Assembly (NCBI RefSeq): GCF_900141875.1
Contig: NZ_FQZE01000014.1
Span: 1-64,000, forward strand
Direction of reading: 5' to 3'
DNA length: 64,000 nucleotides
DNA from: Tangfeifania diversioriginum
GTDB taxonomy: Bacteria; Bacteroidota; Bacteroidia; Bacteroidales; Prolixibacteraceae
The translations under genes and the position numbers were made by a program. Numbering within the stretch: the stretch's first letter is position 1; each line of letters starts with the position of its first letter. Under the pieces are notes generated by a model that saw only the letters and a program-made list of their open reading frames with translations, made no database searches and was not told where the DNA came from. Positions 1-64,000 of the stretch are shown in pieces.

Positions 1-29
1 CTCTTATTGAATGCTTCGGTAAAATTCAT
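1..29 (-). CDS. 5' end of a gene running off the left edge
   Basis: On the minus strand an ATG at 29-27 opens a frame reading MNFTEAFNK before the window ends. A Bacteroidota-type -7 element TACTTTTG lies at 51-44 on the same strand, about 15 bases upstream of the ATG, which supports a genuine gene start divergent from comF. Too little protein is visible to name it. Confidence 0.35.
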
Positions 30-60
30 AATTCGTTTTTACTCAAAAGTACAAATTATG

Positions 61-68
61 TATTTTTG
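61..68 (+). promoter_or_regulatory. Putative -7 element for comF
   Basis: TATTTTTG matches the Bacteroidota TAnnTTTG -7 consensus and lies about 105 bases upstream of the chosen comF start. No convincing TTTG -33 element is visible at the usual spacing. Confidence 0.3.
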
Positions 69-173
69 TTTGCAGCCTTGTGCTGCGGTAAGAATTAAAC
101 AGGCTAAAGGAAAAGTGATTCATCCCGGTTGCGAAAATTGGCGGGTCGGAAATGTTTTTGTAATTTATACATC

Positions 174-875
174 ATGAATAAACTGTCCTCCGTATTCGAT
201 GATTTTATTGGGTTATTTTATCCTCGTTTATGTGTTACCTGTGGCGAACGTTTAATCTCGCAGGAAAAATATGTATGCATGAGGTGTTGGTATGATTTAC
301 CAGTAAATAATTTCCATTTTGAAAAAGAGAATGTAGTGGCACAGCTTTTTTGGGGCCGGGTAAAAATTGAAAATGCAACCGCCTTTTTTCATTACAGGAA
401 AGGGAGCAAATACCAGGATTTAATTCATTTTATAAAATACAAAGGGCTGAAAGAATTGGGCTACGAAACCGGATTGAGGTTTGGGAACGCACTGGCTGAA
501 TCGCCTGCTTATACTAACGTTGATGTGGTTGTTCCGGTGCCGCTGCATCCGCGGAAACAAAAAAAGAGGGGATACAATCAAAGTGAATGGATAGCAAATG
601 GAATGGCCGCCGCAATGCAAAAACCGGTCTCTGTTGATAATTTATACCGGAAAATTTTCACTTCAACCCAAACTCGAAAAAACCGGTATGAACGGTGGCA
701 AAATGTGGACAGTATTTTTGGATTGCATCAGCCCGCCGAATTTGCAGGGAAACATATTTTGCTGACTGACGATGTGGTTACCACCGGATCAACATTAGAA
801 GCCTCTGCTTTCCAGCTTTTAAAAGCAGAAGATGCAAAAGTAAGTGTGGCCACGCTTGCTTTTGCCGACAGTTAA
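174..875 (+). CDS. comF: ComF family phosphoribosyltransferase-like protein
   Basis: About 233 residues. ComF/GntX proteins carry a small N-terminal zinc finger and a C-terminal type I phosphoribosyltransferase (PRT) fold; in competent bacteria ComF is needed for DNA uptake, but the reaction is uncertain. Visible here are the N-terminal cysteine pairs (PRLCVTCG and CMRCW), the central segment VVVPVPLHPRKQKKRGYNQS, and the C-terminal PRPP-binding loop ILLTDDVVTTGST. The ATG at 174 is chosen over an in-frame TTG at 129 because it gives the usual family N-terminus (MNKLSSVFDDF). It is followed by the globin gene on the same strand, 84 bases away. Confidence 0.9.
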   Translation: MNKLSSVFDDFIGLFYPRLCVTCGERLISQEKYVCMRCWYDLPVNNFHFEKENVVAQLFWGRVKIENATAFFHYRKGSKYQDLIHFIKYKGLKELGYETGLRFGNALAESPAYTNVDVVVPVPLHPRKQKKRGYNQSEWIANGMAAAMQKPVSVDNLYRKIFTSTQTRKNRYERWQNVDSIFGLHQPAEFAGKHILLTDDVVTTGSTLEASAFQLLKAEDAKVSVATLAFADS

Positions 876-959
876 AAACTGCTTTTGTCACTTCTTTTCT
901 TTTTTTCAACCTCTTTCCATCCGGTTTGTTTCAATTTTGGTTAAATCAAAGAACCTTAT

Positions 960-1382
960 ATGGATTTTAAAATATCAGAATATGTACAGGGACGCCCGGG
1001 AGTTACTTTGCCCTCGCACGAAATGTTCAGTGTGTTGGGCGAAGAGGGTATTCGCGAACTGGTAAGCGATCATTACGAACTTTTAAAAGAAAGTTCAATA
1101 AAAGATTTGTTTCCGGAAGATGAACCGGGCCTGGAAAAAGCCAAGAAAAATGCGGGTGACTTTTTTGTTCAGATATGTGGCGGCCCTATGTATTTTAATA
1201 AAAACCGTGGCCGGCCCATGATGTTCAAGCGCCACCTGCCGCACAAAATTAAACCCGAATCCCGCGTAGTTTGGCTTGAATGTTACCGGGATGCGCTGAA
1301 AAAACAGGAAATTCCTGAGGATGTACTGGAATCGTTCTGGAATTATCTCGATACATTTTCAATGTGGATGGTGAACTCCTGA
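960..1382 (+). CDS. Truncated haemoglobin (group II-like)
   Basis: 140 residues with the truncated-globin pattern: an N-terminal helix leading to LFPED, then FFVQICGGPMYFNKNRGRPM, then RHLPHKI, and a conserved W in WLECYRDAL. The His of RHLPHKI is the expected proximal haem ligand. Such globins bind O2/NO and are linked to nitric oxide detoxification or redox sensing; the specific ligand here cannot be read. The ORF ends 4 bases from the convergent outer membrane protein gene. In-frame ATG at 960; a heme cofactor in the cytoplasm is expected because no signal peptide is present. Confidence 0.85.
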   Translation: MDFKISEYVQGRPGVTLPSHEMFSVLGEEGIRELVSDHYELLKESSIKDLFPEDEPGLEKAKKNAGDFFVQICGGPMYFNKNRGRPMMFKRHLPHKIKPESRVVWLECYRDALKKQEIPEDVLESFWNYLDTFSMWMVNS

Positions 1383-1386
1383 AGGT

Positions 1387-2022
1387 TTACCCGCCGAACC
1401 GGTAATACAAAGCCAGCGAAATCACATTGTTAAACTGGTTGTTGTGCCAGTAGTAGTTGGTTGCATTATCGCCCGATTGTTTTCGGATGGGAAGTACCGA
1501 CAATGCAAAGCGTAAATCAAGCATTATCTGGTCCAGCATATCGAACTGGAAACCCAAAAATGGCTGAAGGTCGAAATTGTTGAAGGCATTTCGGTCTTCC
1601 TGTGGTATCTCACCGTAATTGTCAATTTCTTTTGAGTGCATGAGGTATCCTGCCGATGCGCCTGCAATAATTGTGGCACGGTCGCTGGTTCGGAATCCTG
1701 CATAAACCGGGACATCGATATAACCGAGCCGCATAATGTATTTTTCAGGGTCGGGATTCTCCTTATCAATTTTTTTGCGGGCTCCTTTTTGTGAATATTT
1801 AATTTCCATGCCTCCGAATATTGCCGGTGCAAAATCGGTTTGTACATATAGCCCGGCCAGAATCCCCGGCTTGTGGTAACCATTAATATTGATCCCGTTA
1901 ATCATGGTCCCTTCCACCTGCGAAGCATTAAAACCTGCCAGTATTCCGCCTTCGAAACGTTGTGCGGAAGCCACTTGTGCCAGAATCAGAAACAAAATCG
2001 GGATAAGAATTTTTTTACGCAT
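1387..2022 (-). CDS. PorT-like outer membrane beta-barrel protein
   Basis: 211 residues with an N-terminal signal peptide (MRKKILIPILFLILAQVASAQ) followed by alternating amphipathic strands such as FEGGILAGFNASQVEG, GILAGLYVQTDFAP and a C-terminal strand NVISLALYYRFGG. This is the pattern of the small PorT/OmpW-like eight-stranded barrels that Bacteroidota carry in many copies; no function can be assigned. It lies 1 base downstream of the sirtuin gene in the same direction, so the two are probably cotranscribed. Confidence 0.8.
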   Translation of the reverse strand: MRKKILIPILFLILAQVASAQRFEGGILAGFNASQVEGTMINGININGYHKPGILAGLYVQTDFAPAIFGGMEIKYSQKGARKKIDKENPDPEKYIMRLGYIDVPVYAGFRTSDRATIIAGASAGYLMHSKEIDNYGEIPQEDRNAFNNFDLQPFLGFQFDMLDQIMLDLRFALSVLPIRKQSGDNATNYYWHNNQFNNVISLALYYRFGG

Positions 2023-2023
2023 T

Positions 2024-2716
2024 TTACTTCAATTTTTCAAGTTTTGATTTTAATAGCTGAACACCTTCCCCGGCTTTTTCGTGAATGTAAGTTACATTTT
2101 TTATAAACATTTCCGGGCTGTCCGGATCGACCACAAAAATCGGAATCGCCGGTTTGGTATAATTTACCAGCCCGGCCGCCGGATAAACAACGAGCGAAGT
2201 GCCCACCACCACAAAAATATCTGCATTTTCAACAATTGGAATGGCCCGTTGAAGCTCGTCAACCGATTCGCCAAACCAAACAATATGAGGGCGCAATTGG
2301 CTCCCTTTTTCGCATTTGTCGCCCAGTTTGAGTTCCCAGTTTTTCAACGTGTAAACAAGTTTAGGATCGACTGTGCTCCGTGCTTTTCGCAGTTCGCCGT
2401 GCAGGTGTATCACACGCGAACTGCCTGCCTGTTCATGCAAATCATCCACATTTTGAGTAATTACATTAACATCGAACCATTCTTCGAGTTCGGCAATTCC
2501 CCGGTGGCCGGCATTGGGTTTGGCTTCCCATAATTGTTTGCGCCGTTCGTTGTAAAAACGCAATACCAGTTCAGGGTCGCGTTTCCATGCTTCGGGACTG
2601 GCCACTTCGTTCACTTCGTACTGTTCCCACAGTCCGCCCATGTCGCGGAAAGTTTGTAATCCGCTCTCCTGGCTGATGCCCGATCCTGAAAGTATAACCA
2701 GTTTTTTCTTCATCAT
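2024..2716 (-). CDS. Sir2-family NAD-dependent protein deacylase, zinc-finger-less form
   Basis: About 230 residues. Sirtuins remove acyl groups from lysines using NAD. Seen here: the Rossmann start VILSGSGISQESGLQTFRD, the NAD motif TQNVDDLH, the catalytic-His segment VIHLHGELRK, and GTSLVVYPAAGLV near the C-terminus. The structural Zn module, which normally uses two CxxC pairs between the catalytic His and the PHIVWFGE motif, is reduced to a single Cys (GDKCEKG). Loss of these cysteines is known in some sirtuins. The start is one of two adjacent ATGs at 2716/2713; the longer upstream frame to 2770 adds a non-homologous leader. It precedes the beta-barrel gene. Confidence 0.9.
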   Translation of the reverse strand: MMKKKLVILSGSGISQESGLQTFRDMGGLWEQYEVNEVASPEAWKRDPELVLRFYNERRKQLWEAKPNAGHRGIAELEEWFDVNVITQNVDDLHEQAGSSRVIHLHGELRKARSTVDPKLVYTLKNWELKLGDKCEKGSQLRPHIVWFGESVDELQRAIPIVENADIFVVVGTSLVVYPAAGLVNYTKPAIPIFVVDPDSPEMFIKNVTYIHEKAGEGVQLLKSKLEKLK

Positions 2717-2790
2717 AAACTGTTTTCGATTTAAAGATAAATGAAAATATGGGAAATTAGTTGCATTCAATTTTGCTAATTTCTAATTTG

Positions 2791-2820
2791 TTGGAAATAA
2801 AGATTATTTGAATAAATTTG
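2791..2820 (+). promoter_or_regulatory. Promoter of the VapBC-like pair
   Basis: TTG at 2791-2793 is followed 19 bases later by TAAATTTG at 2813-2820, a good match to the Bacteroidota -33/-7 layout. An imperfect dyad TTATT-TG-AATAA (2804-2815) overlaps the -7 element and could be an autoregulatory operator of the antitoxin; that part is inference. Confidence 0.5.
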
Positions 2821-2851
2821 TAACAGACGGAATATATTTAATTGTATAAAA

Positions 2852-3061
2852 ATGATAAGAACGATAGTAAAAGCAAAAAAGAATTACCTCACTATACCTT
2901 TACCCAATGAATATGTGGGAAAGCAATTGGAAGTAATTGCTTTTATGCTGGAAGATGAGGCTGATGTGCCTCAAAAAGAGATACAAAAAGCCACTTTCGA
3001 TGCTGTTAGTTTAGACACATCAGGTTTTAAATTTAACCGCGAGGAAGCAAATGAACGATAA
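2852..3061 (+). CDS. Antitoxin of a VapBC-like module
   Basis: 69 residues. The N-terminal strand pattern (IRTIVKAKKNYLTIPLP) resembles a small DNA-binding antitoxin, and the C-terminus (DTSGFKFNREEANER) is a charged tail of the kind that wraps the partner toxin. I do not recognise a precise antitoxin family. The stop overlaps the toxin gene by 11 bases, the usual translational coupling of toxin-antitoxin pairs, and a good promoter sits just upstream. The role rests mainly on this context. Confidence 0.7.
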   Translation: MIRTIVKAKKNYLTIPLPNEYVGKQLEVIAFMLEDEADVPQKEIQKATFDAVSLDTSGFKFNREEANER

Positions 3062-3458
3062 TGTATTTCTGGATACTAATATTTTGGTTTATTCCTATTC
3101 TTTCACCGAAAAAGATAAACAGAAAATTGCCCGAAAACTTATTGCTGAATCAAATTCATATATTAGCACACAAGTGATTCAGGAACTCTTAAATACGCTT
3201 ACAAAAAAATTTGGAATCAATTGGGATAATGCAAAAAATGCAGCAAGGGAATCTCTACAAAACAATTCTCTTTTTGTAAACAATGAAAAGACCATAATTA
3301 AAGCCTGTGAAATTGCCCAAAAATACCGTTATTCATTTTACGATTCATTGATTATATCTGCCGCTATTTCCTGTAATTGTGTAATGCTTTGTAGTGAAGA
3401 TTTACAACACGGACAAATTATTGAAGGCAAGTTAAAAATAATCAATCCATTTTTTTAA
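3051..3458 (+). CDS. PIN-domain ribonuclease toxin (VapC-like)
   Basis: 135 residues with the PIN fold: first acidic residue in NVFLDTNILVYS, a conserved Glu in STQVIQELLNTL, and the Asp of YRYSFYDSLIISAA, followed by CSEDLQHG. These acidic residues coordinate Mg in VapC toxins, which cleave tRNA or rRNA. All four acidic positions appear intact, so the toxin is probably active. The gene starts inside the end of its antitoxin (11-base overlap) and ends 61 bases before dnaG. Confidence 0.85.
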   Translation: MNDNVFLDTNILVYSYSFTEKDKQKIARKLIAESNSYISTQVIQELLNTLTKKFGINWDNAKNAARESLQNNSLFVNNEKTIIKACEIAQKYRYSFYDSLIISAAISCNCVMLCSEDLQHGQIIEGKLKIINPFF

Positions 3459-3506
3459 ACAGGGGGCAGGTTTAAAAATTTCCCGTTAATCTCCGTCCAA
3501 TTTTCC

Positions 3507-3514
3507 TACATTTG
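3507..3514 (+). promoter_or_regulatory. -7 element placing dnaG as a near-leaderless mRNA
   Basis: TACATTTG matches TAnnTTTG and ends only 5 bases before the dnaG GTG at 3520. With the usual distance from the -7 element to the transcription start, the mRNA would begin at or within a few bases of the start codon. Confidence 0.45.
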
Positions 3515-3519
3515 CAGTT

Positions 3520-5475
3520 GTGATAGATCATGCTACAATAGAACGTATTTTGGATGCGGCGGACATTTCCGACGTGGTTTCGGAGTTTGTAACACTCCGG
3601 AGAAGAGGTGTGAACATGCTCGGTTTGTGTCCATTCCATAACGAAAAAACACCTTCGTTTACGGTTTCTCCGGCCAAGGGAATCTTTAAATGTTTTGGGT
3701 GTGGAAAAGGTGGCAATGCGGTCAATTTTATTATGGAGCATGAAAACCTCAGCTACCCGGAGGCGCTCAAGTGGCTGGCAAAAAAATACAATATAGAGGT
3801 AAAAGAGGAAGAGGAAACCGAGGAGCAAAAACAGCTGAAGGACGAGCGGGAAAGCCTGATGATTGTTTCCGGTTATGCCCAAAAATACTTCACGCGTTTT
3901 TTATGGGAAGAAAATGAGGGCCGCACTATTGGATTGAGCTATTTCCGTGAGCGTGGTTTCCGCGACGATATTCTGAAAAAATTTGAGTTGGGCTTCAGTC
4001 CCGACGGGAAAACGCCTTTTACCGAAGCTGCGCAAAAGCAGGGGTACAAAATCGAATTTCTCGAAAAAACCGGGCTCACTATTGTGCGCGACGACTGGAA
4101 ACGCGACCGTTTTGCCGGGCGTGTGATGTTTCCCATCCACAACCTGGCGGGCCGGGTAATTGGTTTTGGTGGCCGCATCCTGAAAGACGATCCCAAAGCC
4201 GCCAAGTACCTCAACTCGCCGGAATCGGAAATTTACCACAAAAGCAAGGCACTTTACGGAATTTACCAGGCCCGGCGCGAAATGGCACGGGCCGATAAAT
4301 GTTACCTCGTGGAGGGCTACACCGATGTGCTTTCAATGCACCAGGCCGGAATCACAAATGTGGTGGCCTCGTCAGGAACCGCGCTTACATCGGAGCAAAT
4401 TCGTTTAATTAAGCGGTTCACCACCAACATCACCATTATTTACGATGGCGACGAGGCGGGAATAAAAGCATCCATGCGCGGGATTGATCTTGTTTTGGAA
4501 GAAGGAATGAATGTGAAAGTTTTGTTGCTCCCCGATGGTGAAGACCCTGATTCCTTTGCAAAACAAAAGGGAGCCAGCGGTTTTCAGGAGTACATCAGTG
4601 AAAACGAAACCGATTTTATACAATTTAAAACGCGCCTGCTGCTGAAAACCACTGAAAACGACCCGGTGGCCAAAGCCCGTCTGATTTCTGATGTAATCCG
4701 CTCGGTGGCAGTAATTCCCGATACAATTACCCGTTCGGTGTATATAAAGGAGTGCAGCAAGTTGCTCAATGTGGATGAAGAGGTGTTGTATTCAGAAGTA
4801 AGGAAACAAAAACGCAAACAGAATGAAGAACTGCGGAAAAAAGAGAGGCGCGAACAGGTGCGCGACCAACGCCAAAAAGCGGAGCCACAATCGCAGGAAC
4901 CCGAAATTAAACCTTCTGAATTTTTAATTGAAGAGCTGGAGTTTTTGCGGTTTCTGTTAAAGCATTGCAATGTGGTTCTGTTTGAAGAAGATGGTGAAAA
5001 TCCTGATGAAACGCGTAATGTGAAAGTGGGGGAATTTATGGTGATGGAGCTGGAGAATGATGATTTGGTGCCCGATAATAAATTGTTCCGCCAGGTTTTT
5101 AACGAAGTGAAAGCGAACCTCGATAATGAACAATTCGACCCGTGGAAACATTTTATTTACCACCCCGACACTGAGGTGAGCAAACTGGCCACCGACCTTC
5201 TTTCTGAAAAATTTATTGAAAGCAAACGCTGGACAAAAGCAGGCGCCTACACCGAAAAGGAGGAGGAGATTCTCGATTTCCTGATTCCCAAAATTATTTA
5301 TGAATACAAGCTCCGGAAAATTAAATTGATGATGGAAGAAATTGAAAAGGCCATTGATGTGGCTGCCAAGGAAAATAATTTCGACCACGTAATCGAGGAG
5401 CAATCAAAATACATGAACCTGAAGCGGGTGGAAAAATTTTTGTCGGAAAAACTCGGAAGCCGCGCCATAAATTAG
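3520..5475 (+). CDS. dnaG: DNA primase
   Basis: 651 residues. DnaG makes RNA primers for replication. The CHC2 zinc ribbon is intact (C37, H40, C58, C61 around CPFHNEKTPSF and KCFGCGKGGNAV). The catalytic core follows, with TOPRIM motifs VEGYTDVLSMHQAG and IIYDGDEAGIKAS. The C-terminal region from about residue 470 is the helicase-interaction domain, preceded by a charged linker rich in K/E/R/Q. The start is GTG (reads MIDHATIERI), matching the expected family N-terminus; the next ATG would cut into the zinc ribbon. The gene is followed 11 bases later by an FMN-binding oxidase-like gene. Confidence 0.97.
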   Translation: MIDHATIERILDAADISDVVSEFVTLRRRGVNMLGLCPFHNEKTPSFTVSPAKGIFKCFGCGKGGNAVNFIMEHENLSYPEALKWLAKKYNIEVKEEEETEEQKQLKDERESLMIVSGYAQKYFTRFLWEENEGRTIGLSYFRERGFRDDILKKFELGFSPDGKTPFTEAAQKQGYKIEFLEKTGLTIVRDDWKRDRFAGRVMFPIHNLAGRVIGFGGRILKDDPKAAKYLNSPESEIYHKSKALYGIYQARREMARADKCYLVEGYTDVLSMHQAGITNVVASSGTALTSEQIRLIKRFTTNITIIYDGDEAGIKASMRGIDLVLEEGMNVKVLLLPDGEDPDSFAKQKGASGFQEYISENETDFIQFKTRLLLKTTENDPVAKARLISDVIRSVAVIPDTITRSVYIKECSKLLNVDEEVLYSEVRKQKRKQNEELRKKERREQVRDQRQKAEPQSQEPEIKPSEFLIEELEFLRFLLKHCNVVLFEEDGENPDETRNVKVGEFMVMELENDDLVPDNKLFRQVFNEVKANLDNEQFDPWKHFIYHPDTEVSKLATDLLSEKFIESKRWTKAGAYTEKEEEILDFLIPKIIYEYKLRKIKLMMEEIEKAIDVAAKENNFDHVIEEQSKYMNLKRVEKFLSEKLGSRAIN

Positions 5476-5486
5476 CTGAAAATAAT

Positions 5487-5969
5487 ATGCGCACCCTATT
5501 TATCGAAAACAGAGAAGAAATAAATAAACTCATCAGAACCTGTAAAACCTGTTACCTGGCGATGTCGGAAAATGATCGTCCGTATGTGTTGCCCATGAAT
5601 TTTGCGCTCGACGGCGATGCGGTGATTCTTCATTCGGCACAAAGTGGCCGCATGTGGGAAACGTTGCAAAAAAATCCGAATGTTTGCATTAACTGGACAC
5701 TGGGCGAGGAGCTGGCCTGGCAGGATGAGCGGGTAGGGTGCAGCTACCGCGTAAAATCGAAATCGGCCATTGTGGAAGGAAGTGTCGAAATTGTGGATGA
5801 TTACGATGAAAAAGTGCGTTGCCTGGAGCTTTTAATGGCGCAGTACAGCGACCGGGACTTCAAATTCAATTCCCCCGCGATAAAAAATGTGGGTGTTATG
5901 AAAGTACATATCGAAAAAATATCAGCCAAAGAGTTTGGGGCCAAGCCGGATACGCCGTGGAATAGTTGA
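5487..5969 (+). CDS. Pyridoxamine 5'-phosphate oxidase-family (NimA-like) protein
   Basis: 160 residues with the FMN-binding split-barrel fold: TCYLAMSENDRPYVLPMNFA, then AVILHSAQSGRMWETLQKNP, then a central YRVKSKSAIVEGSVEIV. The family includes NimA-type 5-nitroimidazole reductases and haem/F420-binding relatives; substrate cannot be read from sequence. It starts 11 bases after dnaG and probably shares its transcript. It ends 4 bases from a convergent small gene. Confidence 0.8.
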   Translation: MRTLFIENREEINKLIRTCKTCYLAMSENDRPYVLPMNFALDGDAVILHSAQSGRMWETLQKNPNVCINWTLGEELAWQDERVGCSYRVKSKSAIVEGSVEIVDDYDEKVRCLELLMAQYSDRDFKFNSPAIKNVGVMKVHIEKISAKEFGAKPDTPWNS

Positions 5970-5973
5970 GTTC

Positions 5974-6162
5974 TTATTCAAGAATAAAGTTGTTTTTTAC
6001 CCTGTTGGGATGAGGTTTCGATGGTTCAAAAAACTGCATTTCCTGCACCATTTCCAGAAAAAACATCAGCCGTTCGTGTGGGGTGCGGCTCAGTGCTTCT
6101 CGCATTCTCCGCTCGTTGGCTTTTTCTTTGGTTTCAAAACGTAAATTGTTTCCAGTATCCAT
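5974..6162 (-). CDS. Small hypothetical protein
   Basis: 62 residues, highly charged and helical: MDTGNNLRFETKEKANERRM, then TPHERLMFFLEMVQEMQFF, and a basic tail. The pattern (a short disordered start then a TPxERLxxFLExxQE helix) recalls small proteins often seen beside nucleotidyltransferase or toxin-like genes in Bacteroidota, but no such partner is adjacent. It fills an otherwise empty strand between two plus-strand genes and its composition looks coding. Function unknown. Confidence 0.5.
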   Translation of the reverse strand: MDTGNNLRFETKEKANERRMREALSRTPHERLMFFLEMVQEMQFFEPSKPHPNRVKNNFILE

Positions 6163-6241
6163 CTTTCACTGTTTTATGCTGTAAAATTAACGATTCTGTT
6201 GTTTCAAAAGAAATTCAAAAAGTTAAAGGCACTTAAATTTC

Positions 6242-6249
6242 TATCTTTG
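6242..6249 (+). promoter_or_regulatory. -7 element of the SDR gene
   Basis: TATCTTTG fits TAnnTTTG, 16 bases before the ATG at 6266; the -33 region is poorly conserved. Confidence 0.4.
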
Positions 6250-6265
6250 TTGCAAAATTGGAACT

Positions 6266-7294
6266 ATGCAGTTTGTAACAGGGGGCACGGGATTAATCGG
6301 ATCGCATGTATTATTCGAACTTGTTTCGGCAGGCAAAAAGGTGAAAGCGCTGAAACGCGAAACCAGCAATCTGCAGCAGGTGCAAAAAGTATTTTCATAT
6401 TATTCTGAAAATGCGGAAGAATTGTATCGGCAAATTGAATGGGTGGATGGCGATATTCTCGACTATTTCGGTCTGGAAAAACTGCTCGGTGTAGTAACCG
6501 AAGTCTTCCACTGTGCAGCAATAGTTTCTTTTAATTCCGGCGAGCGTGATCAAATGATCCGCAACAACGTGGAAGGCACTGCCAACCTGGTAAACGCTGC
6601 CCTGGAAAACGGTGTAAAAAAGTTTTGCCATGTGAGTTCGGTAGCTGCGCTTGGAAATGCCGAAAACGGTTTTTCAATTGACGAACAGACCAACTGGGTG
6701 CCTTCCAAAAAAATTTCAGGCTATTCCGAGAGTAAATTTTATTCTGAAACCGAAGTGTGGCGGGGAATTGAAGAAGGACTCGATGCTGTAATTGTAAACC
6801 CGTCGATTGTGCTGGGGCCAGGAAACTGGGACTCGGGAAGTGCGCAGCTTTTTAAAACCGTGTGGAATGGTATGAAGTTTTACACAAAGGGAGTTACCGG
6901 CTATGTAGATGTTAAAGATGTGGCCCGTGCCATGATTTTGTTGATGAACAACTCCAATTTTGAGGCCTGCAAAAACAACCGTTTTTTACTGAATGCCGAA
7001 AATTTGAGCTATCAGCAACTGTTTTCACAAATTGCCGATGCATTTGGTAAACCGCATCCAAAATTTCATGCATCTCCGGTTTTGTTGGCATTAGTCTGGC
7101 GGGCAGCAGCATTTTGGGGAAAGGTGTCGGGGAAATCAGCTGCTATTACCCGCGAAACGGCATCTGCTTCAGCAAGTATTAAAAATTTCGATGGCAGTAA
7201 AATCACCCGGTGTTTTGAATTTGATTACACACCGATTTCACAATCCATTCAGCAAACTGCCCATTTTTTTCTGAACGATTTGCCGGAAAAATAG
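6266..7294 (+). CDS. NAD-dependent epimerase/dehydratase (extended SDR)
   Basis: 342 residues. Rossmann glycine motif TGGTGLIGSHV at residues 5-15, an acidic residue after WVDGDILD, the conserved VFHCAAIVSF, and the catalytic pair in SGYSESKFYSE (YxxxK, about residues 154-158) with VSSVAAL supplying the Ser. VNPSIVLGPG is the usual substrate-side motif. The protein resembles dihydroflavonol-reductase/steroid-dehydrogenase-like extended SDRs; substrate unknown. No signal peptide. It has its own likely promoter and is convergent with the universal stress gene. Confidence 0.88.
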   Translation: MQFVTGGTGLIGSHVLFELVSAGKKVKALKRETSNLQQVQKVFSYYSENAEELYRQIEWVDGDILDYFGLEKLLGVVTEVFHCAAIVSFNSGERDQMIRNNVEGTANLVNAALENGVKKFCHVSSVAALGNAENGFSIDEQTNWVPSKKISGYSESKFYSETEVWRGIEEGLDAVIVNPSIVLGPGNWDSGSAQLFKTVWNGMKFYTKGVTGYVDVKDVARAMILLMNNSNFEACKNNRFLLNAENLSYQQLFSQIADAFGKPHPKFHASPVLLALVWRAAAFWGKVSGKSAAITRETASASASIKNFDGSKITRCFEFDYTPISQSIQQTAHFFLNDLPEK

Positions 7295-7340
7295 CAGTCA
7301 TTTTTTTATAACCCTTGGCTTATTAATAGAAACTCTAACA

Positions 7341-7413
7341 TCTCCCCTCCGGGGAGACGAGAGGGGCTTCTTTCCTTTCCGGGGAGACAGAGAGGGGCTG
7401 ATACTGAGAGGGG
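7341..7413. repeat. GC-rich intergenic repeat
   Basis: Two copies of a motif beginning TCCGGGGAGAC and ending GAGAGGGGCT lie at 7348-7368 and 7378-7399, followed by a partial third GAGAGGGG. The first copy carries a hairpin CTCCCC-TCC-GGGGAG. It sits in the 122-base gap between two convergent genes. Such purine/pyrimidine-skewed segments are often dispersed intergenic repeats; only this one locus is visible here. Confidence 0.55.
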
Positions 7414-7416
7414 TTT

Positions 7417-8517
7417 TTATGCATGAAAAATCAGCAGCGGCGTTTGGGTGTGGAACACCATTTTACGCGCCACACTCGGGTTAAACAACCGCGAAATCAT
7501 ATTCCGCTTGTGTGTGGTCAGCGAAATTATGTCGATGTTCTCTTTTTCAATAAACGAGTCGAGTGCTTCCAGGATATCGTCGCCTGAAATGAGCCGGCAA
7601 TCAAAGTCTTTCGACTGGTAATTTTCATTTAGCACCTCTTTCATTCCCTCCAGCTTGGCTGTGTCCCAGTCCGATTGCTTGGTTTTTCCTACATGCACGC
7701 AAAAAACTTTGGCCTCGAAGGGTTTCAGCAGCCCCACCAGTTTCTCTATTACCAAAAAATCTTTTTCATCGAAGTTGGTGGCATACAACACACGGTTGAA
7801 TTCGCTCAGCTCTTTTTCTGGCATTTTTTCAGGAACCACCAATACTGGAACTTTTGCGTTGTAAATAATATCAGCGGTTATGCTGCCAATTACGTTGGCC
7901 GTTTCGTCGCCTGTGCCCATAACAATCAGTCGTGAATTATTATCTTCGGCATAGGCCAGAATGTCTTCATCGGCATAGCCCGATTTAATGATGAAATCGG
8001 TTTCCACGGCATCCCATTTTTCTTTACCGATATCGTTTACCAGTTTAGTTGTAAATTTTTGAAAATCTTCATTTGCATTTTTTTCGGCTTCGTCCATGCG
8101 TGCCAGCAATGTGGAGTCGTACATGTACACATCGCCGTAGGGTACTGAATGGACAATGGGATTAATGTAGCAGTGCATAAAAACCAGTTTGGTGCCTAGG
8201 TGGCTGGCAATGTTAAATGCCATTTTGCAGCTTTTGGCCGAGGCCGTTGAAAAATCGACCGGCACCAGGATGTGGTCGTCTTTTTTTTCCACCTTCTTTT
8301 TGGCAGCAATGGGTTTTTTCCCCAGCAATTTTTCGAGAACAGGAAAAGCTTCCCGGACATCTTTCTCCATAATTTTTACTTTCACCGAAGTAGCCGCGCC
8401 CTCCATCAGGTTAATATCTTCCAGGTAACATTCTATTTCGTTTTCTTCGAGGCGCGCTTTCAGTATCTGTGCTTTTGAGTAGGGGAGAACTACAAGTGTA
8501 AGCAATCTTTCTTCCAT
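7417..8517 (-). CDS. Universal stress protein, tandem Usp with N-terminal DUF2007-like domain
   Basis: 366 residues. Residues 1-68 (LVVLPYSKAQILKARLEENE...) resemble the small DUF2007/'putative signal transducing protein' fold. Then a first Usp domain starting HILVPVDFSTAS, with the ATP-binding loop GTGDETANVIGSIT and ending VPVLVVPEKM. A second, more divergent Usp domain (RVLYATNFDEKDF to TQTPLLIFHA) has a weaker loop (TTHKRNMISRLFNPSVAR). Usp proteins bind ATP or AMP and act in stress survival. Cytoplasmic, no signal peptide. Confidence 0.85.
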   Translation of the reverse strand: MEERLLTLVVLPYSKAQILKARLEENEIECYLEDINLMEGAATSVKVKIMEKDVREAFPVLEKLLGKKPIAAKKKVEKKDDHILVPVDFSTASAKSCKMAFNIASHLGTKLVFMHCYINPIVHSVPYGDVYMYDSTLLARMDEAEKNANEDFQKFTTKLVNDIGKEKWDAVETDFIIKSGYADEDILAYAEDNNSRLIVMGTGDETANVIGSITADIIYNAKVPVLVVPEKMPEKELSEFNRVLYATNFDEKDFLVIEKLVGLLKPFEAKVFCVHVGKTKQSDWDTAKLEGMKEVLNENYQSKDFDCRLISGDDILEALDSFIEKENIDIISLTTHKRNMISRLFNPSVARKMVFHTQTPLLIFHA

Positions 8518-8626
8518 GATTTCCAGATTTATTAGTTGAACATTGTTTCAATAACCATGATACAGCTCTATGCTATTATTCGAATCGGGATTGGAAGAGG
8601 TTACATTTAACATGATAAAAAATATT

Positions 8627-8656
8627 AAAAAAAGGACGATACCGCAGTACCGTCCT
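8627..8656 (-). terminator. Intrinsic terminator of metK
   Basis: Stem AGGACG/CGTCCT with an interior mismatch and three further pairs closes on a CGCA-side tetraloop (8633-8656). On the minus strand it is followed by seven U residues (8633-8627). It lies 80 bases after the metK stop. Confidence 0.85.
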
Positions 8657-8735
8657 CATTGGCGTATTATTCATACTTCCTTCGGGGGTTTTAACGTTAA
8701 TCCAACTGCTTTTCAGCAATTAGGGCTCAAAGCCA

Positions 8736-9989
8736 TTAAATCCCGAAAGCTTCTTTTATTTGTTTGATATAATCGAGTTTTTCCCAGGTGAAAAGTTCCA
8801 CTTCGAGTTCGGTTTTTCCCTGGTAGGGCGATTCAAACTTTTTGGTTACCGTTTTGGGAGTCCTTCCCATGTGGCCGTATGCAGCCGTTTCAAGGTAAAC
8901 AGGATTTCTTAGCTTCAGCCGCTCTTCGATGGCTGCCGGGCGCAAATCAAAAATTTGTTTCACTTTTTGGGCAATTTCACCATCACTGAATTTTACGTTT
9001 TTTCGCCCATAGGTTTCAACATAAACACCCACTGGTTGTGCCACTCCAATTGCATAAGCCAGTTGCACCAGTATTTCATCGGCCACACCGGCTGCTACCA
9101 GGTTTTTGGCAATATGGCGCGCGGCATAAGCTGCCGAGCGGTCCACTTTCGATGGGTCTTTGCCTGAAAAAGCGCCGCCACCATGTGCTCCGCGGCCGCC
9201 GTATGTGTCCACAATTATTTTGCGGCCTGTCAGGCCGGTATCGCCATGTGGCCCGCCAATTACGAATTTACCGGTTGGGTTCACATGGTAAATAATTTTG
9301 TCGTCAAAAAGCTGCTGCATCCGCTCGGGGAGCCTGGCTTTTACCCGCGGAATGAGAATGTTGATTACATCTTCCCTGATTTTAGCCAGCATTGGATCAT
9401 CAGCGTCAAATTCGTCGTGTTGGGTAGAAACCACAATGGTGTGCACTCTTTGCGGAATATTTTCGTCGGAGTATTCAATAGTTACCTGCGATTTGGAGTC
9501 GGGGCGCAGATAGGTCATCTCTTTCCCCTCGCGGCGAATTTTAGCCAGTTCTTTCAGAATATCATGCGACAGCTCCAGCGCAAGCGGCATGTATTTGTCA
9601 GTGTCCTTGCAGGCGTAGCCAAACATCATTCCCTGATCGCCGGCACCCTGTTCGTTTTTGTCGTCTTTGTCCACACCACGGTTAATGTCGGGGCTTTGTT
9701 CGTGAATGGCCACCAAAACGCCGCACGATTCACCTTCGAAACGGTAGGCGCCTTTGGTGTATCCGATGTCGTTAATTACCCTGCGGGCAACTTCCTGAAC
9801 ATCTACGTAGGTGTTCGATTTTACTTCGCCGGCAACAACAACCTGACCGGTGGTTACCAGTGTTTCTATTGCAACTTTGGAGTCGGTGTCAAATGCCAGG
9901 AATTCGTCGAGAAGGGCATCCGAAATCTGATCGGATACTTTGTCGGGATGGCCTTCCGAAACCGATTCGCTTGTAAATAAATAACTCAT
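8736..9989 (-). CDS. metK: S-adenosylmethionine synthetase
   Basis: 417 residues, a little longer than the usual ~385. It makes S-adenosylmethionine from methionine and ATP. Seen: [20 protein letters not shown] at the N-terminus, [13 protein letters not shown], the [13 protein letters not shown] loop, and the P-loop-like [19 protein letters not shown]. The ATG at 9989 gives the standard start [10 protein letters not shown]. It stands alone between its terminator and a structured leader. Confidence 0.97.
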
Positions 9990-10022
9990 GTCGTTTAAAT
10001 TTTATGAGTTCCTTCACTGTCC

Positions 10023-10073
10023 CATCATTCTGAAAGTGAATTATATTTTTACAAAAATGAATTCAGGATGATG
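10023..10073 (-). promoter_or_regulatory. Long hairpin in the metK leader
   Basis: Arms 10023-10034 and 10062-10073 pair over 12 bases with one G-U, and the loop can form a second A/T stem. It ends 34 bases before the metK ATG and has no U-tract, so it is not a terminator. It may be a cis-regulatory RNA or only an mRNA-stabilising stem; I could not match it to a known SAM riboswitch. Confidence 0.45.
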
Positions 10074-10147
10074 TTTTTCAGAACAATTAGGTTCTCAAAT
10101 TCAACAATTAAATTCGGGCTGCGGGATATTTCGGATTGAAGTCGGTG

Positions 10148-10167
10148 AAAAAAAGCACGATTGCTTT
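10148..10167 (-). terminator. Weak intrinsic terminator after the RelE pair
   Basis: Six-base stem AAAGCA/TGCTTT with a four-base loop followed on the minus strand by seven U residues. It is about 250 bases beyond the toxin stop and 160 bases before metK, so it could isolate metK from toxin-antitoxin read-through or act as an attenuator. Confidence 0.45.
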
Positions 10168-10313
10168 AGCATTTTTTTCATGTGGTTGCAATCAATCTCA
10201 AATCTTTCCACGTAGCGGGGACAAATGTAATATTCTTTAGCAAAATAAAAAAGGAGTTTTTAGGATTATTTTTTGCCGGGTGCCGCAGTTTCTGAATTTT
10301 GTTATGAAAGCCA

Positions 10314-10346
10314 GCGAATTGTTGCATAGCGATTCCAATGGAAGAT
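10314..10346. repeat. 33-base hairpin repeat, copy 1
   Basis: Matches the copy at 11023-11055 at 31 of 33 positions. Its centre is an inverted repeat (GAATTG...CGATTC). One of the two differences from copy 2 turns a C-G pair into a U-G pair, so the stem is kept. Confidence 0.75.
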
Positions 10347-10416
10347 GCGATTATCAATCTCGTCAATTTAATTAGTAAGTGGAAGATTATGCATCACGCA
10401 GAAAGAGTTTGAGAAA

Positions 10417-10686
10417 TTAATAAACTTCATGGTGGGTACCAATATCTACAAATACAGCTTTTTTGGGTTTATCTTTTGTGATATAAAAAATAACCCGTAC
10501 GTCATATTCTACAGAAAAGCTCCACAAACCCTTCAGTTTTCCTGATAATTTGTGTGTTTTAAGAAGTTGGTGAAATGGATCTGCAATGAATATCTCAAGC
10601 TTTGTCCAGAATTCTTTTTCTGAAGGAGTTGATTTTATTCTCTTGCTAAATTCTTTTTTGAATGATTTACTGAATGCGACTTCCAT
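10417..10686 (-). CDS. RelE/YafQ-type mRNA interferase toxin
   Basis: 89 residues with the RelE-fold pattern: basic N-terminal helices (FSKSFKKEFSKRIKS), the central HKLSGKLKGLWSFSVEYDVRVIFYI, and the C-terminal VDIGTHHEVY. In YafQ/RelE relatives the conserved Arg in YDVRVIFY and C-terminal His/Tyr residues are needed for ribosome-dependent mRNA cleavage; all look intact. The start codon overlaps the antitoxin stop (TAATG). The module is transcribed toward metK. Confidence 0.85.
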   Translation of the reverse strand: MEVAFSKSFKKEFSKRIKSTPSEKEFWTKLEIFIADPFHQLLKTHKLSGKLKGLWSFSVEYDVRVIFYITKDKPKKAVFVDIGTHHEVY

Positions 10687-10892
10687 TAGAGCATCTTTTT
10701 AAGATCGTGGATGCTTGAAGAAAAATCAAGGGCTCCTGATTTTTCTTCATCCTTTGATTGCTTGTAGTGCAATTGAATCTCAGCCCTTCGGGCATCAGCA
10801 ATATTGTTTTCCAGCAAATTCTTTAATTCTACTTTATCTTCCAGTGGAAGGCTGTAAATTTTGTCAACAATTTCGTTATAGTGAAAAGTCAT
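10686..10892 (-). CDS. Antitoxin of the RelE-type pair
   Basis: About 68 residues from the ATG at 10892 (MTFHYNEIVDKIYSLPLEDK); a frame open to 10949 adds an unlikely leader. The amphipathic first half (DKVELKNLLENNIADARRAE) and charged C-terminus ending SSSIHDLKKML fit small Bacteroidota antitoxins of RelE partners. A -7 element TATATTTG at 10925-10918 lies 25 bases upstream of the chosen ATG, supporting it. Its stop overlaps the toxin start. Confidence 0.75.
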   Translation of the reverse strand: MTFHYNEIVDKIYSLPLEDKVELKNLLENNIADARRAEIQLHYKQSKDEEKSGALDFSSSIHDLKKML

Positions 10893-10917
10893 ATTTTTTA
10901 CAATTTCATTCTTAAAA

Positions 10918-10925
10918 CAAATATA
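10918..10925 (-). promoter_or_regulatory. -7 element of the RelE-type pair
   Basis: TATATTTG on the minus strand fits TAnnTTTG and is well placed for the antitoxin ATG at 10892. Confidence 0.45.
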
Positions 10926-11022
10926 ACCATTTTTCATCATTCCTGGCATTCTGCCGTTGTATTGTAAAAAAGGGAGCTGTCATTGCACAAATAACTGTTT
11001 TGCTTTTAATTAAATTAAGTCG

Positions 11023-11055
11023 GCGAATCGTCGCATAGCGATTCCAATGGAAGAT
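11023..11055. repeat. 33-base hairpin repeat, copy 2
   Basis: Same orientation as the copy at 10314-10346, 709 bases apart; the toxin-antitoxin pair lies exactly between them. The inverted repeat GAATCG...CGATTC is perfect in this copy. Confidence 0.75.
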
Positions 11056-11077
11056 TTTGCTGGTCCCGGACATTAAT

Positions 11078-12082
11078 TCACCCCATCATTATAAAATCTT
11101 TTCCTTCTTTGTATCCGGCTTTTTGCAGGAACGATTGTATTAGTTCCCTTGCTCCCGTTTTTGTCACCATAGGCACGATGAAGATTTTCCCGGGATCAGG
11201 AATTTCAGTAAAGTGCAGGGTCTCTTTTTCGGTGGTTTTTCCTTTTACAATGTCGATGAATCCCTGAATTTTTAGGCCTTCTTTTTCGAGTAGTTTTGCC
11301 CGCTGTCGCGTTTTTCGGCCGGCACCCCACACCCAAATATCCGGATGGAAGCGGTTCTGTTTTTCCGACCATTTTTTGAAATAAAACGCTTTCGTTCTGA
11401 AAAAAGCTTCGGTGGAATAACGGTCGTCAGTGCGGGTGAGGCGGGTTGGAGTATCGTGCCATTCGAGCAGCGGTTCCGGTAGTTTGGCCATTTTTACTCC
11501 GGCTTTTAGATAGCGCAGTTGCATTTCGTAATCTTCCGGGAAATCTCCATGAAAACAACCCCCAAACTTCTCATATAAATCCCTGCGAAAGAGGACGGTT
11601 GGATTCACCACCGGGATTTCCACAAAACGCTTGAAGTCGATTTCTTCCGGCGAGTGAAAAGAGTTCACCCACTTTACAAACCGGTTAAAACCCGCTGTGT
11701 TTTTTTCGTGCGCTATGTAATTTACTTCACAGCCAACAAGCCCGATGTTTGGGCGATTTCTCAGAAAATGAACCTGTTTCTCCAGCCTTTCCGGTTGTGA
11801 AGTGTCATCGGCATCCATCCGGGCAACAAACCGGCCGCGGGCATTTTTAAGCCCGCAGTTCATGGCATGTGCCACGCCTTGTTTTTCTTCAGAAAGCAGC
11901 CTGATGCGATGATCTTTTTCAGCAAGTTTTTGAGCAATCGCAATGCTTTTGTCTAAAGAATTATTGTCGATTAGGAGCAGCTCAAAATCCCTGAAAGTCT
12001 GTTGAAGAATACTTTCTACGGCAGCGGCAAGAGTTTTCCCGGAATTGTAAAACGGCAGGATGACCGAAACTTCAGGAGGCAT
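11078..12082 (-). CDS. Glycosyltransferase family 2 with C-terminal nucleotide-binding-like domain
   Basis: 334 residues. N-terminal GT-A fold: VSVILPFYNSGKTLAAAVES, LLIDNNSLDKS, and the metal/nucleotide motif ARMDADDTSQPERL; acceptor-side motif FPEDYEMQLRYLKAG. After about residue 240 comes a separate domain starting IWVWGAGRKTRQRAKLLE, a glycine-rich Rossmann-like start that some GT2 proteins carry as a C-terminal cap. It transfers a sugar to an unknown acceptor, probably a glycan or lipid. The first 11 bases overlap the end of gldA, so they are translationally coupled. Confidence 0.85.
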   Translation of the reverse strand: MPPEVSVILPFYNSGKTLAAAVESILQQTFRDFELLLIDNNSLDKSIAIAQKLAEKDHRIRLLSEEKQGVAHAMNCGLKNARGRFVARMDADDTSQPERLEKQVHFLRNRPNIGLVGCEVNYIAHEKNTAGFNRFVKWVNSFHSPEEIDFKRFVEIPVVNPTVLFRRDLYEKFGGCFHGDFPEDYEMQLRYLKAGVKMAKLPEPLLEWHDTPTRLTRTDDRYSTEAFFRTKAFYFKKWSEKQNRFHPDIWVWGAGRKTRQRAKLLEKEGLKIQGFIDIVKGKTTEKETLHFTEIPDPGKIFIVPMVTKTGARELIQSFLQKAGYKEGKDFIMMG

Positions 12083-12989
12083 TTTCGCGGGTTAACTGTT
12101 GAAAAATACTTTCCAGGTTTTGTTGTTTTACCTGTAGGGTTAATAGCGTGAGGTTATTGTCAACGGCAAACCGGAAAATTACCGGACGGATATCGGTGTT
12201 GCCGTCTGATTCAATCAGCCAGTTTTCCCCGTCAGGAACCACTCCTTTAATGTTTTCAACCGCAAGCAATTGATCCGCAGAAATCTTTTCAGCAAACCCG
12301 GCAATCACCTGCTGGCTTTTTTTCAGTTTGCCATTTCTGATTTCAGCTATGCCGCCGTCGGCCACAATTTTTCCTTTGTTGATAATAAGCACCCGGTTGC
12401 AAATAGCTTCCACTTCCTGCATAATGTGAGACGAAAGGATCACCGTTTTTTCGGTACTGATTTTTCGTATCAGTCCGCGAATTTCTTCCAGTTGGTTGGG
12501 ATCGAGACCAGTGGTAGCTTCATCCAGAATTAAAATCCCGGGGTCGTGAATCAACGCCTGTGCCAGCCCCACTCGCTGCCGGTAACCTTTGGAGAGGGCG
12601 CCGATTTTTTTGTGTTGCTCGTCGCCCAGCCCGGTCAGTTCAACCATTTCAGTTACCCGCTGCTTTTTGTTTTTCAGGTGGTAAAAACCTGCTGTAATTT
12701 CAAGGTATTCTTTTACAAACAGGTCGGTATAAAGCGGATTGTTTTCCGGCAGGTAACCGATATTTTTTCGGATTTCGGTATTGTCAACCGATATTTTTTG
12801 GCCATCAATTTGAATTTCGCCCGAATTAGCAGGCAAAAAGCCGGTCATTATTTTCATTAACGTGGATTTGCCGGCACCGTTGGGGCCCAGGAAACCCAGA
12901 AGTTCACCTTCTTCAACAGAAAAGCTGACATTATTGAGCGCTTTCTGCTTTCCAAATAATTTTGTTATATTACTGACTGTTATTGCCAT
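12072..12989 (-). CDS. gldA: GldA-type ABC transporter ATPase
   Basis: About 305 residues. Walker A GPNGAGKST, Q-loop region NIGYLPENNPLYTDLFVKEY, signature LSKGYRQRVGLAQAL, Walker B ILILDEATTGLDP and switch His in LSSHIMQEVEA. The GYLPENNPLY segment and domain length match GldA, the ATPase of the GldA-GldF-GldG gliding-associated exporter. The permease-like GldF/GldG are not in this window, so the complex is split or encoded elsewhere. The ATG at 12989 (MAITVSNITKLFG) is preferred to a longer upstream frame. It is followed by an overlapping GT2 gene. Confidence 0.85.
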   Translation of the reverse strand: MAITVSNITKLFGKQKALNNVSFSVEEGELLGFLGPNGAGKSTLMKIMTGFLPANSGEIQIDGQKISVDNTEIRKNIGYLPENNPLYTDLFVKEYLEITAGFYHLKNKKQRVTEMVELTGLGDEQHKKIGALSKGYRQRVGLAQALIHDPGILILDEATTGLDPNQLEEIRGLIRKISTEKTVILSSHIMQEVEAICNRVLIINKGKIVADGGIAEIRNGKLKKSQQVIAGFAEKISADQLLAVENIKGVVPDGENWLIESDGNTDIRPVIFRFAVDNNLTLLTLQVKQQNLESIFQQLTRENAS

Positions 12990-13044
12990 ATGATTTTTAC
13001 TGAAACAAAAATAATCGAATCTTTTTAATTTAGAACCATTAACG

Positions 13045-13052
13045 TAAATTTG
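13045..13052 (+). promoter_or_regulatory. -7 element of ispG
   Basis: TAAATTTG, 26 bases upstream of the ispG ATG, matches TAnnTTTG. The gap between the divergent gldA and ispG is only 89 bases. Confidence 0.45.
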
Positions 13053-13078
13053 CAAATCAGCTTAACAGATAGAATTCA

Positions 13079-14932
13079 ATGAAAGATCGTCATTTCAATT
13101 ATGTAACAGATTTAACCCGGTACCAGCGGCAGGAAACCTGGGAAGTGAATATTGGCGGCATTGGCGTAGGGGGCACAAACCCTGTTCGGATCCAGACAAT
13201 GACCGATACGAGTACACGGGACACAGGGGCCACACTGGATCAGATTAAAAAATTAATTATGGCCGGAACGGATTTCATCCGTCTTACCGTCAAAGGGATG
13301 TATGATGCTGAAAATCTTAAAAACATTGTACAGGAAATGAAAGACAGGGGATATACCACCCCGCTGATTGCCGACATTCATTTTAATCCCAAACTGGCCG
13401 AAGTAGCAGCTAAATATGTTGATAAAGTACGCATTAATCCGGGTAATTTTTACGATAAGCGGGCGAATTTCAACGGAAAAATATTTAGCGACGAAGAGTA
13501 CAAAATTGAACTTCATAAAATTGAGGAAAAGTTTATTCCTTTTTTGGAACACCTGAAAAAGACCAAAACCGCCCTGCGTATTGGTGCCAATCATGGTTCG
13601 CTTTCCGACAGGGTAATGAGCCGTTTTGGGGACACCCCCTCGGGAATGGCCGAATCGGTTCTCGAGTATCTGCGCATTTGCCAAAAGGTGAATTTTAACG
13701 ATGTGGTGGTGTCCATTAAATCGAGCAATACACGCATGATGGTTTACACCGTTCGGTTGCTGAATTACAAAATGCGTCTCGAGGATATGAAATACCCCAT
13801 TCACCTGGGAGTTACCGAGGCTGGTGAGGGCGAAGACGGACGCATTAAATCTGCAGTTGGAATTGGCGCACTGCTGGCCGACGGAATTGGAGATACCATT
13901 CGCGTATCGCTCACCGAAGACCCGGCAAGAGAAATTCCGGTAGCGCAGAAAATGGTTGATCATTTTAAACTTTACCAGGGGCACGACCCCATTTCGGCCA
14001 ACCTGTTCGCGCAAACAAATCCGTTTGAGTATGAGCGCCGGGCTACCCGTCCGGTGTTGAAAATGGGAGGTGAAGAATTGCCTGTTGTTGTTGCCGATTT
14101 GGGCGAGCGCAGCCTGAAAGAGATGATTCCGGTGCGCGGGAACCTGGTTCCCGACTATTTCCTTTCAGGGAATAAAATTATGGACATCGAAGGAGATAGC
14201 TTTCCCATCATTTCGCTGGAAGAATACCTTTTTGAAAGTACCCGCTGGGGCCGGATGAAATTCATCCGCACCAATAAAAAGGAGTTTGACAACTTCATGG
14301 AGAAGAACCCCGAAATAATAATGAAGCTGAAGCAAACCCGCAAAACAGTGCTGATTCTCGAAAGCTTCAATAAAAATCCGATGGCTGAGCTGAGGGCATT
14401 TTTTATGTGCCTCGAAACGCATATCTGGAAAGTGCCGGTTATTCTTTACCGCCGCTACAATGAAACCAGTCTGGAAGATTTGCAAATCAAAGCCTCGTGT
14501 GATTTGGGTGGTCTGCTCATCGATGGTTACGGAGATGGAATTTGCATTTCGAATGATAACATCACTTTTACCGAGTTAAAAGATTTAAGTTTTGGTCTTT
14601 TGCAGGCCAGTCGGATGCGGACAACCAAAACAGAGTTTGTCTCTTGCCCGGGTTGCGGCCGCACACTTTTCGATTTGCAGGAAACCACCCGGAGAGTAAA
14701 AACGCATTTTAAGCATCTGAATCACCTGAAAATCGGAATTATGGGCTGTGTTGTGAATGGTCCGGGTGAAATGGGCGATGTGGATTACGGTTTTGTAGGT
14801 GCCGGCGTTAACAAAGTGACGCTCTACAAAGGATTGAAACCGGTAAAACGCCACATTCCGTACGAAGATGCTGTTGAAGAACTGGAACAGCTAATTCGCG
14901 AAAACGACGACTGGATTGACCCGGAAGATTAA
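13079..14932 (+). CDS. ispG: 4-Hydroxy-3-methylbut-2-enyl diphosphate synthase (long form)
   Basis: 617 residues. IspG/GcpE carries out the penultimate step of the MEP isoprenoid pathway with a [4Fe-4S] cluster. The TIM-barrel half is seen in NPVRIQTMTDTSTRD, PLIADIHFNP and KVRINPGNF. The C-terminal half holds the cluster cysteines in CPGCGRTLFDL (near residue 522) and GCVVNGPGEMGD (near 556). The large insert between the two makes the long form shared with plants, Chlamydia and Bacteroidota. The stop lies 9 bases before the flavin reductase-like gene, so the two are likely cotranscribed. Confidence 0.96.
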   Translation: MKDRHFNYVTDLTRYQRQETWEVNIGGIGVGGTNPVRIQTMTDTSTRDTGATLDQIKKLIMAGTDFIRLTVKGMYDAENLKNIVQEMKDRGYTTPLIADIHFNPKLAEVAAKYVDKVRINPGNFYDKRANFNGKIFSDEEYKIELHKIEEKFIPFLEHLKKTKTALRIGANHGSLSDRVMSRFGDTPSGMAESVLEYLRICQKVNFNDVVVSIKSSNTRMMVYTVRLLNYKMRLEDMKYPIHLGVTEAGEGEDGRIKSAVGIGALLADGIGDTIRVSLTEDPAREIPVAQKMVDHFKLYQGHDPISANLFAQTNPFEYERRATRPVLKMGGEELPVVVADLGERSLKEMIPVRGNLVPDYFLSGNKIMDIEGDSFPIISLEEYLFESTRWGRMKFIRTNKKEFDNFMEKNPEIIMKLKQTRKTVLILESFNKNPMAELRAFFMCLETHIWKVPVILYRRYNETSLEDLQIKASCDLGGLLIDGYGDGICISNDNITFTELKDLSFGLLQASRMRTTKTEFVSCPGCGRTLFDLQETTRRVKTHFKHLNHLKIGIMGCVVNGPGEMGDVDYGFVGAGVNKVTLYKGLKPVKRHIPYEDAVEELEQLIRENDDWIDPED

Positions 14933-14941
14933 AATCGATTT

Positions 14942-15520
14942 ATGGCAAAACAACACTGGAAGCCCGGAACCATGATTTACCCGATTCCGGCGGTAATGGT
15001 GAGTTGCGGACATCAACCGGAAGAATTCAACATTATTACCATTGCCTGGACAGGCACCATCAACAGTAAACCGCCCATGTGCTTCATTTCGGTGCGGCCG
15101 GAGCGACATTCTTACGATATTATAAAAAGAACCGGCGATTTCGTCATTAATCTGACCACCGAAAAGCTGGCCAGGGCCACCGATTGGTGCGGTGTTCGCT
15201 CGGGCAGCAAATACAACAAGTGGGAAAAAATGAACCTGACCCCGGTTCAGGCAAAAGTGGTAAAAGCGCCAATAATCGAAGAATCGCCGGTGAATGTGGA
15301 GTGCGTGGTGAAAGACATCATCGAACTCGGATCGCACCACATGTTCACCGCCGAAGTGGTGAATGTTTCGGTGGATGATACTTACCTCGACGAAACCGGG
15401 AAATTCAGTTTTGCCAAGGCCAGGCCGCTGGTTTACAATCACGGCCACTATTTCGGGCTCGGCGAAATCATTGGCAAATTCGGCTGGTCGGTACAAAAAA
15501 AGAGGAAGAAAAAGAAGTAG
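14942..15520 (+). CDS. Flavin reductase-like FMN-binding protein
   Basis: 192 residues with the flavin reductase/DIM6-NTAB split barrel: MIYPIPAVMVSCG, NIITIAWTGTINSKPPMCF, SVRPERHSYDIIKRTGDFVI and the C-terminal PLVYNHGHYFGLGEIIGKFG. Such proteins bind FMN and reduce it or act on small substrates; no partner monooxygenase is adjacent. The C-terminus ends in a run of lysines and arginines (KKRKKKK), unusual but common in AT-rich genomes. It follows ispG by 9 bases. Confidence 0.85.
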   Translation: MAKQHWKPGTMIYPIPAVMVSCGHQPEEFNIITIAWTGTINSKPPMCFISVRPERHSYDIIKRTGDFVINLTTEKLARATDWCGVRSGSKYNKWEKMNLTPVQAKVVKAPIIEESPVNVECVVKDIIELGSHHMFTAEVVNVSVDDTYLDETGKFSFAKARPLVYNHGHYFGLGEIIGKFGWSVQKKRKKKK

Positions 15521-15548
15521 TTCAATTCTGAACAATCTCTTACTTTTA

Positions 15549-15561
15549 TTGGTTAAACCAA
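15549..15561. promoter_or_regulatory. Short palindrome upstream of the M3 peptidase
   Basis: TTGGTT-A-AACCAA, a perfect dyad of six-base arms, lies 46 bases upstream of the peptidase ATG. A one-base loop rules out an RNA hairpin, so if meaningful it would be a protein-binding site. Confidence 0.25.
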
Positions 15562-15607
15562 CACAATTTATCCGGATTTTCCCCGGAAGCATTTTAATTG
15601 AAAAATT

Positions 15608-17650
15608 ATGAACGAAATAACAAATAACCCGCTTTTACAGGAATTTAAAACGCCGCACGAAACCGCACCTTTTGCTGAAATAAAAAACGAGCACTTTTTG
15701 CCGGCGTTTAAAGAAGCAATTAATATAGGAGAAGCAGAAGTAAAAAACATTGTTGAAAACCCGGATGTGCCGACTTTCGAAAATACAGTGGAAGCGCTCG
15801 AACGCGCCGGCCGGCTGCTGAACCGTACCGCAGGCGTTTTTTTTAACCTGCTTCATGCCGAAACAAACGAAGAGTTGCAAAACCTGGCGCAGGAGGTTTC
15901 GCCGCTGCTCACAAAATTTGAAAATGACATTACGCTCAATCCTGAACTGTTTGCGCGGATAAAAGCCGTTTACAATCTGAAAGGTGAGTTTAACTTGACT
16001 GTTGAGCAGCAAACTTTACTGGAAGAAACTTACCTCAATTTTGAGCGGAAAGGCGCCAATCTTCCGGAGGAAAAGAAAGAGCAATTCCGGGAAATCAGTA
16101 CGGAACTGGCGCAACTCACCCTGAAATTCGGGGAGAATGTGCTGAAAGAAACCAATAAATACGAAAAGCACATCACCGATAAAAGACGCTTGTCGGGTCT
16201 GCCCGAAAGTTTACTGGAAGCAGCTGCAGCCAAAGCAAAATCGAAAGGAAAAGAGGGCTGGATTTTCGATATCACCATGCCGGTGTACCAGCCGTTCATG
16301 AAATATGCCGACGACCGCGAATTGCGTGAGGAAATGTTTATGGCGTACATGTCGAAATCGTTTAAAGGCGATGGGCTCGACAACCGCAAAAACATCATAA
16401 AGATTGTCAACCTGCGGCTGGAACTGGCCCGCTTGCTGGGCTATAAAAATTATGCCGATTATGTGCTCGAACGCAAGATGGCGCAAAACACAAAAGGTGT
16501 TTACCAATTATTAGACGAACTTTTTGAAGCCTCTGCAGGTGTGGCTAAAAAAGAGAAAGCAGAGGTGGAAGCTTTTGCGCGGGAACTGAGGTTTAACGAT
16601 GAAATAATGCCCTGGGACTGGAGCTACTACAGCGAAAAACTGAAGATTAAAAAGTTTGAACTCGACGATGAAAAACTGAAGCCCTATTTTGAACTGAATC
16701 GCGTCATTGACGGAGTCTTCGGACTGGCTACCAGTTTGTATGGAATCACTTTCAAACCGAACAAGGAAATCCCGGTCTATCATGAAGAGGTGGTGCCGTA
16801 CGAAGTGTACGATGGAGACGGTGAATTCCTGTCGGTGCTGTACACCGATTTTCACCCGCGGCCCGGCAAGCAGGGTGGCGCCTGGATGAACGACTTTAAA
16901 GGGCAGTGGAAGGAAGACGGCAAAAACTCGCGGCCGCACATCGCCATTGTGATGAATTTTACCCGTCCGACCGAAACAAAACCTGCGCTGCTCACTTTCA
17001 GGGAGGTGGAAACGTTTATGCACGAGTTTGGCCATGCGCTGCACGGAATGCTTGCCAATGCCACTTACTCAGCTTTGTCGGGTACCAATGTATATCACGA
17101 CTTTGTGGAACTTCCATCGCAAATAATGGAGAACTGGGCGGTGGAAAAAGATTTTCTGGATCGTTTTGCAGAGCACTACGAAACCGGCGAAAAAATCCCT
17201 GCTGATTTGGTGGAGCGGATCAAAGCATCGGGCAATTTTCTGGAAGGTTATCAAACCTTGCGGCAGCTTAGTTTTGGTTATCTCGACATGGCCTGGCACA
17301 CGCAGCAACAACCGTTTAACGACGATGTGAAATCCTTTGAAGAAGCAGCATGGAAGAAAACGCAAATCTTTCCCAAAGTTGAAGGAACCTGCATGAGCAC
17401 ACAGTTCGGGCATTTGTTTGCCGGTGGCTATGCCGCGGGTTATTATGGCTACAAGTGGGCCGAAGTGCTCGATGCCGATGCATTCAGCCTCTTCCGCGAA
17501 AAAGGACTGTTCAACAGGGAAGTGGCCACTTCCTTCCGGAAAAATATCCTGGAAAAAGGCGGCACCGAACACCCGATGACATTGTACAAACGTTTCCGCG
17601 GCAAAGAACCCACGGTTGATGCACTGATGGAAAGAGGCGGGTTGAAGTGA
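15608..17650 (+). CDS. M3 family oligopeptidase / peptidyl-dipeptidase
   Basis: 680 residues without a signal peptide. The M3 zinc motif HEFGHALHG is at about residue 472, with the downstream Glu in HDFVELPSQIMENW. The C-terminal motifs GHLFAGGYAAGYYGYKWAEV match thimet oligopeptidase/Dcp proteins, which cleave short peptides in the cytoplasm. Length agrees with Dcp and oligopeptidase A (~680). Whether it is an endopeptidase or dipeptidyl carboxypeptidase cannot be read. It stands as a single gene. Confidence 0.93.
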   Translation: MNEITNNPLLQEFKTPHETAPFAEIKNEHFLPAFKEAINIGEAEVKNIVENPDVPTFENTVEALERAGRLLNRTAGVFFNLLHAETNEELQNLAQEVSPLLTKFENDITLNPELFARIKAVYNLKGEFNLTVEQQTLLEETYLNFERKGANLPEEKKEQFREISTELAQLTLKFGENVLKETNKYEKHITDKRRLSGLPESLLEAAAAKAKSKGKEGWIFDITMPVYQPFMKYADDRELREEMFMAYMSKSFKGDGLDNRKNIIKIVNLRLELARLLGYKNYADYVLERKMAQNTKGVYQLLDELFEASAGVAKKEKAEVEAFARELRFNDEIMPWDWSYYSEKLKIKKFELDDEKLKPYFELNRVIDGVFGLATSLYGITFKPNKEIPVYHEEVVPYEVYDGDGEFLSVLYTDFHPRPGKQGGAWMNDFKGQWKEDGKNSRPHIAIVMNFTRPTETKPALLTFREVETFMHEFGHALHGMLANATYSALSGTNVYHDFVELPSQIMENWAVEKDFLDRFAEHYETGEKIPADLVERIKASGNFLEGYQTLRQLSFGYLDMAWHTQQQPFNDDVKSFEEAAWKKTQIFPKVEGTCMSTQFGHLFAGGYAAGYYGYKWAEVLDADAFSLFREKGLFNREVATSFRKNILEKGGTEHPMTLYKRFRGKEPTVDALMERGGLK

Positions 17651-17817
17651 ATATGCTTCTGTTCGCCAGCCGGCGGATTTCGAAATTCTTATCTTGTAGA
17701 AACGGCCATCGGAGCTTTTTCCTTTAATTAGCCAAATTCCTTGCCATGGCAAAAATGCAATTAATGGGCACGAGATAATATAGTTGTGGTTAAGCTTAAA
17801 GAAAAAACTAATTCCCA

Positions 17818-17849
17818 TTTGTTTCCTAATTAAGAAACTTGTATCTTCG
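17818..17849 (+). promoter_or_regulatory. Promoter and operator of the HigBA-like pair
   Basis: TTTG at 17818-17821 and TATCTTCG at 17842-17849 (20-base spacing) fit the -33/-7 layout with one mismatch. Between them an 18-base dyad, GTTTCcTAATTAaGAAAC (17821-17838), has arms that match at 8 of 9 positions, a likely site for the HTH antitoxin downstream. Confidence 0.5.
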
Positions 17850-17862
17850 TGTAAAAAGATGA

Positions 17863-18209
17863 ATGAATAAGAAATTTAAAGTTGAACTACTTGGGGAAGC
17901 GATTGATTTCGTTGAATCACTGGACGATAAAACGAGAGAAAAAATCCTTTACAACGCAAGAAAAGCCCAGATAGTAAGCGACCCGGAATTATTCAAGAAA
18001 TTGATGATTTGATTTGGGAATTAAGAACCAAATACAATAAAAATCAATACAGACTTCTTGCATTTTGGGATAAAACGAAAAATGAAGAAACGTTAGTTTT
18101 GGCAACTAATGGATTTGTTAAAAAAACGCAGAAAACCCCAAAAGGAGAAATAAAAAAAGCAGAAGAAATACGGAAAGAATATTTTGAACAAAAAAATAAC
18201 GGGTTATGA
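17863..18209 (+). pseudogene. HigB/RelE-like (DUF891 type) toxin with a frameshift
   Basis: The first part (from MNKKFKVELLGEAIDFVESL, 17863 to a TGA at 18010-18012) and the second part (from about 18003: DDLIWELRTKYNKNQYRLLA, ending 18209) are the two halves of one Gp49/HigB-type toxin. They lie in different frames. One extra A in the short A run at 17998-18000 would join them as DPELFKKIDDLIWELR. The second half keeps the family motifs YRLLAFWD and GFVKKTQKTPKGEI. As read, no full toxin is made. This could be an inactivating mutation or a base missing from the assembly. The antitoxin gene overlaps the end by 4 bases. Confidence 0.75.
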
Positions 18210-18535
18210 AAAACGATAGATTAAGAAAGAAAAGTCTTGACGAAATGATTGATAAACACATCGGCGAGATTGGAACTGAGAAACGAGATAATTTTGAAGA
18301 AGAACTTCGTCTTGATATTTTGGGACAAACTATAAGGAGAATTCGAGAAGACAAACATTTGACACAAGCTCAACTTGGAGAAATGATTGGTGTGAAAAAA
18401 GCCCAAATTTCTAAAATTGAAAACAATCTAACAGACGCACGATTTGAAACAATTTTAAAGGTATTCAGAGCGTTGAATGCAAAAATCAATTTTAATGTCG
18501 AATTGATGAATCAAAACATCCAATTTGAACAATAA
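18206..18535 (+). CDS. HigA-like XRE-family antitoxin
   Basis: 109 residues. An N-terminal charged region is followed by an XRE helix-turn-helix from about residue 48: LGQTIRRIREDKHLTQAQLGE, then KKAQISKIENNLTDARFETI. It starts in an ATGA overlap with the toxin frame, the usual toxin-first HigBA order. The reading frame is intact although the toxin is broken. It is expected to bind the dyad in the shared promoter. Confidence 0.8.
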   Translation: MKNDRLRKKSLDEMIDKHIGEIGTEKRDNFEEELRLDILGQTIRRIREDKHLTQAQLGEMIGVKKAQISKIENNLTDARFETILKVFRALNAKINFNVELMNQNIQFEQ

Positions 18536-18734
18536 AAAGTCGAAACCACAACAAAGCGTATTCTACGCCAGCAGTGGCATTCACAGCATATTGAGGGTTT
18601 CGTTTTACCCTCTTCTATGCGTTCGTTGATAAAGTCACAGCTGGACTGAAAGCCACGCCCAGACTAATGTGGCCGTGACGTTGTCTTTCATGCAAAACAA
18701 CAGATTGTAGAGTAACCAATATTTTGAATAAATT
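18536..18734. other. Structured noncoding segment
   Basis: About 200 bases with no coding frame but several stems: GCGTA-TTC-TACGC (18556-18568), GAGGGT/ACCCTC (18593-18612) and a nested pair GTCAC/GTGAC (18634-18679) enclosing GCCAC/GTGGC (18652-18673). Its G+C is above its neighbours'. It may be a remnant of a mobile cassette end or a structured RNA; I cannot assign it. Confidence 0.4.
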
Positions 18735-19571
18735 ATGAAATTAAGAATTGCAATAGTTTTTACACTTACATTACTAATAACTAGTGTTTTCGCTCAGGAA
18801 AAAATTAAATACAAAACAGAAACTTCAATACCTTACTACAGTAAGGACATAATGAAGGATGACAAATATAAGCAGGAAATGTGCGTTGTTGACTTCTATT
18901 ATCCCACAAATATTGAGGATTTCCCAACGATAGTGTGGTTTCATGGAGGTGGGTTAACCGGAGGAAAGCGTGAGATTCCAGAATACCTTAAAAACAACGG
19001 AGTGGCAGTTGTTGGGGTTGAGTATCGTTTGTCCCCAAATGTAAAAAGTTTGGAGTGCATAAAGGATGCCGCGGCAGCAACATCCTGGGTATTTAAAAAT
19101 ATTGAAAAGTATGGTGGTAATACCTCTCTGGTATTTGTTTCTGGAATGTCAGCCGGAGGATACCTCACTTATATGGTTGGATTGGATAAAAAATATTTAG
19201 CAGCTCATGATATTGATGCTAATAACATTGCCGGATTGATACCATTTTCCGGGCACGCTATTACGCATTTTACTGTTCGAAAAGAAAGAGGAATTCCGGG
19301 AGAACAGCCAATTGTTGATGAGATGGCACCCTTGTTTCACGTGAGAGCAGATGCTCCACCTCTGTTAATTATTACAGGAGACAGAGAGCTTGAAATGTTG
19401 GGCAGATATGAAGAGAATGCTTATATGATGCGAATGATGAAAGTTGCAGGACATAAACGTGTACGAATTTACGAATTAGATGGCTCCAACCACGGACAAA
19501 TGATGTATCCTGCATTACCACTTTTGCTACGAGAGGTAAAATCCTTATCTGAAGAAATTGTGTTAGAATGA
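18735..19571 (+). CDS. Secreted alpha/beta-hydrolase (carboxylesterase-like)
   Basis: 278 residues. Signal peptide MKLRIAIVFTLTLLITSVFA. Oxyanion motif HGGG at residues 70-73, nucleophile Ser139 in GMSAGG, acid residue in LLIITGDRE and catalytic His in DGSNHGQM. This is the BD-FAE/esterase-lipase pattern; a periplasmic esterase acting on small esters or acylated sugars is the likely role. Codon use is more AT-rich than the housekeeping genes around it. It precedes a phosphoesterase on the same strand by 106 bases. Confidence 0.88.
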   Translation: MKLRIAIVFTLTLLITSVFAQEKIKYKTETSIPYYSKDIMKDDKYKQEMCVVDFYYPTNIEDFPTIVWFHGGGLTGGKREIPEYLKNNGVAVVGVEYRLSPNVKSLECIKDAAAATSWVFKNIEKYGGNTSLVFVSGMSAGGYLTYMVGLDKKYLAAHDIDANNIAGLIPFSGHAITHFTVRKERGIPGEQPIVDEMAPLFHVRADAPPLLIITGDRELEMLGRYEENAYMMRMMKVAGHKRVRIYELDGSNHGQMMYPALPLLLREVKSLSEEIVLE

Positions 19572-19677
19572 GTATATAAACGCTAAAAGCAACATGCATT
19601 TTGGTACGTGTGTGTGGTGTTGATATTGAAGAAATTATAATGAATTGTTTGGCGAATTAACATTAAAAAACAATACA

Positions 19678-20670
19678 ATGAACAGGCGTAATTTTATATC
19701 TATTGCCGGACTTACAGGAACCGGATTATTGTTTGATGCCTTCTCTCCGGCTGCAAAACAAAAAAAGCTCAAGGATATCAGGGGTACATTTTCTACTTTG
19801 AAAAATAACATTTCAATATTCACCAAAGCAGATGTAAAATCAACTCATATATCTCATATTACCGACACCCATCTTTCCATCGATGATAAAAGGGGAGAGA
19901 AATATTTGGAATTCAGTCGTCGAATGGCCGGTGCGTATAAATCAAATATTCATTTTCAAAGCGGTGAAAGCTACTCAACGAAAGATAGTTTTGAGTGGAC
20001 TCTTAAAAGGGCAAAAGAAGAAAAAGCAGATTTGCTGGCATTAACAGGTGATATTTTTAGTTTTCCTTCTGAGGCTGCGGTAGAGTGGGTACAAGATAAA
20101 TTAAATGAAACCGGCATTCCTTTCGTTTATGTTGCCGGTAACCACGATTGGCATTACGAAGGAATGAGCGGAAGTTCAATGAAACTTCGCAATATTTGGA
20201 CAGAAAAGCATCTGAAAGCAATGTATCAGGGTAACAATCCTTTATTTGCATCATATGATTTAAACGGAATACGATTTGTATGCATCGATAATTCAACATA
20301 TGAAATATTACCTCAACAGTTGCAATTTTTTAAAGACATGGTTAATAGTGGTTTACCACTAATTCTTTTGATGCATATTCCCCTGTATATGCCGGGAAGG
20401 CCAGTAGGATATGGTTGTGCCCACCCCGAATGGGGCGAAAACACAGATAAAAATTTTGATATTGAGCGACGGGAAAAATGGCGAAAGGGGGGGCATACAA
20501 AAGTCACATTTGATTTTTACAACGAGGTGTTCCGTACTCCCAATCTTTTAACCATACTTACCGGCCATATACATCAAAGCACTATCGATGTAAAAAATGG
20601 AATCCCTCAGGTTGTTTCTAATCTTAATGCCACAGGATATTATTCGGATATCAGGATTAGTACTTTGTGA
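19678..20670 (+). CDS. Tat-exported calcineurin-like metallophosphoesterase
   Basis: About 330 residues from the ATG at 19678. Twin-arginine signal NRRNFISIAGLTGTGLLFDA. All five metal motifs of the calcineurin phosphoesterase fold are present: ITDTHL, LTGDIF, AGNHDW, LMHIPLY and LTGHIHQS. The substrate is unknown; export by Tat implies that cofactor loading and folding occur before secretion. It lies in the same accessory run as the esterase before it, but no shared pathway can be shown. Confidence 0.85.
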   Translation: MNRRNFISIAGLTGTGLLFDAFSPAAKQKKLKDIRGTFSTLKNNISIFTKADVKSTHISHITDTHLSIDDKRGEKYLEFSRRMAGAYKSNIHFQSGESYSTKDSFEWTLKRAKEEKADLLALTGDIFSFPSEAAVEWVQDKLNETGIPFVYVAGNHDWHYEGMSGSSMKLRNIWTEKHLKAMYQGNNPLFASYDLNGIRFVCIDNSTYEILPQQLQFFKDMVNSGLPLILLMHIPLYMPGRPVGYGCAHPEWGENTDKNFDIERREKWRKGGHTKVTFDFYNEVFRTPNLLTILTGHIHQSTIDVKNGIPQVVSNLNATGYYSDIRISTL

Positions 20671-20894
20671 AAATCGCGAAAAGAAAAAAACAAATGACTG
20701 AGAATGATATATCATGCAGAGTTATAGGTGCAGCAATAGAAACCAATAACCTTTATACTTCGCGCTTTTTGCACAAATAATTTTGCACGGCTTTGCATGG
20801 AGGGGTTTCTTGGTACCTAAAAATAATATCTAACGGTCCCGATAATCGCTATGTGGTATGGATTTTGTGCTGTCGCTTTTTTAAAATCAATAAA

Positions 20895-22262
20895 ATGGCC
20901 TTAACTGCAAGAATCAGACAAATTCAATGCAAACTACTTTTTTTGTTGCTGGTTATTCATTCCGGAAATGTATATTCTCAGGAAGAAGATTCACCGGTCG
21001 ATTCCCTTCAGCTTGCAGTTTGGCTTTCCGAGGCAATACTAGACAACGATACATTAACAGCAGATAGTTTGATAGCTGCCGGAACTGATGTAAATATTTC
21101 TATCGCTGATGGAGTTACCCCTTTAATGTATGCCGCCCAGGAAGGGAATATTTATTTCATCAAAAAACTGGTCAGGGCGGGTGCAAATGTAAATCAAATT
21201 CCTGATAATGAAATTTCAGCACTTCAGAGCGCAATCATTTCCGACAAGCCAGATGCTGTTGAATTTTTGCTTGAAAACGGTGCCACCTTAAATACAAAAG
21301 ATTATTTAGGGAATACCCCGGTAATAAATGCTGCCCTGAACAATAACCTTAATATGGCCCGGTTGCTAATTCGAAGAGGAGCCCAGGTAAATGGTTCCAA
21401 TACCGACGGGAATACAGCACTCCATTTTGCGGCAGCTTTTGGAAACGACTCCATGGTAGTCCTACTGCTGAACGCCGGGGCCCGTCCCAACAAAAGAGAT
21501 AACCAGGGATTCACCCCATTGATGGTAGCAACATCAGAAAATTTTAATACCACTGCTGAATTATTGGTAAGTTACGGGGTAGATTTGAATGCGAAAAATG
21601 AACAGGGATTTTCTGCCCTTACCATTGCCATTCTAAATGGAAATGCTTACCTGGCTGAATTTTTTTTGCTTAATGGTGCCGATGGCAACCATTTATCCGG
21701 AGAGGCAAAAGATCACTGGTATTATTCAAAAGGTACCGGAAGGGCCATGAAATCGGTTTTGAGAAACTATGATGTGAAACGAAATTTATTACCGGTTTTT
21801 AATGACTGGGGTGGAGGTGCAAAGTTGGGAATGCTTAATAATCACCTGAAAACGGAGGTGGTATTCGGAGTTAAGGAAACAAAATATAATTTCTGGGTTC
21901 AGGCAGCTTTGGGAGTTACGCCATTTGTTTTCAGTACGCTGGAAGAAATTGGCAATAAAAAATACCAATTTTGGGAACGTGACTATTGGCTGGCTTTTGA
22001 GATAGATAAATACATCTCGTTTAAAAAAAGCTACCAGACCGAATTTGGGATATTTGCAGGTGCTGAAGCAGCATACAAATTTGGAACCTACCGGGGGACC
22101 GGTTTCAGGCCTGCATCACATCTGGGCTTTTTGCCTGCAGCCGGACTTTTCTGGAGGCAGGGCTTTGTGGAAACAAAACTTGGTTACAAGAACGATATAT
22201 TCGGTGCCAATGAGGCCGGTGAATTCACCATTCAGTTTCATTTTTATTTCAGAAGAATGTAA
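20895..22262 (+). CDS. Exported ankyrin-repeat protein with C-terminal beta-barrel-like region
   Basis: About 455 residues. The ATG at 20895 gives a signal peptide (LLFLLLVIHSGNVYSQ core). Residues ~40-280 hold about seven ankyrin repeats, e.g. DGVTPLMYAAQEGNIYFI, DGNTALHFAAAFGND and NQGFTPLMVATSENFN, the first degenerate. The last ~170 residues switch to alternating aromatic strands (KYNFWVQAALGVTPFVF, YQTEFGIFAGAEAAYKFG, GEFTIQFHFYFRR) typical of outer membrane barrels. Ankyrins usually mediate protein binding, so a periplasmic binding face anchored in the outer membrane is possible. I do not recognise a named family. A small lipoprotein gene follows after 53 bases. Confidence 0.75.
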   Translation: MALTARIRQIQCKLLFLLLVIHSGNVYSQEEDSPVDSLQLAVWLSEAILDNDTLTADSLIAAGTDVNISIADGVTPLMYAAQEGNIYFIKKLVRAGANVNQIPDNEISALQSAIISDKPDAVEFLLENGATLNTKDYLGNTPVINAALNNNLNMARLLIRRGAQVNGSNTDGNTALHFAAAFGNDSMVVLLLNAGARPNKRDNQGFTPLMVATSENFNTTAELLVSYGVDLNAKNEQGFSALTIAILNGNAYLAEFFLLNGADGNHLSGEAKDHWYYSKGTGRAMKSVLRNYDVKRNLLPVFNDWGGGAKLGMLNNHLKTEVVFGVKETKYNFWVQAALGVTPFVFSTLEEIGNKKYQFWERDYWLAFEIDKYISFKKSYQTEFGIFAGAEAAYKFGTYRGTGFRPASHLGFLPAAGLFWRQGFVETKLGYKNDIFGANEAGEFTIQFHFYFRRM

Positions 22263-22315
22263 TTATGAAGAAATCAATTAACCGTTTATCAAATTATATT
22301 TTCAGGCAAAACAAA

Positions 22316-22735
22316 ATGAGCTTAAAAAGATGGATATCTTTAGTTTTAGTACTGTTTGCGATTAATGCCTGTGAGCGGAAATTTGAGTTTTTTGAATTCG
22401 ACTGCGAAGACTGCTACCAGGAGAAGCCAGAATACGGGCCCTTAATTGTCTATTTCTCAATTGATGATGTAAATGAATATGTGCTTTACACAATTTACAA
22501 AGGGAATTTTGATGATGGTATTGTTGAATATGCCGATACTGCCTTTTTTAACGAAGAGCAAATTGACGTTTCGGTTGACGAATATTATTCGGTTGAAGCT
22601 AAGTATGTAAGAGGAAAAGACACCCTGTGTGTGGTTGATGGCGATCGCTTTAATTTGAAACGGGAGAACAGCGCATGCGATAAAAAATGTTATTATTTTA
22701 AAGGTGGCATAATCGATGTACGCCTAATGCAATAG
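22316..22735 (+). CDS. Small cysteine-containing lipoprotein
   Basis: About 139 residues. The ATG at 22316 gives a compact lipoprotein signal ending LFAINAC (Cys19); an upstream in-frame ATG at 22265 would give an unusually long leader. The mature part has paired cysteines (DCEDCYQEKPE, then CVVDG and ACDKKCYY), suggesting disulphides, and a beta-rich middle. No family recognised. It follows the ankyrin gene directly, so the two may form a unit at the outer membrane. Confidence 0.7.
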   Translation: MSLKRWISLVLVLFAINACERKFEFFEFDCEDCYQEKPEYGPLIVYFSIDDVNEYVLYTIYKGNFDDGIVEYADTAFFNEEQIDVSVDEYYSVEAKYVRGKDTLCVVDGDRFNLKRENSACDKKCYYFKGGIIDVRLMQ

Positions 22736-22795
22736 ATTGAATTAATTTGCTTCTATTCAGTTTTTGTATTGGTTGAGTTGCAGGAGTTTTCATTT

Positions 22796-23866
22796 TTACC
22801 AGTCAGTATCATACCATTGCTTACAATTCTCAAAATAAATTTTGTCAATCACTTTTTTGGGGAGTTGCAGTCCGCGGAATTCGCCGTCGATTAAATTGCT
22901 GGTCATTGTATTATCGGTAGCAAGGTATTCCCAGTCGGTGAGCCAGGTTTCGTGCATTCGCTTTTGAAATGCTTCTGGATTTCCGCCGCGGTCGATTATG
23001 TCAGTTCCGTAAAGTATGCGGTCCTGGTAGTCGATAAAAAAGCTGCGCACCTTTTCACGGTCTTCGCGGGTTTGGTAAAACAGCTGGCCCATTCGGGCGG
23101 CCATATCCATGGCGGCATTTGGGAAACGGTCGAGAAACGCGGCCATTTCATCCACGCTCCATTCGAGGCTGGCCAGGTGGCAGCCGATAAATGTGAGATC
23201 CGGATGTTTCTCGAGCATCCGGTCGCGGGCAGCCATTTGCTCTTCGTACGACGGATATTCCGGGTGTTTGTACATGTGGTATTGCGGATTGTTGGCGAAA
23301 TAATTACTGTCGTTTTTTGTGGTCATTTCGTCGAGCGGAAGCCAGCAGTTTTTGGGTTCGCCCAAATGACCCACCAACGGGATGTTGTTATCGGCAAGGT
23401 GTTGAAAAACGGGATCAAGCTGTGGATGGTCAATCATAATCAGAACACTGTCTTCATCGCGGAATTCCATCCCGATATTCTTCCAAACTTTCACAGCAAT
23501 GGCGCCATCGTCAATACACCGGTCAATCCACGCAATGGTGTTTTCTGTCCAGCCCTGTTCGTCCCACCCATCGAGGCAAAAAGTGGCTGAAAATTCAATT
23601 ATGTCCGGGTGCTGTTGTTTATGTGTTTTCAGCCAGTGATGAGCCTCCACAACCCGTTCGCACCCGCCTGAAAACGTGTTGATAGCAAGCAGGTTGAAAT
23701 TATCTTTTTGAGCCTGTTTCATGGATGCCGGGTTATCAGTGTAAATATGATAATGGGCGTCAATTTTGGGAACTTCCGGGAAGTCGTCAAGTGTGTAATA
23801 ATTGTTGTTTTGGCACGAAAAAAGGCCAAATGCAATCAGGAACAGGTAAAGAAAACTGGTTTTCAT
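22796..23866 (-). CDS. Amidohydrolase-2 family lipoprotein
   Basis: 356 residues. Lipoprotein signal MKTSFLYLFLIAFGLFSC. The metal-binding start KIDAHYHI, a central Lys in AIAVKVWKNIG, His motifs PLVGHLGEP and FIGCHLAS, and the C-terminal Asp in ILYGTDIID fit the TIM-barrel amidohydrolase family (PF04909 type, including ACMSD-like decarboxylases). The substrate is unknown; the enzyme would sit in the periplasm or on the cell surface. It ends 61 bases from the convergent lipoprotein gene. Confidence 0.85.
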   Translation of the reverse strand: MKTSFLYLFLIAFGLFSCQNNNYYTLDDFPEVPKIDAHYHIYTDNPASMKQAQKDNFNLLAINTFSGGCERVVEAHHWLKTHKQQHPDIIEFSATFCLDGWDEQGWTENTIAWIDRCIDDGAIAVKVWKNIGMEFRDEDSVLIMIDHPQLDPVFQHLADNNIPLVGHLGEPKNCWLPLDEMTTKNDSNYFANNPQYHMYKHPEYPSYEEQMAARDRMLEKHPDLTFIGCHLASLEWSVDEMAAFLDRFPNAAMDMAARMGQLFYQTREDREKVRSFFIDYQDRILYGTDIIDRGGNPEAFQKRMHETWLTDWEYLATDNTMTSNLIDGEFRGLQLPKKVIDKIYFENCKQWYDTDW

Positions 23867-23943
23867 AATAGTAATGGTTTGTTTTAAATTTTGAAGTTAG
23901 AAAAATTTCTTTTATTTGAGACATTCACCGTTAAAACAGAAAA

Positions 23944-24462
23944 ATGATAGACATTTTACGCAATCGTCGCAGTATTCGAAAATACACTGAGCAGACAATT
24001 GAAAAAGAAAAGTTGGATATTCTGAAAGAGGCTGCGCTTCGTTCACCTTCATCAAAAAATACCAATCCGTGGGAATTCATTTTTGTGGATGATAAGGAAA
24101 TTATTGGCCGGCTGAAAGATTGCAAACCGCACGGCATAACGCCACTGAAAACGGCGCCACTTGCCATTGTGGTGTGTGCCGACGAGACCAAAAACGATGT
24201 GTGGATTGAAGATTGCTCCATCGCTTCCATTTTGCTGCAGCTCACCGCACAGTCACTGGATTTGGGCAGTTGCTGGATTCAAATCCGCAACCGGATGCAC
24301 TCCGATGAGCTTTCATCCGAAAGATACATTCAGCATTTATTGGGGATGCCCGAAAATTTCAGGGTGTTGAGTATTATCTCTGTCGGCCACCCTGACCAGC
24401 AGCGCGCTGGGAAACCTTTTGAGGAATTGCAGTTCGAAAAAATCAGAATGAACAGGTTTTAA
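23944..24462 (+). CDS. Nitroreductase family FMN oxidoreductase
   Basis: 172 residues. FMN-binding start LRNRRSIRKYTEQTIEKEKL, then ALRSPSSKNTNPWEFIFVDD, the middle IEDCSIASILLQLTAQSLDL with LGSCWIQIRN, and the C-terminal LSIISVGHP. Family members reduce nitro groups, flavins or quinones with NAD(P)H; the physiological substrate is not predictable. Its stop codon overlaps that of the convergent PBP gene. Confidence 0.9.
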   Translation: MIDILRNRRSIRKYTEQTIEKEKLDILKEAALRSPSSKNTNPWEFIFVDDKEIIGRLKDCKPHGITPLKTAPLAIVVCADETKNDVWIEDCSIASILLQLTAQSLDLGSCWIQIRNRMHSDELSSERYIQHLLGMPENFRVLSIISVGHPDQQRAGKPFEELQFEKIRMNRF

Positions 24463-26837
24463 AAGAAATCGTTGTAATCCGATGGCCTTTGTTCCTGTTG
24501 TCCAATATCGTCGCAATCGAGATTAATATTGAAGTCTTCCGGTTTTTCAAATTCCATATCTTCGGTAATGCCGAGTGATTCATCCGCCAGCACTTTTTTG
24601 AAAAAGTATCCCCAGATAGGCAATGCCATGTTGGCTCCCTGCCCTGATGCAATCGTACGGAAATGAACACTTCGCAAATCGGCACCTGTCCACACACCTG
24701 CAGTCAGTTTTGGAGTTATTCCCATAAACCAGCCGTCGGAATGGTTTTGTGTGGTGCCTGTTTTCCCGGCAATGGGCATGGTGAAACTTCCATAGTCCTC
24801 CGTTACTCCATCCCGGAACAGATTTGAAATGCGTAACCGAATTCCGGTTCCTTCATCAATTACTCCCTGCAACAGGTTAATCATCAGGTAGGCGGTTTGC
24901 TCATCAATGGCTTCCCTGCGTTCAGGCTGGAAAGTAGCGATTACGTTTCCGTGCTGGTCTTCAATTCGCGTAACAAAGTAGGGTTTCACAAAAACACCCT
25001 GGTTGGAGTAGGTATTAAAAGCCCCAACCATTTCGTATAATGTGATATCCGAAGTTCCTAAAAACAAAGAAGGAACAGGGTCGATGGGGCTGTAAATGCC
25101 CATTCGTTTCATAATGTCAGTAACTGCGTGGGGATTAAACTGTTTCATCACCCAGGCCGAAATTTTATTGCGCGACTTTGCCAGGCCCCATTTCAATGTA
25201 ACCAGTTTCCCTTCGTTTTCTTCGTCATATTCAGAATCTTTGGGTTCCCAAATTGTTCCGTCGGGCATCTGGAATTGCTGGCTTACATACGGAACTTTTG
25301 TACACGGTGTGAGGCCGTTTTGCATGGCAAGCGTATAAAGGAATGGTTTTACGGTGGATCCAACCTGGCGTTTTCCGCCCTTTACCATGTCGTACATAAA
25401 ATGTTTGTAGTCAGGCCCGCCCACGTATGCTTTTACCTGCCCGCTGTGCGGTTCCATTGCCATGAATGAAGACCGGAAATAGCGCAGGTACCATTTGATG
25501 GAATCCATCGGTGACATGAGCGTATCAATCTCTCCTTCCCAGGAGAAAACAGTCATTTCAACCGGCTGTTTAAAATTCTCTTTTATCTCACTGAAATTTT
25601 TCCCCTGCTCGTTTAATACCCGGAAACGTTCGCTCTGTCTTATTTCCCTGTTCAGAAGATTTTCGACCTGTTCGCTGGTCATGTTGTTTGCGAAAGGTGG
25701 ATTGTCGAGGTATTTTATACTTCCGTCAAATTCGGGCTGGAGATCATTTTTCAGATGTTTTTTTACTGACTCAACCGCGTATTTCTGCATTCGCGAATCA
25801 ATGGTGGCGTAAATTTTTAATCCATCTGAATATAAGTTGTAATTATTTCCATCGGGTTTAATATTTTTATTGCACCAACCGTATAGCGGATTGGTTTGCC
25901 ACTCAACGGAATCTTCAATGAATTTTTGGGTTTGCCACGATGCGTAATCATCGCGCTCGGGTTTGTCGGCAGTAAGTGTAAGCCTTAGGTACTCCCTGAA
26001 ATACGGAGCTGGCCCAATTCGGTAATCCACTTTCTGATAGTCGAGATCCAGGGGAAGTTGTTTTACTGAATCTCTTATCGCTTTTGTAATATAGCCGTAC
26101 TTCTCCATTTGGTTGAGCACCACGTTACGTCGTTTTTTTACCAGCTCGGGGCGGCGGACAGGGTTGAAGAGCGACGAATTTTTGGCCATCCCCACCAGCA
26201 TGGCTGCCTGGTGAAGCTGAAGTGAATCGGGTTGAATACTGAAATATACATTTGCTGCCGATTTTATTCCAACGGCGTGGTTCAGAAAATCGTACTTGTT
26301 GAGGTACATTAAAATGATTTCCTCTTTGGTGTAGCTGCGTTCCAGTTTTACAGCAATTACCCATTCCTTAAATTTTCTGAAAACAAGTTCCCAGAAACTG
26401 TCAAAACTGGTGCGCGGGAAAAGATTTTTGGCCAGTTGCTGACTAATGGTACTTCCACCGCCAGAGCTGGTGTCGCCAGTAATAATACCTTTAAAAACCC
26501 TGGCCAAACCCCGCAGGTCGATCCCCGAATGGCTGTAGAACCGCACATCTTCGGTGGCAATTAATGCATCAATCAGGTGTTGCGGCAGGTTTTCGTAATC
26601 AACAAAAGTCCTGTTTTCGCGAAGAAAATATTTATCGAGAATCTTTCCGTCGGATGAATAAATTTCTGAAGCCAGAATATTTGGCGGGTTTTCAAGTTCC
26701 TCAAAAGAGGGCATAAACCCCATCCAGCCTTTTGCAATGGAAACAAAAAGTAGGATCAGGGCAAGAATTCCGGTTAAGATAATTGACCAAAATCCGACAA
26801 TGTATTTTTTGTAATTTTTATTTTTTTCTTCAGTCAT
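24459..26837 (-). CDS. Penicillin-binding protein 1A, bifunctional peptidoglycan synthase
   Basis: About 792 residues from the ATG at 26837 (MTEEKNKNYKKYIVG). One TM segment near residues 12-35 anchors the protein. GT51 glycosyltransferase motifs: EDVRFYSHSGIDLRGLAR, GGGSTISQQLAKNLF and the RRPELVKKRRNVVL segment. Transpeptidase motifs: the catalytic Ser in GSTVKPFLY (SxxK), the KSRN (SxN-type) motif and AGKTGTTQNHSDGWF (KTG). Both activities look intact, so it polymerises and crosslinks peptidoglycan. The start is set by the TM segment; the extra frame upstream to 26909 is a leader without homology. Confidence 0.95.
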   Translation of the reverse strand: MTEEKNKNYKKYIVGFWSIILTGILALILLFVSIAKGWMGFMPSFEELENPPNILASEIYSSDGKILDKYFLRENRTFVDYENLPQHLIDALIATEDVRFYSHSGIDLRGLARVFKGIITGDTSSGGGSTISQQLAKNLFPRTSFDSFWELVFRKFKEWVIAVKLERSYTKEEIILMYLNKYDFLNHAVGIKSAANVYFSIQPDSLQLHQAAMLVGMAKNSSLFNPVRRPELVKKRRNVVLNQMEKYGYITKAIRDSVKQLPLDLDYQKVDYRIGPAPYFREYLRLTLTADKPERDDYASWQTQKFIEDSVEWQTNPLYGWCNKNIKPDGNNYNLYSDGLKIYATIDSRMQKYAVESVKKHLKNDLQPEFDGSIKYLDNPPFANNMTSEQVENLLNREIRQSERFRVLNEQGKNFSEIKENFKQPVEMTVFSWEGEIDTLMSPMDSIKWYLRYFRSSFMAMEPHSGQVKAYVGGPDYKHFMYDMVKGGKRQVGSTVKPFLYTLAMQNGLTPCTKVPYVSQQFQMPDGTIWEPKDSEYDEENEGKLVTLKWGLAKSRNKISAWVMKQFNPHAVTDIMKRMGIYSPIDPVPSLFLGTSDITLYEMVGAFNTYSNQGVFVKPYFVTRIEDQHGNVIATFQPERREAIDEQTAYLMINLLQGVIDEGTGIRLRISNLFRDGVTEDYGSFTMPIAGKTGTTQNHSDGWFMGITPKLTAGVWTGADLRSVHFRTIASGQGANMALPIWGYFFKKVLADESLGITEDMEFEKPEDFNINLDCDDIGQQEQRPSDYNDFF

Positions 26838-27048
26838 AAATTCATGTGAATTAATATTCCGACAAATATAAATCATTCTGGTGTGGCTGCAATTTTTTAA
26901 ACGCAACAACGGGGATAAATATTTTTATTTTAAGAAAATAAACTTATCATTATCAATTGGGTAGAAATAAATAAACAAAATTAATTTTGAACTTAGCGAT
27001 TCATTTTCTTTAATTTGCAGAAATTTTTTTAGAAAGGAACATATATTT

Positions 27049-29388
27049 ATGCAAGAAAACCTTGTCATTGTCGAGTCACCTGCAAAAGCAAAAACAATTG
27101 AGAAATTTTTAGGAGAAGGGTACCATGTTACATCCTGCATGGGCCATATACGCGACCTGGAAAAGAAAGATTTTGGGATTGATTTGGAAAAAAATTATCA
27201 ACCCAAATACGTTGTTACCCCTGATAAAAAGAAGGTTGTAACCGAGTTGAAGAAACTGGCCAAAGATGCGGAAACAGTATGGCTCGCATCCGATGAAGAC
27301 CGCGAGGGAGAAGCTATTGCCTGGCACCTGAAGGAAGTGTTGAAACTTGATCCTTCAAGAACAAAACGCATTGTTTTTCATGAAATTACCAAAGAAGCCA
27401 TCCAGGAAGCCATTAAAAATCCACGCGTGATAGATGATAACCTGGTGAATGCCCAGCAGGCACGCCGGGTACTCGACCGCATTGTGGGTTTTGAAGTTTC
27501 GCCGGTATTGTGGAAAAAAGTGAAACCCTCACTTTCGGCCGGCAGGGTGCAATCGGTAGCCGTCCGTTTAATTGTGGATCGCGAACGTGAAATTATCAAA
27601 TTTAAAAGTGAATCGAATTACCGTGTTACCGGGAAATTCCTGGTGAGCGATGAAAATGGGAATACTTCCGAACTAAAAGCAGAACTTTCAAAAAGGTTTT
27701 CAGAAAAAAACGAAGCACTCGAATTTCTGAAAAAATGCCAGTCGGCCGAATTTTCGGTCAGCGATGTAACCAAGAAACCAACCAAACGTTCGCCGGCCAT
27801 GCCGTTTACAACTTCCACACTTCAGCAGGAAGCCAGCCGTAAACTGGGCTTTTCGGTTTCGCAAACCATGGCTGTGGCACAACGCCTCTACGAAGGTGGT
27901 AAAATTACTTACATGCGTACCGATTCAGTGAACCTGTCGAACACGGCCATTAATACAGCGAAACAAAAAATTCTTGATTTACACGGTGAAGATTACCTGA
28001 AAATCAGAAAATACCAAACCAAATCGAAGGGGGCACAGGAAGCACACGAAGCCATCCGGCCAACCTACATGAGCAATGAAACCGTTGAGGGATCGAACCA
28101 GGAAAGGCGGTTGTACGAACTGATTTGGAAACGCACAATTGCTTCGCAAATGGCCGATGCCAAACTGGAAAAAACCACCGTGAATATTTCTGTGTCAACC
28201 GCAACCGAAAGATTCACTGCAACAGGCGAAGTGCTGATTTTCGACGGGTTTTTGAAAGTGTACATGGAATCGACCGACGATGAAAACGGGAACAGCGGTC
28301 CTGCCCAGGATATTATTCCACCGCTGAAAGCCAATGATGCATTGCGCATGTCCGAAATTATTGCCATGCAGCGTTTCTCACAAAAACCTCCCCGCTTTAC
28401 AGAGGCTTCGCTGGTGAAACGCCTCGAGGAGCTCGGAATTGGCCGCCCGTCAACTTATGCACCCACAATTACAACTATTCAAAACCGGAATTATGTGGTA
28501 AAAGAAGATCGCCCGGGAACGGAGCGCGAGTTTGATGTAATTACGCTTGACCACGATAAAATTTCAGAAAAAAAGAAAACGGAAATTACAGGCACCGAAA
28601 AATCGAAGCTCTTCCCAACCGATGTGGGAATGGTGGTTACCGATTTTTTAATGGAGAATTTCAAACAAATAATGGACTTCAACTTCACGGCCAGCGTGGA
28701 AAAGGACTTTGATGATATTGCTGAAGGGGAGAAGGTTTGGAATGAAATGATTGACAGATTCTACAAGCCATTCCACGAAATAGTTGAAGATGTGTTGGAA
28801 AATTCCGGTCGCTCAAAAGGCGAACGCGTGCTGGGAACCGACCCAAAAACCGGCAAACAGGTCTCGGTAAGAATTGGCCGCTACGGCCCGGTAGCCCAGC
28901 TTGGCGAAGCTTCCTCCGAAACCAACGAAGAAAAGCCGCAATTTGCCAGCCTCCGCAACGGGCAGCATCTTGAAACAATTACACTGGAGGATGCCCTCGA
29001 TTTATTTAAACTGCCACGCGAACTGGGCGAGTATGAAGACAAAAAAGTTACCGTAAATATTGGTCGTTTTGGCCCCTATGTGCGGCACGACAATAAGTTT
29101 GTTTCGCTCGGCAAAGAAAACGATCCATACACGGTTGAACTCGACAAGGCGATTGAATTAATTGAGGCCAAACGCGAAAAAGACCGGAAAGCAATTATTA
29201 AAACTTTTGATGAAGAACCTGGACTGAGAGTTTTGAACGGCAGATGGGGACCTTACATTTCTTTCAAAAAGAAGAATTACAAAATTCCGAAGAAATTGAA
29301 GGCTGAAGATTTATCGCTCGACGATTGCAAAAAAATAATTGAAGAAGCACCGGCAGCCAAGTCGGGAAAGAGAAGGAAAAAGAAATAG
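27049..29388 (+). CDS. topA: DNA topoisomerase I
   Basis: 779 residues. TOPRIM motifs LVIVESPAKAKTIEKFL and WLASDEDREGEAIAWHL; the active-site Tyr lies in KITYMRTDSVNLS. Instead of zinc fingers the C-terminus carries glycine/aromatic repeats (VSVRIGRYGPVAQLG, VTVNIGRFGPYVRHD, RVLNGRWGPYISFKK), as in many Bacteroidota TopA proteins. It relaxes negative supercoils. It is followed 55 bases later by the arginase-like gene, and then by the T9SS block. Confidence 0.97.
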   Translation: MQENLVIVESPAKAKTIEKFLGEGYHVTSCMGHIRDLEKKDFGIDLEKNYQPKYVVTPDKKKVVTELKKLAKDAETVWLASDEDREGEAIAWHLKEVLKLDPSRTKRIVFHEITKEAIQEAIKNPRVIDDNLVNAQQARRVLDRIVGFEVSPVLWKKVKPSLSAGRVQSVAVRLIVDREREIIKFKSESNYRVTGKFLVSDENGNTSELKAELSKRFSEKNEALEFLKKCQSAEFSVSDVTKKPTKRSPAMPFTTSTLQQEASRKLGFSVSQTMAVAQRLYEGGKITYMRTDSVNLSNTAINTAKQKILDLHGEDYLKIRKYQTKSKGAQEAHEAIRPTYMSNETVEGSNQERRLYELIWKRTIASQMADAKLEKTTVNISVSTATERFTATGEVLIFDGFLKVYMESTDDENGNSGPAQDIIPPLKANDALRMSEIIAMQRFSQKPPRFTEASLVKRLEELGIGRPSTYAPTITTIQNRNYVVKEDRPGTEREFDVITLDHDKISEKKKTEITGTEKSKLFPTDVGMVVTDFLMENFKQIMDFNFTASVEKDFDDIAEGEKVWNEMIDRFYKPFHEIVEDVLENSGRSKGERVLGTDPKTGKQVSVRIGRYGPVAQLGEASSETNEEKPQFASLRNGQHLETITLEDALDLFKLPRELGEYEDKKVTVNIGRFGPYVRHDNKFVSLGKENDPYTVELDKAIELIEAKREKDRKAIIKTFDEEPGLRVLNGRWGPYISFKKKNYKIPKKLKAEDLSLDDCKKIIEEAPAAKSGKRRKKK

Positions 29389-29419
29389 AGCAAAAAGGCA
29401 GATGATTCAACATTTGCCT

Positions 29420-29427
29420 TACTTTTG
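29420..29427 (+). promoter_or_regulatory. Possible -7 element before the arginase-like gene
   Basis: TACTTTTG fits TAnnTTTG and lies 17 bases before the ATG at 29444. No clear -33 element is seen, and read-through from topA remains possible. Confidence 0.3.
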
Positions 29428-29443
29428 CCTAAATTTTTCATGA

Positions 29444-30601
29444 ATGGAAGTTTTCGATTATTTCGATCCTGTTGATTTTTCGCGTTTTGACGCAAATGAC
29501 AAATCATTGGGGAAATATTCGCTGGGCGCATCTGTCGAATCTTTCACCACTAAGCTTACTGCTTCAACAATTTCGGGTGCAAAAGTTGTTTTGTTTGGTG
29601 TGCCGGTATTCAACGGAGAATATAATCCGGAACCATCATCAACACCCAATTTGGTGCGGCAGCAATTATACCGTTTGGCAGCGTTAAATTCTAACCTGAA
29701 CATTGCCGACTTGGGAAACCTGAAACCCACGGGTAGCCTGAAAGGAACGCTGCTCGCCATACGCGATGTGGTGGAGTATTTTGCTGAAATGAATATTGTT
29801 TCGGTAATTATTGGTGGCAGCCAGGATTTAACAGTGGGGGTGTGCGATGCTTTTGCCAATAACCGTTTTTTCTCGCTTTCGGCTGTCGATGCAATGCTCG
29901 ACATTAAAAAAGGAGTAGAGACATTTCATTCATCGAACTATTTAACACGGGTATTCAAAAATCTGCCAACGCTTTTTCAGTTCAACCTTATTGCCTATCA
30001 AAATCATCTGGTGGGGCAAAAACTGATTGAAAAATCTCACGGTTTAACAGAACACCTGAGGTTAGGGCAACTGCGCGAGAATTTTTTCCAATCGGAACCT
30101 TTAATGCGTAATACTGATGTTTTGTCATTTGATGTGGGCGCAATAAAATACACCGAAGCACCAGCCGCAATACAAAAAAACCCGAACGGATTGAGAGGAG
30201 AAGAAGCCTGCCAGCTTGCCCGTTATGCCGGGATGAGCGAACGGCTGAAAAATTTCGGTTTGTTTGAACTCAATCCGGTTTCAGACAATAATTTGATTAC
30301 CGTAAAACTAACTGCCGAAATTATTTGGTATTTTCTGGAAGGTTGCACCACCCGAAATGACGAAAATTTAAAACCTGCTGATAACAGCGTAGTTTATAAA
30401 GTTGAAATTGATGACCTTGATCATCCACTGGTTTTTTTTAATGAACCTGCAACCCAAAGGTGGTGGTTCGAAGTGAATTCAGTAGCGGGAGAAACGCATC
30501 TTTTTGCCTGTTCAGAAGAAGATTATCATCAGGCTGCAGCCAACGAAATACCGCATAAATGGCTCCGCTACGTTCAAAAAATGGATGATTTGTCAAAATA
30601 A
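29444..30601 (+). CDS. Arginase/formiminoglutamase-fold protein lacking metal ligands
   Basis: 385 residues. The ureohydrolase fold is visible: AKVVLFGVPVFNGEYN, SVIIGGSQDLTVG, FFSLSAVDAML, LSFDVGAIKYTEAP. True arginases coordinate Mn with GGDHS, DAHxD and SxDxDxxDP motifs. Here GGDHS reads GGSQD, DAH-type positions read DAML, and the last motif reads FDVGAI, so most Mn ligands are absent. It is probably not a ureohydrolase and may have a binding or structural role. It lies between topA and porP/sprF; I recall an arginase-family gene next to gldKLMN in flavobacteria too, which suggests a link to type IX secretion, though this was not checked. Confidence 0.8.
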   Translation: MEVFDYFDPVDFSRFDANDKSLGKYSLGASVESFTTKLTASTISGAKVVLFGVPVFNGEYNPEPSSTPNLVRQQLYRLAALNSNLNIADLGNLKPTGSLKGTLLAIRDVVEYFAEMNIVSVIIGGSQDLTVGVCDAFANNRFFSLSAVDAMLDIKKGVETFHSSNYLTRVFKNLPTLFQFNLIAYQNHLVGQKLIEKSHGLTEHLRLGQLRENFFQSEPLMRNTDVLSFDVGAIKYTEAPAAIQKNPNGLRGEEACQLARYAGMSERLKNFGLFELNPVSDNNLITVKLTAEIIWYFLEGCTTRNDENLKPADNSVVYKVEIDDLDHPLVFFNEPATQRWWFEVNSVAGETHLFACSEEDYHQAAANEIPHKWLRYVQKMDDLSK

Positions 30602-30718
30602 TAAAATAATGAATCCGTTCTTTGCATACCAATGTTAAATGAAGTTTGTTACAAACAACAATTTTTTATTTCTTTAGCATGGATTGAGAAATTGTTTATG
30701 CCGCATCTATTGAGGAGT

Positions 30719-31663
30719 ATGAAAAAAATATTTTCTTTACTATATTTGCTGATAATAGTTAATTTAGCGGCTATGGGCCAGCAAGATCCGATGTTTACAA
30801 ACAATATGCACTATAAGTTGGGTGTAAACCCCGGGTTTGCAGGAGCAGAAGATGTTATAAGTGGAATCATATTAAACCGTTATCAGTGGGAAGGTATGCC
30901 CGGCGCTCCCAAAACACTAGTTTTTAGTGTTGATGGTGCCGTAAATTTGTTTGGTGCAGCAAGTGGCCTGGGATTAAATATAGTGAGTGACCAATTGGGA
31001 AATGAAGATAATACGATGATAAATGCCAATTATGCATACAAGGCTGATTTGAGCATGGGAACATTGGGAATTGGGTTGTCTCTGGGATTATTCAATAAGA
31101 GTTTGAGCGGGGAATGGGAAGTGCCTGAAGATGATTTATACACCCAACCAGGTTCCGATCCGGGAATACCACAGGGAGATGTTAGTCAAATGGCATTCGA
31201 CTTTGGAGCCGGTTTGTATTTGTCGGCCATCGACTACTATTTAGGAGTGTCTGTAACTCATTTAAACCAGGCCGTTATTAAGTTCGATGAACAGGCCGTT
31301 ACGTTTATGGCAAGGCACTATTATTTAACCGGCGGATACAATATTAAATTAGCCGATCCGTTATTTGAGTTACGCCCGTCGTTCATGTTTAGATCCGACC
31401 TGGCAGGCTGGCAGGTGGATTTAAATACAAACCTTGTTTACGACGATCGTTTTTGGGGCGGACTAACCTATCGCGTAAACGATGCTGTGGCACTGTTGAT
31501 GGGTATTGAAATGGAAAATGGACTAAAAGTAGGATATGCGTTCGATCTGGTTACTTCGGCAATCGGTTACGAAGGTTTTGCATCACATGAAATCTTTGTC
31601 AGTTATTCGATTGATCTGGAGCGCAGTCGGAGTAAAAGATATAAAAGTATTAGATTTTTGTAA
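30719..31663 (+). CDS. porP: PorP/SprF family type IX secretion outer membrane protein
   Basis: About 314 residues from the ATG at 30719, which is preceded by GAGGAG. Signal peptide KKIFSLLYLLIIVNLAAMG, then the family hallmark QQDPMFTNNMHYKLGVNPGFAG and SGIILNRYQWEGMPGAPKT. The remainder is a beta barrel ending with strands such as EIFVSYSID. PorP/SprF proteins anchor T9SS cargo or adhesins at the outer membrane, and this one heads the gldKLMN block with a 23-base gap. SprF is the flavobacterial name. Confidence 0.93.
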   Translation: MKKIFSLLYLLIIVNLAAMGQQDPMFTNNMHYKLGVNPGFAGAEDVISGIILNRYQWEGMPGAPKTLVFSVDGAVNLFGAASGLGLNIVSDQLGNEDNTMINANYAYKADLSMGTLGIGLSLGLFNKSLSGEWEVPEDDLYTQPGSDPGIPQGDVSQMAFDFGAGLYLSAIDYYLGVSVTHLNQAVIKFDEQAVTFMARHYYLTGGYNIKLADPLFELRPSFMFRSDLAGWQVDLNTNLVYDDRFWGGLTYRVNDAVALLMGIEMENGLKVGYAFDLVTSAIGYEGFASHEIFVSYSIDLERSRSKRYKSIRFL

Positions 31664-31686
31664 AGAAAGCCATATTATATTGAGCT

Positions 31687-33027
31687 ATGAAAAAACTTCT
31701 TTTTATTACAATTGTACTCTTCACAATTATCGGTTTTTCCTCCTGTAACCAATCGGGAAACGGAGAGCTGATTGGAGTGCAGCAGAGACCAAAGTGGAAT
31801 GAATCTCAACCGTACGGAATGGTTTACGTCCGGCGGGGAAGTTTCAATATTGGCCCCAGCGATCAGGATCCCGCAATGTCTGGTATCCCAACCAAAACAG
31901 TTTCGCAGGAAGCGTTCTGGATGGACGATACCGAAATTACAAACAACGAATACCGTCAGTTTGTACATTGGGTCAGGGACTCAATAGCACGCCGGATGCT
32001 GGGGGATCAGTACCCCGAATTCCTGATTACAGAAGACCGGAACGGAACGCCTATTGATCCACCACGGATTAACTGGGATGAAAAAATTGACTGGAGCGAT
32101 CCTGACTTCCAGATGGCAATGCAGGATTTGTACGTTCCAGAAAATGAACGGTTTTTTGGGAAAAGAGAAGTTGACAGCCGAAAGCTTGTTTATGAATACT
32201 GGTGGATAGATCTTCAGCAGGCAGCCAAACGCTCCAACAACTATAATTACGAAACACAAAGCTACGAGGGGAATGTTTACGACAGCGAAGGTGAACTGCG
32301 CCCCATTGAAAACCGGTCAGACTTTATTTTGAATGACAGGGTACATGTTTATCCCGATACACTTGCGTGGATTAGGGATTTTACTTATTCATACAACGAA
32401 CCCTGGGCCACACGGTATTTCTGGCATCCCGGCTTCGACGATTATCCTGTGGTTGGAGTGACCTGGAAACAGGCAATGGCTTTCAGCAACTGGAGAACTA
32501 AAATTCATTCCGACTATTTAACCTCAAAAAGAGAGCCCACCGTTCAGGCTTACCGTTTGCCCACAGAAGTAGAATGGGAATATGCAGCCCGTGGCGGAAA
32601 AGATTTTTCAATGTACCCGTGGGGTGGCTACTATACCCGTGACGAAGACGGGGTTTTTCTTGCTAATTTTAAGCCGTTGCGAGGAAATTATGTGGAGGAC
32701 GGCGGAATTTCAGCCATGAAAGTTGGCAGTTACGAACCCAACGAATACGGAATATACGACATGGCCGGCAACGTGGCTGAATGGACCGAAACAGCATACG
32801 ACGAAGCAGGTTATAACTATTACAGCGATTTAAATCCGACTTTTACCTACAATGCAAGACCAGACGATCCGCCTGTGATGAAACGCAAAGTTGTTCGCGG
32901 AGGCTCATGGAAAGACATTGCCTACTTTACACAGGTTTCTACCCGTAGTTTCGAATACCAGGACACTACAAAGTCATACGTTGGGTTTAGATGTGTGCGG
33001 TCAACATTTGGAGAAGAATTTAATTAG
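31687..33027 (+). CDS. gldK: Gliding motility/T9SS lipoprotein GldK
   Basis: 446 residues. Lipoprotein signal ending GFSSC. A formylglycine-generating enzyme/sulfatase-modifying-factor fold follows: PYGMVYVRRGSFNIGPSDQD, AFWMDDTEITNNEYRQFV, YRLPTEVEWEYAARGG, YDMAGNVAEWTETAYD, VRGGSWKDIAYF and GFRCVRS. GldK (PorK) forms the periplasmic ring of the T9SS with GldN under the outer membrane; the enzyme fold is structural here. It sits in the canonical order before gldL, 22 bases ahead. A close paralogue lies at 36607. Confidence 0.95.
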   Translation: MKKLLFITIVLFTIIGFSSCNQSGNGELIGVQQRPKWNESQPYGMVYVRRGSFNIGPSDQDPAMSGIPTKTVSQEAFWMDDTEITNNEYRQFVHWVRDSIARRMLGDQYPEFLITEDRNGTPIDPPRINWDEKIDWSDPDFQMAMQDLYVPENERFFGKREVDSRKLVYEYWWIDLQQAAKRSNNYNYETQSYEGNVYDSEGELRPIENRSDFILNDRVHVYPDTLAWIRDFTYSYNEPWATRYFWHPGFDDYPVVGVTWKQAMAFSNWRTKIHSDYLTSKREPTVQAYRLPTEVEWEYAARGGKDFSMYPWGGYYTRDEDGVFLANFKPLRGNYVEDGGISAMKVGSYEPNEYGIYDMAGNVAEWTETAYDEAGYNYYSDLNPTFTYNARPDDPPVMKRKVVRGGSWKDIAYFTQVSTRSFEYQDTTKSYVGFRCVRSTFGEEFN

Positions 33028-33049
33028 CAACTAATTTTTACACTGCAAT

Positions 33050-34024
33050 ATGAATATAGGTGAGATTTTCAAAACAAAACGCTGGAAAACATTCATGGGC
33101 TATGTCTATGGATGGGGTGCATCTGTTGTAATGCTTGGAGCACTGTTCAAACTCCAGCACTGGGAATACTCCGGCTTATTTCTTACTATCGGGCTTATAA
33201 CAGAAGCCTTCATTTTCTTCCTGTCAGCTTTTGAACCGCCACTTGATATGCCCGACTGGGGTAAAGTTTATCCTGAATTGCGCGAAGAATACGAAATGAT
33301 GGATATGGATGAGTTGAACCAGGACAATAAAAAAGGCGGGTTCAACCAGTTGCTTGCTTCTTCTGATTTATCACCAGAACTCCTCGACAAAGTAGGCAAA
33401 AGTTTATCTGAACTGTCAGCAGCCGCGCGGGGAATCAGCGATATTTCCTCGGCAACACTGGCCACCGATATGTATGTGAAAAACCTGAGTTCTGCCTCCG
33501 AGTCAATGAATTCACTGGCCGAAATTAACAATCGCGCCAACAACACAATTAATGAATCGGTGAATAAATTAGTTGACTCTTATACCGCTGCATCGCAACA
33601 ATTTTCCGAATCAGGCAAAGGTACTATTGATACACTGCAAAAAGGCAGTGAGGAATTTTCGGCGCAACTATCAGAAACCGGAAAAAAGATTGCTGAAACG
33701 GTAAATGGAGCAACTGTTTCATTCTCAAACGAAATAAAAAATATTGGAGAGGGATCGAAACAATATTACAACAACCTTGAAAAACTGAATCAAAATATAA
33801 GTGCCTTAAACGAAAACTTTGAGAACCAGTTGCAAGGAACAAAAAGCCAGTTTGAAGCCAGTCATAAATTCAACAAAGATCTGTCGCAAATGAATGAAAT
33901 ACTATCCTCTTCGGTTTCCGAGCTCGAGAAGTATAAAGAGAATGCAGAAAAGTTGAATAAAAACCTGGAAGCACTGAATACCATTTATGGTAATATGCTG
34001 GGTGCAATGAGTTATAAGAAATAA
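33050..34024 (+). CDS. gldL: T9SS motor inner membrane protein GldL
   Basis: 324 residues. Two TM helices at the N-terminus (GYVYGWGASVVMLGALFKL and GLFLTIGLITEAFIFFLSAF) with a buried Glu (E52), the expected proton-channel residue of GldL. The long cytoplasmic tail is helical and predicted coiled coil, rich in N/S/E/K. GldL and GldM form the proton-driven motor that powers secretion and gliding. The tail is longer than in many homologues. It is followed 17 bases later by gldM. Confidence 0.95.
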   Translation: MNIGEIFKTKRWKTFMGYVYGWGASVVMLGALFKLQHWEYSGLFLTIGLITEAFIFFLSAFEPPLDMPDWGKVYPELREEYEMMDMDELNQDNKKGGFNQLLASSDLSPELLDKVGKSLSELSAAARGISDISSATLATDMYVKNLSSASESMNSLAEINNRANNTINESVNKLVDSYTAASQQFSESGKGTIDTLQKGSEEFSAQLSETGKKIAETVNGATVSFSNEIKNIGEGSKQYYNNLEKLNQNISALNENFENQLQGTKSQFEASHKFNKDLSQMNEILSSSVSELEKYKENAEKLNKNLEALNTIYGNMLGAMSYKK

Positions 34025-34041
34025 CATATAGAAGTTATACT

Positions 34042-35652
34042 ATGGGTGCAAAAAATTGTCCGGAAACACCGCGGCAAAAAATGATAAACATGATGTACAT
34101 TGTCCTCACCGCAATGTTGGCAATCAACGTGGCGGCCGAGGTGCTCGATGCATTCCAGGTAGTGGATTCAAGCCTTATCCAAACCCTGGAAACAGTGGAC
34201 ATGAAAAATGCACAGGTATATGCTTCTTTCGAACAGGCATATGCTGAAAATGAAACCAAGGTTAAAGAGTGGAAAGATAAGGCGGACAGTGTGAAAATGC
34301 TGACTTCCCAAATGTATTTATACCTTTCAAAACTGAAAGAGGATTTAGTCAGAGATTCCGGAGCTATCCCGGTATCTGACGACAGACCCTTGAGAGAAAA
34401 TGATTTTTACCTGGTTACAGAAAGTGGTGACACAATAATTCTGAAAAAAGAAGATGATTTGAATTCGCCTTCAGAATTTTTAATAACCCAGGGGAACGCT
34501 GAGCTTTTAAAAGAAAAAATTAATGAGTACAGAGCTAACATGGTTGCCCTTATTGAGGAGTCGGATACTGAACTGATTAATACTGTTGAAAGTGCACTCG
34601 ATACTTCCGATCCTCCGGTTAGCTTAAGAGAAGGCGGCGAAAGCAAATCGTGGGAAAGCGAACGTTTTCTGAATAAACCACTGGTGGCTATTCTTACTTT
34701 GCTTTCCAAAATTCAGATCGATGTAAAAAATACCGAAGCAAATCTTATCAACTATTTATATTCACAAATTGATGCCGGGTCGTTTAAATTCAATAAATTG
34801 GGTGCCCGTGTAATTCCAACCTCAAATGTTGTTTTACAGGGCGAAGAATATGTAGCTGAAGTTTTTCTGGCTGCTGAAGATACCACCCAGCAACCCGAGA
34901 TATTAATTAACAACCGGCCGGCAACTGTACAGGACGGGAAAGCAACCTACCGTGTGGAAGCAAATGAGCCCGGCGTTTTTAGCTGGAGTGGTGTTATTAA
35001 GTACAAAACACCCGCCGGTATTGTGAGAAATTATCCTTTCTCGCAGGAATATCAGGTTACACGACCCAGTGTTACCATGTCGGCCACACGAATGAATGTA
35101 TTTTATCGCGGCCTCGATAATCCTTTCGATGTTGGCGGTGGCGGAATACCCCAGGAGAACCTGGAAGTGCAAATGACAAACGGAACAGTTGTTAAAAGTG
35201 GCAACGAATATATTATTCGCCCTGATGAACTCGACGAACAGGGAAGAAACACAGTGGTGTCGGTTTATTCAAATATTGGAGGCGAAAGAAGGTTAGTTGG
35301 TTCCAGCCAGTGGCGCGTGAAAAGAGTTCCTGATCCGGTGGCCCAGGTTGCCGGCCTGTCAGGTGGAACTATTCGGAAAGAAAGGTTGCTGGTAGAAGAT
35401 GGCGTAATGGCTGTTTTGGAAGATTTTGATTTCGAGTTTGGTTATACTGTCACGCAGTTTACTATTCAAGTTCCGGGGCCCGGTGGCTATGTAAACCGTT
35501 GGGAATCGAATTCAAATCGCTTTACCGACGATCAAATAGCACAGTTCAGAAGACTTAATCCAGAAGAGATAGTATATATAAGTAACATCAGAGCAGTTGG
35601 GGATAATGGAGAAACACGCGATCTTGACCCAATTTCATTTAAAATACAGTAA
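34042..35652 (+). CDS. gldM: T9SS motor protein GldM
   Basis: 536 residues. Single N-terminal TM helix (NMMYIVLTAMLAINVAAEVL) preceded by NCPETPRQ, whose Arg is expected to pair with the GldL Glu. The periplasmic part contains a helical D1 domain (residues ~50-220) and then beta domains, e.g. YVAEVFLAAED, NPFDVGGGGIPQENLEV and the C-terminal VTQFTIQVPGPGG. GldM crosses the periplasm and meets the GldK-GldN ring. Length fits GldM/PorM (~515-535). gldN starts 2 bases after the stop. Confidence 0.95.
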   Translation: MGAKNCPETPRQKMINMMYIVLTAMLAINVAAEVLDAFQVVDSSLIQTLETVDMKNAQVYASFEQAYAENETKVKEWKDKADSVKMLTSQMYLYLSKLKEDLVRDSGAIPVSDDRPLRENDFYLVTESGDTIILKKEDDLNSPSEFLITQGNAELLKEKINEYRANMVALIEESDTELINTVESALDTSDPPVSLREGGESKSWESERFLNKPLVAILTLLSKIQIDVKNTEANLINYLYSQIDAGSFKFNKLGARVIPTSNVVLQGEEYVAEVFLAAEDTTQQPEILINNRPATVQDGKATYRVEANEPGVFSWSGVIKYKTPAGIVRNYPFSQEYQVTRPSVTMSATRMNVFYRGLDNPFDVGGGGIPQENLEVQMTNGTVVKSGNEYIIRPDELDEQGRNTVVSVYSNIGGERRLVGSSQWRVKRVPDPVAQVAGLSGGTIRKERLLVEDGVMAVLEDFDFEFGYTVTQFTIQVPGPGGYVNRWESNSNRFTDDQIAQFRRLNPEEIVYISNIRAVGDNGETRDLDPISFKIQ

Positions 35653-35654
35653 AT

Positions 35655-36506
35655 ATGAAAAAGTGTATTGGTTACATAGGAGCATTAATTTTCATCATTG
35701 TATTTACAGGAAATACAGTTAATGCCCAGATAATAAACGGGGCATACAGTACGAACAACATTTCGGAGAAAAGGCCAATGCCTTTACCGTCAGTACGCGA
35801 AGCAGATGTGTTTTGGTCGAAAACGATCTGGAGGGTTGTTGATTTACGCGAAAAAATGAATCAGACCCTTTATTATCCTACCGAAGAAACGGGCGGCCGG
35901 AAAAATTTGATTTCGTTACTATTGGACGGGATTCAAAACGGGCAGATTACACCTTATGATGCCCGACTCGACGATGATTTTAAAGTGCCGATGACATTTG
36001 AACAGGTACAGGAATCGTTCGGTGCCGAAGAAACCACCGAAGAAACCATAGACTTTGATACCGGCGAAAGAAAACAAGTAACCATCCAAGGCGAAATTCG
36101 GCCAAGCAATATTAAGCAGTACATGATTAAGGAGGAGTGGTATTTCGACAAACAGGCCTCTGCACTTAATGTACGCATAATCGGTATTTGTCCCATTCGC
36201 GAATTTACTAGGGAGGGCGATGAAACCGGACAGATGCAGCGTCAAAAGGTTTTTTGGGTGTATTACCCCGAAGCCAGGAACCTGCTCGCCACCAATGTGG
36301 CACTTAATCCGTACAACGAGGCTCAGTCCATGTCGTTTGACGAGCTTTTTATCAAACGTTTCTTTAACAGCTATGTTGTAAAAGAATCGAACGTGTATAA
36401 TAACCGTGATATAAGTGCCTATCTGAGCGGAAAAGAAGCCATGCTCGAATCGAAGAAAATTGAGGAAGAAATTTTCAACTTTGAGCAGGATCTTTGGGAA
36501 TATTAA
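35655..36506 (+). CDS. gldN: T9SS periplasmic ring protein GldN
   Basis: 283 residues. Signal peptide (IGALIFIIVFTGNTVNAQ), then the GldN/PorN pattern: ADVFWSKTIWRVVDLREKMN, LISLLLDGIQNGQITPYDAR, IKQYMIKEEWYFDKQ and SFDELFIKRFFNSYVVKESN. It partners GldK in the T9SS ring. It is the last gene of the block before a strong terminator. Confidence 0.94.
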   Translation: MKKCIGYIGALIFIIVFTGNTVNAQIINGAYSTNNISEKRPMPLPSVREADVFWSKTIWRVVDLREKMNQTLYYPTEETGGRKNLISLLLDGIQNGQITPYDARLDDDFKVPMTFEQVQESFGAEETTEETIDFDTGERKQVTIQGEIRPSNIKQYMIKEEWYFDKQASALNVRIIGICPIREFTREGDETGQMQRQKVFWVYYPEARNLLATNVALNPYNEAQSMSFDELFIKRFFNSYVVKESNVYNNRDISAYLSGKEAMLESKKIEEEIFNFEQDLWEY

Positions 36507-36525
36507 AATGAAAAAATTAAGTTCT

Positions 36526-36554
36526 GGCCTTATGGTTTCATAAGGCCTTTTTTT
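36526..36554 (+). terminator. Strong intrinsic terminator after gldN
   Basis: Perfect nine-base stem GGCCTTATG/CATAAGGCC, GTTT loop, then seven T residues. It closes the porP-gldKLMN operon and separates it from the second gldK-like gene. Confidence 0.95.
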
Positions 36555-36606
36555 ACTCAGGTAGTTTTTACCAACCAAAGAAAATTTTCCAGCAATATTG
36601 AAAAGA

Positions 36607-37959
36607 ATGAGAAAAGCAATAATTTATATTATTTTGGCCAGTGGCTTGCTTTTCAATTCATGCCGGAATGAAATTGTTCAGTACCTGCCCGGAGGCGAAC
36701 GAAAATCCAATAGCTGGTTCGAGCCCTCTCCTTTCGGAATGGTGTATGTCCCGCGTGGCTCATTTGTTATGGGGCCATCCGATGAGGAATTGACAGGAAT
36801 TGCTGAAAAATCAAAAAGAGTTTCAGTTGAATCATTCTGGATGGACGATACTGAAATTACCAATAACGAATACCGCCAGTTTGTGTACTGGGTGCGCGAC
36901 TCCATTGCCCGGAAGTTACTCGGCCAGACTTACACCGATTTTGTGATTACCGAAGACCTCAACGGCGTTCCTCTCGATGAACCTGTTATTGACTGGGAGG
37001 AAGAAATTGAATGGGACGATCCTGATTACCAACTGGCAATGGATGAATTATATATTCCTGAAGAAGAACGGCTTGCATTCAGGAAAGAAGTCGATCCCCG
37101 AAAACTGATTTATGAATATTACTGGGTTGATTACAAGCAGGCAGCAAGGCGGGAGAACAGCTACAATTTTGAAAGTGAAAGTTATGAGGGTACTGTTCTG
37201 ACACCTGAAGGCGAAACGGTTCCGGTTGCCAATCGCAGCTCTTTTATGATGCACGAAATGGTTCCCGTTTATCCGGATACCCTCACCTGGATACGTGATT
37301 TTACGTACACTTACAACGATCCGTTTACGATGAAATATTTTTCTCATGTGGCATTCGATAATTATCCTGTTGTGGGCGTTACCTGGAAACAGGCAAATGC
37401 TTTTAGCAGGTGGCGGACTGATCTGAAAAATGACTTCAGCAGCAGGTTAAATGAAGCACCTGCGCACGATTACCGGTTGCCCACCGAGGCTGAATGGGAA
37501 ATGGCCGCACGCGGCGGGTTAAACAATACGGTTTATCCCTGGGGGAGTTACTACACGCGAAATGTAAACGGCTGTTTTGTGGCTAACTTTAAACCTTTGC
37601 GCGGGAATTATGTGGCCGACAGTCCCACAACCACAACTGCAATGCAGGTTGGGAAGTTTGATCCCAATAATTACGGACTCTACGATATGGCCGGGAATGT
37701 GGCCGAATGGACCAGTACCGCTTTTTATGAAGCAGCATATGATGTGGTCAGCGATTTTAATCCGGAATTGCAGTACAATGCCCTGCCCGATGATCCGCCC
37801 GTGATGAAACGCAAAGTTATCAGAGGTGGTTCGTGGAAAGATATTGCCTACTTTATTCGCACTTCTACCCGAACATACGAATACCAGGATACAGCAAAAT
37901 CCTACATCGGCTTTCGCTGTGTAAGGTCCTCATTCAGAAATGAATTGCAAAACCGCTGA
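36607..37959 (+). CDS. Second GldK-family lipoprotein (GldK paralogue)
   Basis: About 450 residues. The ATG at 36607 is chosen (a TTG at 36598 is the alternative); lipoprotein signal KAIIYIILASGLLFNSC. The fold is the same as gldK at 31687 throughout: FGMVYVPRGSFVMGPSDEEL, FWMDDTEITNNEYRQFV (identical in both), YRLPTEAEWEMAARGG, YDMAGNVAEW, VIRGGSWKDIAYF and GFRCVRS. It is therefore a duplicate rather than GldJ by sequence. It may replace or modify GldK in the ring, or serve a distinct assembly. Its own transcription is implied by the terminator before it. Confidence 0.88.
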   Translation: MRKAIIYIILASGLLFNSCRNEIVQYLPGGERKSNSWFEPSPFGMVYVPRGSFVMGPSDEELTGIAEKSKRVSVESFWMDDTEITNNEYRQFVYWVRDSIARKLLGQTYTDFVITEDLNGVPLDEPVIDWEEEIEWDDPDYQLAMDELYIPEEERLAFRKEVDPRKLIYEYYWVDYKQAARRENSYNFESESYEGTVLTPEGETVPVANRSSFMMHEMVPVYPDTLTWIRDFTYTYNDPFTMKYFSHVAFDNYPVVGVTWKQANAFSRWRTDLKNDFSSRLNEAPAHDYRLPTEAEWEMAARGGLNNTVYPWGSYYTRNVNGCFVANFKPLRGNYVADSPTTTTAMQVGKFDPNNYGLYDMAGNVAEWTSTAFYEAAYDVVSDFNPELQYNALPDDPPVMKRKVIRGGSWKDIAYFIRTSTRTYEYQDTAKSYIGFRCVRSSFRNELQNR

Positions 37960-37964
37960 TTTTC

Positions 37965-39806
37965 TTAAAAGTTAAATCCTAATCCTGAGAATACCGTTGC
38001 TCCGGGCATGGTGTAAAAGCGATTGACCTGGTAATTCTGGTCCAGTAAGTTTTCTCCACTAATATACCACCTCAGGTTCGGCGTAATATTATAAACAGCT
38101 TTTGCTTTCAGTAGTGTATAATCAACCTTGTTTACATTTGGTGAAGGATCGTTGTCGAGGTTGGCAATTTGCTGAAGGCTTCCCATGAGTTGGAACTTTT
38201 TCCAACTATAATGAGCACTTACAAAAAAGTTATGTTCCGGAGTGGCAAAAACCGGGTTTTTCATATCCATAAAGCTGTAAGTGGTTTCAATAGTCAGTTT
38301 TTTGGTGGGGTGTGCATTTGCCGAAAATTCAACTCCTTTGTTTTCCACTTCGCCGGCATTTTTCAGGCCCTGCATTGGAACCGTTACAATGAGGTTGTCT
38401 CCCTCAATCATAAAAAAAGTAATTTCTGTATTTATCGTGTTATCAAAAAAGGATTTTGAGATTCCTGTTTCATAGTTCATTATTGTTTCAGGGTTGAGCT
38501 CCGGGTTGGGGCCCCATAAAAATAACTCGCGCATGGTTGGGCTGCGAAATCCTTTTGAAACAGTGCCTTTCCAGGTGGTGGATTCCTGGAGCTGCCAGGC
38601 AAATCCTGCCGACGGAATCCACTGGCTGCCGTAAACTGAATGATTCTGATACCGCAATCCGGCATTGAGCGTGAGTTTTTTAGCCAGTTTTTGCTGGACA
38701 AATCCATAAACTCCGGTTTCGCTGATGGTGGTGTCGGCAAAAACAATTCCGTTGCCGTTCATGGCTTTTAGGTTTTCTGCTTTGCCGCCGTAATTCATAT
38801 AATCCACACCCAAAGTAATGTTGTTGCCTTTAAATAATTTTAGTGATTCAAAAAAGTTGACACCGTAGTTATGGTCATTGGAATGAAACCCGTCGGTAAT
38901 ATTGTGTTCCCCAAAATTGTAAAATAATTTTAAAGAACCGGAGATTTTTTCCCATTCATTTTGCATGGTGAGCGCCCAGTATCCGCGGGAAATGTCAATT
39001 TTTTCTCCGGCAGATGCATTGATTGTATCCGGACCTGGGTCGGCAGCTTCAAAATCGGCCAGGCTGAAATCAGTTGTAAAATGTATGTGTTCGTTCAACT
39101 GGTATCCGAGCTTTGCGTAGCCGTTGTTTATTTTGAATTCAGAGTGCTCGCGATGGCCATCGGTATTATCATGGTTAGCCGATATAAAAGCGCTGAATTT
39201 ATCTTTTTTGAAGCCCGCTGAACCCATATATTTTTGGGTGTTAAAAGAGCCATAAGTAAAACGCGCATTTCCGTGAACTCCTTCCTGTGTCTGTTTTTTG
39301 GTGATAATATTGATGACACCTCCCATGGCATTTGAGCCGTAAAGGATAGAAGCCGGGCCCCGGATTACTTCCACGCGCTCAACATCAGAAGCCACGTATG
39401 AATCGGGCAGCGGGTGGCCCATAATTCCCATAAACTGAGGATGACCGTCAATGAGCATGAGCACTCCGGTTGTGGGATTTCCGCCAACTCCCCTGATGGA
39501 AATCTGGCCGGCAGAACCGGCAGCAACGCCAAAGCCGGTAACTCCGCGTTCGGTTACAAAAAGCCCCGGTACCTTTCCGTTTAAAACCGGCAGCAACGCC
39601 GATTCGTCGGTTTCTTCAATCTGCGTACGATTAACCACCGAAACGGCCATCGGCACATTATTTTTATTTACCTTAACCGGTGTGCCGGTAACCACAACTT
39701 CTTCAATTTCAATAGTATCTTTCAGTGATAGCTGTGCGGAAAGCAGTGCGGGGGATACAATCAATATAAACAGGAATAATTTTTTCGTTACGTTTTGTAT
39801 TTTCAT
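37965..39806 (-). CDS. TonB-dependent outer membrane receptor
   Basis: 613 residues. Signal peptide (LFLFILIVSPALLSAQ), TonB box-like IEIEEVVVTGTP, plug domain with LPVLNGKVPGLFVTERG, ISIRGVGGNPTTGVLMLIDG and VERVEVIRGPASILYGSNAM, then a 22-strand-like barrel ending in FSGLGFNF. It lacks the SusC-type N-terminal extension and is closest in size to BtuB/FepA-type metal or cofactor receptors. The nearest gene is the NikR-fold regulator at 39867; both promoters share the same repeat. A metal, chelate or cofactor substrate is therefore the best guess. Confidence 0.9.
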   Translation of the reverse strand: MKIQNVTKKLFLFILIVSPALLSAQLSLKDTIEIEEVVVTGTPVKVNKNNVPMAVSVVNRTQIEETDESALLPVLNGKVPGLFVTERGVTGFGVAAGSAGQISIRGVGGNPTTGVLMLIDGHPQFMGIMGHPLPDSYVASDVERVEVIRGPASILYGSNAMGGVINIITKKQTQEGVHGNARFTYGSFNTQKYMGSAGFKKDKFSAFISANHDNTDGHREHSEFKINNGYAKLGYQLNEHIHFTTDFSLADFEAADPGPDTINASAGEKIDISRGYWALTMQNEWEKISGSLKLFYNFGEHNITDGFHSNDHNYGVNFFESLKLFKGNNITLGVDYMNYGGKAENLKAMNGNGIVFADTTISETGVYGFVQQKLAKKLTLNAGLRYQNHSVYGSQWIPSAGFAWQLQESTTWKGTVSKGFRSPTMRELFLWGPNPELNPETIMNYETGISKSFFDNTINTEITFFMIEGDNLIVTVPMQGLKNAGEVENKGVEFSANAHPTKKLTIETTYSFMDMKNPVFATPEHNFFVSAHYSWKKFQLMGSLQQIANLDNDPSPNVNKVDYTLLKAKAVYNITPNLRWYISGENLLDQNYQVNRFYTMPGATVFSGLGFNF

Positions 39807-39820
39807 GACTTACTCAATTG

Positions 39821-39849
39821 GTGTTACTGTTTTGTTTATTCGTGTTACT
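39821..39849 (-). promoter_or_regulatory. Tandem GTGTTAC operator of the TonB receptor
   Basis: GTGTTACT occurs at 39821-39828 and again at 39842-39849, start-to-start 21 bases, immediately upstream of the receptor ATG at 39806. The same motif, spacing and orientation are found before the NikR-like gene (40270-40297). Confidence 0.65.
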
Positions 39850-39866
39850 ATTGTGGTAAAAAATTT

Positions 39867-40268
39867 TTATTCTGCTTTGCTCATCACGAGTTTGCCGTGC
39901 TGAATTCCCCTGACACTTATTAGTTTGTCGGAGATTTCAGTGAGTTTCTTTGAGGGGCCTTTTACTGCAATAATCTGGAGGTAGTTTTCTTCGTTCAGGT
40001 AAAATCCCTGTGTGGAAAGAATGTACTTTTTGTGGTCAAATTGAATGTCTGACGATTTTTTAAGAATATCAGTTTTGTCGTGGTTAAATACCAAAACAAC
40101 AGCTCCTGCCACAATATTATCGCATTTCCATTTTTCTTCCACCAGGTTTTTTTCAATCAGGTGGCGAATGGCCTGCGAGCGGTTGGCAAAAAGATTTTCC
40201 GAAACGTATTCATCCAACGCTTTTAACAAATCTTCGTCGAGTGAAACTCCAAAACGTGTAACTGACAT
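39867..40268 (-). CDS. NikR-family ribbon-helix-helix regulator without nickel ligands
   Basis: 133 residues. N-terminal ribbon-helix-helix (TRFGVSLDEDLLKALDEYV, then ANRSQAIRHLIEKNL) and a C-terminal ACT-like domain (IVAGAVVLVFNHDK, EENYLQIIAVKGP, ISVRGIQHGKLV) match NikR over its full length. In E. coli NikR nickel binds H76, H87, H89 and C95. By manual alignment the equivalent positions here are Phe, Gly, Tyr and Tyr, so the high-affinity nickel site is absent. The RGIQHG segment near the C-terminus is kept. It probably responds to another signal. It is transcribed in the same direction as the receptor gene, with its own promoter repeat. Confidence 0.85.
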   Translation of the reverse strand: MSVTRFGVSLDEDLLKALDEYVSENLFANRSQAIRHLIEKNLVEEKWKCDNIVAGAVVLVFNHDKTDILKKSSDIQFDHKKYILSTQGFYLNEENYLQIIAVKGPSKKLTEISDKLISVRGIQHGKLVMSKAE

Positions 40269-40269
40269 G

Positions 40270-40297
40270 GTGTTACTTTATTTAAAATACGTGTTAC
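40270..40297 (-). promoter_or_regulatory. Tandem GTGTTAC operator of the NikR-like gene
   Basis: GTGTTAC at 40270-40276 and 40291-40297 (21 bases start to start), just before the ATG at 40268. Shared sequence with the receptor site extends to GGTGTTACT at the first half-site and CGTGTTAC at the second. It suggests autoregulation. Confidence 0.65.
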
Positions 40298-40369
40298 GAA
40301 AATATAAAAACTGATGAAAATAGAAAAAGGAGTAATGCATTTTTTTAGATGTAAATTTTCAACGGGGGG

Positions 40370-42301
40370 TCAGTATTTAACGATTATTCGTTCCGTCGTT
40401 TTTTCCGAGGTTTCAATTTTAAGGATATAAATTCCCTGCGAAAGGTTCGAAAGATTGAGAGTAGTCTGATTTTCATCGAATTGATTCAGTAATTTTCCTG
40501 CCGCGCTGAATATCCTGGTTTTGAGAATTGACTGGTTTCCGTTCAAAATGATCGAAACTTCATTCACAAACGGATTTGGGGAAACAATAATTGTTTCCGG
40601 ATTTTCGGTGAGTTGAAGGTTTACTACTTCAGCTGTTTGAGAAATCAGCCAGTAATCCGGATCGATTTTAATTTCTGAAACGATAAATCCAGGCTGAACT
40701 TGAAATTGCTGGTTGTTTTCTGTGTGCATTATCCTGAAGTTGGCCGAATCAGTTTTTTGGGTGTTGTAAACCCTGACAGGCACAGGCATTTCAAAAAAAT
40801 CTACCGAATTGTGTGAAGGTGTTTGCGAAAGGGTAATTTGTAAATTTTGGGCATCTGTTTGTGAAAATTCAGCCGAGTAAACAGGAAAACCTTCGCCATA
40901 AAACCAGTCGTTGAAAAACTCGGAGAGGGTAGTATCACCAGCAGTTTCAAAATGTTTGATCAATTGACTGGTGCGGGCAAAACCATTTGCGACTTCCGGG
41001 TCGCTAAAATAATTGCGGATGGCATTAAAAAATGGCTCGTCGCCCAAAACCCAGCGCAACATGTGGAGCAAATAAGCGCCTTTTGAGTAAGAGAGCCTGC
41101 TGCTGAAAGTTCGCGAAACGCTTGTGGTGTCTTCAACAAAAACGCTTCCCCCGGGTTCGCTGGTAATGCGATTGTGGTTCAGCCTTTTCCATCTTGGCCA
41201 CCACACTCCATCGAGCATATTCTCGTACGTCAGGCCCGAAAGATAGGTGGCAAATCCTTCGTTCAGCCAAATATCCTGCCAGCTGCCCAGGGTAATGTAA
41301 TTGCCAAACCACTGGTGCGCCAGTTCGTGTGCAACAAGTTCAAAGCCAAAGCTGCCCATAAAACTCATGGTTTGGTGTTCCATGCCGCCTCCCCATCCAA
41401 ACTGGGCATGGCCGTATTTTTCATTGGCAAAAGGATATTCACCGATTAATTCATTAAAAAGAGCCATTATTTCTGCAGTTACAGGAGTTTCGGTTTTGGC
41501 TTTTGCTTCGTTTTCTGGATAAACAAAATTCAGGATTTCAATTTCCCGGCCATCTTCAGTTGCCAGGGAATCGGAATAATCAGCATAATTGGTAACTGCA
41601 ATGGCAACCAAATAGGTGGCAATGGGGTAGCGGTGTTTCCAGTGCATGGTGCGTTTCCCGGCTGTAACTTTTTCAGAAACCAAAATGCCGTTACTCGCAG
41701 TTCGGTAGGGTTCCGGGGTGGTGACAATCACATCGATCGAATCAATTTTGTCAGCAAGCGATTGTTTGCAGGGCCACCATTCCATGGCACCGTAGGGTTC
41801 GGAAAGTGTCCAGAGCACAGGCGTTTGGTTATGGGTACCAATGGTAAACGAACCAAAACCGGTGGACGGTGGTTCGCCCTGGTAAAAAACGGAGAGCGAG
41901 TCAGTTTGTCCTTTGCTGAGCGTTTCATGCAGCTGGATGCTGATTCTGTTTTTGTTGCGTGAAAAATTAATGGGTTGTCCTTTTTGGGTAATGGAATCAA
42001 CTATCATTTCTGCATGCAAATCGAATTCAATTTCAGTGAGGTTTGTTTGCTGACTTTTAAAGTAAGATGTTATTTCTCCGCTGATGAAAGAGACAGCAGG
42101 ATCGACTTCCCATTCCATACGCTGGTAAATTAAATCGTAATCAGCATAACTTTCCGTTTCGGCAAAAGCAGTTTTTTTCAAAAACCGGCTACTTTCCTGT
42201 TGGGCCATTTTATCGGTGAAAAAGGGATCGGGTTCCTGCGCCCAAAGTATTGACGGAAAAGAAAAAAACAATACTATCCGGAAAATATTTTGTTTTATCA
42301 T
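40370..42301 (-). CDS. Secreted M1 family metallopeptidase with T9SS sorting domain
   Basis: 643 residues. Signal peptide (FRIVLFFSFPSILWAQ). M1 aminopeptidase motifs: WGGGMEHQTMSF, zinc motif HELAHQWFGN with the second Glu in WLNEGFATYLSG. After residue ~555 comes a short Ig-like region and a type A C-terminal sorting domain starting IVSPNPFVNEVSIIL and ending GIYILKIETSEKTTERIIVK. It is thus a likely cargo of the T9SS encoded at 30719-36506. It removes N-terminal residues from extracellular peptides; specificity unknown. Confidence 0.92.
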   Translation of the reverse strand: MIKQNIFRIVLFFSFPSILWAQEPDPFFTDKMAQQESSRFLKKTAFAETESYADYDLIYQRMEWEVDPAVSFISGEITSYFKSQQTNLTEIEFDLHAEMIVDSITQKGQPINFSRNKNRISIQLHETLSKGQTDSLSVFYQGEPPSTGFGSFTIGTHNQTPVLWTLSEPYGAMEWWPCKQSLADKIDSIDVIVTTPEPYRTASNGILVSEKVTAGKRTMHWKHRYPIATYLVAIAVTNYADYSDSLATEDGREIEILNFVYPENEAKAKTETPVTAEIMALFNELIGEYPFANEKYGHAQFGWGGGMEHQTMSFMGSFGFELVAHELAHQWFGNYITLGSWQDIWLNEGFATYLSGLTYENMLDGVWWPRWKRLNHNRITSEPGGSVFVEDTTSVSRTFSSRLSYSKGAYLLHMLRWVLGDEPFFNAIRNYFSDPEVANGFARTSQLIKHFETAGDTTLSEFFNDWFYGEGFPVYSAEFSQTDAQNLQITLSQTPSHNSVDFFEMPVPVRVYNTQKTDSANFRIMHTENNQQFQVQPGFIVSEIKIDPDYWLISQTAEVVNLQLTENPETIIVSPNPFVNEVSIILNGNQSILKTRIFSAAGKLLNQFDENQTTLNLSNLSQGIYILKIETSEKTTERIIVKY

Positions 42302-42357
42302 CTGATAAAATTAGCAATTAATCAAATTCGAAATGAGAAACTTCCACAAGAGGGAAC

Positions 42358-42390
42358 AAAAAAAACGGGATTCTGTTGAACCCCGTTTTA
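42358..42390 (-). terminator. Intrinsic terminator of the ROK kinase
   Basis: Eight-base stem AAAACGGG/CCCGTTTT (42362-42369 with 42382-42389); on the minus strand it runs into eight U residues. It begins 19 bases after the kinase stop. Confidence 0.9.
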
Positions 42391-42408
42391 GCTGTTGTTT
42401 GTGAAATA

Positions 42409-43389
42409 TTATTTCTCCAGTTCTTTCCAAACCAGTGCACTTGCGCCAACAATGGCCGCATCGCCGGGCTTGAGTTCTGATGGCAAAATTTTTATTTTGT
42501 CTTTGAAAATGGGCAGGAGGTGTTTCTCCATATGTTTTTTAGTTGGCTTGAAAATGTAATCGCCGGCAGCAGTAGGTCCGCCAAAAAGGAAAATGGCTTC
42601 GGGGCTCAGGTGGTGAACAGTGTCTGCCAGTCCTTGTCCCAGCCATGCACCGGTTTTTTCAAATACTTCCAGTGCAACTTTATCGCCTTCTACCGCTGCT
42701 TCATAAATCATTTTCGAATCGAGTTCGTTGTATGATTTATTGGCCAAAACACTGTCGGTTGCATTATAGTAGGCCAGAAGTTCAAATGCAGTACGTTTCA
42801 TGCCGGGTGCCGAGCAATAAGCCTCGAGGTGCCCCAATGAAGTGCATCCGCACATGCGGCCTCCGGGAACCAGCGTGGTGTGGCCGCACTCGCCGGCAAA
42901 ACCATCGTGTCCGTAAACCAGGTCGCCGTTAACAACAAGGCCGCTTCCAACTCCTGTTCCCAGGGTAAAAAGTACGAAATTTTTCATGTCTTTGGCACCG
43001 CCGTAAATCATTTCGCCAATGGCAGCGGCGTTGGCGTCGTTGGTTAGTGCAACGGCTTCCAAATCGGAAAAATGGGTGCGAAGTAATTTTACAACATGCA
43101 CCACTCCTTTAAACGAAAGGTTGGGCGCATATTCAATGGTCCCGCTGTAATAGTTTCCGTTGGGGGCACCAATGCCAATACCCAGAATTTCAATATCTTT
43201 GTTTAAAAGTTTAACTGATTTTATCAGTTCTTTAATTGCATCGGCCAGGTCAGAAATATACCTTTCGATATCTCCGTGCGAGGGAGTTGAAATATTATCT
43301 TTCACCATTACATTCCCTTCGGGGTCAACTACCCCAATAGCCGTGTTGGTTCCTCCAACATCTACACCAATTGCAACTCTTTTCATCAT
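42409..43389 (-). CDS. ROK family sugar kinase (glucokinase-like)
   Basis: 326 residues. Phosphate-binding start IGVDVGGTNTAIGVVDPEGN, catalytic region ALTNDANAAAIGEMIYGGAK, LGTGVGSGLVV, and the zinc region GECGHTTLVPGGRMCGCTSL followed by GHLEAYCS. ROK proteins usually have CGCGxxGCLE there; the third Cys is His in this protein. No N-terminal HTH, so it is a kinase rather than a repressor. Glucose or another hexose is the likely substrate. ATGs at 43389 and 43386 are both possible. Confidence 0.9.
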   Translation of the reverse strand: MMKRVAIGVDVGGTNTAIGVVDPEGNVMVKDNISTPSHGDIERYISDLADAIKELIKSVKLLNKDIEILGIGIGAPNGNYYSGTIEYAPNLSFKGVVHVVKLLRTHFSDLEAVALTNDANAAAIGEMIYGGAKDMKNFVLFTLGTGVGSGLVVNGDLVYGHDGFAGECGHTTLVPGGRMCGCTSLGHLEAYCSAPGMKRTAFELLAYYNATDSVLANKSYNELDSKMIYEAAVEGDKVALEVFEKTGAWLGQGLADTVHHLSPEAIFLFGGPTAAGDYIFKPTKKHMEKHLLPIFKDKIKILPSELKPGDAAIVGASALVWKELEK

Positions 43390-43569
43390 TAAATATTTTA
43401 TAATTATTAGTAGTAATCGATAATTGATTTCAGAAATTTATTCTGGTTTTAAATTGTTTTAGAAACTTGAACAACAAATTTAAAAATATTATGGAATTCT
43501 TTTCGGGTACATGCTTCTTTTAGGGTTATTTATTCTGAATAAAAACAGTACAGCGGCACAGAAAATTAT

Positions 43570-44835
43570 TTATCCGGACTTACCTTGTTGATTCTTCTTT
43601 TGGATGGCCAGACTTAAAAAAATTCCGGTAAGGCAGAAAAGCAGGAACAGGTAAAACCCCGATTGCAGGCTGGTGCCGTTAGTGGTTACAACTTCTATGT
43701 ATTTGTTTGTATTTGTTAAATATTCCAACTGGTCGCTGATTATCCCGTCAAACCCGATGAAGGCCATAAAAATAGCTACTACCATTACATCAGCCATCGA
43801 CCATTTGCCCGATTTAAATGTAAAGAACCGGATGAAACGGCCGGATTTGAAACGGCCGGGCGAATGGATGGTTAAAAAACTGCTAATGAGTTTTGTTACA
43901 GGAAAAAGTACACTGAAGGTGAAAATGAGAATACCTACAAAAATCATATCTGCCTGCCCGTTTGAAATAAGTATCCACACCACATCTAAAATTGATTTGC
44001 TTTGGTAGAAAAATACCTGGTTGCCAAAATGAATATTTTCTCCGATTAGCTGAAAATTTATCCGGCTGATTTTAGCCTCAATATCAATCATGGGCACTGC
44101 CAGCCCGTTTATTAAAAAAATGAGTGAGGTGAGTAGCAGTAAAAATAAACCCCATTTGGTTTTTCGGTTTTCGCCAAAAAAATTCAAAAGAAAAACAACG
44201 AGAAGCAACCCTGAGATGGCAAAGGTGTAGTTACGCAGTTTTTTAGTGTCGCGTTTTATGCGCTGCTCCAAAACGGTTGTCGCCTCTTCCTTATTTTGAA
44301 AACCATGCTTTTCCAGTATTTGCTGTAATTTCAGTTGTTCGTCGTTGTTAAACGTTTCTTCAACATAACTGTCGAGTTTTTGAAGCGTTAATTCTTTTAA
44401 GTTGTTTTTGTTGTGTGGTTTTCCCAGTTCTTCAAGTAAATTTTCTGATAATTGCGGGACATTTTCGCGGAGCTTATCCAAATCAACAAAGGCATCCATT
44501 AAAAACTGTTTGATTTTGCCCATGTCGTCACGCAAAATTTTGTTCACTTGGTCAAGCAGCCCGTACAAAAGATCTTCAATCTGCGTTTTTAACTGCTCCT
44601 TGTTTTGTTCGGTAAGTTCAAATTCTTCAATTTTTTTGGAAATAATACCGGCGAGGTTGTGCTTCCATTCGTCGGCATTTAATAAGCCGTAGCGAATACT
44701 GTTTATTTCAGATTGCAGAATGTTGTTTTCCTGATTTTGCCTTGCCGTTTGAATATGTAATACACTAAAATATACTGAAAGCATTATTAATAAAAGGCTT
44801 GCTGCAAAGAGTAGTCTGGAACTGTTCGTTTTCAA
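43570..44835 (-). CDS. PqiA-domain membrane protein with long extracytoplasmic helical region
   Basis: 421 residues. N-terminal TM (LLFAASLLLIMLSVYFSVLH), then ~170 residues of charged, helical, coiled-coil-like sequence with the periodicity of long alpha helices, then at least four TM segments (about 205-225, 230-252, 295-320, 345-370, 390-410). The C-terminal part carries the paraquat-inducible protein A pattern: SVLFPVTKLISSFL and GKWSMADVMVVAIFMAFIG. PqiA proteins help move lipids between membranes in E. coli. No MCE protein is adjacent here, so the role is open. Confidence 0.75.
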   Translation of the reverse strand: MKTNSSRLLFAASLLLIMLSVYFSVLHIQTARQNQENNILQSEINSIRYGLLNADEWKHNLAGIISKKIEEFELTEQNKEQLKTQIEDLLYGLLDQVNKILRDDMGKIKQFLMDAFVDLDKLRENVPQLSENLLEELGKPHNKNNLKELTLQKLDSYVEETFNNDEQLKLQQILEKHGFQNKEEATTVLEQRIKRDTKKLRNYTFAISGLLLVVFLLNFFGENRKTKWGLFLLLLTSLIFLINGLAVPMIDIEAKISRINFQLIGENIHFGNQVFFYQSKSILDVVWILISNGQADMIFVGILIFTFSVLFPVTKLISSFLTIHSPGRFKSGRFIRFFTFKSGKWSMADVMVVAIFMAFIGFDGIISDQLEYLTNTNKYIEVVTTNGTSLQSGFYLFLLFCLTGIFLSLAIQKKNQQGKSG

Positions 44836-44994
44836 ATTAATTGTTTTATCTGGTTTTTATAAGTGCTTGCTCTCTATTGTTTCCAATTTGTTTCCCGGTT
44901 TATGTGCCGTTGATTGGCATTAATCCGGTGGTTTTCTTTTGTTTAACAAAGTAAAGTGAAAATTAGTTTTAATTTTGCCGTAAATTAAGTTTTA

Positions 44995-45273
44995 ATGAAA
45001 CGGGGCGGAAAAATAGTTTTGAGCGTTTTGGGCTGGATTTTGCTGGTGCCGGTTTACTTTTACAAGTATGCTATTTCGCCATTAACTCCGGCTTCGTGCC
45101 GCCATTACCCCACCTGCTCGGAATATGCGGTTCAGGCTGTAAAAATTCACGGACCGTTTAAAGGATTTTGGCTGGCCACAAAACGAATTGCAAAATGCCA
45201 CCCCTGGGGTACCGAAGGTTATGATCCTGTTCCTCCCAAAACAAAAATTAAGGTCAAAAAAATGAACCTTTGA
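44995..45273 (+). CDS. yidD: Membrane protein insertion efficiency factor YidD
   Basis: 92 residues. Short amphipathic membrane segment ([20 protein letters not shown]) and the family core [20 protein letters not shown] with [20 protein letters not shown]. YidD assists YidC-dependent insertion of inner membrane proteins. It is usually near rnpA/yidC, but here it precedes the zinc importer. A possible -7 element TAATTTTG lies at 44970-44977. Confidence 0.95.
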
Positions 45274-45312
45274 TATTTTAAAGATCTGGCAGGAGAATCC
45301 ATTTCGAAAAAC

Positions 45313-45320
45313 TAAATTTG
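45313..45320 (+). promoter_or_regulatory. -7 element of the zinc importer operon
   Basis: TAAATTTG, 40 bases upstream of the znuA ATG at 45361. I could not see a clear Zur-type palindrome next to it. Confidence 0.4.
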
Positions 45321-45360
45321 CCTTTTATTGTTTTATTCAACACATTCAGAAAAAGCTAAA

Positions 45361-46236
45361 ATGAAACAACTATTTTTTGTACTTACTTTAACTGCATTGC
45401 TTTTTTCCTGTAATTCAAAAAAAACAAAAAATCAGGATTCAGGGAAACAGGTGGTGACTGTAAGTATTTTGCCACAAAAAACATTTGTGGAAAAAATTGG
45501 CGGTAACGATTTTGAAGTTAACGTGCTGATACCGCCCGGTGCAAGTCCTTCCACCTACACTTTGCTGCCTTCGCAGCTTAAAAAAATTTCCCGTTCCGAA
45601 ATCTGGTTCCGCATTGGTTATATTGGGTTTGAACATTCGTGGAAAGATAAAATAGAGCAGGCCAATAAAAACATGAAAGTTGTGAATCTTTCTGAAGGGC
45701 TTGATTTAATTGCCGGCAGTGAAGTTCAGCATGGCGACCATGTGCACATCGACGGTGTGGATCCGCATACCTGGCTCTCGCCGCAATTGGTTAAGCAAAT
45801 GGCCCAACGGATTATGGAAGAGCTCTCGGAACTTCAGCCCGAAAACAGCGACGAATACAACTCCAATTACCTTCAATTTGTAAAAGAGATCGATGAGCTG
45901 GACAATGAAATCAGAACAAAACTGAAAAACTACCAAGGGAAAGAGTTCATCACTTTTCACCCGAGCCTTTCCTATTTTGCCCGCGAATACGGATTGGTCC
46001 AGCATTCGCTTGAACTGGAGGGAAAAGAGCCTACTCCCAAACACATGTCGGAAGTTGTGAAACTGGCCAAAGAAAAAAATATCGAAGTAATTTTTATTCA
46101 GAGCGAATTTGATCGCGACCATGCCCGTGTATTTGCCGAGGAGGTCGGCGGAGAAATAGTAGAAGTCACCCCGCTTGACCCCAACTGGGCTGAAAACCTG
46201 GTGGAATTGACCAATATTTTAACCGATAACTTTTAA
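45361..46236 (+). CDS. znuA: Zinc/metal ABC transporter substrate-binding lipoprotein
   Basis: About 291 residues from the ATG at 45361, with lipoprotein signal MKQLFFVLTLTALLFSC. Cluster A-I fold: VSILPQKTFVEKIGG, LIPPGASPSTYTL, a short His-rich run VQHGDHVHIDGVDPHTWLSP supplying metal ligands, FHPSLSYFAREYGL and the C-terminal Asp in EVTPLDPNWAENL. It captures Zn(II) or Mn(II). The histidine pattern favours zinc. Its stop overlaps the znuC start. Confidence 0.88.
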   Translation: MKQLFFVLTLTALLFSCNSKKTKNQDSGKQVVTVSILPQKTFVEKIGGNDFEVNVLIPPGASPSTYTLLPSQLKKISRSEIWFRIGYIGFEHSWKDKIEQANKNMKVVNLSEGLDLIAGSEVQHGDHVHIDGVDPHTWLSPQLVKQMAQRIMEELSELQPENSDEYNSNYLQFVKEIDELDNEIRTKLKNYQGKEFITFHPSLSYFAREYGLVQHSLELEGKEPTPKHMSEVVKLAKEKNIEVIFIQSEFDRDHARVFAEEVGGEIVEVTPLDPNWAENLVELTNILTDNF

Positions 46237-46982
46237 TGGATGCACTAATTAAAATAGAAAATTTATCGGTTGGTTACGACAAGCAACCGGTGCTGCACAA
46301 TGTTAATCTCGAGATTTTTGAAAACGATTTTCTGGGTGTAATCGGTCCCAACGGCGGAGGGAAAACCACTTTACTGAAAGCTATTCTGGGATTGCTGAAA
46401 CCGATGAAAGGGAAAATTATTTTCAGAGAAGATATGAGAATGAAGAAAAAACCCATTGGTTACCTGCCACAGGTCAAACACATCGATAAAAATTTTCCTA
46501 TAACCGTTTATGAAGTAGTGCGTTCGGGATCGTTAATGAAAAACCCCAAAAAAATTAACACCCGCGAAGTCAAGCAAAAAGTGGAATGGCTGCTTACTGA
46601 AATGGGGGTTTCTGATATCCGGGATAAGGCTATTGGCGAATTGTCAGGCGGGCAAATGCAACGTGTGTTTCTGTGCCGGGCACTGCTCAGCGACCCGAAA
46701 ATTTTAATACTTGACGAACCCGACACTTTTGTGGATAACCGGTTTGAAGGGGAACTTTACGAACGGTTGAAAATGTTAAACCAGGAAATGGCAATTGTTT
46801 TGGTTTCGCACGATGTGGGTACCATTTCAAGCTATGTGAAAACCATTGCCTGTGTAAACGACAGCTTGCACTATCACCCCGACAATATTATCACTCAGGA
46901 CCAGCTGGACAGCTACAACTGCCCCATTAAAATTATTACACACGGAGAAATTCCGCATACCGTTTTAAAACGCCACGAATAA
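46236..46982 (+). CDS. znuC: Zinc/metal ABC transporter ATPase
   Basis: 248 residues. Walker A GPNGGGKTT, signature LSGGQMQRVFLCRALL, Walker B ILILDEPDTFVD and switch His in LVSHDVGTISS. The subgroup-specific middle GYLPQVKHIDKNFPITVYEV matches metal importers (ZnuC/MntB type). It drives import through the permease next to it. ATG overlaps the znuA stop by one base. Confidence 0.92.
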   Translation: MDALIKIENLSVGYDKQPVLHNVNLEIFENDFLGVIGPNGGGKTTLLKAILGLLKPMKGKIIFREDMRMKKKPIGYLPQVKHIDKNFPITVYEVVRSGSLMKNPKKINTREVKQKVEWLLTEMGVSDIRDKAIGELSGGQMQRVFLCRALLSDPKILILDEPDTFVDNRFEGELYERLKMLNQEMAIVLVSHDVGTISSYVKTIACVNDSLHYHPDNIITQDQLDSYNCPIKIITHGEIPHTVLKRHE

Positions 46983-46983
46983 A

Positions 46984-47796
46984 ATGAGTAATCTGATTGA
47001 ACTGTTTGCATACGATTTTTTTGTGAAAGCTTTTCTGGCTGCCGTATTTGCCAGTATTTCATGCGGGATTATTGGCGGGTACATCGTTTCGCGCCGTATA
47101 GTTTTTGTGAGCGGCGGAATTACACACGCCTCATTTGGCGGCATTGGCCTGGCTTTTCTGTTGGGTTTTAATCCCTTGCTCGGAGCGGTGCTGTTTGCTG
47201 TAATGTCGGCCCTGGGAATACAGTTTTTCACCAAAGTGGCGCACGTTCGCGAAGATTCTTCCATTGCCATCTGGTGGTCGCTGGGTATGGCGCTCGGGAT
47301 TATTTTTGTCTTTTTAACTCCGGGGTACACGCCCAACTTAATGAGCTATCTTTTCGGAAATATACTCACGGTTACCATTTCGGAGCTGGTTTGGATGTTT
47401 ATCCTGAATGTGGTGATAATCCTGTTTTTTGCCTTCTATTTTCGGAAAATTCTGTACATCGCTTTCGACGAAGAATTTGCCCGGGCTGCCGGTTTGCCGG
47501 TTTCGCTGTTTAATTACCTGACCATTACACTGATTGCACTAACTGTTGTGCTGAATATCCGGGTTGTGGGTATTATTCTTATTTTGTCGCTGCTTACCAT
47601 TCCGCAGGCAACGGCAAATCTATTTACCAAAGATTTCCGTAAGATGCTTGTCCTCTCTTCGGTGTTTGCTTTTATCGGAACCATTTCCGGGCTGTTTTTT
47701 TCGTACTATCTCGACATTCCGTCGGGGGCAGCCATTATTTTTACGTTGGTAATAATTTTTGCCCTGCTCAGGTTATATAAACATTTTTTTAAGTGA
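46984..47796 (+). CDS. znuB: Zinc/metal ABC transporter permease
   Basis: 270 residues, eight or nine TM segments, with the ABC-3 family pattern: IIGGYIVSRRIVFVSGGITH, LIALTVVLNIRVVGIILILS and LTIPQATANLF. It forms the zinc (or Mn) channel of the importer. It starts 1 base after znuC. Its stop is overlapped by a small cysteine-rich gene. Confidence 0.92.
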   Translation: MSNLIELFAYDFFVKAFLAAVFASISCGIIGGYIVSRRIVFVSGGITHASFGGIGLAFLLGFNPLLGAVLFAVMSALGIQFFTKVAHVREDSSIAIWWSLGMALGIIFVFLTPGYTPNLMSYLFGNILTVTISELVWMFILNVVIILFFAFYFRKILYIAFDEEFARAAGLPVSLFNYLTITLIALTVVLNIRVVGIILILSLLTIPQATANLFTKDFRKMLVLSSVFAFIGTISGLFFSYYLDIPSGAAIIFTLVIIFALLRLYKHFFK

Positions 47797-47975
47797 TGGT
47801 TGGCCGAAAGGAAAAGTATTACACTTGTTCAGCTTGTAGTTCCAGGTTTTCAAACCTCGAGGCCGACCGGGTTTGCAGCAACTGTTTTGCGTGTACGGGC
47901 TGCGAAACCTACAACTGCCCGTCGTGCGGCGAGGAAGTTGTTGTTAAACCAATGAAATCAATCCGCAAAAGTTAA
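47796..47975 (+). CDS. Eight-cysteine zinc-ribbon miniprotein coupled to znuB
   Basis: 59 residues from the ATG at 47796, which overlaps the znuB stop (TGATG); a GTG at 47793 is an alternative. Four CxxC motifs are seen (CSAC, CSNC, CTGC, CPSC), enough for two zinc ribbons, with a basic C-terminus. No helical or membrane segment. The coupling to a zinc importer suggests a zinc-storage, chaperone or sensing role, or simply a zinc-dependent protein made when zinc enters. No named family recognised. Confidence 0.75.
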   Translation: MVGRKEKYYTCSACSSRFSNLEADRVCSNCFACTGCETYNCPSCGEEVVVKPMKSIRKS

Positions 47976-48197
47976 CCGTTTGCAGCCCTTTATTTTACAC
48001 ATTTTCAAAAAAATAAATGTTTTAAAATATGTCCATTTTGGCAGGCATAATTTTGCTGTGGGGTAAAAGAAAATGTATTTTTCGGAATTGTGCGCAGCAC
48101 GAATCAATTCGGTATTAAAAAAAAACTGCCTGGCCAAAAATGGCAGGCAGTTTTACTTTCAGGGTATTTCTAAACTTTAATTCAAGTCAAATAAAAT
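47976..48197. other. Intergenic region between the zinc operon and nagB
   Basis: About 220 AT-rich bases; the only structure seen is the terminator at 48117-48154. Confidence 0.6.
48117..48154 (-). terminator. Bidirectional terminator between zinc operon and nagB
   Basis: AACTGCC.../...GGCAGTT arms form a long stem (with one bulged G and an AAAA loop). The nagB side runs into nine U residues; the plus-strand side has four T residues, so it mainly ends the nagB operon and may also stop the zinc operon. Confidence 0.88.
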
Positions 48198-49013
48198 TTA
48201 CTTTTTTAATTCAGGATTATCAGAAAGTTCCTTGCTTTCAATGTCCTTGAAATACTTTACGGTTCCAACTTTTAGTTCCATGGTGGCATCATCGTCGCAT
48301 ACAATAATTCCTTTGGGGTGCATTTGCAAAACAGATACTGTCCACATGTGGTTTACACCTTCTTCAACAACCTTTTGCAAAGCCCTTGCTTTGTTGTAAC
48401 CATTTACAATTATTATCACTTCTTTGGCCTGCATAACCGTGTCAACTCCTACTGTGAGTGCCGTTTTGGGAACTTTGTTGATGTCGTTGTCGAAAAAACG
48501 CGAATTGGCCAGAATGGTGTCGTAAGTGAGTGATTTGATACGTGTTTTCGATTTTAACGACGAGCCGGGTTCGTTAAAAGCAATATGGCCATCGGGGCCA
48601 ATCCCCCCCAGAAAAAGATGAATTCCGCCTACGCTTTTAATTTTTTGTTCATATTCCTCGCACTCTTTTTCCAGGTCGGGGGCATTTCCGTTGAGTATGT
48701 TTATATTTTCGCGTGGAATGTCGATGTGGTTAAACAGGTTTTTATCCATGAAGTGATGGTAGCTTTGTGGATGGCTTTCCGGAATTCCCACGTACTCGTC
48801 CATGTTAAAAGTAACCACATTTTTAAACGACAGGCTGCCTTGTTTAACCAACTCAATCAATTCATTGTAAGTTCCAACTGGCGACGACCCTGTTGGAAGA
48901 CCAAGCACAAACGGTTTTTCCGGTGTTGGATTAAATGCATTGATTTTGTTGGCAATGTAGTTAGCTGTCCACTTGCTGATTTTCTGATAATTTTCATGAA
49001 TTAATATTCTCAT
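48198..49013 (-). CDS. nagB: Glucosamine-6-phosphate deaminase
   Basis: 271 residues, the normal length. Conserved segments: [58 protein letters not shown] and [17 protein letters not shown]. It converts glucosamine-6-phosphate to fructose-6-phosphate and ammonia. It follows the nagB-lmbE fusion by 39 bases in what looks like one operon controlled by the ROK repressor upstream. Confidence 0.97.
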
Positions 49014-49052
49014 AATTCCTTTTTATTAAATATTTTTTGTGTCAGTTTGAAT

Positions 49053-51374
49053 TTAAAAAATTCCTTCCATTGATTTTCCCAGGCTTGAAGCCTCCTCAAG
49101 AAACTGACTTACATCAAGTTCGCGAATGTAAACCATGCCGTGGGTTGCCCTCAGGAGCGGCGAACTGTTTTGGTAGAAGTAATTTTTACCGAGCAGCAGC
49201 TGGATTTGTTTGTGCTGTTCAAACCAAATGCTTTGCGTGAGATCGCTGAACTTTCCGTCGAGCTGGTAGCTTGGGAACGAGGCATTTACCTGTGTGATGT
49301 AACACTCTTCAAACGATTTGTCGAGTGTTGCCAGTGCATTTAATGAAACAGGCACAATTACTTCAACGTCCCATGGATTGTAACGGAACCAAACGTTTCG
49401 GTAGCCCACAATTCGCAGGTTGCTCAGGTCTTCTTCCTTATCCCATTCTTCCACAGCACGCGCAATGGCCTGCAACACTTTGTAGTGGGTGTCGGGGCCG
49501 CTGCCCTGCGGATCCATTGCCAGACTGATTACCGTGGGTTTGTATTTTCTGAAATCTTCGAGAATGGGCATTACATCTTTTTCCATATCGGGCTGGCTCC
49601 CTTTCGAATTACTGTGGTAAAAACCAAGGCGGAGGTGGTGTACGTTTTTTACCATGGTGCCGTAGTGTGCCCAAACAAGCTCTTCTTCGAGCTCACGGAT
49701 CATCCCTTTCAGTTTTTGGATTTTTGGCGGGTTTTTACTGCCATCGTAGCTGTTTTTTAGTGATGTTAATATTTCGTAGATTGCATCTGTCAGCTCGCTT
49801 TTATTTTTTATTCCCCAGATGGATACGAGTGCCCTCACCACACGATGGCATACGCCTCGTCTTTTTTCCTCGGGGTTTTGGGCTGCTATATTGTCGAGGT
49901 AATGGTAAATGTCTTTATCCCACTTGTATTTGTACCCGTCTTTAAAGAAATCGGGGTAATCGACCATTTCAATTTTTCCCTGGTTCATGAGATCCTTTGT
50001 GTCGATAAGCAAATCGTAGAGGAAAGTGTTGGTTACGGCATTGAACCCTGATGTTAAAACGGAGAAATGCATTTCGTTGCTTGCATCGCGCGACTGCCGG
50101 TTGGTAAGCGGCATAATTCCAAGCATAATATCGTCGTGGTGCGGGCCGGTATGGTAAAAAACCTGGTTGGTTTCTTTTATCATTCCCTTTTTTATTTTCG
50201 CCTCAATGGAGTCAATTACCGACTGAACCGTGTCTTTGTTAAGATCCGGAATCCGGCTGCAGTATTTGTCTGCCTTTAAATCTTCAAGTTGCAGTTTGCC
50301 TCCGAATTTGTTGATTTTTTTGCACAGTTCCATCACGGCACGTTCCGTTTTCTGATGTGTCCACGGTCCGGTGCTGTAATAATTTTCAACGGCATCTTCC
50401 AGTTTTACGGCAGCGCCTTCGGTGAGGTAAAAACGGCTGTTTTTCAGTTTTTGCAGCGATGTGGCCGGGTAAAGTACGTGCGGTTCGCTTTCCAGTGAAT
50501 TTTTTATGACCTCGGCAATGGCTTCGCCGGCAGCGTAAATTATGGCTTTGTTTTCAGGGTTAAAGCCAAGTGTGCCCAGTCCCACTGTAATTACCAGACG
50601 GTTGCTCGAAACTTCAATGCCGCCCAGGTCGCCGGCTGTTATTGCCTGGGTTTCAAAATTGGTTTCCGTAAGCCGGGTTGATGAAAAATGTTGTGTTCCG
50701 CGGGTATTGAACGCAATATGGCCGTCGGGGCCAATTCCGCCCAGGAAGAATCCAATTCCGCCTTTTTCCCTGATTTTGCTTTCGTATTGAGTGCACCACT
50801 GGTCAATTTTGAATATCGACTCTTTCTGCAACTGCTCGTTGTAGGTTTTTGCTTCGCGGTACCGTAAAGTCAGGTCAATTTTATAATCCGGGAACACCTC
50901 GTGAAATGATTTTCCTTCTGCCAGTTCAATTTTGTTTGAATCAATCAGCAGTGCTTTATCGCGGTCGAGGCCAAAACCTTCAATATAATTTTTTTCAATA
51001 AAGTTATACAGGCTGTTGTGCTGTTCTGAATTTATGGGGTAAAATTCACCCATCTGAACAATATGGAGCCCGTTTAATTCAGGTTTTTTCATGTCGGATA
51101 AACCGTATTTCGCGAGTATATCTTTCCCTTTTTTATTGGTCCAGTTGTCAAGCAACAGGTGAGTGAAGTCTATAAAGTATTGTGCAGTTTTTCCGGTAGG
51201 CAATGTTACAACACCATTGGGATTTTCTGAGGCCCATTCCAAAAAACTCAGGGCTGAGAGTAGCCCCAGCTTTGGAAAGCTATCTACCGCAATGTAAGGT
51301 GTTTTGGTTGAAATTTCTTTTATTGCCGACTCATCGGAAAATGCCTGTTCTACTTTTGAAAAATTAATTTTCAT
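49053..51374 (-). CDS. NagB-like / LmbE (PIG-L) fusion protein
   Basis: 773 residues. The N-terminal half is NagB/SIS-like: [36 protein letters not shown] and VITVGLGTLGF. The C-terminal half is a PIG-L/LmbE deacetylase-like domain with HTGPHHDDIMLGIMPL (near residue 413; canonical HPDD reads HHDD) and a metal-site region TVISLAMDPQGSGPDTHYK. Such two-domain proteins are typical of Bacteroidota. A sugar-phosphate deacetylase plus deaminase would link GlcNAc-6-P to fructose-6-P, but activity is inferred only from fold and neighbours. It sits between nagB and the ROK repressor. Confidence 0.87.
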   Translation of the reverse strand: MKINFSKVEQAFSDESAIKEISTKTPYIAVDSFPKLGLLSALSFLEWASENPNGVVTLPTGKTAQYFIDFTHLLLDNWTNKKGKDILAKYGLSDMKKPELNGLHIVQMGEFYPINSEQHNSLYNFIEKNYIEGFGLDRDKALLIDSNKIELAEGKSFHEVFPDYKIDLTLRYREAKTYNEQLQKESIFKIDQWCTQYESKIREKGGIGFFLGGIGPDGHIAFNTRGTQHFSSTRLTETNFETQAITAGDLGGIEVSSNRLVITVGLGTLGFNPENKAIIYAAGEAIAEVIKNSLESEPHVLYPATSLQKLKNSRFYLTEGAAVKLEDAVENYYSTGPWTHQKTERAVMELCKKINKFGGKLQLEDLKADKYCSRIPDLNKDTVQSVIDSIEAKIKKGMIKETNQVFYHTGPHHDDIMLGIMPLTNRQSRDASNEMHFSVLTSGFNAVTNTFLYDLLIDTKDLMNQGKIEMVDYPDFFKDGYKYKWDKDIYHYLDNIAAQNPEEKRRGVCHRVVRALVSIWGIKNKSELTDAIYEILTSLKNSYDGSKNPPKIQKLKGMIRELEEELVWAHYGTMVKNVHHLRLGFYHSNSKGSQPDMEKDVMPILEDFRKYKPTVISLAMDPQGSGPDTHYKVLQAIARAVEEWDKEEDLSNLRIVGYRNVWFRYNPWDVEVIVPVSLNALATLDKSFEECYITQVNASFPSYQLDGKFSDLTQSIWFEQHKQIQLLLGKNYFYQNSSPLLRATHGMVYIRELDVSQFLEEASSLGKSMEGIF

Positions 51375-51443
51375 TGTTTTATCCTTTTTTATGTTTGCTC
51401 TATTTTAGTATAATTCAAAATGTATTGTCTTAGCATTACGCAC

Positions 51444-52664
51444 TTATTTCAGTGCTGCCATTTTTTCAATCGCATAGGCAGCTGCACCCATTGGGCCGGC
51501 CTTTTGGCCAAGTTCAGAAAATTTAATTTCGGTATCGTCGCTGATGTCTCTGTTGCTGAATGTATTAATGGCTTGCTGAATTGGAGCAGTAATAAACTGC
51601 CGGGCTTCGGTAACCCTTCCGCCAAGCACTATCAGTTCGGGGTTGAAAATCTGGATGAGGTAAACAATACCTTTTCCGAGCCAGTAGCCCACATCGGAAA
51701 AAATGGAGATGGCAAACTGGTCGCCGCGGTTGGCCGCCTGAATCACTGTTGATATGTCAATCTTTTCAAGGTCACCCTTCAGCAAGTCGCTTATCAGCGA
51801 TGAGGTACCATTTTCAATTCCCTGTTTTGCCATGCGGGTAATAGCCGTGGCTGAAACGATGGTTTCGAGGCATCCTTGTTTGCCGCAACTGCAAAGTATG
51901 CCGTTATCAACAATGGGCAAATGGCCGAATTCACCTGAATATCCTGATTTTCCGGCGTACAGCTTTCCGTTTATGATGATTCCGATACCCAGGCCCCAGT
52001 CAACCTGAATCATAATTACGTTTTTTTTGTTTTTGGCCAACCCGAAATGTTGTTCTGAAAATGCACGGAGCTTTGAGTCGTGACTAAAATATACCGGCAT
52101 TCCGAATATTTTATTTAGTTCCTCCGAAAAGTTTTTAATTTCAGGGAAATAGGTTTTGTTGACACCTTGTTTCTGGTTAATCAACCCCGGTAATTCAAGC
52201 CCGACTGACAATATCTTTTTTCGATCGATATTATATTTCTGAGCAACTTCCCCGAGTTTTTCATTCACCTGATGGAAAATATTGAAATCGGCCTGCATTT
52301 TAACAGGGAAGTACTGAGATTCAGTTATCTCTTTATTATTGCTGTTAAAGATGGAAATGATGGTCCGGTTGATGTTTATTGTAATCCCGGCAACATAAAA
52401 ACCATTCTCAACGAGGCCGTAAATGTTGGGGCGGCGACCACCACTTGAATCGCCCCTGCCAAGTTCGTTTACCAATCCGTCGTTAATAAGCTCAATTAAT
52501 AAGCTGTTGATTTTTGGTGTGCTGAGTTTTATAACCTTCGATAACTCTGAATTTGACAATGGGCCGCGAAAATAGAGCGCACGCAAAATTTGTTTTTTGT
52601 GTGAAACTTTTTTCTGTTCAACACCCTGGCTTTGGTTTCCGGTATGTTTAAATAGTTTTTCCAT
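51444..52664 (-). CDS. ROK family transcriptional repressor (NagC-like)
   Basis: 406 residues. Winged HTH at residues ~22-70 (KKQILRALYFRGPLSNSELS, KLSTPKINSLLIELINDGLV), then the ROK sugar-binding/kinase fold: LSVGLELPGLINQKQGVNK, WGLGIGIIINGKLYAGKSGY and an intact zinc motif CSCGKQGCLE. It most likely represses the amino-sugar operon and senses a sugar phosphate. It reads divergently from the PHP gene, and a perfect palindrome lies between them. Confidence 0.9.
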   Translation of the reverse strand: MEKLFKHTGNQSQGVEQKKVSHKKQILRALYFRGPLSNSELSKVIKLSTPKINSLLIELINDGLVNELGRGDSSGGRRPNIYGLVENGFYVAGITININRTIISIFNSNNKEITESQYFPVKMQADFNIFHQVNEKLGEVAQKYNIDRKKILSVGLELPGLINQKQGVNKTYFPEIKNFSEELNKIFGMPVYFSHDSKLRAFSEQHFGLAKNKKNVIMIQVDWGLGIGIIINGKLYAGKSGYSGEFGHLPIVDNGILCSCGKQGCLETIVSATAITRMAKQGIENGTSSLISDLLKGDLEKIDISTVIQAANRGDQFAISIFSDVGYWLGKGIVYLIQIFNPELIVLGGRVTEARQFITAPIQQAINTFSNRDISDDTEIKFSELGQKAGPMGAAAYAIEKMAALK

Positions 52665-52713
52665 AGTTTACGAATATCAACAAAGATTGAAATTATTTAC
52701 TTTTTAACCAAAA

Positions 52714-52738
52714 ATCTTTTTAATTTTTTTAAAAAGAT
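52714..52738. promoter_or_regulatory. Perfect inverted repeat, likely ROK operator
   Basis: ATCTTTTTAA and TTAAAAAGAT (52714-52723 and 52729-52738) form a perfect ten-base dyad with a TTTTT spacer. It lies 50 bases upstream of the ROK repressor start and 131 bases before the divergent PHP gene. It is AT-rich like known ROK operators. Confidence 0.55.
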
Positions 52739-52830
52739 AGGTTGATTTTCTCTAAAATTAATTATTCCTTTACAATTATTGATTATTTAATAATTTTAAT
52801 ACTTGATAGTTCAATAAAAACACAGATATT

Positions 52831-52838
52831 TATTTTTG
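52831..52838 (+). promoter_or_regulatory. -7 element of the PHP gene
   Basis: TATTTTTG fits TAnnTTTG, 31 bases upstream of the ATG at 52869. A TTG at 52803-52805 is a poorly spaced -33 candidate. Confidence 0.35.
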
Positions 52839-52868
52839 AAAACAAGAATTTTTTAAAACCATACAACT

Positions 52869-53984
52869 ATGCAAAAATTTACCTATTTAATTCTTTCGGT
52901 TCTTTTATTCACAGCCCAGCTTTCAATGGGGCAAACGCGGAAGGTTATCCATATTCCCGATATTCCGGGCTATCAAACATTGAAATGTGATTTTCACATG
53001 CACACTGTTTTTTCCGACGGCACAGTTTGGCCAACCGTAAGGGTTGAAGAAGCCTGGCGCGAAGGGCTGGATGTGATTTCAATTACCGATCATATTGAGT
53101 ACAGGCCTCATTCAAAAGATGTTGTTTCCGACCACAATCGCTCCTACGAAATAGCTAGCCCGCTGGCCGAAAAATTAAATTTAATTTTGGTGAAAGGTGC
53201 TGAAATTACCCGCGGAATGCCTCCCGGCCATCTGAATACGCTGTTCATAAAAAATGCTAACCTGCTCGAACGCGATGATGTTTTTGATGCGTTGCAGGAA
53301 GCCCGCGATCAGGGCGCGTTTATTCTTTGGAACCACCCGGGATGGAAAGCCCAGCAACCCGATACCACACTTTGGTGGATTGAGCATACACGGTTGCTAA
53401 ACAGCGATTTGCTGCACGGGATTGAAGTGTACAATTATAAAAGTTATTACCCGGAAGCAATCGACTGGGCCAACGATAAAAACCTGACCATGTTTGCCAA
53501 TACTGATATTCACCCGCCAATTGCTATGGCTTATGATGTGGAAAACAGTCACCGTCCGTTAACGCTTGTTTTTGCCAATAGCCGGACTCAAAAAGGCGTG
53601 CGGGAAGCGCTTTTTAACAAACGAACTGTTGTATATTACAATAATACTTTAATGGGGCAAGCCGCATTGCTGGAGCCTTTATTTTTTGCTTCACTCAAAA
53701 TAGAAAAAACTCCACTGGAGTTAAAAAACGGAGAGGCGAAAGTAATTGAGATTGAAAATACATCGGATGTCGATTTTGAGCTCGAGCTCGTACAGCCCGG
53801 AATCGGGTTCGATGCTCCTGCAAGAGTTACCCTGGAAGCTCACCGTGTTACACCAATTGAACTGCGGGGCAATTCCGATCAGTTGAGTTCTATGAATAAA
53901 CTTGAGGCTTACTACCAGGTAAATAATATGGCCGTTAGCTCAACCGAAAACCTGGTGGTTACTTTTTCTTTTGCCAACAACTGA
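52869..53984 (+). CDS. Exported PHP-domain phosphoesterase
   Basis: 371 residues. Signal peptide (YLILSVLLFTAQLSMGQ). PHP metal motifs: CDFHMHTVFSDG, the SITDHIEYRPHS His/Asp pair, VKGAEITRG, WNHPGWK and ANTDIHPP. The C-terminal ~90 residues are a separate beta-rich domain (IENTSDVDFELELVQPG). PHP enzymes are phosphoesterases or nucleases; the substrate here is not known. It lies divergent from the ROK operon, so a carbohydrate phosphate is possible. Confidence 0.85.
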   Translation: MQKFTYLILSVLLFTAQLSMGQTRKVIHIPDIPGYQTLKCDFHMHTVFSDGTVWPTVRVEEAWREGLDVISITDHIEYRPHSKDVVSDHNRSYEIASPLAEKLNLILVKGAEITRGMPPGHLNTLFIKNANLLERDDVFDALQEARDQGAFILWNHPGWKAQQPDTTLWWIEHTRLLNSDLLHGIEVYNYKSYYPEAIDWANDKNLTMFANTDIHPPIAMAYDVENSHRPLTLVFANSRTQKGVREALFNKRTVVYYNNTLMGQAALLEPLFFASLKIEKTPLELKNGEAKVIEIENTSDVDFELELVQPGIGFDAPARVTLEAHRVTPIELRGNSDQLSSMNKLEAYYQVNNMAVSSTENLVVTFSFANN

Positions 53985-54015
53985 ATGAAATTACAAAGGA
54001 GGGGGCTTGCGATAA

Positions 54016-54654
54016 ATGAAAGCGTATGAGTTAACCAACAACGAAGAAATTTCTCCGGGAGTTCATGTCATCTCTTTTAAACGCGATTTTGAATTTATTC
54101 CGGGACAGGTAGTTAAAATAGCCCTCTCGCCCGGGCAGGTTCCGCGTATTTACAGTATTTGCAGTGGGAATACCGATGATGAAGTGCGCATTTTATTCAA
54201 CATAAAAGAAGGTGGTGAACTTACTCCGCGGTTGGCCTCGCTCATCCCGGGCGAAAAGGTTTTTGTTTCGGAACCCTACGGAAATTTTTCCGATACAAAA
54301 GCACCTGCATGGTGGATTGCCACAGGTACCGGAATCGCCCCATTCTACAGCATGTACCGGTCAGGGCTTGCTGAAAACAAAACATTGATTCACGGGGTGC
54401 GATGGTTAAACCAGTTTTATTTTGAAGACGAATGGGAACAAGCGCTTGACGAAAACTACGTGAGGTGTTGCTCCGGTGAATCTTCCTGTGATACTTTTCC
54501 CGGAAGAGTTACTGATTATTTGAAACAGCTAAATCAGTCGCCCGATGTCAATTTTTTTATCTGCGGAAAAGCCTTGATGGTAGTTGAAGTCCGCGATTTG
54601 CTAATTGAAAAAGGTATTCCGTTCAATAATATTTTTTCTGAAATTTATTTTTGA
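54016..54654 (+). CDS. Ferredoxin-NADP reductase-like flavoprotein
   Basis: 212 residues. FAD-binding barrel with RIYSICSG (RxYS-type), LFNIKEGGELTPRLASL, and the NADP domain start WWIATGTGIAPFYSMY, FFICGKALMVVEVRDLL and ending IFSEIYF. It transfers electrons between NADPH and a flavin or iron-sulphur partner; none is adjacent. The stop is overlapped by 4 bases by the reading frame of the next gene, whose true start is more likely 99 bases later. Confidence 0.85.
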   Translation: MKAYELTNNEEISPGVHVISFKRDFEFIPGQVVKIALSPGQVPRIYSICSGNTDDEVRILFNIKEGGELTPRLASLIPGEKVFVSEPYGNFSDTKAPAWWIATGTGIAPFYSMYRSGLAENKTLIHGVRWLNQFYFEDEWEQALDENYVRCCSGESSCDTFPGRVTDYLKQLNQSPDVNFFICGKALMVVEVRDLLIEKGIPFNNIFSEIYF

Positions 54655-54752
54655 ATATGGAGAAAACAGCTTTTTATTGTAACTTTAACAGTAAGATTTT
54701 TACTTATAACTCATTTAATAGTCACAAAATTTTAAAACTAAATTTACGAAAA

Positions 54753-55460
54753 ATGAAAAAAACAATTTTAACTCTGGTTATTCTGGTCTTTGCAGCAGCA
54801 AATATTGCCCAGGCCCAAAATCTGCAGGATGTTTTAGATAAGCACTTCAAAGCTATCGGTCAGGAAAAACTGTCAGATATAGAAACTTACCGGATTAAGG
54901 CAAAAGTTGAACAGATGGGAATGGAAATCCCTATGGACATGAAAATGAAGCGTCCCGATAAATTCAGGATGGAGATGGAAATGCAGGGTCAGAAAATGAT
55001 TCGTACTTATAACGGCGAAAAAGGATGGATGCTTGCACCGTGGATTAGCTCGGAACCTCAGGCGCTTACCGGAGCAGAACTGGAGCAGGCCATGACACAG
55101 GCCGATATTGACGGAGAACTGTACAACTATGAAGAAAAGGGATTTACCGCCGAGTTGCTCGGGAAAGAATTTATAGGCGATGCCGAGGTGTTCAATATTA
55201 AATTAACCGGCGAAGATGGTGTGGAAAGAAATTATTACATCAATACTGACAGCTATCTGGTGCATTCGGTAAAAGGAAAAGTGGAAGCGCAGGGGCAGGA
55301 AATTACCATTGAGCAAATTATGAGCGACTATAAAGATTTTGACGGCATTAAAATGGCCACAAAAATTGAGCAGAAATCACCCATGGGTTCGGCCAATATT
55401 ATTTTTGAAGAAATAGAATTTGGTGTTCAGCTCGATGATTCGATTTTTGAAAAGCCCTGA
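54753..55460 (+). CDS. Exported LolA-like beta protein
   Basis: About 235 residues from the ATG at 54753. Signal peptide (KKTILTLVILVFAAANIAQA), then repeated beta strands: LSDIETYRIKAKVEQMGMEI, MKRPDKFRMEMEMQGQKM and the C-terminal GSANIIFEEIEFGVQLDDS. The pattern recalls LolA/outer membrane lipoprotein-sorting proteins, which carry lipoproteins across the periplasm; many Bacteroidota copies have unknown roles. An upstream frame from 54651 adds a long unlikely leader. A terminator follows. Confidence 0.78.
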   Translation: MKKTILTLVILVFAAANIAQAQNLQDVLDKHFKAIGQEKLSDIETYRIKAKVEQMGMEIPMDMKMKRPDKFRMEMEMQGQKMIRTYNGEKGWMLAPWISSEPQALTGAELEQAMTQADIDGELYNYEEKGFTAELLGKEFIGDAEVFNIKLTGEDGVERNYYINTDSYLVHSVKGKVEAQGQEITIEQIMSDYKDFDGIKMATKIEQKSPMGSANIIFEEIEFGVQLDDSIFEKP

Positions 55461-55489
55461 GGCAGGAGAAATAATTTTCATGAATAGAG

Positions 55490-55514
55490 AGGACAGGCAA
55501 CTGTCCTTTTTTTT
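55490..55514 (+). terminator. Terminator after the LolA-like gene
   Basis: Seven-base stem AGGACAG/CTGTCCT with a GCAA (GNRA-type) tetraloop, followed by seven T residues after the stem. Confidence 0.93.
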
Positions 55515-55520
55515 ATGGTT

Positions 55521-56258
55521 CTACATGGCTGCTTCATTTGCCTGCACTGACCTGAAAATTCTCTCGGGTAATTCATCTACATCTCCCATCGAGTCCATTT
55601 TTTTTCGTTTTAATATTCTTTTGAAATAGGGATCGGTTTTAATATTGTTTTTGAACAGGTATTGCAATCCTTTTTCAGTGGAGCCGCGGCTGTTCGATAG
55701 CTCATTATTTTTCACCTCAATTGGCGAGATGTAAATTACCTCGAAGAAATCATCCGAAAAATTGTTAACTGTTTCGAATATCGTTTTTTCGGCATGTAGC
55801 AATGCTTTGTTTAAGTGCCTGCTGTTTTCTGTGACTGTAGAGTTTCCTGGTATTTCTCGTTTGGGTTGCCCTGGATTGAAAACCGCCGCCGAAGAAATAA
55901 AAATTATTTTTTTTACCCACGGAGCTGTGCTTACAGCTTTCATGAGCATCCCTGTGTTTTTGATAACCGGCACATATAGTTGTGTGTCTGAATTTTCTAC
56001 TCCCAATTTTAAAGGTGAGCCGCATTGGATAAGAATTTCACACCCGCTTAAAAAATTTCGTAGCTGACCGGGATTTTCCGGGTCTAATTTGCATATTTCA
56101 AGATTATTGTTGCCTGAAATTCGGTCGAAAAACGGAGTGAAGATTGTTTTTCTTTTTTGCGAGTCCTGCACTTTTACACGGTAATCTTCTGCTAATAATT
56201 TAAGGGTGATGTAACAGCCAATAAACTCTGCCCCGCCCAAAATTCCTATTGTTTTCAT
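55521..56258 (-). CDS. Extended SDR-like protein without catalytic Tyr-Lys
   Basis: About 245 residues from the ATG at 56258 (MKTIGILGGAEFIGCYITLK). The Rossmann glycine motif GGAEFIG is kept and FISSAAVFNPG resembles the Ser motif, but the expected YxxxK reads NSTVTENSRHLNKALLHAEK without Tyr-xxx-Lys spacing. It is shorter than most extended SDRs (~300). It may be a non-catalytic NAD(P)-binding protein. It ends near the convergent LolA-like terminator and follows the hybrid sensor gene on the same strand, with 94 bases between. Confidence 0.7.
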   Translation of the reverse strand: MKTIGILGGAEFIGCYITLKLLAEDYRVKVQDSQKRKTIFTPFFDRISGNNNLEICKLDPENPGQLRNFLSGCEILIQCGSPLKLGVENSDTQLYVPVIKNTGMLMKAVSTAPWVKKIIFISSAAVFNPGQPKREIPGNSTVTENSRHLNKALLHAEKTIFETVNNFSDDFFEVIYISPIEVKNNELSNSRGSTEKGLQYLFKNNIKTDPYFKRILKRKKMDSMGDVDELPERIFRSVQANEAAM

Positions 56259-56352
56259 TGAAATTAACTTGCTAATTAACAAATAGTTAAAAAGCAAAAT
56301 TAAGGCGATTGCAAGCGGTTCGTTTGTCTTATTTACGCAAAAGCAGGTACTT

Positions 56353-59163
56353 TCAGGTCGTTTGGTTTTTAAATTCGGTTGGGCTGCAGCCAAATTGTTT
56401 TTTAAAGGCACGTGAAAAATAGGCGTGGTCGTTAAAACCAAGGTTGAAGCATATTTCAGATACGTTTCCGGCATTTTGCTTCAGCAAATCGGCAGCCCGT
56501 TGTAACCGAAGCGACCTCATCAACTGCCCGGCAGGCTGACCAATTAAAGCGTTTAACTTCCTGTTTAACTGCGAAATGCTCATATTCAAATGCCCGGCCA
56601 GTTGTTCCACCGAAAACTGATAATCCCCAAAATGATTTTCGATTTTCTGAATTGTTTTTTCAAGGAAAATCTGGTCTGTTGAAATGGCAGAAACTTCAGA
56701 AGGTTTTATTATGGTTGATTTGCAGAATCGTTCCCGTAAAAGTTTTCGTTGTTTCAGCAGGTTTTGGGTTTGAACTTCTAATTCTTTTGCCTTAAATGGT
56801 TTAGTAATATATGCATCAATTCCGGATTCGAGGCCTGCCATTCTATCATCGAAACCTGCTTTTGCAGTTAACATTATAATTGGAACATGGCTGGTTTTTT
56901 CATTGCTTCGTATTTGTTTTGAAAATTGAAATCCATCCATTTCCGGCATCATTACATCAGTAATTATAATATCTGGAATTTCGTTTTTTGCCATAGAAAA
57001 TCCATGCTCTCCATTTTGTGCTGTTAAAATCCGGAAGCTGCTTTTAAAAATATCTGCGATGTAATTCCGTACGTCAAAATTATCTTCAACGATTAAAAGT
57101 ATATCATCGTTATCAGAGCCGGAAGAATCCCACACAGGAATTTTTTCTTCTGTTTCAGTTAAATTAAAACCATTGAGCTGCAAAGATGTGTCGGTCTGCG
57201 GTTTGGCAAACTCATCTTTTTTAATTTCAAAATCACCTTGCGGAAGTTGAATGATAAACTCACTGCCTTCGCCTTCTTTGCTGTTTACCAAAATATTTCC
57301 TTTATGAAGCTCAATCAATTCTTTTGTCAGCGCTAATCCAATTCCTGTGCCTTCATGTTTTCTTGTGGCAGAACCATCCACCTGGTAAAAACGGTCAAAA
57401 ATATGTGGCAGCCGGTCAGAGGGTATGCCTATTCCGGTATCTTTAATCCTGATTTCGACAATGGAATCAATGACGTTCAACCCGACTTCTATTTCACCTT
57501 TTGAAACAGAAAAATTGAATGCATTCGAAATAAGGTTATAAAAAATTTTTTCCATTTTATCCGGATCAAAAACAACAGGAATGTTTTTTAATTCTGATTC
57601 AAACTTCAACGAAATTTTTTGTGATTCAGCCATCGATTCAAATGAATAAAACAGGTTTTTTAGAAATGAAACGATGTTGTGCTGTCTGGCTTTTAAATCC
57701 ATGCTTCCGGATTCAAGTTTGGAAAGGTCCAGCAACTGGTTAATTAAAGTAAGAAGTCTTCTTGCATTCCTGTTTGCTATCTGCAGTTTCCCTTTTTCAT
57801 GAACCTCGATATTTCCAGACATAATACTTTCAATTTGTCCGAGTATCAACGTCAGTGGTGTCCGGAACTCGTGAGAAATATTTGCGAAGAACTGTGACTT
57901 CAACTTGTCGAGTTCCTGAAGCTTTTCCTGTGCAATTTTCAATTCATTTAACGTTATTTCAATCTTGTTTTTTGCCTCTTCCACATTTTTAAAGTCTTCA
58001 TAACGTGCATAAGCTATTGAGAATGCTTCTGCCAATGTTTGAACCAATTCCAGTTTTTCGTCGGAAAGGGGAGAAACATTTCCAACATAGAGAATACCTT
58101 GAGCAAAAGGAACAAAGTGAATATGAAGAGATTCCGGAGGAGTAGATGATCCCTGGTAAGTTTTCACATTTTGAATCTGACCGATTTTAATCATCGATTT
58201 TGCCCAGTTGATAAATTTTTCCTTATTCCAGCGCTCTTTGTAAATCTGATTCTTTTTCCAGTGCTTAACTGCATTATTTGTGAGGTCATTTGCATCGAAG
58301 GATAAATTCAATACTGCCAGCGACTTACCCTCTGGTGTGGTGAGGTAAGCCTGAATATTCTCTTTTTCTTCATCAACAATAAAAACACCGCATCGTATAA
58401 AGGGCACCTCCAGTGTTTCCAGTTCATGCCAGATAATCGGTGTAATGCGATTGAGATCTTCGGAAGTACGCATGCTGGCAATTTCACCGCGGATCCTGTC
58501 CACTGATGCCTGTTTAATAGTTTCATGCGCCAGGGCTTCTGCTTTTTGAATGTCGAGAAACCGGGTGTAACTCTGTTCAAAAACCTGCCCAAAGCGTTTC
58601 AGTATTTTATTATCATCGTCTGATAATCTTCTTCCAAAATGATTAACCACGAAAATTGATGTATAATGAGAAACAGAAACCGATCGCGTATAGCCACCTT
58701 CACGGGACAAAACCTGTTTCTTCCATTCGGGAGTGGATGAATTGTAGGGCGGATGTTTAAACAAATGTTCAAAGAATTCAATTTTTTCATCCCTCGAATA
58801 TTCCTCCACTAAAAATCGCTCTCCTTTGGTTGTAGCTTCTGCCAAAACTCTGTAAATGGGGCGATCCAGGAAAGGAATTGCTGCTTTTTTCATATACGTT
58901 TCTGCCACACCAGTTGATCCCCAGAATGTGAATTGTTTATCAATTTGGTTGTTGTTGATTAACATAAATACTCCGGTAATGTCCAGGTTCATATTATTCA
59001 ATTCCCGGGCAACTATATTGACAATCTTCTGCAAGTCTGCTGATTGACGCATTAACATGGCAACTTCCCGTACTTTCTCAAAGGCTTTTTCAATTTCCAG
59101 TTCGCGGTTTTTTGCTGTGAGCTCTTTTTCCAGAGCGTCAATTTTTAACATTGATTTTGTCAT
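56353..59163 (-). CDS. Cytoplasmic hybrid histidine kinase / response regulator / AraC regulator
   Basis: 936 residues. Order: N-terminal coiled coil, two GAF-like regions (about 40-220 and 225-400), coiled coil, HisKA with SHEFRTPLTLILGQ (near residue 430), HATPase_c with LISNAFNFSVSKGEI and DTGIGIPSDRL, receiver domain with IIITDVMMPEMDGF (phosphoacceptor Asp near 737), and a C-terminal AraC HTH (SVEQLAGHLNMSISQLNRKL, AYFSRAFKKQFGCSPTEF). Unlike most Bacteroidota hybrid regulators it has no periplasmic sensor or signal peptide, so it senses a cytoplasmic cue. No target is apparent; the AraC domain may bind the palindrome upstream. Confidence 0.94.
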   Translation of the reverse strand: MTKSMLKIDALEKELTAKNRELEIEKAFEKVREVAMLMRQSADLQKIVNIVARELNNMNLDITGVFMLINNNQIDKQFTFWGSTGVAETYMKKAAIPFLDRPIYRVLAEATTKGERFLVEEYSRDEKIEFFEHLFKHPPYNSSTPEWKKQVLSREGGYTRSVSVSHYTSIFVVNHFGRRLSDDDNKILKRFGQVFEQSYTRFLDIQKAEALAHETIKQASVDRIRGEIASMRTSEDLNRITPIIWHELETLEVPFIRCGVFIVDEEKENIQAYLTTPEGKSLAVLNLSFDANDLTNNAVKHWKKNQIYKERWNKEKFINWAKSMIKIGQIQNVKTYQGSSTPPESLHIHFVPFAQGILYVGNVSPLSDEKLELVQTLAEAFSIAYARYEDFKNVEEAKNKIEITLNELKIAQEKLQELDKLKSQFFANISHEFRTPLTLILGQIESIMSGNIEVHEKGKLQIANRNARRLLTLINQLLDLSKLESGSMDLKARQHNIVSFLKNLFYSFESMAESQKISLKFESELKNIPVVFDPDKMEKIFYNLISNAFNFSVSKGEIEVGLNVIDSIVEIRIKDTGIGIPSDRLPHIFDRFYQVDGSATRKHEGTGIGLALTKELIELHKGNILVNSKEGEGSEFIIQLPQGDFEIKKDEFAKPQTDTSLQLNGFNLTETEEKIPVWDSSGSDNDDILLIVEDNFDVRNYIADIFKSSFRILTAQNGEHGFSMAKNEIPDIIITDVMMPEMDGFQFSKQIRSNEKTSHVPIIMLTAKAGFDDRMAGLESGIDAYITKPFKAKELEVQTQNLLKQRKLLRERFCKSTIIKPSEVSAISTDQIFLEKTIQKIENHFGDYQFSVEQLAGHLNMSISQLNRKLNALIGQPAGQLMRSLRLQRAADLLKQNAGNVSEICFNLGFNDHAYFSRAFKKQFGCSPTEFKNQTT

Positions 59164-59688
59164 TTATGAGTTTTTGCGTTAATTAATGACAATCCTTCAT
59201 TTATATTTAATTGATGAAATTTTACCTGTTGTGCTGACAGATTGTTATCTTCAGGAATGCCCATAGGGGCAGACAGAATATGTCTGATATTTATTTTTAT
59301 AACCATTTAAATTTCCACACGCTTTTGAATCGTATTCAATATACGTATATTATTTGAATTGTAAATGTCCTAATTTTTAGGGCCTTTTGCGTTTTTTGAA
59401 TTTTTGACTTTAAAGTTCTTTTTTCTTGTGTGTAAAATGTTAAAGAATATTAAAATATCTTTATTTCTTAGATGCAAAACTTTATGATTTTAGATTTCGA
59501 TAATGTCATTTTTCCATATAATAAACCATAATTTATCAAATTGATTATTGGTTGCTTTGTTTCCCGCAAGAAATATACATTTTGATTTACCAAAAAGTGG
59601 AGCCTGTTTATGCATTGGTAATACCGTACATTTATTTAATGTGAGGAGCCCATAACTTGCAGGTGAATTAAAATATAAATTGAAAATT
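59164..59688. other. 525-base intergenic region upstream of hybrid sensor and peroxiredoxin
   Basis: AT-rich, without a credible gene. It holds two small hairpins in a row, GCCC-ATAG-GGGC (59259-59270) and CAGACA-GAATA-TGTCTG (59270-59286), and a perfect 14-base palindrome at 59338-59351. The divergent flanking genes may both be controlled from here. Confidence 0.6.
59338..59351. promoter_or_regulatory. Perfect 14-base palindrome AATATACGTATATT
   Basis: The site reads the same on both strands and lies 175 bases upstream of the hybrid sensor and 338 bases upstream of the peroxiredoxin. Confidence 0.35.
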
Positions 59689-60411
59689 ATGAAAAAATTA
59701 TTTGTAACATTCGTAATGGCAGCTCTTATTATAAGCGCTGCGGCCGAGGGCAATAAAATTCCTCTTATTGGAAGCAAGGCACCCTCTTTTACTGCTGAGT
59801 CAACCAACGGCAAAATTACCTTCCCCGAAAGTTTTGGAAAGAGCTGGAAAATTCTTTTCAGCCACCCGCAGGATTTTACACCGGTTTGCACCTCCGAGCT
59901 ACTGGAGCTGGCTTATCTGAATGATGAGTTCGATGCGATGGATGTAAAACTGGCGGTAATTTCCACCGATGATTTAAAAATGCACAAAATGTGGAAAGCC
60001 CACCTGGAAGATTTGGACTATAAAGACAGGGGAAAACAAAAAGTGAATTTCCCGATTCTCGATGATCACAAAGCTGAAGCATCGAAAATTTATGGAATGC
60101 TTCACGAACCGGTTAGTACAAACAAAGATATCAGGGGTGTTTTTATTATCGATGCCAATAACATTGTACGTTCGGTTAATTTTTACCCAATGGAAATTGG
60201 GCGGAATATAGACGAAATACTCCGGATTGTTGCAGCTTTGAAAACCACCGACGAATCGCAGGTTTTTACCCCGGCCAACTGGAATAACGGAGATGATGTA
60301 TTGATTCCTCATTTCCCTTACACTGCAGAACAAATAGCAAATGATCCTTCTGTTAGAGATGGATATTACAGTGTGGGCGACAGGCTATGGTTTAAAAAGC
60401 TGAAAAAATAA
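59689..60411 (+). CDS. Exported 1-Cys peroxiredoxin (Prx6-like)
   Basis: About 240 residues from the ATG at 59689. Likely signal peptide (FVTFVMAALIISAAAEG). Peroxidatic site HPQDFTPVCTSELLEL; the only Cys in the mature protein is this one, so it is a 1-Cys peroxiredoxin. The rest fits Prx6 length and motifs (IRGVFIIDANNIVRSVNFYP, the C-terminal arm FPYTAEQIANDPSVRDGYYS). It reduces peroxides, here probably in the periplasm, with an unknown reductant. A terminator follows. Confidence 0.85.
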   Translation: MKKLFVTFVMAALIISAAAEGNKIPLIGSKAPSFTAESTNGKITFPESFGKSWKILFSHPQDFTPVCTSELLELAYLNDEFDAMDVKLAVISTDDLKMHKMWKAHLEDLDYKDRGKQKVNFPILDDHKAEASKIYGMLHEPVSTNKDIRGVFIIDANNIVRSVNFYPMEIGRNIDEILRIVAALKTTDESQVFTPANWNNGDDVLIPHFPYTAEQIANDPSVRDGYYSVGDRLWFKKLKK

Positions 60412-60461
60412 TAGTAAAACTTTAGGTTTTTTTTCATTCAGAATAGTGCAATTAAACAGCA

Positions 60462-60494
60462 AAAAGGTGTTCAGAATTTTTTTGAACACCTTTT
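60462..60494. terminator. Bidirectional terminator
   Basis: Twelve-base stem AAAAGGTGTTCA/TGAACACCTTTT between the convergent peroxiredoxin and sugar dehydrogenase genes; U-rich tails on both strands. Confidence 0.9.
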
Positions 60495-60518
60495 CCTTTT
60501 TAATCAATGAATTAAAAT

Positions 60519-61937
60519 TTATTCTTCGGGCGTCAGTCGTACCACTTTACCCGGATTATTCAGTACTACGTAAATTGCTCCGTCGGGGCCGGTTGAAACA
60601 TCGCGCACGCGGCCGGCACCTTTAAAAATGACCTGTTCATGAACTACACGTTCTTCTTCAATCTGCAGTAGTCTGACTTCTTCATATTTTAACGCTCCTA
60701 CTAAAAGCCTGTTTTTCCATTTTTCAAATAAATTGCCCCGGTAAAAATCAAGCCCGCAAACGGCAATGGATGGTTTCCAGTAAAAATTGGGTTGCTCCAT
60801 GCCCGGCATGTGGGTTAATTCGGTGATAATTGTACCGTTGTAGTTTCTTCCGTAGGTAATGGTTTCCCATCCGTAATTTTTTCCTGATTCAATCATGTTG
60901 AGTTCGTCGCCGCCCATCGGCCCGTGTTCCGTGGTCCAAAGCTCTCCGGTTTCAGGGTGAATGGCCATTCCCTGGATATTCCTGTTTCCCAGGCTATAAA
61001 TCGATTTCATGGCTTCGTCGTCATAAAGGAACGGATTGTTTTCAGGAATCCGGCCGTCTTTATGAATGCGATGAACTTTTCCATTGGGCAGTGAAAAATC
61101 CTGTGCCTGGTAACCTGCGCCGCGGTCGCCAATGGCAAAATAGAGGTATCCCCACGGGTCGAATACAATGCGGCATCCGTAGTGGTGACGGGTGGTCCGA
61201 TAAGTTTCAGGGGGAGCTTCAAAAAGCAGCTCTTCGTTTGTCCAGGTGTTATTTTCAATTTTTCCACGCACCAGACGGGTCATTGCGGGAGGCCGGTTGC
61301 CTTCATATTCTTTAAGCTCGTGGCTGTAGGCCAGGTAAATCCAGCCATTTCTTTCGTATTCAGGATCAACAGCTACATCGAGCAACCCTCCCTGGCCTTC
61401 GTGCAATACCTGTGGTGTATTTTTTACCGCTTCGGCCTGAAGTACCCCGTTTTCAACAATCCTCAATCGTCCGGGGCGTTCTGTTATAAGTGCCGTGTTT
61501 TCATCAATAAAATCAATGGCCCACGGAATTTCAAGGTTGTCGGCAAATGTTTCCACTTCCATAAAATAATCCATGGTTTCAACCATTTCAGGAGCTGGGG
61601 GTTTTACAGCACCTTCTTCTTTTTCGGCTTCGCGGATGTAGCCTACAACGGCCCGGATTTCTTCATCGGTAAGCGAACGTTCATACGAGGGCATACCCAG
61701 GTGAGGAATGCCATGTTTGATGTTGCGGATGACATAGCCGTCTTCGGCCCCAAACTGCCACACTCCGTCAACAAGGCTGGTTGCGTTGCCGCCGTTTAAA
61801 TCAGAACCGTGGCACTGGGCGCAGTATTGCTGGTAAAGAGCTGCTGCATCGGGTTGAGCGTTGGTTTTTGCATTAAAAGAAAAAATCAGGAATAGTAGAA
61901 ATAAAATGCTTCCGGCTTTTTGGATAATTGATTTCAT
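60519..61937 (-). CDS. Cytochrome c - PQQ-type sugar dehydrogenase fusion
   Basis: About 472 residues from the ATG at 61937. Signal peptide, then a cytochrome c domain with haem motif CAQCH (C39, C42, H43) and axial Met in HLGMPSYERS, then a six-bladed glucose/sorbosone dehydrogenase domain: WAIDFIDENTALITERPGRL, GQGGLLDVAVDPEYERNG, TRHHYGCRIVFDPWGYLYF, NIQGMAIHPETGELWTTEHG and FKGAGRVRDVSTGPDGAIYV. The order (cytochrome first) is unusual for soluble PQQ glucose dehydrogenases but known among 'GSDH' fusions. It oxidises an aldose or related sugar and passes electrons to the haem. Confidence 0.9.
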   Translation of the reverse strand: MKSIIQKAGSILFLLFLIFSFNAKTNAQPDAAALYQQYCAQCHGSDLNGGNATSLVDGVWQFGAEDGYVIRNIKHGIPHLGMPSYERSLTDEEIRAVVGYIREAEKEEGAVKPPAPEMVETMDYFMEVETFADNLEIPWAIDFIDENTALITERPGRLRIVENGVLQAEAVKNTPQVLHEGQGGLLDVAVDPEYERNGWIYLAYSHELKEYEGNRPPAMTRLVRGKIENNTWTNEELLFEAPPETYRTTRHHYGCRIVFDPWGYLYFAIGDRGAGYQAQDFSLPNGKVHRIHKDGRIPENNPFLYDDEAMKSIYSLGNRNIQGMAIHPETGELWTTEHGPMGGDELNMIESGKNYGWETITYGRNYNGTIITELTHMPGMEQPNFYWKPSIAVCGLDFYRGNLFEKWKNRLLVGALKYEEVRLLQIEEERVVHEQVIFKGAGRVRDVSTGPDGAIYVVLNNPGKVVRLTPEE

Positions 61938-62036
61938 AGGTAACAGTTTTTTTATTTGTATCTCAATATACAAAAAAGCAGGGAGCAAAAAGGTTTAATA
62001 AAATGTCTTTTTTGTCAATTTTTTTTTGGAGGGGGC

Positions 62037-63170
62037 TTAATATTTATCGGCAATTGCTTTTTCAATGCTCTTCCAAAGCAATTTTGCTGTTTTTCCCCAG
62101 CTGAATTTTTCTTTTTGGATGAAACCTTTTTGAATCAGTTCGTTGCGTTTTTCTGAGTTGCCGGCCAAAAGCTTCATGGCATCCGAAATTTGCCCGGAAT
62201 TGTTGGGATCGACATAAATTACTGCTTCGCCACCCACTTCGGGCAGTGAAGTGGTGTTGGAGCAAATTACCGGTACACCGGCGCTCATCGCCTCAACCAC
62301 AGGGATTCCGAAACCTTCGAAAAACGGAATGAATGTGAGTGCCAGGGCAGCACCTAAAATGGAATGCAGCTTAGAAGTTGGAACACGTCCGGTGAACACC
62401 ACATCGTTTTTAAACTGCATGTTTTTGTACGTTTCAGAAATTTTCCCGGTTTTGTGCATTTGCCCGCCAACGATGAGTAATTTAATTCCTTTTTTATCCT
62501 TTACTTTAAACGTATCGAAAGCTTCAAGCAAGCCGGTTATATTTTTTCGCGGATGCAGCGCGCCCACAAACAGGAAATATTCACTGCCGGATGTATATTT
62601 TTTGCGGGTTGCTTTTTGGTTACCAGGTGGGGTGGGAGTATATGCGGTGTTTATTCCGTTGTAAACCACATCAATTTTTTCCTCGTCAATAGTAAAAGAG
62701 TGGGTAATATCTTTTTTTGAATAGTTTGAAACGGTGGCAATTCGGGTGGCTTCCCGGGCAAATTTCGGAAAAAAGTAGTTATAGTATTTTGCTTTCAGCC
62801 AGGGTAAATCTTTAGGGCGATGCACAAAATTTATATCGTGGATAACAGCAAGCTGCGGAGTTTTGGTGTTAAGAGAAAGATATCCGTCGGGTGACAGGAA
62901 CAAATCTGCCTTGTATTTTTTCAGTATGCCCGGAATTCGAAATTCAAACCAAAAATACCATAAAACCGGGTGCCGGGTAGGAGGGCTAATAACAACAGGA
63001 GTAATGTTTTTAGCAAAAATGAACTTTTCATTGTAGGGGCGATCGAAAATGAAAATGAATTGATGCTGAGGGTGATTTTGCGTTATTCGTTTCAGCGTTT
63101 CAAACGTGAACCAGCCAATCCCTTCCAGTTTGTCCTCAATTAGTAACCGGGTGTTTACGGCAATAACCAT
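62037..63170 (-). CDS. Glycosyltransferase family 4
   Basis: 377 residues. GT-B fold: start AVNTRLLIEDKLEGIGWFT, middle VVYNGINTAYTPTPPG, YFLFVGALHPRKNITGLLEA and the donor-binding region TFIPFFEGFGIPVVEAMSAG. It adds a sugar to a growing glycan; the flippase gene that starts divergently at the window edge suggests an exopolysaccharide or O-antigen locus to the right. Confidence 0.92.
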   Translation of the reverse strand: MVIAVNTRLLIEDKLEGIGWFTFETLKRITQNHPQHQFIFIFDRPYNEKFIFAKNITPVVISPPTRHPVLWYFWFEFRIPGILKKYKADLFLSPDGYLSLNTKTPQLAVIHDINFVHRPKDLPWLKAKYYNYFFPKFAREATRIATVSNYSKKDITHSFTIDEEKIDVVYNGINTAYTPTPPGNQKATRKKYTSGSEYFLFVGALHPRKNITGLLEAFDTFKVKDKKGIKLLIVGGQMHKTGKISETYKNMQFKNDVVFTGRVPTSKLHSILGAALALTFIPFFEGFGIPVVEAMSAGVPVICSNTTSLPEVGGEAVIYVDPNNSGQISDAMKLLAGNSEKRNELIQKGFIQKEKFSWGKTAKLLWKSIEKAIADKY

Positions 63171-63270
63171 TAATACGTTTTTCTATTTTGGGTAAATGTA
63201 CAAAGTCTGTATAAATATTTTTTACTTTTACCGGTTCAAATTAAGGTACAACAATGTTAAAAACCAGGTT

Positions 63271-64000
63271 TTGAAACGGAAATTTATAACTAACCTTATA
63301 TTACTGCTTTTTCTCAACCTTTTAATCAAGCCCTTTTGGATTTTTGGGATCGACCGCACCGTGCAAAACTTGGTGGGCGACCAGAGTTACGGGCTTTATT
63401 TTGCGTTGTTTAATTTTTCCATGATTCTCAACATCCTGCTCGATGTGGGAATTACCAATTACAACAACCGGAATATCGCCCAACACAATTTTTTATTGCC
63501 CAAACATTTATCGAATATCGTAGGATTAAAACTGGTACTCGCTTTTGTTTATGCTATTTTCAGCCTGACGGTTGCTTTTATCATCGGTTACGATAAAGTT
63601 CAGATTCACCTGCTGTTTTTCCTGATTTTTAATCAGTTTCTGATTTCATTTACTTTGTATTTACGCTCCAATATCAGCGGCCTGCACCTGTTCCGAACCG
63701 ACAGCCTGATTTCTGTGCTCGACCGCAGTATTATGATCCTGATTTGCAGCGTGCTGTTGTTTAACGATTTTTTCAGGACACGCTTCACCATCGAATGGTT
63801 TGTGTATGCTCAAACAGCAGCATACCTTCTAACTGCCCTAATCACTTTTTTAATTGTATTGAAAAAATCGGGCCGAATTAAGTTACGTTTTAACTGGAGG
63901 TTTTTCTTTGTTTTTTTACGTAAATCGTACCCTTACGCATTGCTCATTTTGCTGATGTCGTTGTATAACCGCATCGACTCGGTGATGCTCGAGCGCCTGC
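63271..64000 (+). CDS. Polysaccharide flippase (Wzx-like), 5' part
   Basis: About 243 residues visible, running off the right edge. Multi-helix membrane protein: KFITNLILLLFLNLLIKPFW, IFGIDRTVQNLVGDQSYGLY, LDVGITNYNNRNIAQHN and many further TM segments, as in MATE-like oligosaccharide transporters. The TTG at 63271 gives the family-like start LKRKFITNL; an ATG at 63196 in frame would add 25 unlikely residues. It lies divergent from the GT4 gene. Confidence 0.75.
   Translation, partial: MKRKFITNLILLLFLNLLIKPFWIFGIDRTVQNLVGDQSYGLYFALFNFSMILNILLDVGITNYNNRNIAQHNFLLPKHLSNIVGLKLVLAFVYAIFSLTVAFIIGYDKVQIHLLFFLIFNQFLISFTLYLRSNISGLHLFRTDSLISVLDRSIMILICSVLLFNDFFRTRFTIEWFVYAQTAAYLLTALITFLIVLKKSGRIKLRFNWRFFFVFLRKSYPYALLILLMSLYNRIDSVMLERL

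Follow-up and report, generated by a model that had tools for sequence, protein, structure and literature searches.

The 64,000-bp stretch of the Tangfeifania diversioriginum genome analyzed here (hereafter, the window) encodes a 133 aa NikR-family regulator lacking the nickel ligands of the family (39867–40268, minus strand; an open reading frame with ribbon-helix-helix and NikR_C domains) beside a TonB-dependent receptor. This arrangement raises the question of what such a regulator senses and what it controls. The answer that we favor, at slightly better than even, is that it represents a Bacteroidota subfamily of NikR in which nickel sensing was lost while the NikR fold and operator were kept, and which would repress the supply of the nickel-pincer nucleotide (NPN) cofactor, probably by sensing the cofactor.

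In Pfam searches the regulator matched NikR_C (PF08753, 72.2 bits) and the ribbon-helix-helix family PF01402 (21.7 bits), and its best solved relative was the NikR protein of P. horikoshii (2bj1; phmmer E 4.6e-29). An AlphaFold2 model built from 46 homologues had a mean pLDDT of 86 (single chain, uninformative on the tetramer); its C-terminal domain fitted the nickel-bound C-terminal domains of NikR in 1q5y and 2y3y at 1.2–1.3 Å, and the 50 Foldseek matches listed for the model were NikR throughout. The NikR fold proposed in the initial annotation is thus borne out by the Pfam matches, the alignment to 2bj1 and the Foldseek comparison of the predicted model. Its second claim, that all four nickel ligands are gone, also holds: in the HMMER alignment to 2bj1, gapless through the metal site, the ligands His, His, His and Cys are replaced by Phe77, Gly88, Tyr90 and Tyr96. 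Judged by this alignment, Ni(II) sensing at the known NikR site is excluded for the window's protein, which may still sense the metal elsewhere; a response to nickel would not be expected. The residues Glu30 and Asp34 of the E. coli potassium site correspond by eye to Gln32 and His36 in the regulator, and likewise in ligand-intact Bacteroidales rows.

The regulator forms a two-gene unit with the receptor (613 aa, YncD/BtuB-like, with Pfam TonB_dep_Rec_b-barrel and Plug domains; 37965–39806), both on the minus strand. Each gene is preceded by a predicted operator that reads GTAACAC-N14-GTAACAC on the gene strand. The autoregulatory one (40270–40297, minus strand) ends 1 base before the regulator ATG, and the receptor operator (39821–39848, minus strand), an exact match to the pattern, lies between the two genes, 18 bases from the stop codon of the regulator and 14 from the receptor ATG. 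A −7-like box, TATTTTCG (40297–40304, minus strand), which we take to resemble the Bacteroidota −7 promoter consensus TAnnTTTG, overlaps the first base of the regulator operator. Exact copies of GTGTTAC-N14-GTGTTAC were found in the window at these two places only (mean of 0.00 in 100 dinucleotide shuffles), and the GTGTTAC pairs first noticed ahead of both genes are therefore real. The whole genome (4.78 Mb), in which a single NikR_C protein is encoded, contains three exact copies and none of the reversed control; the third, with a mixed spacer, is located between a contig end and a presumably WecB-like open reading frame and is probably due to chance. When the pattern was relaxed to GTRNYAC in both halves, four places were found genome-wide, two of them outside the locus, and the reversed control also gave four. 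The pattern is thus at background outside the locus, and the two extra sites look like chance.

Just upstream of the regulator is a gene for an M1-family peptidase that ends in a sorting tail for type IX secretion (40370–42301, minus strand), and a peptidase of the same cluster is found upstream of the regulator in many relatives. Genes that we take to be gliding-motility-like (GldL, GldM, GldN and GldK/GldJ-like; 33050–37959, plus strand) converge on the receptor gene, and at 45328–46236 (plus strand) there is a gene for a zinc-type ABC substrate-binding protein, presumably ZnuA-like, one stretch of which contains His.

Two sets of relatives were used to analyze the distribution of such regulators. 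The first set came from a scan of 84,980 genomes, where the best 80 of 93 relatives provided 79 loci, 67 of them in Bacteroidota. The second was a survey of the order, with 392 evenly sampled genomes of 90% or higher completeness, 94 of which had NikR_C; after exclusion of five NikR_C matches near 22 bits (21.9–23.1 bits; G070, G114, G256, G342 and the second match of G365), it comprised 94 loci in 90 genomes, the window included. We called a regulator ligand-less if it had any state other than HHHC at the four ligand positions; one survey locus of which only the C-terminal part was read (L166, genome G340) was counted as ligand-intact. Ligand-less NikR accounted for 27 of the 94 survey loci and, with both sets merged (the first as the best 80 of 93), for 68 of 150 distinct Bacteroidota NikRs: 39 of these keep none of the ligands, among them the window's regulator, 24 keep one and five keep two.

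Within the first set (best 80 of 93), the ligand-less kin closest to the window's regulator belong to Mariniphaga, Draconibacterium, Maribellus, Paludibacter and their kin, and HHHC is kept in most other Bacteroidales rows, three flavobacteria and 12 rows from outside the phylum. Three first-set loci in which HHHC is not kept (L042, L062, L067) fall outside the window's close kin. The locus of the window is also present in Draconibacterium orientale (L012). The window's clade comprised 43 rows in the first tree (support 99/94) and 46 rows in the larger tree of 153 rows, i.e., 150 Bacteroidota and three outgroups (SH-aLRT 98), so that the branch without nickel ligands suggested by the initial annotation is a whole clade rather than one genome. 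Six changes of ligand state were placed on the larger tree by parsimony. A topology holding all ligand-less rows together was not rejected on either the first tree (p 0.425) or the larger one (AU p 0.61); for this reason the claim of at least six independent ligand losses was dropped, and one single ligand-less subfamily is possible.

Operators in relatives were scored against GTRNYAC-N14-GTRNYAC, which has 12 informative positions, and a score of at least 11 counted as a site. Ahead of nikR such sites were present at 43/67 ligand-less and 26/81 ligand-intact loci (about 0.1% in shuffles), starting at −29 or −28, and within 260 bases past nikR at 53/68 and 20/82 loci, respectively (0.4–0.6% in mononucleotide shuffles). 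The −7-like box abuts the nikR operator at 39/67 ligand-less and 20/81 ligand-intact loci. Half-site pairs with the 21-base period recur in other Bacteroidota, ahead of both nikR and the next gene, and the proposed placing of operators on the regulator itself and on the TonB receptor agrees with the conservation of site positions across species. Because the operator overlaps the −7-like box and the start of its own gene, and just precedes the target gene, binding would block transcription; a tetramer occupying the 28-bp site over the promoter would act as a repressor.

The orientation of the half-sites varied. Ahead of ligand-less nikR genes the inverted arrangement was the commonest (15 of 43), followed by the direct one (12), and ahead of the next gene the halves were direct in 43/53 ligand-less and 19/20 ligand-intact cases; most next-gene operators of the QQYC group were inverted. 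The operator of E. coli NikR, GTATGA-N16-TCATAC, likewise spans 28 bp, as given in PMC7055735. Since this 28-bp total frame is shared with E. coli and the half-site GTRNYAC is nearly its own reverse complement, direct versus inverted is not a difference between families. The initial description of a direct repeat instead of a dyad is therefore correct for the window but does not mark a departure from the NikR operator, as the 28-bp frame is kept and ligand-intact NikRs share the site. A separate mode of recognition based on direct repeats was rejected, given that relatives vary the orientation within one 28-bp frame.

A link to the lar genes of NPN biosynthesis was revealed in related species, the window's own genome being without LarB and LarC. 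In the first set (best 80 of 93), larE and larB follow nikR at six ligand-less loci (L034, L037, L050, L055, L059 and L064); larC comes next in four of them, L059 ends earlier and L064 has another gene there, and a His-rich permease is present at five of the six. In the order survey lar genes adjoined nikR at six loci, from G052 (which is the genome of L037), G243, G206, G164, G411 and G057, all with ligand-less regulators. Scans of the first set for LarC, PF09861 and NiFe hydrogenase covered 50 of the 67 Bacteroidota loci, the window's own genome being handled too. LarC was detected in 9/29 ligand-less genomes of the first set (best 80 of 93) and in 7/26 of the survey, which makes 15 distinct genomes. 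The lar genes adjoin nikR in 11 of them. In the other four (L006, L016, L033, G386) a larE-larC-larB-permease operon is located away from nikR, and in all four a site scoring 11–12 of 12 starts 44–127 bp before larE. Thus, in 15 out of 15 ligand-less genomes with LarC the NPN genes either adjoin nikR or carry a predicted operator at larE. Since they cannot be put down to adjacency, the four sites in trans provide the strongest evidence for the link.

Among the 31 survey genomes that combine LarC with a ligand-intact NikR, by contrast, lar genes were adjacent to nikR in none, and a site of at least 11 within 300 bp upstream of a lar gene was found in none, some of these lar loci reaching a contig end or showing no LarE/LarB beside LarC. 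For the 17 ligand-intact genomes with LarC in the first set the check covered adjacency only. Five lar loci from NikR-less genomes had no upstream site. When the lar loci were shuffled, such sites turned up at a background of 3.5 per 167 kb; five sites of at least 11 found elsewhere in the examined lar loci (one each in L200, L211 and L223, two overlapping in L215) all lie inside other open reading frames, and that of the L215 pair is divergent to larC, at a distance of about 600 bp. Comparison of 7/7 with 0/31 gives a Fisher p of 7.9e-8, which ignores shared ancestry and overstates independence, because the genomes share a phylogeny in which a single origin is not rejected.

It should be mentioned that larC was matched as two overlapping or abutting pieces in different frames at L050:7993–9281 and in G243, G063 and G441, a structure that recalls the larC1/larC2 frameshift of Lactiplantibacillus.

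In the window's own genome a profile search revealed no LarC, and the best LarB match, presumably PurE, reached 40.8 bits against a cut-off of 175; LarB exceeded its cut-off in 0 of 34 genomes without LarC in one scan. No NiFe hydrogenase was found in this genome either; in the first set (best 80 of 93) this enzyme exceeded the cut-off in 14/21 ligand-intact versus 2/30 ligand-less genomes. The genome does encode an NPN-family enzyme, the LarAH18 equivalog ("nickel-dependent putative hexonate epimerase"; 657.5 bits, cut-off 500; L085:4073–5359 on contig C56, minus strand), whose neighbors are a sugar kinase and sugar oxidoreductases. Structure 4NAR is T. maritima GntE2 according to PMC7583248, and the residue roles listed in PMC11770544 are phosphate binding for Arg75, cofactor lysine for Lys184, nickel for His200 and catalysis for His108 and His174. 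These five cofactor and catalytic residues have apparent counterparts in the LarAH18 of T. diversioriginum (alignment to 4NAR, matched by eye). With LarAH18 present and both LarB and LarC absent, the bacterium appears to use NPN without the NPN genes that were searched for. No operator site of at least 11 was found in the 10 kb around its LarAH18. The supply genes carry sites and the LarAH18 locus has none, which fits sensing of NPN rather than of enzyme substrates.

LarAH18 was recorded in 59 genomes of the order survey (58 over the cut-off, and G276, where the gene is split). It occurs without LarC in 25 of them, the window's genome included, and NikR is missing altogether from 15 of these 25; the regulator system is therefore not a requirement for having LarAH18 in the absence of lar genes. 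PF09861 was present in 19/21 ligand-less genomes without LarC, again including that of the window (first set, best 80 of 93), and a LarA-domain match in 16 of the 18 main-clade genomes with a receptor and without LarC. LarAH18 itself was found in 6/16 ligand-less, receptor-linked genomes of the survey that have no LarC; both LarC and LarAH18 are missing from ten genomes in which a ligand-less NikR is linked to the receptor, most of them belonging to the QQYC group, and two loci (L061 and L063) come from genomes with regulator and receptor and no LarC or LarA match.

The receptor matched TIGR01779 with E 8e-45, under the family cut-off, and its matches in the PDB were YncD, a PQQ transporter and BtuB. 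His131 and His301 are conserved in 68 out of 68 NikR-adjacent orthologues (E ≤ 1e-60), 20 from ligand-intact and 48 from ligand-less loci. The plug contains a His/Met-rich motif, HPQFMGIMGHP, near residue 131, the Met126 and His131 columns being kept in most or all orthologues; the motif is a possible metal contact. As receptors next to ligand-intact NikRs share these His and Met positions, they fit an unchanged nickel-type, metal-containing substrate, and the comparison suggests that the receptor's substrate has remained so; a switch of substrate together with the regulator is unsupported.

Within the main clade of the first set, 18 genomes have the receptor without LarC, two have both, seven have LarC without the receptor and none has neither. 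One survey genome (G206; L130 and L131) contains two ligand-less paralogues, an IRIH type beside larE-larC-larB-permease and an SGYY type beside a receptor. The idea that receptor and lar genes never occur together was discarded, since this genome has both under its two paralogues and L006 and L016 combine them as well. In the window's genome, where LarB and LarC are absent and sites of the predicted operator are found on regulator and receptor only, the receptor probably imports the cofactor or a nickel complex. Import of NPN was not retained as a firm claim, being weakened by the order survey with its absences of LarAH18 and LarC and its NikR-less LarAH18 genomes; either NPN or a nickel complex may be the substrate. 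We offer only tentatively, as a possibility of rather low probability, a fuller scheme in which a sensor of metal ions has turned into a sensor of the finished organometallic cofactor: the ligand-less NikR would bind NPN and, in bacteria that have lost NPN synthesis, control a TonB receptor salvaging the NPN of neighbors in a B12-like exchange.

The initial annotation held that the regulator senses something else than nickel. The regulon now gives this proposal a specific candidate, the NPN cofactor, and the effector itself is still inferred. It would be NPN or a late intermediate, i.e., control by the end product: high cofactor would favor DNA binding and scarcity would release the regulator. 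Ser106 is present in 45/46 rows of the main clade, in 3/4 LRTS/IRIH rows and in 0/15 QQYC-type rows, with Ala in 72/82 ligand-intact rows; the LRTS/IRIH group is also found at lar genes. In the N-terminal strand, R5, F6, G7 and V8 do not vary across 46 rows.

The former ligand columns, invariant in ligand-intact rows, hold ranks 10, 11, 29 and 16 when the 133 columns of the main clade are ordered by variability, and across all ligand-less rows no common residue replaces the old nickel site. Such wide drift, together with the frequent Tyr or Phe at position 90, as though packing counted, and the retained operator, would suit a metal-blind constitutive repressor in which hydrophobic or H-bonded side chains of Phe/Tyr, Lys/Tyr or Gln/Tyr pairs replace the inter-subunit nickel cross-link and keep target expression low without any effector. 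We consider this unlikely, because the C-terminal domain keeps its conservation away from the ligand columns, more than a mere tether would call for, and because Cys49 is invariant in ligand-less rows (68/68, against 33/82 ligand-intact rows).

The same Cys49, or His124, or the domain interface, could instead serve a protein that still senses nickel or another metal. His124 is invariant in 46 aligned rows, the targets are still nickel-related and the receptor retains His131 and His301. The ligand-intact rows of the same alignment, however, likewise all have His124, Cys49 is found in 33 of the 82 ligand-intact rows as well, and many ligand-less genomes are without NiFe hydrogenase and LarC, which leaves metal sensing by these residues a distinctly poor prospect.

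By automatic annotation the protein would simply be named nickel-responsive, as it scores 130.9 bits against the cut-off of 105 for the NCBIfam equivalog NF003381. Family score, fold and operator frame are indeed those of an ordinary NikR, but with four of the four ligands substituted in an alignment free of gaps at that place we regard a normal nickel response as very improbable. Metal-regulon predictions for these bacteria may thus be wrong, since the known way of binding nickel is closed to a clade that family models name nickel-responsive NikR. Hardly credible at all is the idea that an old nickel regulator is decaying in bacteria that have abandoned nickel enzymes, as lost ligands and rare NiFe hydrogenase in ligand-less genomes might suggest: the median dN/dS of the FGYY-type clade (0.076; 57/325 pairs usable) is close to that of nearby ligand-intact rows (0.052; 26/210 pairs), both values being rough because synonymous sites are near saturation, and this purifying selection, the operator positions conserved over many species and the lar targets in relatives all argue against decay.

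The subfamily offers a natural series for the loss of an allosteric metal site with DNA reading kept, and it raises the question of NPN auxotrophs that import the cofactor. A search of the open-access literature for descriptions of a NikR without nickel ligands, or of one located at lar genes, found none, which does not establish priority, and revealed no regulator of NPN biosynthesis tied to cofactor supply; earlier work reportedly includes Geobacter NikR, LarR and predicted nickel TonB receptors. As far as the sequence comparisons go, the new element looks to be the regulon, with a candidate repressor of NPN biosynthesis genes apparently tied to cofactor supply.

Like the NikR proteins of E. 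coli, H. pylori and P. horikoshii, the regulator combines a ribbon-helix-helix domain with the NikR_C fold and is predicted to control uptake genes, and its operator, like that of E. coli NikR, has two half-sites within 28 bp. The genes under the control of the H. pylori protein include fecA3 and frpB4 (PMC7055735). Unlike these three NikR proteins the regulator has no His-His-His-Cys site, and the predicted regulon of its relatives includes lar genes. Ligand-intact Bacteroidales NikRs have the same operator in the same position before the gene and, at 20 loci, the same receptor family; they differ in their intact nickel site and in their neighbors, which are often NikMNQO/CbiMQO-type or ABC transporters. 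Near one ligand-intact NikR (L065:2436–3908) we observed a protein that joins a nucleoside-hydrolase domain to an FmdE domain, and further members of its cluster (L041, L045, L046, L052–L054 and L058) often adjoin genes for a TonB receptor or nickel transporters. LarR of Lactiplantibacillus plantarum also regulates lar genes, but it is an activator of no kinship to NikR, which responds to lactate, the substrate of the enzyme, and is not known to respond to metal or cofactor. A parallel in logic may be the cobalamin riboswitch found with btuB or cob genes, where one sensor governs either synthesis or TonB-dependent import of an organometallic cofactor, and import survives the loss of synthesis; there the sensor is an RNA, whereas here it would be a protein repressor, with NPN import and NPN sensing as proposals only.
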